Positions 1-30,483 of a stretch of 30,483 bases of DNA are shown in pieces. The notes under the pieces are model-generated. The model did not search any database. It had not been told where the DNA came from and saw nothing but the letters and a program-made list of their open reading frames with translations. Positions within the stretch are counted from its first letter, which is position 1. Each line of letters opens with the position of its first letter. The stretch comes from a virus: the IMG/VR virus record IMGVR_UViG_3300042311_000368, positions 1 through 30,483 of that record; one strand, given 5' to 3'. The translations under genes were made by a program, and so were the position numbers.

Positions 1-2117
1 CCTCCAGCATTTTGATTGTTTGCCGTGCCACCACTACCGTATAAATTAAACGATGGTGTTGCGCTAGGTTGTTGTGTTGAACTAGGAGCAGGAGGAGCAG
101 GAGTATTTCCACCGCCACCGCCACCACTACCAAATTGTGTACGTGAAATTTTCGCCACGTTTGCCAAACCGCCCGCCAATGCAATACCCGCTGATATTTG
201 TGCTTGTCCCGGAAACAAGTTGTTTGCCGGTGAAGCTAAAGCGGAGTTGACGGCTAAATAAGTTGATATTAACGCTTGACCAATTGAAGCGGTTTTATTT
301 ATTTGAAATGCTTTCTTTTGGCTCTTTTCGTCTTTACCAGCAGTTGCAGTAATTAAGTCAGCTAACGCCCCAAACGCATCACTTGCCATTTGTAGTTTAG
401 CGTTTTGAACTTCTTGTTCAGTTGCTATTTTCTTTGTTGCGCTTTCTTTGTCGATTGCGTTTAAATCAGCTTCTAATTTCTTTTTTAAAGCGATTTGTAA
501 TTCTGCATTTCCCTCTGCAGCTGTATATTCAGCATCGTATTTTTGTTGTAATACTAACTTTTCGTAATCTGCTTTTTCAAGCGTTAACTCTTGTAGTCTT
601 AAAAATTCAGAATCTTCTTTTGCTATTGCATCTGCAGTTGCTTTATCTTGAATTACTTTTAATTTTTCAAGTCTACTTTTTTCCGCATCAACATCTACTT
701 GAGTTAAATCACTTTGAAGTTTTTTAGTTGCTAATTTAATAAGTCCCTCATCGTCTCCAGCGATTGCAATTTGTTTATCGTAAGCTTCTTGTAATGCTAC
801 TTTTTTCTTTTCAGTTTCTGAAAGTGTTAATTCATTTTCAAGCGCAAATTTTGCGTCTTCAGTTTCAATGTATTTTGCGTTGGCTTGTTCTTGAATTTTT
901 TTAAGTTCTTCAGCGGTCTTTTTTGTCGAAGTTACTTTCTTTTTATCACCCTCTTCTTTAATCGTTACAAGTGTACCCTCTAATTGAGTCGCTTGGGTTG
1001 CAAATTTATTTGCTTCGGCATCTAAGGCTTTGATTCTTTTATCGGCTTCGGCTTGCGCTTCCTTACGATTCATTATCATTTGCGCACGTAATTCTGCAAC
1101 GGCTGTTTTTTCGCCTTTTAAAATTGCTGTTTTAGCATATTCTGCATATTGCAAAGCATCAAGTTCTACCTCCTGACTTGCTACAAAAGCATCTGCACTG
1201 GCTTTCGCTGACAACGCTCTAAACGCATCTGCTTTCGCTCTTAATGCTGAAACCTTAATATAAGTGTCTGCGTTCTTTGTGAATATTGCCTCCGCTTGAT
1301 TATAGTCTTTTGCTATTCCTAATGTGTCCCCAAATTTTTCGTTGTATAATTCAAGTGCTTTCTTTTTACTACCTACTCCTTTGCTTGCGTTTTCAAATGC
1401 TAATCCTACCTCGTCAACGTTTTGCTTTGCTTTGGAAAATGCATCTGCAGTTGCTTTGGTTGTTTCGTTTAAATCTTCTTGGGTGATTGTCGCTTCTTCT
1501 GTTTGGCTAGCAAAATAAGCAATAGCACCCACCACCGCAGTAAGCCCCGCAATAATAGCGATAATAGGCAAAGCGTTCATTGTCTTACCTAATACATTCG
1601 TCGCAACTGTTGCCCCCTCGGTAGCTACAATTTGCCCCTCTGTTACTACGATGTCAACTTCTTTTGCTGTGGTAAGTAATCCCAACTTTGAAGCGGCAGC
1701 AATAAACGAAGCTTTAATCTCTGTCATAGTATCACCTAAAGCACCCAATGAATTTAACGCATCACTAAGACCCGCAAGTGCTTGAAGTTTTACCAATGTT
1801 TCTGTAACCGCTTTTGATTCATCACCAAATAAAGCTTGCGCAGAAATCAAACCTTGAAAGCCCGCTATACCTACGCTTGTCGCTTTTCCTAAACCTTTGG
1901 CTAGATTCTCAGTTGCACTACCCGCAGTTGCTTCGATAGTTGCGTTAACGTCTTGCATTGTATCTTTTAATTCACCCGCTTTTTGTTGTAAGCGTTCAAT
2001 CAATGCTGGATCGGTTGCTTGTTGTAAAGCAATAGTTGTTTCACGTAATTCTTGACGAAGCGATTTTATCCCTGTGGTGTTTGTTCTTATTTCAACGTCT
2101 ATTACTTTGTCTGCCAT
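1..2117 (-). CDS. tail tape measure protein (C-terminus cut by window edge)
   Basis: Measures tail length during assembly and probably helps DNA pass into the host. About 705 residues can be read from the ATG at 2117 (protein begins MADKVIDVEIRT); the gene runs off the left edge without a stop. Visible layout: an N-terminal helical part, a hydrophobic stretch near residues 183-202 (PIIAIIAGLTAVVGAIAYF) of the kind tape measure proteins often carry, then a long Lys/Glu/Ala-rich heptad region from about 290 to 600 (coiled coil), then a Gly-rich segment (FGSGGGGGGN) and a Pro/Ser/Asn-rich tail. Repeated phrases such as 'LEKLKVIQDKA' and 'LEADLNAIDKE' suggest internal repeats in the coiled coil. 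It overlaps the upstream tail gene by 16 bases. The family call rests on composition, length and context, not on a catalytic motif. Confidence 0.85.
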   Translation of the reverse strand, partial: MADKVIDVEIRTNTTGIKSLRQELRETTIALQQATDPALIERLQQKAGELKDTMQDVNATIEATAGSATENLAKGLGKATSVGIAGFQGLISAQALFGDESKAVTETLVKLQALAGLSDALNSLGALGDTMTEIKASFIAAASKLGLLTTAKEVDIVVTEGQIVATEGATVATNVLGKTMNALPIIAIIAGLTAVVGAIAYFASQTEEATITQEDLNETTKATADAFSKAKQNVDEVGLAFENASKGVGSKKKALELYNEKFGDTLGIAKDYNQAEAIFTKNADTYIKVSALRAKADAFRALSAKASADAFVASQEVELDALQYAEYAKTAILKGEKTAVAELRAQMIMNRKEAQAEADKRIKALDAEANKFATQATQLEGTLVTIKEEGDKKKVTSTKKTAEELKKIQEQANAKYIETEDAKFALENELTLSETEKKKVALQEAYDKQIAIAGDDEGLIKLATKKLQSDLTQVDVDAEKSRLEKLKVIQDKATADAIAKEDSEFLRLQELTLEKADYEKLVLQQKYDAEYTAAEGNAELQIALKKKLEADLNAIDKESATKKIATEQEVQNAKLQMASDAFGALADLITATAGKDEKSQKKAFQINKTASIGQALISTYLAVNSALASPANNLFPGQAQISAGIALAGGLANVAKISRTQFGSGGGGGGNTPAPPAPSSTQQPSATPSFNLYGSGGTANNQNAG

Positions 2118-4894
2118 GATTCTATTATTATTGTGGTGTTCATTAGTAGCCCATCTGTTAAAGTTCCTGAAGAGTCTATTGTTCTTATCTCAACTGTAAA
2201 ATTGTTTATTCTACCTATTGAAATGAACCCTACAGTTGACTTTGCAAATTGAGCAACGCAAAGGACTTGACCTAAAAATACACCGTTTGGCGATGTTAAT
2301 TGATAGTGTCCTATATTGATTCTTGTAATCGTTAATCCGAATTGGTCAACTGCAATATCCATTGTAGGATTTGCAGTACCTACCTGAGTAACCAACGCCT
2401 TAAATAGAAATTTAGGCGAAAGTATTTCTTTGTTTCCTACAAAAAGATTATCGGTATAAAGACCGTCTTTTTGAACTACCTTATTATCTCCGATTATAAT
2501 TGCATTTTTAACCGTTCCTAATATTTGGTTTCCTTTTCCTAATACAATAACGTCACCGCTTGAACTATCGCTAGTCAAAGAATCGTAACGTTTTTTAATA
2601 ATGTCCTTTATTGGAACTTTTATGCCAGCATCGTTTTTGCTAGGTTTAGTTGGTTTAGGTATTCTAAACTTTGGTAGTGTTACTTCCTGGTCCACACTTA
2701 ACAACTCAAACTTTGTCGGTGCGTTACTGTTTGCATCGTAGTCAATAACTTTGTTTATTACCCAATAGGAACGGTCTAAATAGATTTTATCGTTTAATCT
2801 AAGGTTTGCTATGTCGAATGAATTAACGTTTAACATAACAGTGTACAGTTTACCGCTATTGATTTGGGCAACAGTTCGCCTCCAATAGGTATTCCCTAAA
2901 TTATTGTACGGAATAGTACCGTAGTTGTTATCAAAGTAGTAATCACACGCCCCAAAGTTCAAATCTTTGTTTGCGTTTACAGGCGCGTCAAAGTGTCCGA
3001 CGTATGGATATTCATTTACGCTTAAAAACTGCGTTGGTGTATCGTTAATTTGATAGTAACCGCATGGTAATTTTCCACCGTCAAAAACTATTCGTGGCAA
3101 TGTTTTAGGTTCGCTACCATTCACTCCAAACACAGTTGCACCAAATGGAGTTGAAAGGAAAGGAGACGCCCCAAAAATAACGTCTTTCTTAACTTCGTTT
3201 TTGATATACTCGTTGTCAAAAGTATATTGAACTTGACCATAAACCTCGTTCACGTTTTTAAGATAACCAACGTTTAACGCATCGGTGTCGCTTGCATAGG
3301 TTAATGTCAATTTCTTTGCCGTCAACTCAGGTAGGAATGTCAAAGTATGTGGTAACTCTTTACAAAGTTTGTTTGTGAAATCCTTTACGTTTCCGCTATC
3401 GTAGTATTTATCCCTAGTCATTAAGATAATGTCTTTTGGGTTGTCGATATTAGGAATGACAAACAGATTGAACAACGTGAAAATAGATTTTAGAAAGTCG
3501 CTTTGTTTAATGTTGGCGGGTATAAAATCATTCATCACAACAGGGAAACCAAACGCTAAACTTTCACCGCTAGGAATAACACGAATTTTAATTGAGTTTA
3601 CATTTACAATAAATTCAACGTTGGCGGGTGCATTATCGCTTACTCTAAAAAAAGACGGTACACTACTTAATTGAGTGAACATTTGTAACTCCAATACATC
3701 AGTAAAGGCTATGTCAGTCGCTGTTAAATTTAGGCTATTAATCCCACTTGAAATAATTGTGTCACCACTTGGTAAGTTTGCATAACCCGAAAAAGCAGAA
3801 TCTATAACAGTGTAACCACTTGGTGAAATGTAGCAAATAGGATTAACACTTTCTGCAAAAACCGCCACGTTACCCAAAGGAAATACGCCCCCGTTTGTAC
3901 ATTCAATTATAGGATTACTAGATATTTGACCGTTTAAATAAACAGATGAAGAACCCTCATTATTTCTAAATATCAATTCATAGTCAATCTCAATTTGATA
4001 TTCTAATTGATTAGGTACGTATAAATTAAATGGACTTGTGTACTGGCTTAAAGTTGGATTATAAATATTTTGGTCGTCCTTTATTTCGGTGTTAATATTT
4101 AGCTTTGTGTAAGTCGCAAAACCGCCAACTGAAAAACCGTCAATCTCTTGTGATGTTGTTTCCTCTGCAATAACTTCCGCTTCGACTTGCACCGCTTCGC
4201 TTATCTTTGACTTACCACCGTTGTAAGGAATAAGCATTTTATCAATACCGATTGATTGCATTTCGTCTAACTGATACGAATAACCAGCATTCGAGAAAAT
4301 ACGGTTAAGATACTGCCAAACATAAACGGCGGGTTTCATTTCCGTAAGGTTGTACTGCGCATCGTCTGTGATTGGTAACACATATTTATAACCGTCTTCT
4401 TTAACATGGTCGTAACTTGCAATAACATCACTCGCTTGATATGTGTGGTTTAAGTCGCTAAAATCTAAGTCAGTCAACAACTTACTACCTATGTCGGTAA
4501 ACAATTCTGAAACGGTATCTTTCACGGTAACAGTGTACATGATTTGCTCATCGTTACCTATGCCAGTCGAAATCTTTTCTACATCGATTAACTGAATGAT
4601 TGCATTGTCCAATACTATCTCACCGTCTTGCTCAATTAAACACGCTTGTTTAGTGTTGATATTAAATTCAAGTGTTACAGCGTTAACATCAAAGATATTA
4701 TCAAAGACTAGGTTATTGTGTTTCGTTCCTACAATTTTAATCGACTTACTGAAAGAACCCGTTTTGCTCGTTAAGTCCCTAACATCTGACACGCCAAAAT
4801 TCAAAGGCACTACAACATTTTCGGCAACCTCTAAATAATCGTTTATACCTACATTGAAGAAATCCCCTATTAATCTAATTCTAGTTACCGTCAT
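2102..4894 (-). CDS. large tail/baseplate-like structural protein, 930 aa
   Basis: No enzyme motif is visible. The protein is rich in beta-forming residues throughout, with a short helical stretch near residues 200-220 (PAVYVWQYLNRIFSNAGY). A Pro/Lys linker (PKFRIPKPTKPSKNDAG, about residue 740-757) separates a C-terminal beta-rich domain of about 170 residues containing a 'NAIIIGDNKVV' segment, reminiscent of repeats in phage appendage proteins. Large proteins of this kind lie beside the tape measure gene in Bacteroidetes siphoviruses and are probably baseplate or tail-tip components; that role is inferred. The start ATG overlaps the stop of the previous gene (ATGA), and the stop lies inside the tape measure start region, so the three tail genes look translationally coupled. 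Confidence 0.7.
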   Translation of the reverse strand: MTVTRIRLIGDFFNVGINDYLEVAENVVVPLNFGVSDVRDLTSKTGSFSKSIKIVGTKHNNLVFDNIFDVNAVTLEFNINTKQACLIEQDGEIVLDNAIIQLIDVEKISTGIGNDEQIMYTVTVKDTVSELFTDIGSKLLTDLDFSDLNHTYQASDVIASYDHVKEDGYKYVLPITDDAQYNLTEMKPAVYVWQYLNRIFSNAGYSYQLDEMQSIGIDKMLIPYNGGKSKISEAVQVEAEVIAEETTSQEIDGFSVGGFATYTKLNINTEIKDDQNIYNPTLSQYTSPFNLYVPNQLEYQIEIDYELIFRNNEGSSSVYLNGQISSNPIIECTNGGVFPLGNVAVFAESVNPICYISPSGYTVIDSAFSGYANLPSGDTIISSGINSLNLTATDIAFTDVLELQMFTQLSSVPSFFRVSDNAPANVEFIVNVNSIKIRVIPSGESLAFGFPVVMNDFIPANIKQSDFLKSIFTLFNLFVIPNIDNPKDIILMTRDKYYDSGNVKDFTNKLCKELPHTLTFLPELTAKKLTLTYASDTDALNVGYLKNVNEVYGQVQYTFDNEYIKNEVKKDVIFGASPFLSTPFGATVFGVNGSEPKTLPRIVFDGGKLPCGYYQINDTPTQFLSVNEYPYVGHFDAPVNANKDLNFGACDYYFDNNYGTIPYNNLGNTYWRRTVAQINSGKLYTVMLNVNSFDIANLRLNDKIYLDRSYWVINKVIDYDANSNAPTKFELLSVDQEVTLPKFRIPKPTKPSKNDAGIKVPIKDIIKKRYDSLTSDSSSGDVIVLGKGNQILGTVKNAIIIGDNKVVQKDGLYTDNLFVGNKEILSPKFLFKALVTQVGTANPTMDIAVDQFGLTITRINIGHYQLTSPNGVFLGQVLCVAQFAKSTVGFISIGRINNFTVEIRTIDSSGTLTDGLLMNTTIIIESWQTK

Positions 4895-6330
4895 GCGTTG
4901 ATTGGATTTTGTACTGCGTAACGTACATTTATAGTTTTACGGATTAGATTTCCGTTTTTAGATCGTTCAACGTCGTAACCGCTTTCAGTAACTTGACACG
5001 CAAAATAATCGTTACCAACTTTTAAAAACACATACCCACTTGTCATTAATTGCTCAAAGTAAACGCTTTCAGCATCGGTCATAAAGTTAGTGTTTAATGT
5101 CAATTCTTTGGTGTTATCCACGTGGTAGGTAGTAGTGCCACTTTCCCAAGTGTTAAACGTTACAAGTCCAGCGTAAACGTTTCCAAATTGTTTATTGTAA
5201 GTCAATCGGTTAACTTGACCTTTTTCATACGCACGCAGTTGCATAGCGAAATTGGCGAACGTTCCTAACCTATCCATGAAAACTATTTCGTAGTCCTCAA
5301 TGTTGCAACGTTTATCAATTTTGTAGGTTATTATTTCGCTTACAGGGGTGTTTGCTGTATTTGTTAAATAAACGTTTACTATGCTTGCATTTGCTTTAAC
5401 GATTGGCAACGTTCCTGAATCAAGTGTTAACGTTCCCATGTTACCCAAACCGCTTGCAATTTGAACAATACCTTGGGCAGTTGTGCAATTGATTGTACGA
5501 TATGCTATGTCGCCTAAGTCATTCTCGAAAGTCACTCTAAAAGTCTTTAGTTGATAATCGTTCCAAAACGCCAACCAATTATCTTGATTAGGGTTCTGTT
5601 TTACGATTCGTGGCATATCGGTAAGAAACTTTCCAACTGGGGAAATACTCAAACCAAATTGCTCACCCGTCCACGCATTCATTTGTTTCAACTCAATCGC
5701 TAAGTTGGCAGTCGTTTTATTCGTTTGGCTTGTAAGGTTTAAGAAACGAGATTTACGATTATCAGCGTAGTACATTTTCCCTGGTGTTGCACCGCCCGAA
5801 CCAATCCACGGCAATTGAGTAACCACCGTATAATTGTCAGGTTCTATTGTAACCGTAAACAAACCGTTTAACGCATCTCTAAAATCATTGTAGGTAGCGT
5901 TTAGTTCAACTCTTACTTGGTCACCAACGGCAAAAGGGTGAGGCGTTACGTTTGGCGTTTGATTGAAACCTGTTAAACCACTATTAAAAATATAATCGTC
6001 AAAGTTCCACGCAACAATGTACTCCTCTCCAAATTTAATATCAAACTTTAAATAATGTTCTGGGGCGTTTTGAACATCGGAGTTTTGAAACGGATTGTGA
6101 GCGCTAAGGAAATTTTGAACGTCTCTTGAAATATCTATTTCTGCGTAACCGTCAACAGGTCTTGGTGCGTATTTCTTTTCAAATAACTTATCACTTGTCC
6201 CAGCTTTAAACACCTCAACAATGTATCTAAATGCTTTCTCGTTTACATTTGTACTACTCAAATACCAACGCAAAGGATTGTACCCCGCGCTTAGTGTGCT
6301 TTGATTTGTACTTTCAATCGTTATTGCCAT
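4891..6330 (-). CDS. tail-associated structural protein, 479 aa
   Basis: No recognised catalytic motif. The N-terminus (MAITIESTNQSTLSAGYNPL) followed by alternating hydrophobic/polar beta strands and many Asn, Thr and Tyr residues fits a virion structural protein; a fibronectin-like or other beta-sandwich fold at the N-terminus is possible. It sits between the terminase large subunit and the 930-residue tail protein, overlapping the latter by ATGA. Its closest known type is the unnamed proteins near tape measure genes in Bacteroidetes phages, so a distal tail or baseplate role is inferred from place only. Confidence 0.6.
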   Translation of the reverse strand: MAITIESTNQSTLSAGYNPLRWYLSSTNVNEKAFRYIVEVFKAGTSDKLFEKKYAPRPVDGYAEIDISRDVQNFLSAHNPFQNSDVQNAPEHYLKFDIKFGEEYIVAWNFDDYIFNSGLTGFNQTPNVTPHPFAVGDQVRVELNATYNDFRDALNGLFTVTIEPDNYTVVTQLPWIGSGGATPGKMYYADNRKSRFLNLTSQTNKTTANLAIELKQMNAWTGEQFGLSISPVGKFLTDMPRIVKQNPNQDNWLAFWNDYQLKTFRVTFENDLGDIAYRTINCTTAQGIVQIASGLGNMGTLTLDSGTLPIVKANASIVNVYLTNTANTPVSEIITYKIDKRCNIEDYEIVFMDRLGTFANFAMQLRAYEKGQVNRLTYNKQFGNVYAGLVTFNTWESGTTTYHVDNTKELTLNTNFMTDAESVYFEQLMTSGYVFLKVGNDYFACQVTESGYDVERSKNGNLIRKTINVRYAVQNPINA

Positions 6331-6351
6331 ACTTAAAATAGGATTTTATTC

Positions 6352-7542
6352 TTACATGTCCATTGAAAAAGATTCGCCAATGTCGGTGCTTGAATAACTA
6401 TCCACCCACAAATTAGCGTAACGTATCGCATCCATCGCATCGTCAAACAGTTTGAGCGGTTCTTCCGTTTGCACCCCGTTAATTTTTCTATATCTGTATT
6501 TCTTATTCTCACGAATAATATTGGAACTATCAGAATGTACAAAGACTTTCTTTTGCTTGAGTTTGTCTAGACCGCTTTTAACGTTCTTGTTGGCGTTCAA
6601 AACATAGTAACCAGCGTTTCTAATGTCTTGTATCATTTCGGGCCTAGCGTAGTCAGCAATTATCTCAATGCTGTTTTCAATACCTTTGCTTTGCATTAAG
6701 CTAACGAGTTGCCCACTTGTTAAACCCTCACGGTAAATTATTTCTTCGACAAAGATTTCATCTTCAAAATACCAAACCTTACACAATGCGGTTGGATGGA
6801 CAAAACCAAAATCCAATCCATAGCAATACGTTTGGAAACGCTCGGGCTTTTTATCCACTTGTTCCCAAATCTCAAAGATAGATTCTTGCAGTTGTCCAAT
6901 TTCCCCAAGTCCATACACTTGCCACCAGTTCCACCAATAACCCTTGTTTCCGCTTTTCTCTTCCTTTTCTGCTTTGGCTTTCCTTAGCATTAAATCTTTA
7001 AATATCCTTTGCGGTATCGCCTCGTTATCTTTGTAGGTTAATTTAATGAAGTCAACTTCTTTTTGTGGTAGTATTTCGGTGTGCGCCCAAAATTCCATGT
7101 CAGCATTAAAGTCCATCCAAACCTCTTCGCTTCGTATCATTAAGGCATCCGCTATTTCGTAGTCGATATGGTTCGCCTCGTTTAAAAATAAGATTTGGCG
7201 TTTACCACTTGCTTTGGCTTTTCCGACGGTGTCAAATGATTTGAATTGGATTTTAGAGCCGTTGCTCAATGTGTAGATTAAACTTGAAGCGTTCCAGCTC
7301 GTATCGTTCCATCGTCCCTCGTCAATTAGAAAGTTAATAAAAATATCTAGCGCCCCCTCTTTTACGGCGGTTAATGTTTCGGCAACCACTGTTATTCTTA
7401 TTCGTGGTGTTTCAAGTCCTTTGTCGTAAAGTATTGGAACGATACCGAAAGTCTTACCGCTACTCGTAGAGCCTTGAATAATCTTAATAGGCTGTTTTAA
7501 GGCTAACATTTTCCTAAGTGCTGTGGTAACCTCAAAAGCCAT
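6352..7542 (-). CDS. terL: terminase large subunit
   Basis: ATP-driven motor and headful/site nuclease that packages DNA through the portal into the prohead. Visible motifs: Walker A GSTSSGKT (residues 24-31), Walker B ILFLNE (117-122) with the catalytic Glu, and a C-terminal RNase H-like nuclease with acidic residues Asp244 (GLDFG), Asp297 (IADYARP) and Asp367/368/371 (LFDDAMDAIRYA). The 396-residue length is normal for PBSX-type (Terminase_3) large subunits. Start ATG 7542 lies one base after the stop of a 56-codon gene. It is next to the small subunit but about 18.5 kb from the portal gene, an unusual separation. Confidence 0.95.
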   Translation of the reverse strand: MAFEVTTALRKMLALKQPIKIIQGSTSSGKTFGIVPILYDKGLETPRIRITVVAETLTAVKEGALDIFINFLIDEGRWNDTSWNASSLIYTLSNGSKIQFKSFDTVGKAKASGKRQILFLNEANHIDYEIADALMIRSEEVWMDFNADMEFWAHTEILPQKEVDFIKLTYKDNEAIPQRIFKDLMLRKAKAEKEEKSGNKGYWWNWWQVYGLGEIGQLQESIFEIWEQVDKKPERFQTYCYGLDFGFVHPTALCKVWYFEDEIFVEEIIYREGLTSGQLVSLMQSKGIENSIEIIADYARPEMIQDIRNAGYYVLNANKNVKSGLDKLKQKKVFVHSDSSNIIRENKKYRYRKINGVQTEEPLKLFDDAMDAIRYANLWVDSYSSTDIGESFSMDM

Positions 7543-7543
7543 A

Positions 7544-7714
7544 CTAATCGATTTTAAATTTCTTTAATTTCTTTTTTAGCCTTTTATTTTCACTTTCTAA
7601 AAAACCTATTCTAAATTTTAAAGAACTATTTTCAACTAATGCTTTATGAAATTGGAAGTATTCACCTTCGCGCCTAACGTTAGTATAGTAATCATATTTA
7701 GTTATTTTATCCAT
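7544..7714 (-). CDS. small basic coiled-coil protein, 56 aa
   Basis: Unrecognised. The ATG at 7714 reads MDKITKYDYYTNVRREGEYF and the frame ends in TAG at 7544, filling the gap between the terminase subunits exactly: its start is one base after the stop of the small subunit and its stop one base before the start of the large subunit. The C-terminal half (NKRLKKKLKKFKID) is highly basic and helical, so it could touch DNA or a terminase partner. That is inference from place and charge. Confidence 0.7.
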   Translation of the reverse strand: MDKITKYDYYTNVRREGEYFQFHKALVENSSLKFRIGFLESENKRLKKKLKKFKID

Positions 7715-7715
7715 A

Positions 7716-8099
7716 CTAATCTATTTTAAATACTCTAGGTTCTGATTTAATCGTGTGTTCTATTTTAGTACCCCAAACATTCGCGCGAAGTTTAGATAAG
7801 ACGAATTTAAGCGTATCAGCTTTGAGTCTATCTCTAGCGATTGAGTTACTACCTAAGTTTACCGTACCATCAACTAAAATATCTTTCTTGTCATTCATTG
7901 ATATTTGAACTAGCAAATCTTCAAGGTAATCAAGTTGCTTCTCGCGTGCGCGCGCGTAACGGTCAGTACGTTCAACAGTTTTATTCTTATACTCAAAGAA
8001 ATAACCCCTATCAACTTTATGTTTAGGGCAAATAATAGAGAGACCTTCCCAAGTACCCTCTATTTCTTTACATATCGCTTCAAACTGTTCTTCGGTCAT
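7716..8099 (-). CDS. terS: terminase small subunit
   Basis: DNA-recognition subunit of the packaging motor. The 127-residue protein has an N-terminal part with a Cys/Lys-rich segment (IICPKHKVDRGYFF), a long helix (RYARAREKQLDYLEDLL) and a C-terminal segment with the pattern ARDRLKADTLKFVLSKLRA followed by WGTK, which matches the end of Sf6 gp1-like small terminases (family pattern roughly R-L-x-x-D-T-x-K-W-x-x-x-K-L). It directly precedes the large subunit, with one small gene between. Its ATG overlaps the previous stop as TAATG. The DNA for residues YARARE contains an odd CG-alternating tract (see findings). Confidence 0.8.
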   Translation of the reverse strand: MTEEQFEAICKEIEGTWEGLSIICPKHKVDRGYFFEYKNKTVERTDRYARAREKQLDYLEDLLVQISMNDKKDILVDGTVNLGSNSIARDRLKADTLKFVLSKLRANVWGTKIEHTIKSEPRVFKID

Positions 8100-8380
8100 T
8101 ACTCCTCAATTTGTTCGATAAACGCTTTCTTACTTGTCGCTTTGATGTTTGGGAAACGCTCACGTAATTCGTTCAATGTGAAATCTGCGTAACTATCAGC
8201 TACTAATCCGTTGTTTTCTTCTTTCGGTGTTTCTGTTTCCTCCTCAAACATAAATGCAAACTCTTTGATGTTTACCCAATGATTAGGATTAACTTCTGCG
8301 GTGTTAATTTGGATTTTTCCGATTGCTCTTGAATTTACTGTTACGATACAGTTTTCAAATTCTTCTTTAAATTTTGCCAT
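8099..8380 (-). CDS. hypothetical protein with possible HeH/LEM-like C-terminus, 93 aa
   Basis: Function unknown. The N-terminal part (FENCIVTVNSRAIGKIQINT) looks like a small beta domain found as a small unnamed protein in other Bacteroidetes phages. The acidic middle (EEETETPKEENN) looks like a linker. The end (LNELRERFPNIKATSKKAFI) resembles the short two-helix HeH/LEM motif. It sits between the sigma-like gene and the terminase small subunit, overlapping both (14 bases and TAATG). A DNA-binding or capsid-accessory role is possible but not shown. Confidence 0.6.
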   Translation of the reverse strand: MAKFKEEFENCIVTVNSRAIGKIQINTAEVNPNHWVNIKEFAFMFEEETETPKEENNGLVADSYADFTLNELRERFPNIKATSKKAFIEQIEE

Positions 8381-8900
8381 GGTTTCTTATTTCTTGTTTC
8401 ATTTCATTTATTAAATCATTCGCTGTTTGCTTGCTTAGATTGAAGTATTTAGCGAAATCCCTTACTGTCCTGTATCTCTTTATGAAATACGCTTCAAAGA
8501 TAATCTTTTTTATGCTACATTTCAAATTTAGCCTATACGCTTCGATTTGTGCTTTTTGGCTGTTACGCTTAATGTCGTGTTCTATCTCTAATAGGATATT
8601 ATTTTCTTCTTGTCTTTCGATACCTATCAACTCCGAATGCCTTTCTTTGAACTGGTAATTCGTTACGCTGTTTTGTTTGCAAATTTCTAGGTTTATCTTA
8701 CTAAAAAAATAAGATTGCAGTTGTCCGACTGTTTCGATTTTATCCTTACATTTTAGCACGTGAATATACGCTTCACTAATTACAATCTCAGGATCAAAAT
8801 TTCTTTTTTTTCGTCGCACAAAGTCGCTAGCAACTTTTAAAAGTAACTGATAATTTTCATTTACGTAGTTATCAATTTGTGACTTTTGCATACCATTCAT
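8367..8900 (-). CDS. sigma-70-like RNA polymerase factor, probable late regulator
   Basis: Read from ATG 8900 (MNGMQKSQIDNYVNENYQLL), 177 residues. The N-terminal half (YQLLLKVASDFVRRKK, then DPEIVISEAYIHVLKCKDKI) follows the region 2 pattern of sigma-70 factors, where a helix pair binds the polymerase clamp. The C-terminal part (VRDFAKYFNLSKQTANDLIN) is a clear helix-turn-helix like region 4. The frame is open upstream to another ATG at 8960, but that start would overlap the preceding gene by 89 bases and adds a non-homologous-looking Cys/Val stretch, so 8900 (or 8891) is preferred. Its place directly ahead of the terminase and tail genes suggests late-gene activation; this is inference. Confidence 0.65.
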   Translation of the reverse strand: MNGMQKSQIDNYVNENYQLLLKVASDFVRRKKRNFDPEIVISEAYIHVLKCKDKIETVGQLQSYFFSKINLEICKQNSVTNYQFKERHSELIGIERQEENNILLEIEHDIKRNSQKAQIEAYRLNLKCSIKKIIFEAYFIKRYRTVRDFAKYFNLSKQTANDLINEMKQEIRNHGKI

Positions 8901-9063
8901 TAAACTGTACACGCTTAATTTTTCGCTTTGTCTTACTACACATACAGTAATATTCAGCATCGCTATTATACGCCAAAAAGATACGCTGACAAGTCAACAT
9001 ATCCTTTTTACTGTCACTTGGGTGCGTAGTCCAAGTATCAATCTCGCTCTGCAATAGAATCAT
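8872..9063 (-). CDS. small Cys-containing protein, 63 aa
   Basis: Unrecognised. Three cysteines (TCQ, then YYCMC) and a basic stretch (SKTKRKIKRVQFNEWY) could form a small metal-binding or nucleic-acid-binding fold. It overlaps the upstream membrane protein gene by 26 bases and the sigma-like gene by 29 bases, which supports translational coupling in one message. The C-x-x-I-F-xx-Y pattern near residue 25-30 recurs in small unnamed Bacteroidetes phage proteins, as far as I can recall; low certainty on any role. Confidence 0.6.
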   Translation of the reverse strand: MILLQSEIDTWTTHPSDSKKDMLTCQRIFLAYNSDAEYYCMCSKTKRKIKRVQFNEWYAKVTN

Positions 9064-9274
9064 ATAAATAAGCCGTTAACGATGCAAAGATAGCATAATA
9101 AATATTCCATGTAACAATTAAAACACTCCAAAATGATAAGCATTTAAAACACGTCACAATGTCGATTACTTTCTCTAGACGCTTGATTAAGTATAACCGT
9201 TCCAATCTGTCACGGATTGGTTCGAAATGCGTAATAAACCACGCTATTAGAAACACTTTTATAGATAAAATCAT
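9038..9274 (-). CDS. small membrane protein with CxxC-x-FW motif, DUF1360-like
   Basis: Start chosen at ATG 9274 (MILSIKVFLIAWFITHFEPI), 78 residues; a TTG two codons upstream also keeps the frame. An N-terminal hydrophobic segment (residues 2-15), a basic middle (RDRLERLYLIKRLEKV), the signature CFKCLSFW, then a second hydrophobic segment (SVLIVTWNIYYAIFASLTAY) suggest two membrane passes with a CxxC pair at the membrane face, as in the DUF1360 family. Function is unknown in the family. A TACATTTG element lies only three bases before the ATG (9278-9285). Confidence 0.65.
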   Translation of the reverse strand: MILSIKVFLIAWFITHFEPIRDRLERLYLIKRLEKVIDIVTCFKCLSFWSVLIVTWNIYYAIFASLTAYLYDSIAERD

Positions 9275-9277
9275 ATT

Positions 9278-9285
9278 CAAATGTA
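9278..9285 (-). promoter_or_regulatory. possible Bacteroidetes -7 element TACATTTG
   Basis: Matches TAnnTTTG on the minus strand just ahead of the membrane protein gene. It is so close to the ATG that the message would have almost no leader. No clear TTTG at the -33 distance, so weak. Confidence 0.3.
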
Positions 9286-9314
9286 CAATTTATTTTCTAT
9301 TACGCCATTAAAAC

Positions 9315-9374
9315 GGCTTTATAACAGTCAATAAGCGAGACTAAAGCCATCGCCTATCGCTGTCCGTTATAACC
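9315..9374 (-). repeat. long imperfect hairpin after the 91-aa gene
   Basis: The minus strand reads GGTTATAACGGACA, then AGGCGA, and returns through TCGCTTATTG and TGTTATAAAGCC, giving roughly 20 base pairs with bulges. There is no T-run after it, so it is not a classical intrinsic terminator. One arm repeats, in inverted orientation, a sequence on the far side of the 91-aa gene (9685-9719). Confidence 0.5.
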
Positions 9375-9380
9375 AATGCT
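9366..9380 (-). repeat. inverted repeat arm, left of 91-aa gene
   Basis: AGCATTGGTTATAAC on the minus strand, overlapping the TAG stop of the 91-aa gene. It matches 14 of 15 bases of AGCACTGGTTATAAC on the plus strand at 9685-9699; similarity fades gradually outward to a shared GATGGC. Confidence 0.6.
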
Positions 9381-9654
9381 AACAAGCAGTAGTCATATAA
9401 TCGACATTCTCGGACTTGCTAAACAAATCAATAACCGCTTCTGTTGAAATTGGTATAATGTGATATGTTTCACTATTCCGCTTTTTAATGTATAGTTTCG
9501 GTTTATCAAGTTCACCACTCGTTACACAAACCATTTGTTTTTTATTTACTTTTTTCTCTAAAGCAAATCCGTGATAACCTGTTTGTTTAAACTCGACATT
9601 ACAACTCATATCGGTTCTTTCAAATCCTAAATCAATGTATTTTTGGTATTCCAT
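9379..9654 (-). CDS. hypothetical phage protein, 91 aa
   Basis: Unrecognised function. Starts at ATG 9654 behind the AT-rich AATAACAATATGG context. The core phrases TGYHGFALEKKVNKKQMVCV and SGELDKPKLYIKK look like a small mixed alpha/beta protein that recurs unnamed in Bacteroidetes phages. No membrane segment. It is flanked on both sides by inverted copies of a GGTTATAAC-containing sequence, and its stop codon lies in one of them. Confidence 0.7.
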   Translation of the reverse strand: MEYQKYIDLGFERTDMSCNVEFKQTGYHGFALEKKVNKKQMVCVTSGELDKPKLYIKKRNSETYHIIPISTEAVIDLFSKSENVDYMTTAC

Positions 9655-9672
9655 ATTGTTATTTTTTTTAAG

Positions 9673-9807
9673 TTAATTAATAAAAGCACTGGTTATAACA
9701 GCACCTAACCGAGATGGCTGTTGCTCTGTTTCTTTTGGGGTATTGTTTAAATTGTCCATTTTCTTTTGAATATTATCGGTGGAATACGCCACCTCGTTTA
9801 GCTGCAT
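9673..9807 (-). CDS. small hydrophilic protein, 44 aa
   Basis: Short frame from ATG 9807 (MQLNEVAYSTDNIQKKMDNL) to TAA 9673, starting four bases after the stop of the previous small membrane protein. The Gln/Asn/Lys-rich first half looks helical and the end (RLGAVITSAFIN) is hydrophobic. Support is only position in a tight series of small genes; it could be chance. Confidence 0.45.
   Translation of the reverse strand: MQLNEVAYSTDNIQKKMDNLNNTPKETEQQPSRLGAVITSAFIN
9685..9699 (+). repeat. inverted repeat arm, right of 91-aa gene
   Basis: AGCACTGGTTATAAC, partner of the copy at 9366-9380. It falls inside the 3' end of the 44-aa reading frame. A further weaker copy of the ATAACAG...CGAGA part lies on the plus strand near 9321-9340. 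Confidence 0.6.
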
Positions 9808-9811
9808 CACG

Positions 9812-9931
9812 TTATTCAGGCATCACGCCACTACATTTCGCAACTACCGCAATTATAACTACTATTGCAACCCCAAAGATTAACCGCTCAAAGTTTTTTT
9901 CTAGCGGTTCTTTTCTGTTTAATTTTCTCAT
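9812..9931 (-). CDS. small single-pass membrane protein, 39 aa
   Basis: ATG 9931 reads MRKLNRKEPLEKNFERLIFG: a very basic N-terminus followed by a hydrophobic helix (LIFGVAIVVIIAVVAKC). The ATG shares its A with the TGA stop of the upstream gene (TGATG), a sign of coupled translation. By the positive-inside rule the N-terminus should be cytoplasmic. Role unknown. Confidence 0.6.
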   Translation of the reverse strand: MRKLNRKEPLEKNFERLIFGVAIVVIIAVVAKCSGVMPE

Positions 9932-10098
9932 CACCAATATTTTATAAAAATAAATAATATACCACCTACAACTGAACCTATAAAAAATGAAACAACTGTA
10001 AAAAATAAGCATTCTAAATAAGTATAATCTTTATTTATCTTTTTTACAACTAATGCGATTGCAAAAAGAATCAAAAATAATAATGCAACGTATCTCAT
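9931..10098 (-). CDS. small two-pass membrane protein, 55 aa
   Basis: ATG 10098 overlaps the preceding stop as ATGA. Two hydrophobic segments (YVALLFLILFAIALVV and FFTVVSFFIGSVVGGILFIF) are separated by a short charged loop (KKINKDYTYLEC). Role unknown; a lysis-accessory or host-membrane role is only a guess. Confidence 0.65.
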   Translation of the reverse strand: MRYVALLFLILFAIALVVKKINKDYTYLECLFFTVVSFFIGSVVGGILFIFIKYW

Positions 10099-10277
10099 AA
10101 CTTTTCAATTTCTTGTTTTACTTCTAAATAAAATTCAAGTGTTTCTAATGCTACTTTTTTATGTAGTTTTAATATCTCATCAACTGCAATCAACGCACAG
10201 TCAATCGCTATATTATCAATATCATAAACAGCTAACATTTTATCTACTAATTCCCTCGCTTTTTTTTCAGCTTCCAT
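10095..10277 (-). CDS. hypothetical helical protein, 60 aa
   Basis: Start set at ATG 10277 (MEAEKKARELVDKMLAVYDI); a TTG two codons earlier is also in frame. The pattern ELVDKM, then DCALIAVDEIL, then EVKQEIEKL is a common small unnamed protein family of Bacteroidetes phages. All-helical by composition. It overlaps the upstream gene by 11 bases and the downstream one by ATGA. Role unknown. Confidence 0.7.
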   Translation of the reverse strand: MEAEKKARELVDKMLAVYDIDNIAIDCALIAVDEILKLHKKVALETLEFYLEVKQEIEKL

Positions 10278-10458
10278 AAACAAATTTTATAAATTTTTCT
10301 AAATCTCTGTGGTCGTTGATACCGTAAACTTGAAAGTCGTTCAAGAATATTTTTATCCCTAATTCATCAAATGAAACATCTATGTCTTCAAATGAATACA
10401 TATCTAAATCGTTATGAAACTCAAAGTCTAACGCTCTTAGTTGGTTTTCTGTTATCAT
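10267..10458 (-). CDS. hypothetical acidic protein, 63 aa
   Basis: Begins MITENQLRALDFEFHNDLDM; mixed alpha/beta, acidic, with phrase FQVYGINDHRDLEKFIKFVY at the end. Resembles unnamed small phage proteins starting MITxxxLRxLxFE. ATGA overlap with the upstream gene. Role unknown. Confidence 0.65.
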   Translation of the reverse strand: MITENQLRALDFEFHNDLDMYSFEDIDVSFDELGIKIFLNDFQVYGINDHRDLEKFIKFVYGS

Positions 10459-10655
10459 TCTACTTTTCTATTAGAAATTTTATACCAATAATTATTACCT
10501 TGTGGACTATCAATCCAATCAAATGAAAGTGAAATAAAACAATCAAAACTAAAATATTCTATTTGTATGTATTCGTGAAATTCTTTACAATTTTTTCTAA
10601 ATTCCTTTTGTTCTTTCTCGCTCAAGAAAGAAAACCAGTAACTACCTCTTTTCAT
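10455..10655 (-). CDS. hypothetical aromatic-rich protein, 66 aa
   Basis: Begins MKRGSYWFSFLSEKEQKEFR; a short helical start then an aromatic-rich stretch (FSFDCFISLSFDWIDSPQG). No motif recognised. Overlaps the downstream gene by four bases and sits one base from the upstream gene. Confidence 0.65.
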   Translation of the reverse strand: MKRGSYWFSFLSEKEQKEFRKNCKEFHEYIQIEYFSFDCFISLSFDWIDSPQGNNYWYKISNRKVE

Positions 10656-10656
10656 C

Positions 10657-10866
10657 TTATAAACAATTTTCGTTATACCACTCTATCGCTTTCTCGTTAG
10701 TGCTAAACCGTCTTAAATGCGTTTTAGTCTTTACATCTCTAATTACCCACCAACCACGCAAATATTTAATTTCGTACTTTGGTCTAATATTTTCGGATAT
10801 GATAATCGAACCAAATAATATGGTAAGCATCACAATAACCGTTGCTATTAATAATTCATTTTGCAT
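10657..10866 (-). CDS. membrane-anchored protein, 69 aa
   Basis: ATG 10866 (MQNELLIATVIVMLTILFGS) gives an N-terminal hydrophobic helix of about 20 residues, followed by a soluble part (YEIKYLRGWWVIRDVKTKTH) that looks like a small beta domain and ends with WYNENC. A GTG one codon earlier is also possible. Its start overlaps the stop of the 49-aa gene by 11 bases. Role unknown. Confidence 0.65.
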   Translation of the reverse strand: MQNELLIATVIVMLTILFGSIIISENIRPKYEIKYLRGWWVIRDVKTKTHLRRFSTNEKAIEWYNENCL

Positions 10867-11005
10867 CACTTGATTTTTTAGTTTCGTACTCTCGATAATT
10901 CTCCGCTAACTTTTTGTATTCGTCAGCGTATTTCGCAGTCACTTTGGCTTGCACCATAACCGCATCTTTTACTTTCTTTCTTCCAGCGTTTCTGTCGTTC
11001 TTCAT
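10856..11005 (-). CDS. small basic protein, 49 aa
   Basis: ATG 11005 reads MKNDRNAGRKKVKDAVMVQA. The NAGRKK-type start is common in short phage proteins with a basic N-terminus. The rest is helical and charged (EYKKLAENYREYETKK). It lies 12 bases after a -7 element shared with other promoters here (11024-11031), so it is probably the first gene of the small-gene operon running left to the sigma-like gene. Confidence 0.65.
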   Translation of the reverse strand: MKNDRNAGRKKVKDAVMVQAKVTAKYADEYKKLAENYREYETKKSSDAK

Positions 11006-11017
11006 TTCGTTTAAATA

Positions 11018-11031
11018 TTTCAGCAAATATA
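11018..11031 (-). promoter_or_regulatory. Bacteroidetes-type promoter, TATATTTGCTGAAA
   Basis: TATATTTG matches the Bacteroidetes -7 consensus TAnnTTTG and is followed by CTGAAA, the same downstream bases found at two other gaps (18702-18715 and 20744-20757). It lies in a 53-base gap upstream of the 49-aa gene. The -33 element is not clear. Confidence 0.55.
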
Positions 11032-11058
11032 ACAATATTATTTTAATAAACTAATATT

Positions 11059-11403
11059 TTATAAATATTCTTTAACTACACTTTGAAATTCTGCAAGCGT
11101 TCTAACTAAATAATATTCAAAACCTAATTTTTTAACGCTATTTTCAAACTCAATTTGTGTTTCTCTTTGCTTTCCTTTTTCATCTTTACACTCAATGAAT
11201 AAAATTTTATTTGGAATAATAACAATTAAATCACTTACTCCGGATTTCATGCCTAATGCTTTTTTATACATTTGTTCCCTGGCGTTTTTTCCCTCGTTAG
11301 GAACGCTAAAAATTAAACATTGTGGATCACTATTTTTTAAACAATAAGTGTTATTAAACCACATTACTATTTCTTGCTGTATTTTTGATTCGTCTTTTTT
11401 CAT
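11059..11403 (-). CDS. VRR-NUC domain nuclease
   Basis: PD-(D/E)xK-type nuclease of the VRR-NUC family, known to act on branched DNA in replication and repair. The 114 residues cover the stand-alone viral form. Visible: ESKIQQEIVMWFNN at the start (the conserved Glu/Gln helix), GVSDLIVI with Asp58, FIECKDEKGK with Glu71 and Lys73, and a following QRETQIEFE with Gln83. Start ATG 11403 keeps the conserved first helix but overlaps the helicase by 50 bases. Directly after an SF2 helicase, the pair probably processes replication or recombination intermediates together. Confidence 0.9.
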   Translation of the reverse strand: MKKDESKIQQEIVMWFNNTYCLKNSDPQCLIFSVPNEGKNAREQMYKKALGMKSGVSDLIVIIPNKILFIECKDEKGKQRETQIEFENSVKKLGFEYYLVRTLAEFQSVVKEYL

Positions 11404-12865
11404 CTAGTAAATTTATTACAAATTCTTTATGCCAACCGTTATTTTTTTTATCGTATTTCTTGCACCATTTTTCTAGTTCAATAATTCCCATACTATTGCT
11501 ATATTCATTTGTTACAACGCTTTCATATTTTATTTGATAGTTGACAATGTGCTCTGCAATTTTGTGAAGTACTGCGTATGGTTTCCAGGAACGTTCTTCA
11601 GCTAATTGATAAAGTTTATCTGTTGGAATGTTTATAGGTCTATCTCTAGTCAATAAAAATAACTGTTGGTCCTTTTCTTCTTTAGCTTGCTTTTCTCTTT
11701 CTTCTTCAAAATCATGCCCACAATTTTCACAAACAACTTTTCTTGTATGTTGCATAAATCCACAACCTGGACACTCCTTAATTGGTGCTGCGCTTTCTTT
11801 GTTTCCTTTCTTTTCTTTTTTAGTTCCTTTTTCAAACATTGTTTTCCAATCGAAAAAGTCATCGTAAAAACCATGTCTAGTTGTATTTTTACCCAAATCA
11901 ATAACAAAGAATTTATCTTTATTTTGACTTAACCTAGAACCTCGACCAATCATCTGTAAATACAAAGGCAACGATTTTGTAGCTCGATTTAAAATAATTG
12001 CTTCAACTGTTGGCTCATCGTAACCCGTTGTCAATACTCCTACATTACACATTATTCCATGCGGATCACTTTTAAAATCCTCTATTGCCTTTTTTCTTTC
12101 GGTTGTTGGTGTTTCTCCGGTAATTGAATACACATTAAGACCTTCGTTTTTAAATGCGTTAAAAACAGCTAAATTGTGATTTACATTTACATTAAAAATA
12201 ATTGTTTTTTTTCCGGCTATTTTGGACCAATACGCATTAATTACATTCTTAACCATTTTTTCAGACGAATAAAAATCTTCCATTTCTTTTTCGTCAAAAT
12301 CTCCACCTCTTATTTTAAATTTTTGCTTTGAAACAAGATCGCTTGCAAAACCATAAACCTCACAATTCAATAGAAATTTATTTTCAATCAAATAAGGAAT
12401 ATTTGTTGGCATTATTAAACTGTGAAAATAATCGGCTAATGGTTTTTCGCTTACCGGTGTTGCTGATACTCCTACAACTTTTGTTTCAACCTTATCAAAG
12501 AATGGTAACTTTCTAAAATTTCCTATGTGAGCTTCATCAATAATTACCAATCCAAAACCTGGTAACTTATCAATTCTTCTATTTAATGTTTCAACCATTG
12601 CCACATAAAAATCGTAATCATGCGGAATAACTTTAATACCTTTTTCAATCTTAAAACATTTTTCGCCAAGTGATAAAAATGCTTGTTGTAATAATTCTTG
12701 CCTATGTACAACAATTAAAACTTTTTCAATATTTTCAGCAAAATGTCTTTTTGCCAATTCACAAAAAGTAAATGTCTTTCCGCTTCCTGTTGGCATCTGT
12801 AACATTACGTTACCTTTTATTTTTTCTATTTGGTCAATTGCCAAATTTTGATAATTTCTAAGCAT
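11354..12865 (-). CDS. superfamily 2 DNA helicase with C-terminal zinc finger
   Basis: ATP-dependent helicase or translocase. Motif I PTGSGKT (residues 25-31), motif II DEAH (110-113), motif III SATP (134-137), motif V region TTGYDEPTVEAI and motif VI QMIGRGSR (304-311) are all present, in the order of UvsW/type III restriction-like SF2 enzymes. A four-Cys zinc finger follows (CPGC 365-368 and CENC 379-382), then a charged helical tail. The 503-residue length is normal for phage versions. Its ATG is 14 bases from an array of 11-base repeats (12879-12911) that may control it. Probably drives replication or origin opening together with the VirE-type primase upstream. Confidence 0.92.
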   Translation of the reverse strand: MLRNYQNLAIDQIEKIKGNVMLQMPTGSGKTFTFCELAKRHFAENIEKVLIVVHRQELLQQAFLSLGEKCFKIEKGIKVIPHDYDFYVAMVETLNRRIDKLPGFGLVIIDEAHIGNFRKLPFFDKVETKVVGVSATPVSEKPLADYFHSLIMPTNIPYLIENKFLLNCEVYGFASDLVSKQKFKIRGGDFDEKEMEDFYSSEKMVKNVINAYWSKIAGKKTIIFNVNVNHNLAVFNAFKNEGLNVYSITGETPTTERKKAIEDFKSDPHGIMCNVGVLTTGYDEPTVEAIILNRATKSLPLYLQMIGRGSRLSQNKDKFFVIDLGKNTTRHGFYDDFFDWKTMFEKGTKKEKKGNKESAAPIKECPGCGFMQHTRKVVCENCGHDFEEEREKQAKEEKDQQLFLLTRDRPINIPTDKLYQLAEERSWKPYAVLHKIAEHIVNYQIKYESVVTNEYSNSMGIIELEKWCKKYDKKNNGWHKEFVINLLDEKRRIKNTARNSNVV

Positions 12866-12878
12866 ATTTTTAATTTTT

Positions 12879-13105
12879 ATCTGTATACCATCTGTAAACC
12901 ATCTGTAAACCTCTAACTATCTGTGCCACAATGCTGAGTTTACAGATTTACAGATTAACACATTATTTTACATATTTACCTACATGAAAATATTTTTAAT
13001 TTTTTTTTTAATTTTTTTTTCACGTTGGCTATCCTAACAAAAAAACTCATTTTATCTGTAACTGTAAACTCCATACTGATATTTAAATAGTTAAGGTTTA
13101 CAGAT
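12879..13105. repeat. iteron-like array of ATCTGTAAACC / GGTTTACAGAT motifs, candidate origin
   Basis: Non-coding gap of 244 bases between primase and helicase. Direct 11-base repeats run head to tail at 12879 (ATCTGTATACC), 12890 and 12901 (ATCTGTAAACC), with a partial copy at 12919. Inverted copies lie at 12938-12947 (GTTTACAGAT), 12947-12955 (TTTACAGAT) and 13095-13105 (GGTTTACAGAT), and a partial direct copy at 13054-13060. Between them is a run of almost pure A/T (about 12984-13020). Repeats plus an AT-rich stretch beside primase and helicase genes is the classic look of an iteron origin; an operator is the alternative. Confidence 0.7.
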
Positions 13106-13109
13106 GTTG

Positions 13110-15191
13110 TTATAAATCGATTTGTAAACGGTAAACTCTCATTAACTTTCCGTTTATTTTTTTCATTTCTTGTTCTATTCCAACTTTTTTTAATGCTTGA
13201 CCTATTCTTTTTGTGTTTGTACGAAGTGATGGAAAATGTTTTTCAAGTCCTAGTTTTACATCTGTTGAAGTCATGTAATTATATTGGTCAAATTTGCAAT
13301 ACCTGGTAATCAAATCTTCTTCTTGCCAAACTTCTGTATTTTTCAAAGTTGATTGATTAAGAAAGTCTATTTCTCCTTTTTCTAAAAACCAACCTTGAGG
13401 ATCATTTTTCCATTCATTGTACAGCTCAATAAATAATTTTGTCTTATCAATTGATTTAAATTTTTCAATGTTAAATGCAATTAGATTAATCGGAATTATA
13501 CGTCTGTTTCCGGTTGGATCGTTTATTACTTCGCTATCATTTGAAGTACCCCCAAGCACTGCCAAACGGTTTAAATCTTCCGTTATTCGGCCATAAGGCG
13601 CACGAATTGAAAATGTTTGTTGTGAAGATAAACGCTTTAATTTTGTAGCATCTTTTTTTGATTTACCTCCAAATTCGTCATCGACAATTAGTAATTTTTT
13701 ACACATTAAAATTTCAGAATCTTTGCCCTCATCTAAATTTGATTCTGCATAATATTTTCTAAGTTCTTTTGGTAATAAATTTCTAAAAAATTCCGTTTTT
13801 CTTACTCCTTGTTCTCCTACCAATACCAAAATCATAAGCGAATAAGTCCCAAAACTAGAACCGATAATACCAAGCAACCATTTTTTAAGGTAAACATCCA
13901 GGTAGTCTTCAATATTCCAAAACTCCTCATCTTTAAAAATCTGTGCATCTATTGTAAAACATGATTTTAATTTTTCAAATTCATTATCCGGAATGATATT
14001 TTGATTATTTAGAAAGAAGTCATGTATAGGATTAAAACTTGGCGTATTTTCTTTTGATTGTATTAAGGTCCAAACTTTATCTTTCGAAACTTTCTCATCT
14101 ATTTTATGCCAAACTAAAGAATAGAATTGAGCCATTTCTCTATCTGTCATTTCAGTTCCTTTCATTTCAAAATTTCGTGTAATTTCATTGAACTTAATTT
14201 TTTGTAATCTTATCAAATCAATTATTTCATCTAGTTCCGTTTTTTCTTTAGTACCAGGTTTTAAATTCTCAATAATATTATCATTGTCTTCAATGCCTAA
14301 TTCTTTTAAAGTTTCTTTTGGATTTTCTGAAAGTTTAATTACTGATTTAATTGTTTCAGTTTTTTCAGAAGTCAAAGAAATTCCTGCATCTTTAAACTTC
14401 CAATAAATTGTAGCAATAGAAATTCCGGTTTCTTTTCTAGTACATGCTTTTTGATAATGTTTTGACGCTTTTACTTCATCGTATTTTGACGAAGCTCTAC
14501 TAAGTGAATGAAAATAACTTTCTCCATTTGGTCCAAACTCCGAAGCTAAAGCAAAGGCCAATTTAATGTAATCTGAATATTCATCAAATAAATTCATCCC
14601 GCTTGCCTGGTTAACCATGTCGTCAAAATCTGACTTAACTACAAACGGTTTATAATTTTTGCGTTCAACTTCTTTTTTCTTTAGGTATTTTTTAAAGACC
14701 TTTGATTTTTCATTTATTATTAATTCAGGATCATAAGAAATAAATCTTAACCTGGAAACATCTTTACATGATTTATCTACAACAATGGAATAATTTATAA
14801 AAAAATATTCTTCAAGTCCTAAAAAAGCATCTAAATGTCTTTCACTATCAATTTTTACATAAACTGCAAAACCAAATCCACCAGCGGACCTATGTATACA
14901 ATGTACATATTGGTCGGCTTTTAATGCTTCAATGTCAATTTCACAAATTTGGTCCTTTGCATCTACATCAATACAAATTAATCCGGAATGCTTGAGCAAA
15001 TTATTTGCCTTTCTTTCCTTAAAAACTCCGCTTGCAGTAACAGCATGTAAAGTTTCTTTCTTTCTTTTTCCGGTTCTAAAATCTAAAATTTCGTCTTGCC
15101 ACTGACCGTTTTTGATACCGTCAAAAAATGCTTCAATCGATAGATTTCTTTCACTGTTTGGCTCTTTTGCATGTTTAAAAATACTTACCAT
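13110..15191 (-). CDS. primase-helicase-like protein: BT4734-type N-terminus with VirE P-loop ATPase
   Basis: Replication protein of 693 residues. The N-terminal third resembles the BT4734-like/VirE_N domain: LICIDVD with the acid pair Asp75/Asp77, HRSAGGFGFAVYV (100-112) and SRLRF (146-150), the layout of archaeo-eukaryotic-type primases. A helical PriCT-like segment follows (residues 200-270). The C-terminal part is a VirE-type ATPase: Walker A GEQGVRKT (459-466), Walker B LLIVDDE (500-506), GTSND (548-552) and GNRR (561-564). This makes it a likely primase with a helicase-like motor. Preceded by a structured 100-base leader and a TATATTTG promoter; followed by the iteron-like region. Confidence 0.85.
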   Translation of the reverse strand: MVSIFKHAKEPNSERNLSIEAFFDGIKNGQWQDEILDFRTGKRKKETLHAVTASGVFKERKANNLLKHSGLICIDVDAKDQICEIDIEALKADQYVHCIHRSAGGFGFAVYVKIDSERHLDAFLGLEEYFFINYSIVVDKSCKDVSRLRFISYDPELIINEKSKVFKKYLKKKEVERKNYKPFVVKSDFDDMVNQASGMNLFDEYSDYIKLAFALASEFGPNGESYFHSLSRASSKYDEVKASKHYQKACTRKETGISIATIYWKFKDAGISLTSEKTETIKSVIKLSENPKETLKELGIEDNDNIIENLKPGTKEKTELDEIIDLIRLQKIKFNEITRNFEMKGTEMTDREMAQFYSLVWHKIDEKVSKDKVWTLIQSKENTPSFNPIHDFFLNNQNIIPDNEFEKLKSCFTIDAQIFKDEEFWNIEDYLDVYLKKWLLGIIGSSFGTYSLMILVLVGEQGVRKTEFFRNLLPKELRKYYAESNLDEGKDSEILMCKKLLIVDDEFGGKSKKDATKLKRLSSQQTFSIRAPYGRITEDLNRLAVLGGTSNDSEVINDPTGNRRIIPINLIAFNIEKFKSIDKTKLFIELYNEWKNDPQGWFLEKGEIDFLNQSTLKNTEVWQEEDLITRYCKFDQYNYMTSTDVKLGLEKHFPSLRTNTKRIGQALKKVGIEQEMKKINGKLMRVYRLQIDL

Positions 15192-15200
15192 AAAAAAATA

Positions 15201-15251
15201 TTATAAATGCGAAAAGCCAGCAATCAAAGGCGGGTGAGAATACCCTTTCAT
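15201..15251 (-). CDS. possible leader peptide (16 codons) upstream of primase
   Basis: ATG 15251 opens MKGYSHPPLIAGFSHL and stops nine bases before the primase start. It runs through the 3' half of the leader hairpin, so ribosomes reading it would melt the stem. No homology is known; it may be chance. Confidence 0.25.
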   Translation of the reverse strand: MKGYSHPPLIAGFSHL

Positions 15252-15288
15252 GCTAGCTTTTCAATTAAATTTCCTGAAGTTCTCACCC
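15211..15288 (-). ncRNA. structured leader RNA with interlocking stems (possible pseudoknot)
   Basis: Read on the minus strand, GGGTGAGAA (15280-15288 side) pairs perfectly with TTCTCACCC (15232-15240 side), and GAAAAGCTAGCA (15251-15262) pairs over 12 positions, one of them U-G, with TGCTGGCTTTTC (15211-15222). The order is A-B-A'-B', so the stems interlock: either a pseudoknot or two exclusive folds. The UUCUC that the first strand would pair with sits in the loop of an inner hairpin. The structure starts about five bases after the expected transcription start and ends 19 bases before the primase ATG. Confidence 0.6.
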
Positions 15289-15299
15289 TTCTTGAATTA

Positions 15300-15307
15300 C
15301 AAATATA
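15300..15307 (-). promoter_or_regulatory. -7 element TATATTTG of the primase promoter
   Basis: Perfect match to TAnnTTTG. The expected start point is about 15293, so the transcript begins directly with the structured leader. The -33 element is not clear at the usual spacing. Confidence 0.5.
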
Positions 15308-15338
15308 CAAATAATCTCAATTCAACCTACAATTTCGA

Positions 15339-15527
15339 TTATTTTATTTCAATTTCGTCAATCGAATAAGTCGCATTTGCGAAATACAATTTGCCCTTTT
15401 CGTTGAGTTGCGGAATAGCGCAGTCGACGTACTGCATTCCGTTGCTCCAATAGTCCCGAATTGCGATAATGTCGCTACCGGTCGCCTTGTGTATTACTAT
15501 TTGTCTAGTGATTGTAAATAAGTCCAT
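15339..15527 (-). CDS. hypothetical protein, 62 aa
   Basis: Begins MDLFTITRQIVIHKATGSDI; ends just before the promoter of the primase. Mixed beta/alpha, no motif known. Last gene of the small-gene series that begins at 18685; ten bases separate it from the NUMOD4 gene. Role unknown. Confidence 0.6.
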   Translation of the reverse strand: MDLFTITRQIVIHKATGSDIIAIRDYWSNGMQYVDCAIPQLNEKGKLYFANATYSIDEIEIK

Positions 15528-15537
15528 TAGTAAAGCG

Positions 15538-15747
15538 TTAGTTGATTCTCAATTCTTCGCCGGTCAATGCAAAGTAAATATTTTGCAATTCCTGAATGTA
15601 TAAAGTAACTTGGGGATAATTTCTCCTTTTAACCCCACTCATGTGTGGTTTAATAAAGTTATTTTTTTCAATGTCATGCACCTCTCCATAAATTGATATT
15701 GCATACCTTCCATTTGTTTCTGGTATTTCTTTCCAAACGTAATCCAT
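15538..15747 (-). CDS. stand-alone NUMOD4-like protein, 69 aa
   Basis: WKEIPETNGRYAISIYGEVH (residues 5-24) is the NUMOD4 signature (W-K-x-I-P-x-x-x-x-x-Y-x-[VI]-S-x-x-G-x-V), normally an N-terminal DNA-binding module of HNH homing endonucleases. Here the frame stops after 69 residues and no HNH domain follows in any neighbouring minus frame that I can see, so it is either a free DNA-binding module or the remnant of a homing endonuclease. Start ATG 15747 is preceded by an AT-rich gap with 10-base tandem repeats. Confidence 0.7.
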   Translation of the reverse strand: MDYVWKEIPETNGRYAISIYGEVHDIEKNNFIKPHMSGVKRRNYPQVTLYIQELQNIYFALTGEELRIN

Positions 15748-15795
15748 AAATCTATTTTTTTACTAATTTACTAACTATTTTTATTGAATTTACAA

Positions 15796-15825
15796 CTTGT
15801 ATTTAGTTGTATTTACTTGTTTTTA
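15796..15825. repeat. three tandem 10-base repeats
   Basis: CTTGTATTTA, GTTGTATTTA and CTTGTTTTTA follow one another with no gap in the 79-base space upstream of the NUMOD4 gene. The 10-base step places each copy on the same DNA face, as in operator clusters. Confidence 0.5.
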
Positions 15826-15826
15826 T

Positions 15827-16114
15827 TTAAGGTATTATTACTTTCATTTCTTCCGCAATTTTATCAAACTCGTTCACGCAGTCAATGTAGTTTTGACTTT
15901 GTTCTGGCAACTTGGCGGTTAAATCGTAAAGTTCGATTTCATGCTTTGCCGTGAACTTTTGAACGAAGTGAATAAACTGATTCCATTCTTTCTTTTTAAG
16001 CTGCTTAAACTTGTTACCCTCTCCAGTTACTTTATCGAGGGTGTGAATTGCGCTTTGCAGTTGCATTGTCGCCATTACTATGTGCGCTAAATCGTCTTTT
16101 TGTTGTATTGTCAT
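15827..16114 (-). CDS. hypothetical helical protein, 95 aa
   Basis: Begins MTIQQKDDLAHIVMATMQLQ; helical by composition with charged face, including KQLKKKEWNQFIHFVQKF and CVNEFDKIAEEM. No motif known. One base from the upstream gene. Role unknown. Confidence 0.65.
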   Translation of the reverse strand: MTIQQKDDLAHIVMATMQLQSAIHTLDKVTGEGNKFKQLKKKEWNQFIHFVQKFTAKHEIELYDLTAKLPEQSQNYIDCVNEFDKIAEEMKVIIP

Positions 16115-16115
16115 T

Positions 16116-16322
16116 TTAAAAAAGTGTTAATTGTTTTTCGTTATCTAATGTTTCTATTTGCAATAAAACGCCACTCCCTACCTTTACATTAACTCCAAAT
16201 AATTCTTTGATATCTTTGGCTATTTCTTCTGTTTTATAACACTTGTAAAAACCAAATTTATTAACTGAATCTAAAGCGTGTTTTATTGCATTGTAGTGTA
16301 TTCTTTCTGCAATATCTTTCAT
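16116..16322 (-). CDS. hypothetical protein, 68 aa
   Basis: Begins MKDIAERIHYNAIKHALDSV; helical N-terminus and short beta-like C-terminus (GSGVLLQIETLDNEKQLTLF). ATGA overlap with the upstream gene. No function recognised. Confidence 0.65.
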   Translation of the reverse strand: MKDIAERIHYNAIKHALDSVNKFGFYKCYKTEEIAKDIKELFGVNVKVGSGVLLQIETLDNEKQLTLF

Positions 16323-16660
16323 AAATCTTTTATTAAAACCATTTTAAAACCTACTTTTTGATTGCCGTGTTCGCTCCAATTATTCATCACTTGAACGGGT
16401 TTTATTTTTGAGCAAATTATCCACATCCAATTATCCTTAAAATAATCGTTATTATCTTTAAAATCGTTTGCGGAATTTTCCAAATGTCGAATGCTTGAAA
16501 TATTGCACCGGAAAACCTTTAACAAATCTCGTTTTGAATAACCTTGCTTTCTCAAGTGAACAAATACTAGCTTCTTCATTGTTACCAGATAACTGAATCT
16601 GTACTGTTCGTGGTGTCGTGGATTAAAATACTCGATGTATTTATCTAACGGCTCTTTCAT
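16319..16660 (-). CDS. putative helix-turn-helix protein, 113 aa
   Basis: The segment YSKRDLLKVFRCNISSIRHL (residues 41-60) has the spacing of a helix-turn-helix (helix, tight turn near the Cys-Asn, recognition helix), after MKKLVFVHLRKQG. The C-terminal half (WMWIICSKIKPVQVMNNWSE) is unlike known regulators. ATGA overlaps on both sides. It could be a small phage regulator; family not identified. Confidence 0.55.
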   Translation of the reverse strand: MKEPLDKYIEYFNPRHHEQYRFSYLVTMKKLVFVHLRKQGYSKRDLLKVFRCNISSIRHLENSANDFKDNNDYFKDNWMWIICSKIKPVQVMNNWSEHGNQKVGFKMVLIKDL

Positions 16661-16845
16661 TTTATCAAAGTGTAACTATTAGTAAAGTGTTCTGTTGACT
16701 TTCCAAATTCGCTTTTGTGCTTTGTGGTGTCCTGTTCTAGTATGTTATACCAAACCATTTTGTCCACTATGTATGTAATTTCTACAATTTGGTGACGTGT
16801 TACGTTACTCCATTTTTGACCTACTTTTACTTCTTCTATTATCAT
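16657..16845 (-). CDS. hypothetical beta-rich protein, 62 aa
   Basis: Begins MIIEEVKVGQKWSNVTRHQI; the V-K-V-G-Q-K-W start and alternating strands (VEITYIVDKMVWYNIL) look like a small SH3-like barrel. ATGA overlap with both neighbours. Role unknown. Confidence 0.6.
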   Translation of the reverse strand: MIIEEVKVGQKWSNVTRHQIVEITYIVDKMVWYNILEQDTTKHKSEFGKSTEHFTNSYTLIK

Positions 16846-17063
16846 TTTAAAAAATATTTGATTATTTGTATTTTACTTAACTCTACAAAGGTAAACTTAC
16901 CCTCTATTCTTTTCATTACTCCGCCAACTTTAAAGGCTAATTTAACGTTGCACTTTTTGCAACAAATACATTTTCCTTTGCTGGATTTAATTTGGTACTT
17001 GCTAGAATCCTTTTTGAATAAAAATAAAGGTTTCCTTTTATCGCACTTATAACAACGCTTCAT
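16842..17063 (-). CDS. zinc-ribbon protein, 73 aa
   Basis: CYKC at residues 4-7 and CICCKKC at 32-38 give a Cys-x2-Cys...Cys-x2-Cys pattern typical of a small zinc ribbon, with a basic, aromatic loop (KRKPLFLFKKDSSKYQIK) between. This pattern occurs in small phage proteins that probably bind nucleic acid. ATG overlaps the upstream stop as TAATG. Confidence 0.65.
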   Translation of the reverse strand: MKRCYKCDKRKPLFLFKKDSSKYQIKSSKGKCICCKKCNVKLAFKVGGVMKRIEGKFTFVELSKIQIIKYFLK

Positions 17064-17290
17064 TAAAAATTCATTTTACTAGGGATTATCATACATTTTT
17101 CCCCGTTTATTTGCTCAAATCTAACCAATTTAATACTGGGAAATTCTTGTTTCACTTCTTTGTTAATCGCAAATGAAAAGTCTTTACACGAATAACTTTC
17201 AAGTCCTGACCGTATAAGTTCCTCCGCTTTTTGTCGATGTCTTACACGCTCAACTGAATTGGTATAATTTATTTCAATTGTTAGTTTCAT
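17063..17290 (-). CDS. hypothetical protein, 75 aa
   Basis: Begins MKLTIEINYTNSVERVRHRQ; beta start, helix, then strands (KLVRFEQINGEKCMIIPS). No motif known. One base from its upstream neighbour and coupled to the zinc-ribbon gene by TAATG. Confidence 0.6.
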   Translation of the reverse strand: MKLTIEINYTNSVERVRHRQKAEELIRSGLESYSCKDFSFAINKEVKQEFPSIKLVRFEQINGEKCMIIPSKMNF

Positions 17291-17291
17291 A

Positions 17292-17810
17292 CTACCAATT
17301 TTCTTGAATGTTTGCTTTTTCTTCGTCTGTTAGGTAGGCGAAATAACAAAAAGTTCCATAATCTTTCATTTGAAACACACATTTATTTGTTTCTGAAATT
17401 TTATAAACATCTTGCAAAAAACCAACAAAATAACAATTATTATCACTCCAAAACTTCCCGAAATCCCCAACTTTTATTTCTCGTTTCTTTTCTACTAACT
17501 CAAAGCCGTAACTTTCAGCAATTAGTTTTAACGCATCTAGTTCCATTTTTATCTCTTGCTTTGGCGATAACATTTGCTCTAGTTGGTCTAGGGTAATTTC
17601 TTGTTTATTGCCAACTGTTTTTATGCAATACCAACCTTTATAAAAAACAAGAATAATCGGAGTAATGTATGTTTGTGTAAGTACTGTTGTACCATTGCCC
17701 ATAAAATCGGTATTATTCCAAATACTTTCCCCCGCATCACTCAATATCTTAATCGCTCTTTGTCTTGTTTGCGCGCTGTCAATTACAACGTAAATTTCTT
17801 CTTTTTTCAT
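17292..17810 (-). CDS. hypothetical protein, 172 aa
   Basis: Begins MKKEEIYVVIDSAQTRQRAI. An alpha/beta N-terminal domain (VVIDSA, AIKILSDAGE, YCIKTVGNK) is joined through a helix (MELDALKLIAESYGFELVEK) to a C-terminal beta-rich part (FGKFWSDNNCYFVGFLQDVY). The two-domain look is unusual in this stretch of very small genes, but no catalytic residues can be named. Role unknown. Confidence 0.65.
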   Translation of the reverse strand: MKKEEIYVVIDSAQTRQRAIKILSDAGESIWNNTDFMGNGTTVLTQTYITPIILVFYKGWYCIKTVGNKQEITLDQLEQMLSPKQEIKMELDALKLIAESYGFELVEKKREIKVGDFGKFWSDNNCYFVGFLQDVYKISETNKCVFQMKDYGTFCYFAYLTDEEKANIQENW

Positions 17811-17822
17811 GGTGTTATTTTT

Positions 17823-18047
17823 TTAACAAATTGTAGAAGTTATTTCATCAATTAGATTTTCAAAGTTGTGTTCTAATTCATCACAGTGTTCACATTTATG
17901 AGGTGGGCTAAAAACAAAGCTTTCTACCACTTCAATAATACATCCTTGTGCTTTGTAATATGCAATCTGAAGTTTGCATTCAGCATCCATATAATCTTCA
18001 TTTATAGCAGAAAATATTCTACCATTTTTACAGCTAATTGTTATCAT
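17823..18047 (-). CDS. hypothetical protein with CxxC pair, 74 aa
   Basis: Begins MITISCKNGRIFSAINEDYM; a helix (AECKLQIAYYKAQGC) and then KCEHCDELEHNFENL, a Cys-x2-Cys with nearby His that could hold a metal. No family recognised. One base after its upstream neighbour. Confidence 0.6.
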   Translation of the reverse strand: MITISCKNGRIFSAINEDYMDAECKLQIAYYKAQGCIIEVVESFVFSPPHKCEHCDELEHNFENLIDEITSTIC

Positions 18048-18048
18048 C

Positions 18049-18297
18049 TTACTTCTTTTTTAAAATTACAAAATATCGTTTCTTGTTCAAATAGGCAATT
18101 GCTTGGTAAAAAGTCCGCTTTGTTTTTTCGCATTCGCTTTCTTCAATTACTGTGATAGTGTCGAAAGTGTGAATATTAACATGGTTCTTTTTTACGACTA
18201 AATTACCTTGCAAAACCCCCTCTAATTCCAAACCAATTAAATGATTCGGAATATAGATGTTTGTGGGTGTAATATCGCTTTTGGTTTTATAAGTCAT
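18049..18297 (-). CDS. hypothetical protein, 82 aa
   Basis: Begins MTYKTKSDITPTNIYIPNHL; beta-rich first half, basic end (AYLNKKRYFVILKKK). Overlaps the upstream gene by 11 bases. No motif known. Confidence 0.6.
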   Translation of the reverse strand: MTYKTKSDITPTNIYIPNHLIGLELEGVLQGNLVVKKNHVNIHTFDTITVIEESECEKTKRTFYQAIAYLNKKRYFVILKKK

Positions 18298-18484
18298 CGT
18301 TTCTCCATTTTTCGGTTAACGTATCATCAATGAAGCTAAAAACATCTGTTTCTTGAATCTCATCGGTTACATCATGCTTACCTAACATGATTCGTTCAAT
18401 GACTGGTTCATCTTCACGGTTCTTTTTATAAAACACTTCGAAAGTGATTCCCTCGTGATCGTAGTTAAAATTATTGAAAGCCAT
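18287..18484 (-). CDS. hypothetical acidic protein, 65 aa
   Basis: Begins MAFNNFNYDHEGITFEVFYK; acidic C-terminus (VTDEIQETDVFSFIDDTLTE). No motif known. Acidic, small and near the start of the early small-gene operon, features shared by some DNA mimics, but this is only suggestive. Confidence 0.6.
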   Translation of the reverse strand: MAFNNFNYDHEGITFEVFYKKNREDEPVIERIMLGKHDVTDEIQETDVFSFIDDTLTEKWRNDDL

Positions 18485-18487
18485 AAC

Positions 18488-18685
18488 TTAGTCGTTTAAA
18501 ATGTAATCGTAAGTAATTTTGTGTTGCATTATGTAGTTAGAATCCATGTAATAGTTGCCTATACACATTCTATCAAAATATACACTCCAGTAATAAGCCG
18601 TTTTGGTTTTAGAATACTGGTACTTTTCCACTCTGCGAAGTCTATTCGCTTTTGATTTGCTTGTAATTTTTGCTTTAATTCTCAT
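18488..18685 (-). CDS. hypothetical basic protein, 65 aa, first of small-gene operon
   Basis: Begins MRIKAKITSKSKANRLRRVE; a very basic N-terminal 25 residues, then aromatic-rich (AYYWSVYFDRMCIGNYYMDS). It is the first gene after a TACATTTG promoter and a terminator, so it is likely expressed strongly and early. Role unknown; charge suggests nucleic-acid contact. Confidence 0.6.
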   Translation of the reverse strand: MRIKAKITSKSKANRLRRVEKYQYSKTKTAYYWSVYFDRMCIGNYYMDSNYIMQHKITYDYILND

Positions 18686-18701
18686 AACTTTTTCGTTTTC
18701 G

Positions 18702-18737
18702 TTTCAGCAAATGTACTAAAACTTTTTAATTAAACAA
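18702..18737 (-). promoter_or_regulatory. Bacteroidetes-type promoter of the small-gene operon
   Basis: The best promoter in the window: TTG (18735-18737), a 19-base spacer, TACATTTG (18708-18715), then CTGAAA. Spacing and both boxes fit the Bacteroidetes -33/-7 pattern. It lies in a 138-base non-coding gap behind the terminator of the SSB gene. Confidence 0.65.
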
Positions 18738-18766
18738 TACTTTTTTAAATAATAATTGAAAATAAA

Positions 18767-18799
18767 TTAAAAAATCCGCTAAACTCTAGGAATAGCGGA
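18767..18799 (-). terminator. intrinsic terminator after the SSB-like gene
   Basis: Minus strand: TCCGCTA, 11-base loop, TAGCGGA, then TTTTTT. The seven-pair stem is perfect and lies 24 bases after the stop codon of the SSB-like gene. Confidence 0.85.
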
Positions 18800-18823
18800 C
18801 TTAAAAAATTAAATTAATTTAGA

Positions 18824-19120
18824 TCAGAAAGGTAAATCTGTATTTGGTAAAGTTTCGTTACCAGCTGGAATATCATTCTGAATAGCCTTTTCAGCCACTT
18901 TAATGCTTCCGTCAGTCCAAATTACTCTACCGTTAGCGAAGTATGTTTTCTTTGCTCCTGATTCACGTTCTTCTTTGCTTTGGTTGTAGCACATTGAAAC
19001 GTTGTTATCGTACTTCGTTTCATCGTTTACAGAAATACTTACATTCAAATATTTTCCGTCTTTAAGTTTTGATTTGTCAATCTTTGTTACATCAATTGAC
19101 ATTTGGATAATTGCACTCAT
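18824..19120 (-). CDS. single-stranded-DNA-binding-like protein, 98 aa
   Basis: Probable replication/recombination SSB. Beta-rich (MSAIIQMSIDVTKIDKSKLK, YLNVSISVNDETK, TYFANGRVIWTDG), with a C-terminal NTDLPF tip like the acidic PF tail by which bacterial SSBs recruit partner enzymes. At 98 residues it is shorter than host SSB and of the kind found in Bacteroidetes phages. It is the last gene of the recombination block, after the annealing protein and a helical partner, and is followed by a terminator. Confidence 0.65.
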   Translation of the reverse strand: MSAIIQMSIDVTKIDKSKLKDGKYLNVSISVNDETKYDNNVSMCYNQSKEERESGAKKTYFANGRVIWTDGSIKVAEKAIQNDIPAGNETLPNTDLPF

Positions 19121-19122
19121 AT

Positions 19123-19632
19123 TTACTTGTTTTTAAATTTAACCATTAAACTGCTTTTTGTTGGCTTTAAAGATACTTTTGTTACTTCTATACCGTCAGC
19201 GTCGTAAATCGCTTCTTTTGATGCCGTAGCGACCTTAATTAACTCTTGGCGTTGTTTAAGTTTTTCGCTTAATTCTTGAATAAGGAAATCTTCTGAATAG
19301 TTTAATAACTTGCTACCCTCTTTTGATGTAAATTCAACTCCAGCAATTACAAAAGTTTTATCGTAGCTTCTAGCTTCGTCCATTGCTGTTTCTTCTACTT
19401 TGCGTTTTGCTTCGTCGAATATCTTTTCCAGCTTCTTGTAAACTGCGAAAACTTCTAAGGCTTTCAATTCTCCATTATCCACGCCCTCGTTAAGCGTTTT
19501 GATAAATCCCTCTACAGTGGGAACTAAACTATCCTTTGCTACTACTAAGTCAAAGTTAGCGTTTGGTTGAGCGTTTGCCCAACCGTTTGCTTCTGCATCT
19601 CTATCGATGTCGTAAATGTGATTCTCTTGCAT
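19123..19632 (-). CDS. hypothetical helical protein in recombination block, 169 aa
   Basis: Begins MQENHIYDIDRDAEANGWAN. The middle is strongly helical and charged (KKLEKIFDEAKRKVEETAMD, then LIQELSEKLKQRQELIK), with a short beta pair between (TFVIAGVEFTSKEG). It is placed between the annealing protein and the SSB, with gaps of only two and five bases, so a role in recombination is likely (for instance a loader or exonuclease partner), but no catalytic motif is visible. Confidence 0.6.
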   Translation of the reverse strand: MQENHIYDIDRDAEANGWANAQPNANFDLVVAKDSLVPTVEGFIKTLNEGVDNGELKALEVFAVYKKLEKIFDEAKRKVEETAMDEARSYDKTFVIAGVEFTSKEGSKLLNYSEDFLIQELSEKLKQRQELIKVATASKEAIYDADGIEVTKVSLKPTKSSLMVKFKNK

Positions 19633-19637
19633 GATTA

Positions 19638-20201
19638 TTATAATTGTGCTAATTGATTAGCGGTTAATGTAAAATTGTTAATTAAATCCTCTTTTGTTGC
19701 TTTGTTATCTGCTATGGCTTGCAAAGCACTTATAAACCTGTCGTCTGAAATGCTTGGATTAGGCTCTTTAAATTCTTTTTTCATTTCTTCAACATATCTA
19801 ACATCGTCAAATTTACCCATGAAAATATCAGCGTTAAAACCTAACTTAGAAATTGCCTTTGTCAAAGCATCGGTTTCAATTTTCTTTGCAAAGTTATCGT
19901 CAACCATTGTACAATTTCTATCCATGTACATTTTGCATGAATTGATAATCTCAAATTCTCCATTTGGAAAAAAGAAAATACCTTTAAAAACTACAATGTT
20001 AAATTTTTCTGCAAGTGAGTAATCTAAAGTAATATTTTTAAACCCCCATTTTTGCCCATAAACTCCAAATTCTTCCGTTACTTGCATGATTTGGTACTGC
20101 GGTGCAATAGCTGTTATTTCATGTCCTGAAATCTTAGCTTTCTTTGTGTACTTTGGATTAGTTTTTTCAACTCTATTCCATAAGTCTAAATTGTTTTCCA
20201 T
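19638..20201 (-). CDS. Rad52/Sak-like single-strand annealing protein
   Basis: Probable phage recombinase that anneals complementary DNA strands. N-terminal LWNRVEKTNPKYTKKAKI and a beta stretch (EITAIAPQYQIMQVTEEFG, then YGQKWGFKNI) followed by the helix DALTKAISKLGFNADIFMG-KFDD match the fold order of Rad52-type phage proteins, where the A-x-T-x-A-[IL]-x-x-L-G-[FI]-x-x-D-[IV] segment is most typical. 187 residues is in range. A short C-terminal helical tail follows. SSB two genes downstream fits the usual pairing. The family is inferred from pattern memory; an ERF-type protein is the alternative. Confidence 0.6.
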   Translation of the reverse strand: MENNLDLWNRVEKTNPKYTKKAKISGHEITAIAPQYQIMQVTEEFGVYGQKWGFKNITLDYSLAEKFNIVVFKGIFFFPNGEFEIINSCKMYMDRNCTMVDDNFAKKIETDALTKAISKLGFNADIFMGKFDDVRYVEEMKKEFKEPNPSISDDRFISALQAIADNKATKEDLINNFTLTANQLAQL

Positions 20202-20217
20202 AATTAATTAATTTTCG

Positions 20218-20231
20218 TTTGTGCAAATATA
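20218..20231 (-). promoter_or_regulatory. -7 element TATATTTG upstream of the annealing protein
   Basis: TATATTTG at 20224-20231 followed by CACAAA in the 52-base gap before the recombination block. Fits TAnnTTTG; -33 element unclear. Confidence 0.5.
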
Positions 20232-20253
20232 GTAATTTAGTTTTAATAAAATA

Positions 20254-20475
20254 CTATTTTTTAAAAGTTTCTTTATAATAATTTTCACTACAATCTTTAT
20301 TTGGGGCGCAAACATCAAAATAATCCGAACTAAAAAATTCGCCCTTAGTGAATGCTGACATAATTAATTGCTTTTCCATTTCTTTGGCTTGTTCTAATAA
20401 AGAATGCCAAACAAACTTATCTTTATCACTATTCCATAGTTGTTCAAATAACCACTCTACTGCTGTTTGTTTCAT
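20254..20475 (-). CDS. hypothetical protein, 73 aa
   Basis: Begins MKQTAVEWLFEQLWNSDKDK and continues WHSLLEQAKEMEKQLIMSAF: an amphipathic helical protein widely seen, unnamed, in Bacteroidetes phages. The end (FDVCAPNKDCSENYYKETFK) is variable in such families. One base after the stop of the 56-aa gene. Role unknown. Confidence 0.7.
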   Translation of the reverse strand: MKQTAVEWLFEQLWNSDKDKFVWHSLLEQAKEMEKQLIMSAFTKGEFFSSDYFDVCAPNKDCSENYYKETFKK

Positions 20476-20476
20476 C

Positions 20477-20647
20477 TCAATACTTATTTGATTCTAAAAT
20501 AGCAATCGACCTTTTCAACTGCTTAACTTTTTCTTTGTCATCTTGAATTTCACTTTGGAAACGTAAATCTACAATAACATCTTCCGAAAGTCTTTTTTCG
20601 ATTTCTTTGAGTTTTGCTTTCAACTCGAATAGTGGGAAATTTTCCAT
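20477..20647 (-). CDS. small coiled-coil protein, 56 aa
   Basis: ATG 20647 reads MENFPLFELKAKLKEIEKRL and continues with charged heptads (QDDKEKVKQLKRSIAILESN) to TGA 20477. Almost fully helical. Its start follows the stop of the 25-aa frame by one base and its stop is one base before the next gene, which supports it as real. Role unknown. Confidence 0.65.
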   Translation of the reverse strand: MENFPLFELKAKLKEIEKRLSEDVIVDLRFQSEIQDDKEKVKQLKRSIAILESNKY

Positions 20648-20648
20648 A

Positions 20649-20726
20649 CTAAATAAAACATAAAGCGATTAATACTAAAGCATGCAATCCAAACACTACT
20701 AAATAAATTCTCTTTTCGTTTTTCAT
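20649..20726 (-). CDS. possible 25-aa membrane peptide
   Basis: ATG 20726 reads MKNEKRIYLVVFGLHALVLI and ends in ALCFI: basic start then one hydrophobic helix. It is the first frame after a TAGATTTG promoter and is spaced one base from the next gene, but is very short. Confidence 0.4.
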   Translation of the reverse strand: MKNEKRIYLVVFGLHALVLIALCFI

Positions 20727-20743
20727 CTTAATTAATTTTAAAG

Positions 20744-20757
20744 TTTCAGCAAATCTA
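20744..20757 (-). promoter_or_regulatory. Bacteroidetes-type promoter, TAGATTTGCTGAAA
   Basis: -7 element plus the CTGAAA shared with 11018-11031 and 18702-18715. Two 14-base direct repeats lie 32 to 65 bases upstream (20789-20822). Confidence 0.5.
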
Positions 20758-20788
20758 CTAACTCACTTTCGATAAATTACTACAATTG

Positions 20789-20822
20789 TGATGAACGGCA
20801 AATATCAATGATGAACGGCAAA
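20789..20822. repeat. two 14-base direct repeats, candidate operator
   Basis: TGATGAACGGCAAA occurs at 20789-20802 and again, identical, at 20809-20822, a 20-base step (two helix turns), between the endolysin terminator and the promoter at 20744. Confidence 0.7.
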
Positions 20823-20823
20823 A

Positions 20824-20850
20824 CGAAAAAAGCACCCCTCTCGAAGTGCC
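20824..20850 (-). terminator. intrinsic terminator after the endolysin gene
   Basis: Minus strand: GCACTTC, GAGA tetraloop, GGGGTGC, then TTTTTT. Seven pairs including two G-U. Confidence 0.85.
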
Positions 20851-20902
20851 TTAATTTACCTAAACGAAAACTAAAAATTAATTTATGAAAAAACAAAGTT
20901 AG

Positions 20903-21451
20903 TTAAAATTCGTCAACTATAACCATTGACCAAATCTTTTGAGGCTCTAACAAATTAATCACTTTCAAATATGTTGGTATGTCATTAAGTACAATGCAAC
21001 CCTCACTCCATCCGCCTATGTTAGTCTTTACAATTTTACGGTTAATATCATGGTCCGCTGGATGAAAGTTGAAACCTCTAATATCTGTTTTGATTTCAGT
21101 CGTTGGATTCGTTTTGCCGTCTGCAGTAAAATCTCTTTGATAAGGAAAACCAACTCTTTGAAGTCCCGCTTTAACTTTGCCTTTATGCTTGCCAATTATC
21201 CAAGCTCCATAGTTCCAAACATTCGCACAAACAACGCCTGTACCTTTATTGCCTTTGTTAGTTGTACACGAAGTCACCAGGACAAACTTTGATCCACGAA
21301 ACAAATAACACTTATCGTCAAATTTATCCGTTTCATCTTCATTACTTCGCACAGATAAAATCCAATAAGTTTCAGGAATACCTTTGAAACTTTTAAGCGT
21401 TTTTACCTTATCGAGTAACTGAATATCTGTATAGTTTTTTACGTTGCTCAT
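20903..21451 (-). CDS. endolysin-like protein with YkuD-type Cys active site
   Basis: Probable peptidoglycan hydrolase for lysis. N-terminal LLDKVKTLKSFKGIPETYWI and KFDDKCYLFRG match the start of Bacteroidetes phage lysis proteins. The C-terminal half carries FNFHPA (His130) and GGWSEGCIVLND (Ser149, Cys152), the H...S-x-G-C pattern of YkuD-type L,D-transpeptidases. In those enzymes Cys is the nucleophile and His the base. No signal peptide, so it needs a holin; small membrane genes lie just upstream. Coupled to the previous gene by TAATG and followed by a strong terminator. Confidence 0.75.
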   Translation of the reverse strand: MSNVKNYTDIQLLDKVKTLKSFKGIPETYWILSVRSNEDETDKFDDKCYLFRGSKFVLVTSCTTNKGNKGTGVVCANVWNYGAWIIGKHKGKVKAGLQRVGFPYQRDFTADGKTNPTTEIKTDIRGFNFHPADHDINRKIVKTNIGGWSEGCIVLNDIPTYLKVINLLEPQKIWSMVIVDEF

Positions 21452-21690
21452 TAATCTAAATTTAAATTGTAACTACTTAAAATATTTCTTAATTCATCAC
21501 GCATAGCATTTGCAACATCAACCTCTATTTCGCTTGCTGAATCTTGAATTAAACTTTCTCCGTACTTAGTTATACTTCGTAACTTTTGATCTAAGTCCCA
21601 AATCGCAATTTTCCACTTATAACCATCGAGTGCCGTTTTTACTTCGTCTTGTTCTTCAACGCTATCAAATTCTAAAATTACTTTACCCAT
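21451..21690 (-). CDS. conserved phage protein with DSVEEQDE motif, 79 aa
   Basis: ILEFDSVEEQDEVKTALDGY and KWKIAIWDLDQKLRS define a small, well-conserved unnamed phage family. It has a beta-alpha-beta start followed by a helical, acidic end (EVDVANAMRDELRNILSSYN). Function unknown. It sits between the phosphoesterase and the endolysin, with the endolysin start overlapping its stop. Confidence 0.75.
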   Translation of the reverse strand: MGKVILEFDSVEEQDEVKTALDGYKWKIAIWDLDQKLRSITKYGESLIQDSASEIEVDVANAMRDELRNILSSYNLNLD

Positions 21691-21695
21691 TTTTT

Positions 21696-21759
21696 TTGAT
21701 TAATATATTAGCTAAATTACTCAAATATTTCCTTTTTGACTAATATAATAGTCTAAATT
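21696..21759. repeat. two copies of a 23/24-base AT-rich repeat
   Basis: TTGATTAATATATTAG then CTAAATT (21696-21718) and TTGACTAATATAATAG then TCTAAATT (21736-21759), near-identical, 40 bases apart. Each core is partly palindromic. The second covers the stop codon of the phosphoesterase. Confidence 0.5.
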
Positions 21760-22613
21760 GGAAATCCTTTACTATCTAAACACTTTATTAACTTTTCGTT
21801 TTCACGCTTTACACTAAGCATCAAAATACGACCACCCAAAGGCTTCGGCGGTGAGCCACGTTCAATATGCCAACCTTTAGAGCCGTCGCCATATTCCTCT
21901 TTATACGTTCCCGTAATACAATGGTGTATTTGTTTAAGCCTAATTTCAGTAGTATCTGCATGCATGTAAAGTATTTCTCTTGAATCATTACGGCAACTAT
22001 TCTCATGAATATGTCCCATACTAAACAAATCAAAACCCTCGTAAGTTTCCAACGCTCTAGTTAGATTAATTGCGCCTTTGGTAACGATACCACCACCGCC
22101 AGAACCGTGAAAGTATTTATGCTTAAAACTTGCTTTTACATTTGTTCGCTGTTTAACCTCGTAAACTATCCAACCGCCGTAACCGCCAACTTGAACGTTG
22201 CCTCCCGTTGTCATGTTTAACAAGTCTACAAACCTTTGCAAAATATCCGTTTCTTGCCACTTAATAATACTCGTTTCATGATTACCATAGCTTATAACAG
22301 TTAACACGCTTACATAAGGCGTAAACCATTCAACAGCCGTTTCAATGATTGAATCTAAATATTTAAAATTATTGTGTTCAGGTAAGATGTCCGATTTATT
22401 GGAACGTTTATCTCCACGACCTTGCATCAAACAAAAAAGATCCCCAGTAATAACAACGGGAATCTCATTTTTTAGGCAGTAGTCCAAATGTTTTTTTAGC
22501 AGCACTCTATCACATTTCGGATTATCCCAATGTAAATCGGAAAGTAAAGCAACTTCATTATATTCACCTGATAAACTAATCTTGTGAACATTCTTACTGA
22601 TTTTTTCTACCAT
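21753..22613 (-). CDS. calcineurin-like metallophosphoesterase
   Basis: All five family motifs are in order: SDLHWD (residues 25-30), GDLF (57-60), GNHE (111-114), HGSG (170-173) and GHIHE (201-205). This is the two-metal calcineurin-like fold that cleaves phosphomono- or diesters; the substrate cannot be told. 286 residues. Phages of this kind carry the gene near lysis genes; roles suggested elsewhere include DNA ends or signal nucleotides. No signal peptide. Two bases after the membrane gene stop. Confidence 0.9.
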   Translation of the reverse strand: MVEKISKNVHKISLSGEYNEVALLSDLHWDNPKCDRVLLKKHLDYCLKNEIPVVITGDLFCLMQGRGDKRSNKSDILPEHNNFKYLDSIIETAVEWFTPYVSVLTVISYGNHETSIIKWQETDILQRFVDLLNMTTGGNVQVGGYGGWIVYEVKQRTNVKASFKHKYFHGSGGGGIVTKGAINLTRALETYEGFDLFSMGHIHENSCRNDSREILYMHADTTEIRLKQIHHCITGTYKEEYGDGSKGWHIERGSPPKPLGGRILMLSVKRENEKLIKCLDSKGFPI

Positions 22614-22614
22614 G

Positions 22615-22848
22615 CTATTCAGCTACTTTCTGACCGTTATAAACAGCTATTCCACCACTAACAGATGCAACAACACTTAAAATAGTTATACCAATTGGCG
22701 CAGTAACAACTCCAGCAGTTAAAATACTTCCAGTAATTAATGCTATAACACTTGCTATTCGACCTACTTTTTTGTTATGGTCAGGAGTTTTCGCATTTAA
22801 GCGTTTAAAAAATCCTTGTTTTGGTTTTTCATTTTCAACTTTCTTCAT
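22615..22848 (-). CDS. putative holin, 77 aa
   Basis: A basic soluble N-terminus (MKKVENEKPKQGFFKRLNAK) is followed by two hydrophobic helices (IASVIALITGSILTAGVVTA and IGITILSVVASVSGGIAVY). Size, two passes and place three genes before the endolysin fit a class II-like holin. No family is certain. Overlaps the upstream gene by 14 bases. Confidence 0.55.
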   Translation of the reverse strand: MKKVENEKPKQGFFKRLNAKTPDHNKKVGRIASVIALITGSILTAGVVTAPIGITILSVVASVSGGIAVYNGQKVAE

Positions 22849-23083
22849 GTTCTACGTTTTTAAGTGTTATTGGTTGCGTTAATATTGCGATTAATAGCGG
22901 TTTATTTTCGTTGTGCTTGCTTGTTATCGGCTTGGTTAACTCTCTGTAAATGTCTATTTTACTATCATTACAAGCTTGCAATTCTAGTTCCAATTTATCT
23001 ACTCTACTATTCGTCATGAATAACCAAACGGAAACCACTCCCAGCCCTCCGTAAGTCTTAAATATTTTAACCGCTTCCATCAT
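22835..23083 (-). CDS. membrane-anchored small protein, possible lysis accessory
   Basis: One N-terminal hydrophobic helix (GGLGVVSVWLFMTN) then a coiled helix (SRVDKLELELQACNDSKIDI). Layout resembles small spanin- or holin-associated membrane proteins, but it has no lipobox. 82 residues from ATG 23083, or 81 from the next ATG. A TACATTTG element lies five bases upstream, so the message would be nearly leaderless. Confidence 0.55.
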   Translation of the reverse strand: MMEAVKIFKTYGGLGVVSVWLFMTNSRVDKLELELQACNDSKIDIYRELTKPITSKHNENKPLLIAILTQPITLKNVEHEES

Positions 23084-23088
23084 CGCAT

Positions 23089-23096
23089 CAAATGTA
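23089..23096 (-). promoter_or_regulatory. possible -7 element TACATTTG of lysis genes
   Basis: Matches TAnnTTTG just before the membrane gene. No clear -33 element. The small palindrome TGTAAC-ATTA-GTTACA lies about 20 bases further upstream, at the end of the 52-aa gene. Confidence 0.4.
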
Positions 23097-23107
23097 ACTA
23101 TTTATTT

Positions 23108-23266
23108 TTATTCTGTAACATTAGTTACATTAAAATCAATAGGTTGTTCATCGTGCCACTCCCAACCGTCAGAATTAACCTTATTTTCTTCGCTTAGAAT
23201 TTCGCCACTTGGTAAACAAACCGTATAACCAAACTCCCACTTTCCATTTTCAAATTTGTAAAACAT
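23108..23266 (-). CDS. hypothetical protein, 52 aa
   Basis: ATG 23266 reads MFYKFENGKWEFGYTVCLPS and continues GEILSEENKVNSDGWEWHDE to TAA 23108. Small beta-rich protein, acidic and Trp-rich, seen unnamed after tail-fibre genes of other Bacteroidetes phages as far as I recall. It follows the 782-aa gene by ten bases. Confidence 0.7.
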   Translation of the reverse strand: MFYKFENGKWEFGYTVCLPSGEILSEENKVNSDGWEWHDEQPIDFNVTNVTE

Positions 23267-23276
23267 ATTTCTAAAA

Positions 23277-25625
23277 TTAAGCGATTACTACTGTGAAACC
23301 TTTACTTGTTGCAATGGATGTTGTGCAAGTTGCAGAACCAGGATTTCGTCTTACGTTAATTGTTTGGCTTCCTACTGCGTTAGCTAATGAAGTAAACAAA
23401 GCATTGATTGCCGTTGCTGACATGTTGCAATCGTCAATTGTAAAACCTCTAGTCATTCCAGTAAGAATCAAAGTTTCCATTGATACCATTGAGAAAAATG
23501 CGTTTGTTGCGTTTGTAATGCCCGCACAGTTTGAAATTATAAAACCTTTACATTTTCTAGCATTGTTTCCTAATCCGTTTATACTTGTGCAAGTTGATGA
23601 AATAGTGATATTAACAACTGATTCAAGATTTACGCAGTTTGCAAACATTGAAACTAAATTAGAAGCTAATGGTAAATTTATATTTCCTATTTGACGTAGT
23701 GATAAATTATTATCAAACATTGACTGGCTAGATGTGCTTGTAGGGGCTAAAACATTTCCTATTTTTGTTAGTAATGAATTTTGAAATAGGTTAAATAAGT
23801 TACCAGTATTTATTGATAATGTAATATTTATAGGGTCATTATTCTCATCCCTTACATTTCCAAAATAATTCACAAATGTAATATTTGTACTTTGTAATTT
23901 TTCAAAAGGAAATTTTAATACTCGTAAATGAATTAATTGAGTAAAATATGTACCACCATCAATAATTGAACCTACATTATAAATTAATAATCTTTGTAAT
24001 TTATTTGATATTCCTTGCTGACTTGGAGAAAATAAAGTCATTGTCGAACAATCAACCGCAACATCCAACCAATTTAACGATCTACCATTATTTATCAATG
24101 TAGCCGTGGTATTTCTATCAATGTATAGTTGTGTTGCGCTTGTCATTGGAATATTTACAACCGCCATCTTGTAATTGAATCCAAACTCATCAACTAAAAC
24201 AGGACTTGACAAAGTTGCATAGTCGTAAACTTTTGTATATAAAGTTCCTGAAGTTGCGCTTTGTGTAGTTCCGTCGCCCCAATTGATGGTGCGTGTCCCC
24301 GTTGTAATTTGAATTGTACAAACATTTTTCTGTGTTTCATAAACAGCAAATAAACCGCTAAATTTTTCGCTACCATTTGTAACTGTATCTAAAGATAACC
24401 AACCCGTAGGACGTACCCACGCATCAGTTGCAGTTACGTTAATCGTATCTACTCCATCGTAAGTTCCCGAATTAATACCGTTTAATTTTACGAATAAATT
24501 TCGTGTTCCGTTTGACTTGACATTACCAACACTTGATCCGTTAATATTAATTAAGCCGTCAGGGGCGGTTATGTTTGCCGTTTCAGTTGCTTGTACGTTT
24601 GTAGTGCTTATAGTTGTTGATGCGCTATCTTTTAAAGTAATTACGCTATTAGGAACAACAACTGTTACCCTGTTTTGATTACCTTGATGGGTTACCGAAC
24701 TAGGTGTAATATCGTTTCCGTTGGCTTTATGTAAACGAATATCTAAAGAATCTTCTGCATGAATAGAAAATGGATTTGCAAGGTTTACAGTAATATCGTT
24801 ATTTTGAATTATGTATTCTGTTGTGTTTCCTGATGGTGTCGAAACATTTGCTATTGTACCGTCATGCTCTTTTTTGATATGTACTATTCCATCGGGTGCA
24901 GAAATATTAGGATTGTCAGTTGTTACAATTGCGGTGTTTACGATTTCATTAAGCGAATTAATTACGTTGGCTTCGACTTCGCTAGGCGGGCACGGCTCTA
25001 ATTCTACAACCGCTGTAACTTCAATATTACTAGGACTTATAGTGGTGCCTAAAAAGTTATCATTTTGGTCGTAAACATTTACCGTAATATCATCACTTGT
25101 ATAGGTATCACCACTTGCAATCATTTTTACAAATGATTCATCTGAATTTTGGAAAGTAGCGTTTTCGCAAGTTGGTGGCGGTGGCATTTCACCCCCTAAT
25201 GGAATTTCACAAAGTCCAATCTTTTCAACTTGTAAACGTACACGTAAAACCCAACCGCCTACATAGTCTAACAAATCGTTATTTATCGGTGTTTGTGTTG
25301 CCGTTCCTACTATCTCAATGTCATCTTGTCCCTCTTCTAACCATAACACTAAATCGTTTAATATTTGGTTAGTGTCTGACACTACATAGTTGACATTTGT
25401 ACGGTCTTTCTGTAACCTATCGACGCAATAAATTTCAACTTCAAATTCATTCACATTTGTGATTGTATCACTTGCCAGGGGAACTACATACAAAAACGGA
25501 TACGCTTCATTTAAAGTAGCTAAATTCTGCATTTGCTCTTTGAACTCAAAATCGAATCTGTTAATTTGCAAATGGTCGTCGGCAAATGTCTTTATAACGT
25601 TGACTGCTTGTAAATAACTAATCAT
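23277..25625 (-). CDS. tail-terminator-like domain fused to PKD-like and leucine-rich-repeat receptor-binding domains
   Basis: 782 residues with clear modules. Residues 1-145 (QINRFDFEFKEQMQNLATL, YPFLYVVPLAS, DDIEIVGTA) look like the tail completion/terminator protein found after head-tail connectors. A Pro linker (GEMPPPPTC) leads to beta-sandwich repeats (150-410; NITAPDGLININGSSVGNV and an earlier PDGIVHIK copy). INWGDGTTQ at 447-455 is the PKD-type signature. From about 530 to the end, short repeats (LTKIGNV, LRQIGNI, LESVVNI, METLILTG) match BspA-like leucine-rich repeats used in binding surfaces. Likely a structural protein with host-binding role; coupled to the upstream connector by ATGA. 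Confidence 0.7.
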   Translation of the reverse strand: MISYLQAVNVIKTFADDHLQINRFDFEFKEQMQNLATLNEAYPFLYVVPLASDTITNVNEFEVEIYCVDRLQKDRTNVNYVVSDTNQILNDLVLWLEEGQDDIEIVGTATQTPINNDLLDYVGGWVLRVRLQVEKIGLCEIPLGGEMPPPPTCENATFQNSDESFVKMIASGDTYTSDDITVNVYDQNDNFLGTTISPSNIEVTAVVELEPCPPSEVEANVINSLNEIVNTAIVTTDNPNISAPDGIVHIKKEHDGTIANVSTPSGNTTEYIIQNNDITVNLANPFSIHAEDSLDIRLHKANGNDITPSSVTHQGNQNRVTVVVPNSVITLKDSASTTISTTNVQATETANITAPDGLININGSSVGNVKSNGTRNLFVKLNGINSGTYDGVDTINVTATDAWVRPTGWLSLDTVTNGSEKFSGLFAVYETQKNVCTIQITTGTRTINWGDGTTQSATSGTLYTKVYDYATLSSPVLVDEFGFNYKMAVVNIPMTSATQLYIDRNTTATLINNGRSLNWLDVAVDCSTMTLFSPSQQGISNKLQRLLIYNVGSIIDGGTYFTQLIHLRVLKFPFEKLQSTNITFVNYFGNVRDENNDPINITLSINTGNLFNLFQNSLLTKIGNVLAPTSTSSQSMFDNNLSLRQIGNINLPLASNLVSMFANCVNLESVVNITISSTCTSINGLGNNARKCKGFIISNCAGITNATNAFFSMVSMETLILTGMTRGFTIDDCNMSATAINALFTSLANAVGSQTINVRRNPGSATCTTSIATSKGFTVVIA

Positions 25626-26125
25626 ATAAACATTGTATCAGTGTTAAAATTATCATCGTTCTGTGGCGCTAATTCTGAATCTCTATTTAATTGGCTTGTG
25701 AACTGTGGAAACAAGTCTCTATTTGACTTCAAATATTTTCTTGTAATCATTTCAAAGAACTCCGCTTTTTGTTCGTAGTGTCGCATCACAAACGTTGTTT
25801 CCGATTGTTCTACACTTTCGGAGTTGTCACCGTTTTGCTTTTGAAGTCCTTTGTTTTTTAGTTGGTATGTAAGACCTAGAACGCAGTCAACAGTCGCACG
25901 CCACGCCACAGCGGGTTTAATCTTTTCAACTAATATTTCTTCATCACTCGTTAATGTTTGTGCGTTGTAAGCGGTCAATAAGTGATTGAAAAAGTAAGTA
26001 CCTAGTATCGACTGCATCCAACCGCTTGCGCTAGGCTCGATAAACGGCATCACATCGGTGGCACTAACGTTTTGAGTTATCGGTGTTTTTTGCTTTAAGT
26101 AATTTTCTGTAACGAAATAAATCAT
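25622..26125 (-). CDS. head-tail connector protein, DUF6712-like
   Basis: Begins MIYFVTENYLKQKTPITQNV, then DVMPFIEPSASGWMQSILG: the layout of DUF6712/neck connector proteins that bridge portal and tail. Helical, 167 residues, ending in a flexible Asn/Asp tail. It directly follows the portal (four-base overlap) and precedes the tail-terminator-like gene, the usual order for such adaptors. Confidence 0.75.
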   Translation of the reverse strand: MIYFVTENYLKQKTPITQNVSATDVMPFIEPSASGWMQSILGTYFFNHLLTAYNAQTLTSDEEILVEKIKPAVAWRATVDCVLGLTYQLKNKGLQKQNGDNSESVEQSETTFVMRHYEQKAEFFEMITRKYLKSNRDLFPQFTSQLNRDSELAPQNDDNFNTDTMFI

Positions 26126-27450
26126 ATCATAGGTGTTTCGGGATTGTTACTTGGTGCGCTTGGGTTTGCAAGTTTATCACCGTCGGGAACGTCTGCAAGT
26201 CCAGCAATACGTCTAATTTCATTGATTGTAAGGTTATCAAGTACTTTATTTGCAAGTAAAGGCGACATAGCATTAAGTAATTCACCCGTTTTATTGATTT
26301 TACTTTCTTCACCCCCAACAATTTCTTCACCGATAATCTTGAATCCAGTAATATTGAAAGTTCCGTTAACGTTTGCGATTTGTAAAAGTTCGTTATACAT
26401 ATTTTCCAATTGTCTACGCATCGGAAATACTACGTTTTTCTCAAAAATAGCGTAACTCATTTCAAGCTCTTGAGCGTTACCCAAAGAACCCGCAACCTTT
26501 ACGCCCATTATCGACGGGTTAATTTTGTGAGCAAAACAAATGTTATCTTTCAACTCCTTACTTGTACCCTCAAAAAGTTTATCATTGTTTTGTGCGCTTG
26601 GAGTAACTACTTCGGGCGTGTTTTCCATACCGTCGCCCGTTAAAACGAATACTTTTCCAGCGTTTTTCGCGCCTTTGTTATTCATCAAACCGTCTTTGAA
26701 ATCTTCGACCTCTTTTTTAGAACCGAATCGCTTAGGGCGTCTAATTATAAGGCTAGGAAAAATTGAGTTTTGTAGGTTTGATTTGTGAAAATAACTTTGT
26801 TCACCATCTAGGTAGCACCAATTTAACGCACTTGAATAAGTAGGTATAGGATAGATGTCTTGACCCGCGCCAACTTCGCCAAATGTGTAAAGCATTTCTT
26901 TATACTTTCCTACTTTAGCGGGGTGATACGCTTCTAAAAATCTGCGCTCTTTTCCCGTTGACCAATCGCTAGAATATTCATAGTTGCCGTCAAAGCGATA
27001 ACGAATAGAAGCGGGTTGTAATCTTTCCATGAAAAGGAATTTACCGCTATCTGAATAGTGCAAAAGAAAATGTACACGTGCGTGCATCTTATAATCCCGC
27101 GCAACCGTTTCTAAATTTCTATCAACTTTATTCATCCTGGACCATACGCCAAACGCTACCTTGTCTTTTCCGTCGCTCAATCCCTCAACTGTAAAACCAC
27201 CACCGATAACAGCCATTACTGTAAAGTCAATAACCGCTCCGTGAATAGGCGATGTGTAATACATTTGATCTAGCACACTTGGGAATAAGTTATCTTGACC
27301 AAAGTAAATAACGCCCGCTTTGTGTACTTGCGATTGAATAAAAGGTAATGATAAGTTACCGTCGCCAATTTGCCCAAACGGAGTACTGTATGCTTGTTGC
27401 TCCGTCCTTACGACTGAATTTCTACTAAAATTTATACCTAGTATTTTCAT
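26122..27450 (-). CDS. portal protein
   Basis: Dodecameric vertex through which DNA enters and leaves. 442 residues, normal for the family. Visible: an N-terminal part with FGQDNLFPSVLDQMYYTSPI, a stem/wing part (LQNSIFPSLIIRRPKRFGSK) and a C-terminal helical part with FAHKINPSIMGVKVAGSLGN then AQELEMSYAIFEKNVVFPMR, typical of PBSX/HK97-group portals. A Pro/Asn-rich tail ends the protein. Gene order differs from the common terminase-portal pair: here the portal follows the capsid genes. Confidence 0.85.
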   Translation of the reverse strand: MKILGINFSRNSVVRTEQQAYSTPFGQIGDGNLSLPFIQSQVHKAGVIYFGQDNLFPSVLDQMYYTSPIHGAVIDFTVMAVIGGGFTVEGLSDGKDKVAFGVWSRMNKVDRNLETVARDYKMHARVHFLLHYSDSGKFLFMERLQPASIRYRFDGNYEYSSDWSTGKERRFLEAYHPAKVGKYKEMLYTFGEVGAGQDIYPIPTYSSALNWCYLDGEQSYFHKSNLQNSIFPSLIIRRPKRFGSKKEVEDFKDGLMNNKGAKNAGKVFVLTGDGMENTPEVVTPSAQNNDKLFEGTSKELKDNICFAHKINPSIMGVKVAGSLGNAQELEMSYAIFEKNVVFPMRRQLENMYNELLQIANVNGTFNITGFKIIGEEIVGGEESKINKTGELLNAMSPLLANKVLDNLTINEIRRIAGLADVPDGDKLANPSAPSNNPETPMI

Positions 27451-27779
27451 AAATAAATGTTTGTGTTTGCATCCTCATCGGAGTGAATAATCATGATACC
27501 TGTTTCTATAATACGACCCGTTGTTTCTGCTATCGTTTCGGGGTCAGGTAATATACTTTCATAGACTGTATAGGTATATTGACCTTTGACATAGTCTAAT
27601 TGCATTGTGAATAAGTTATAACGCTCAGGGTATCCGCTAATATCTTCAAAGTTTACAAACGTTTCTGTTTTATTAATCTCGTTAACAAAATGAAACAAGT
27701 AATAAGGCGCGGATAACAAAGAACTTTCTTTTAAAGTCAATGCTATGTTTGTGGAAATATTCTTTTCTAAATAAATCAT
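27447..27779 (-). CDS. virion-associated small protein, 110 aa
   Basis: Start set at ATG 27779 (MIYLEKNISTNIALTLKESS); the frame is open further upstream but that would run through a terminator hairpin. Beta-rich; GQYTYTVYESILPDPETIAE is a typical phrase of a small unnamed protein in Bacteroidetes phage structural blocks. It overlaps the portal start by four bases. Role likely structural. Confidence 0.65.
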   Translation of the reverse strand: MIYLEKNISTNIALTLKESSLLSAPYYLFHFVNEINKTETFVNFEDISGYPERYNLFTMQLDYVKGQYTYTVYESILPDPETIAETTGRIIETGIMIIHSDEDANTNIYL

Positions 27780-27793
27780 GTAAATAATAGGAC

Positions 27794-27825
27794 ACAAAAA
27801 AAGGCTGTCCAAATTGAACAACCTT
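27794..27825 (-). terminator. intrinsic terminator after the probable major tail protein
   Basis: Minus strand: AAGGTTGTTC, five-base loop, GGACAGCCTT, then a T-run. Ten pairs with two G-U. Reads through would feed the portal genes at lower level. Confidence 0.85.
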
Positions 27826-27848
27826 AATTTATTAGTAGTAGTTAAAAT

Positions 27849-28364
27849 TTAGAATAATCCAAATAATCCAGCAACAACTGCTTTCTCAATTTCGTATGCA
27901 AGTTGGTCATTTTCTCCAACCAATACAACGGAATATTTTGAACCGTCTGCACGCTCTTGACCTGACCCCTCACCAACTGATTGAAGTTGTACATTTGGGA
28001 AGAACCAATATAATCCGTTTGCATCTTTACAGATTGCATAAAGGTATCTTTGACCCGCGCCCAAAATATTCAATTTGCGAGATTTATCAGCGTCACGTCT
28101 GTGCAACATTGCTGTGATTGTAGCGGTAACAACAACCGACCCGTTTACGAAATCGTTTTGCTCATCCTCTACATAGTTTGATGTTTTTCTTTTTACGGCA
28201 ATTTCAATAGGCTCGTTGTCTACTGTCATTGCTGTGATTTTCCAAGTAGGAAGTGAAACGGTTTGTGCAGAAATATCTGCCATGTCACCCACCAAAATTT
28301 GATGAAGTCCTCCGCTATTTCTTTCACAACCTAACTCAATTCCCTCTAATGCTTCGCAAGCCAT
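27849..28364 (-). CDS. probable major tail protein, 171 aa
   Basis: Start ATG 28364 (MACEALEGIELGCERNSGGL). Beta-rich with a short helix at the end. It lies between two strong intrinsic terminators, directly after the major capsid protein, an arrangement that isolates very highly expressed genes; the other abundant virion protein is the tail tube subunit, hence the call. No diagnostic motif, so a minor capsid or decoration protein is the alternative. Confidence 0.5.
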   Translation of the reverse strand: MACEALEGIELGCERNSGGLHQILVGDMADISAQTVSLPTWKITAMTVDNEPIEIAVKRKTSNYVEDEQNDFVNGSVVVTATITAMLHRRDADKSRKLNILGAGQRYLYAICKDANGLYWFFPNVQLQSVGEGSGQERADGSKYSVVLVGENDQLAYEIEKAVVAGLFGLF

Positions 28365-28386
28365 AGTATGTATTTTTAAATGTGAA

Positions 28387-28411
28387 TAAAAAGGGGGCAA
28401 TTAAACCCCCC
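28387..28411 (-). terminator. intrinsic terminator after the major capsid gene
   Basis: Minus strand: GGGGG, loop TTTAATTG, CCCCC, then TTTTT, starting 10 bases after the stop codon. A very GC-rich stem for this genome. Confidence 0.85.
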
Positions 28412-28420
28412 TCGTTAATG

Positions 28421-29353
28421 TTAGGCGATTTTGTAAGTTACCCATTCAGCATCGTTCAAGTAGTTAAAACCTACTTTGAAGTCAGAAATAACACGGATTT
28501 TTCTATCTCCAGTTGTTTCTTTCATGTTGATTGTAGTGATGTCGCTTGGGTCTGAAACCAAATCCGCAAGGAAAATGTAGTTAGACTGTAAAGACAAAGT
28601 CATAGTTGAATCAGACATTCCCTCTCCAATTGTCAACTCATAACCCAAGAAAGTTAATGGAGCATCTTTAGTAGTGTATGCTTCAGCTGATTGTGTAGCA
28701 ACTGCCAAACGGTAAGCATCTGCAACGTTTGAAGCGATAAACCATTTAACTTCAGATTTACGGTTTCTCAATGCTTTTGGAATTTGATTGTAAACCAAAG
28801 TCAATTGAGCGATAACATTCGAAGCTGTGATATTCGTACCCGCAATTTTTTGAGCAACTGGAATATCCGCACCTGACAATTGTTTTTCTAAACCATCGCA
28901 AAGGTCTAAGTAAGTATCAGTTTCTCCAGCGGTGTCACCTTGCCATGTAAGGTATTCCAATTGGTCAGCAACTGTTCTACCTAATTGATCGTAGAAATGC
29001 GTAGCGAAATCAGCTGGCATAAAATCACCGTTTGAACCTTTGTTCATCCAATCAGCTAAGAATGATTGCTCAATCTCAAATTGACAAACTTCTGTGTTCA
29101 AAGCGATTTTACAAACATCCATTGTTTTTGCTGACAATGTAGAATCGTTCGCAACGAAATCACAATCTGCTTCGGTTAATAGTGTACCGAAATCTAAAGA
29201 AGCGATTTTAGTTGATTCTTTGATTCCAAGTAATTGACGAAATTGTGCGCTTGAACGGTTAGACAATAACGCTTTCGTGTAAAACTCTTTTGGGTTAACT
29301 TGCAATAACGCATTGTTTGTTACGTCCATTGCAAAATGTACTTTTCTGCTCAT
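28421..29353 (-). CDS. major capsid protein (HK97 fold)
   Basis: 310 residues. N-arm-like start (MSRKVHFAMDVTNNALLQVN), a spine-helix region (DFATHFYDQLGRTVADQLEY) and a P/A-domain end (VISDFKVGFNYLNDAEWV) fit the HK97 fold of Bacteroidetes phage capsids. Directly follows the protease/scaffold gene by one base and is followed by a strong terminator, as expected for the most abundant virion protein. Confidence 0.85.
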   Translation of the reverse strand: MSRKVHFAMDVTNNALLQVNPKEFYTKALLSNRSSAQFRQLLGIKESTKIASLDFGTLLTEADCDFVANDSTLSAKTMDVCKIALNTEVCQFEIEQSFLADWMNKGSNGDFMPADFATHFYDQLGRTVADQLEYLTWQGDTAGETDTYLDLCDGLEKQLSGADIPVAQKIAGTNITASNVIAQLTLVYNQIPKALRNRKSEVKWFIASNVADAYRLAVATQSAEAYTTKDAPLTFLGYELTIGEGMSDSTMTLSLQSNYIFLADLVSDPSDITTINMKETTGDRKIRVISDFKVGFNYLNDAEWVTYKIA

Positions 29354-29354
29354 G

Positions 29355-30416
29355 TTATTTTTTGTTTAAAAATTTTGATAATTGTTCTATTTTCGACATC
29401 TTTAATTCAATGCCTTGTTTCGGCACTTCTGCCATTTCTACTTCTTCAACTGTTGCCACATCTGCAACTTTAAGCTCTGCAATCATTGAATAAATCTCAT
29501 CAAATTTTGCATCGACTTCTGCCTTAGTGTAGGTTTCGACTGCTGGCGTTTCTTCTGCCATTTCTACATCTTCGACAACTTCTTCAACTGCCATTTCAAC
29601 TTCTGCGACTTCCTCAACTTCTTCTGTCATTTCTACTTCTGTTCCCACCGCCTCGATAACATTATCTGTTATAGTTATTGGTTGGTCGTCGATAGTGACA
29701 TTTCCGCTAAAGGTTTCAATCGGCTGTAAATCTTCGTCAAGCACCGTAACCGCTTGACCTACTTCAATAGAATCTGCTGTTACAATAACTTCACCAGTAT
29801 CTGTACCGATAGCCTCAGTGAATTGAGCGACAAATTTTCTTCTCTTGCTCATATTTATTGGTTTAATAATTTCTTGTTTTGTGAATTTCAACGCACTTTC
29901 ACCATGAATTGAGAATCCAATCTTACCGCTATCCACACAATCAAAGTACGCTTGTTTATCTGTGAATTGTTGAACTGCAAACCACGTCTTTTCGGGGCAT
30001 TCAATACCGTAAGTAATTAGCGATTTGTCGGTTTTTGGTGTTTCAACTAACCATGTTTCTAGAATGTAACTAGGTACTCGTTTAGCTTCGTCGTGTTCAT
30101 CGTTAAAAACGTCTTTTCCGCTTCTGTCCTTTTGGAACTTGACAAACATTTGTTCAACGATTTCAGGAGTTACATTAACATAATACTCCTCGCCAGTTGT
30201 TTCGTCTCGTCGTGGTATTCTTTTCGGTATTAATACAGGGCTAGCAATACGATATTTCAAATCATCTTTGAACATTAAGTTCTGAACGTTTGTACTGAAC
30301 GCAACCCCTTTAATCATTATCGCTGGGTTTGCTGTATTGGCAATTTCTAGCACGCCTAAATACTCGCCATTTTCAGCATCGCACTCATCAATTGAAAGAT
30401 TATAGACTGGTAACAT
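29355..30416 (-). CDS. XkdF-like prohead protease fused to acidic scaffold domain
   Basis: 353 residues in two halves. Residues 1-190 resemble XkdF-type serine proteases of the prohead: NDEHDEAKRVPSYILETWLV with catalytic His108, and SGKIGFSIHGES with Ser169. From residue 190 on there is an acidic, repeat-like region (EVEMAEE, EVEMAVEE, VEMAEETP), then a coiled-coil end (IEQLSKFLNKK) like scaffold proteins. Internal Met189 (ATG 29852) in an AT-rich context could start a separate scaffold product, as in lambda C/Nu3. First gene of the capsid operon. Confidence 0.8.
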   Translation of the reverse strand: MLPVYNLSIDECDAENGEYLGVLEIANTANPAIMIKGVAFSTNVQNLMFKDDLKYRIASPVLIPKRIPRRDETTGEEYYVNVTPEIVEQMFVKFQKDRSGKDVFNDEHDEAKRVPSYILETWLVETPKTDKSLITYGIECPEKTWFAVQQFTDKQAYFDCVDSGKIGFSIHGESALKFTKQEIIKPINMSKRRKFVAQFTEAIGTDTGEVIVTADSIEVGQAVTVLDEDLQPIETFSGNVTIDDQPITITDNVIEAVGTEVEMTEEVEEVAEVEMAVEEVVEDVEMAEETPAVETYTKAEVDAKFDEIYSMIAELKVADVATVEEVEMAEVPKQGIELKMSKIEQLSKFLNKK

Positions 30417-30436
30417 GTCGATAATAGGTAATTTCT

Positions 30437-30444
30437 TATCTTTG
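30437..30444 (+). promoter_or_regulatory. plus-strand -7 element TATCTTTG of the divergent gene
   Basis: Perfect TAnnTTTG 16 bases before the plus-strand ATG. The minus strand carries a near match (TACATTTT, 30450-30457) for the capsid operon in the same gap, so this may be a two-way promoter region. Confidence 0.5.
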
Positions 30445-30460
30445 TCCTAAAATGTAAATT

Positions 30461-30483
30461 ATGATTAATCTGAAATTAGACAA
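30461..30483 (+). CDS. start of a divergent plus-strand gene, cut by window edge
   Basis: Only MINLKLD is visible after a well-placed TATCTTTG element; it is the only plus-strand gene start supported here. Starts of this kind occur in ParB/sulfiredoxin-like phage proteins, but seven residues cannot settle it. Confidence 0.4.

Follow-up and report, generated by a model that had tools for sequence, protein, structure and literature searches.

A kissing-hairpin leader upstream of primase, homing endonuclease and other phage genes: a candidate transcription attenuator

Described leader RNAs and the primase leader of the window

Transcription attenuation and kissing loops control the replication of the plasmids pT181, ColE1 and those of the IncFII type. 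Conserved nucleotides form the polymerase contacts of put-type RNAs, and the loops of the guanidine-II riboswitch are short and conserved because they bind guanidinium. The replication operon of phage P4 encodes the alpha primase. In the leader of this operon, RNA pairing causes premature transcription termination (PMC4825925). Hairpins upstream of the T4-type homing endonuclease genes I-TevI, segB, mobE and seg43(25) limit their expression (PMC2988022), and the guanidine-II gene leader carries two short hairpins, P1 and P2, for which a loop interaction has been proposed (PMC7544219). A structure of Bacteroidetes phages, HMP_4078, is found near D5_N and is described as having no terminator (PMC8040213).

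The window analysed is a stretch of viral DNA of 30,483 nucleotides (IMG/VR record IMGVR_UViG_3300042311_000368). It contains a VapE/BT4734-type primase-helicase gene (13110-15191, minus strand; Pfam PF05272, PF08800 and PF08707), the proposed target of a structured leader encoded on the same strand. Two interleaved stems of nine and twelve pairs, in the order A-B-A'-B', had been predicted in this leader from the letters alone, and both are present. The leader begins with a Bacteroidota-type -7 promoter element (TATATTTG, 15300-15307), followed by hairpin P1 (15276-15291; stem GAAG 15291-15288 with CUUC 15279-15276, loop GGUGAGAA 15287-15280), an A/U-rich linker (15263-15275; mostly 9 to 20 nt in relatives) and hairpin P2 (15211-15262; fold z -4.84). 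P2 has an outer stem (15262-15251 with 15222-15211), an internal loop and an inner stem (15248-15244 with 15230-15226). The outer stem is stem B, in which GAAAAGCTAGCA pairs with TGCTGGCTTTTC through 12 pairs including one G-U. A U-rich tail 3' of P2 (15192-15215; UUUU at 15215-15212 and UUUUUUU at 15198-15192; terminator tail score -4.26), which is interrupted in the window (UUUUCGCAUUUAUAA), leads to the primase ATG at 15191. The positions given originally for the promoter and for the 19-nt gap between stem B and the ATG were borne out.

Strand A, GGGTGAGAA (GGGUGAGAA; 15280-15288), is a 9-bp perfect complement of A', TTCTCACCC (UUCUCACCC; 15232-15240), which is recognized both by this complementarity and by covariation of the kiss in relatives. 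In the minimum-energy fold, A lies inside the loop of its own hairpin, P1, and A' is the apical loop of P2. The A/A' pairing is a loop-loop kiss between the two hairpins. Of the two arrangements originally envisaged, a pseudoknot or mutually exclusive stems, the first is compatible with the pairings, more exactly as a kiss. The P1-P2 region folds better than its dinucleotide shuffles (z -3.0, with 0 of 200 shuffles as good), as does P2 alone (z -4.8, again 0 of 200). Promoter, P1, A/U-rich linker, terminator-like P2 and start codon together make the leader a self-contained cis-regulatory module of about 90 to 105 nt.

For the proposed attenuation in such a leader, phage P4 provides the closest functional precedent. 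The P4 CI RNA resembles the present case in that complementary segments lie in the leader of a phage replication operon, and there the pairing is tied to premature termination. In P4, however, a processed antisense RNA acts on seqA and seqC, whereas the partners here are adjacent hairpin loops of a single RNA, the second of these hairpins being terminator-like. The features predicted in the leader include complementary loops and the terminator-like P2; a trans-acting RNA complementary to separate leader sites, as in P4-type immunity, was not found in the window. The plasmid systems share with the element fully complementary loops of 7 to 8 nt, rapid loop diversification and control of a replication gene, but in plasmids the partner is a separate antisense RNA, not the 5' hairpin of the same RNA. 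To our knowledge, a loop-loop kiss within one RNA that is wired to a terminator has not been described in phages (open-licence literature).

Conservation of pairing among related phages

Nearly all relatives of the primase found in viral contigs have a leader of different sequence and the same plan, located between a Bacteroidota promoter and the primase start. Where primase identity is below about 52%, the gene is internal to an operon or preceded by another gene, and the leader is mostly absent directly upstream. In the relatives the P1 stem is changed on both sides (GUAG/CUAC, GUGG/CCAC, AGUAA/UUACU, AGGUA/UACCU, UCGG/CCGA and others), and P2 is kept as a hairpin despite unrelated sequence. 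In 24 primase leaders whose selection had not depended on complementarity, P2 was predicted with the 5' end disregarded; its loop has a perfect complement of at least 6 nt within the first 50 nt in 23 of them and of at least 7 nt in 21, compared with 6.7% and 1.8%, respectively, for shuffled 5' regions. When P1 and P2 were predicted independently, a loop-loop match of at least 6 nt was present in 33 of 42 elements and in 0 of 1568 swapped pairs of unrelated loops. As this larger set was gathered partly with a complementarity filter, the 24 leaders, together with the free-loop, whole-contig model and covariation tests, provide the cleaner evidence.

The free-loop test used a DNA pattern in which the letters of the P1 stem and P2 neck were fixed and both 8-nt loops were left free. 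Run on 2.9 million viral contigs, it returned 52 sites, of which 39 were distinct; the two loops match perfectly over 7 bp in all 39, which include 20 distinct P1 loops. Five leaders, four of endonucleases and one of a primase, were used to train a covariance model, which recovered further primase leaders (L031, E = 5e-7; L030, E = 9e-6) and also matched the leaders of Flavobacterium phage mumin and Polaribacter phage P12002L. The kiss was present in three new matches (L204, L218 and L176), though the model does not contain it. Model R2 gave 23 matches in 14 whole phage contigs, among them four copies in one contig, each with a different loop pair; a kiss of 7 to 9 bp was present in every one of the 22 matches that were readable.

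In a model alignment of 45 sequences, built without fitting to the kiss, pairing holds in 97.4% of kissing cells (71% when shuffled, 24 to 50% when slid), with a covariation of 0.713 (0.191 shuffled, ≤ 0.119 slid). The search for compensating changes in relatives was answered at all seven kissing pairs, each of which shows changes on both sides. P1 is paired in 100% of cells, with double-sided changes in three of its four pairs. Since the length of P2 varies, its columns are poorly registered (52% of cells paired), and the evidence for P2 therefore rests on per-sequence folding. Complementarity has been kept while sequence was exchanged, showing that selection acts on pairing and not on letters. 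The element has the A-B-A'-B' order of a pseudoknot or kissing complex, and both of its pairings are kept by compensating changes. It is clear that both stems are under strong selection in homologous phages, in agreement with the structured regulatory leader originally proposed, and with natural compensatory evidence of such strength the structure comprising P1, P2 and the kiss is close to certain. Because the P1 stem around A is conserved across families, the arrangement is a two-hairpin kiss; simple H-type pseudoknot and HDV-like ribozyme layouts were rejected on the same ground. Stems arising by chance, or inverted repeats that serve as an operator in double-stranded DNA, would account for the inverted repeats themselves and for nothing further. 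Neither would be expected to keep pairing through exchange of letters, to have a U-tract on one strand or to follow the orientation of the promoter; this explanation is refuted by the covariation and has a negligible probability.

No known class of RNA had been recognized in the leader, and a search of the whole window against Rfam 15 likewise gave no match at gathering thresholds; four loci, those in which the element is best conserved, gave none up to E = 1. BLAST searches of phage records with the leader returned nothing, or one 22-nt chance match, because the letters are not conserved. A fold without fixed sequence would explain why the element has escaped sequence-based RNA surveys. The guanidine-II riboswitch has conserved ligand loops, whereas the kiss of 7 to 9 bp described here has no fixed sequence; with 20 P1 loops in 39 elements and no Rfam match, the element lacks the conserved short ligand loop of that class. 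In about 690 cellular genomes of the host phylum, model R2 with strict filters gave a single match, which is weak evidence of absence; it came from a genome bin entry already known to carry a phage-type primase locus.

Two structural variants were observed. About 150 nt upstream of the primase, L068 (the same locus as L011) has an interleaved leader of different proportions that is unmatched by the descriptor, with a long A/U-rich stem plus AGCCCCTC/GAGGGGCT and then a U-run. It is possibly a divergent form of the same idea. In one large subfamily (L030, L031, L058, L219, L242 and others), an internal loop with AGUA opposite GAA is conserved in the apical part of P2. This loop resembles loop E/sarcin-ricin motifs and may be a site of protein or tertiary contact.

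Downstream genes and exchange of loops

The element is specific neither to the primase nor to the onset of replication; it is reused before unrelated genes. It lies directly before NUMOD4-HNH endonuclease genes (L027, L079, L201, L205, L216, L219, L225, L235 and L242), an AP2-type reading frame (L221), a Mom gene (L088) and small ORFs. In Polaribacter phage P12002L and in L176 it is followed by HTH_36 genes annotated as replication proteins, and it heads VapE and Toprim primase operons as well as endonuclease genes. Pfam analysis of 35 proteins encoded downstream of free-loop matches revealed NUMOD4 (13), HNH_3 (13), I-HmuI NUMOD-like (7), NUMOD3 (6), GIY-YIG (5) and NUMOD1 (4) domains. The element is consistently near a gene of the same orientation directly downstream. 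Some of the contigs with free-loop matches are large phages, one of which (168 kb) encodes a T4-type DNA polymerase. A separate observation concerns the T4-like contig L307, where a family B DNA polymerase gene (159-3089, minus strand) is split into two frames (576 and 332 aa) and adjoins a QueE-like radical SAM gene.

The original prediction linked the leader to the onset of replication, by a primase-specific sensor, by autoregulation or by refolding coupled to translation of a 16-codon frame. The position directly upstream of the primase agrees with this, and the frame does exist in the window, starting at 15251. However, it is not conserved in relatives (frames of at least 8 codons occur in only 14 of 42 leaders, all unrelated to each other), and refolding by translation of that frame is therefore rejected. 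As the same element precedes nuclease, Mom and small-ORF genes, it is unlikely to serve generally for autoregulation by the downstream product. The HTH_36 genes and the presence of the leader at the head of two different replication modules in Moomin phages also argue against specificity for the primase, which appears highly improbable.

For the endonuclease context, the T4 hairpins are the closest precedent; both are RNA hairpins situated just before a homing endonuclease gene. The T4 hairpins are single and sequester the Shine-Dalgarno sequence, whereas here two kissing hairpins and a terminator tail leave the start region outside. P2 contains no Shine-Dalgarno site and the start codon lies outside the hairpin, so the ribosome-binding site is not enclosed as in translational hairpins of the T4 type. 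Unlike these, the kissing element also precedes primases and replication genes. The covariance model had no match in T4 itself. An origin of replication was considered as a further candidate and rejected: there is no skew break, several elements occur per genome, and the nuclease and Mom contexts argue against it.

Leaders change faster than the genes they precede. Between L034 and L037 the primase DNA is 99.2% identical and the leaders 52%. In L025 and L027 (98.1% identical) the flanks are nearly identical on both sides, the leader has been exchanged and an HNH gene has been inserted in L027. This NUMOD4-HNH gene (336-967 of L027) lies exactly between leader and primase start, and the swapped leader with kept flanks resembles a recent homing event with co-conversion. 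In the window, a small ORF just upstream of the primase promoter (15538-15747, minus strand) has a NUMOD4 motif without an HNH domain and is possibly the remnant of a homing endonuclease once inserted there.

Closely related Flavobacterium phages isolated on strains LMO6 and LMO9 have three loop alleles in their replication-operon leaders (GTGGAACG/CGTTCCAC, GTGAGACG/CGTCTCAC and GTGAGAAG/CTTCTCAC), and within every allele the two loops match perfectly. Behind this leader, mumin has a helicase-VapE operon, and lillamy, tooticki and morran have a Toprim-primase operon. The two replication modules, one with a helicase and a VapE primase and the other with a Toprim primase, are unrelated and have been swapped behind the same leader in phages from the same host strains; the module-swap loci L345-L348 are Flavobacterium phages morran9-1, snusmum9-1, lillamy9-1 and tooticki6-1. 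Where one genome carries several copies, their loops differ on a shared P2 stem and none is repeated, in numbers too small for significance.

Such diversification would also suit an RNA that is itself the product, a small RNA of about 90 nt (P1-P2) acting in trans via its loops, for example controlling sibling genomes at the level of copy number or immunity, with little transcription reading through into the gene. The element is a complete promoter-to-terminator unit with hairpins at both ends, and an RNA that causes premature termination controls the P4 replication operon (PMC4825925). In the window, however, the only occurrences of GGGTGAGAA are A itself and the complement of A', one-mismatch sites are at chance level, and pairing in cis would compete with pairing in trans. 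A gene in the same orientation is always close downstream, and the few differences between copies in one genome add nothing significant. We consider a trans-acting product unlikely.

The terminator-like hairpin and possible attenuation

A Bacteroidota-type TAnnTTTG box lies 4 nt before P1 in eight of nine related elements, and in a group that includes large phage contigs a T4-late-like TATTTATA box lies exactly 3 nt before P1 in 21 of 21. This fixed distance places P1 at or very near the 5' end of the RNA. At the other end, the five positions that follow the final G-C pair of P2 have a T fraction of 0.85 to 0.95 (A, 2 to 12%), which falls to approximately 40% beyond them. Tail scores were ≤ -3.5 in 41 of 41 elements, compared with 27% of shuffled tails. 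P2 has the stem with G-C pairs and the directly following U-tract of an intrinsic terminator; it departs from the uninterrupted stem with a loop of 3 to 8 nt, some P2 loops being longer than 8 nt. A simple terminator scan of the window and of L225 did not call P2, because the stem is broken by an internal loop or bulge and the apical loop is long.

Two further explanations bear on these ends. The 5' kissing structure might act after transcription, shielding the mRNA from 5'-end-dependent decay and/or restricting ribosome access to the start codon. P1 at or near the predicted transcription start would fit, as would a P2 that in most elements ends only 10 to 27 nt before the start codon, and leader hairpins are known to hold back T4 homing endonucleases (PMC2988022). 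Neither role, however, needs the nearly universal U-tract directly after P2, and about 60 nt lie between P2 and the start codon in lillamy, tooticki and morran; a post-transcriptional role is rather improbable as well. Alternatively, two hairpins at the first bases of operon-head transcripts, before unrelated genes, recall a put-like cis antiterminator that modifies RNA polymerase. As the loops and most stem letters are free to change, in contrast to the conserved polymerase-contact nucleotides of put, and as P2 is itself terminator-like, this is very unlikely.

The range of about 10 to 60 nt between P2 and ATG, the general use of the element and the U-tract together favour attenuation over start-site masking or product-specific autoregulation. 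We suggest, with about an even chance of being right, that the element is a phage transcription attenuator that couples a terminator hairpin to a private kissing partner at the 5' end. Polymerase starting at the leader promoter would either stop at P2 or read into the gene, the choice being set by the kiss between the already folded P1 and the emerging P2 loop. P1 would fold first, and the A' strand would emerge ahead of the 3' arm of P2. If P1 captured A' before P2 closed, P2 would wind late with its loop already engaged and polymerase would escape; if P2 closed first, the kiss would lock the terminated form. As no anti-terminator pairing was found that overlaps an arm of P2, the switch would need a kinetic or topological basis. 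The balance might be tipped by a host factor, by the speed of the polymerase or by an RNA acting in trans. No antisense promoter was seen by eye inside the window leader. Each copy has its own private loops and would therefore answer to no partner but its own.

More broadly, and quite tentatively, the element may represent an undescribed class of phage RNA, a mobile, self-addressed attenuator cassette in which a private variable loop key is read by the transcript's own 5' hairpin. It would serve as an expression valve for homing endonucleases of unrelated folds and for replication operons, with keys diversifying to avoid cross-regulation between copies and between competing phages. The element bears on how selfish endonuclease genes stay lowly expressed and how replication genes are timed, two questions that have been difficult to address experimentally in Bacteroidota phages. 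It can be tested directly in cultured isolates with natural loop alleles (Flavobacterium phages mumin, tooticki, lillamy and morran, and Polaribacter phages P12002L/S).

The leaders that follow the remaining good promoters of the window are approximately 20 nt long and have neither structure nor kissing element; thus, the element is special to the primase promoter there. Minus-strand promoters at 20231, 18715 and 11031 (TATATTTGC/TACATTTGC) are followed by a short, A-rich, apparently unstructured leader and then ATG, which is likely to be the default leader of this phage. Near the terminase genes, 8367-8960 (minus strand) shows a weak match to the phage RNA polymerase sigma factor family phrog_1740, and this candidate sigma factor could drive late transcription.
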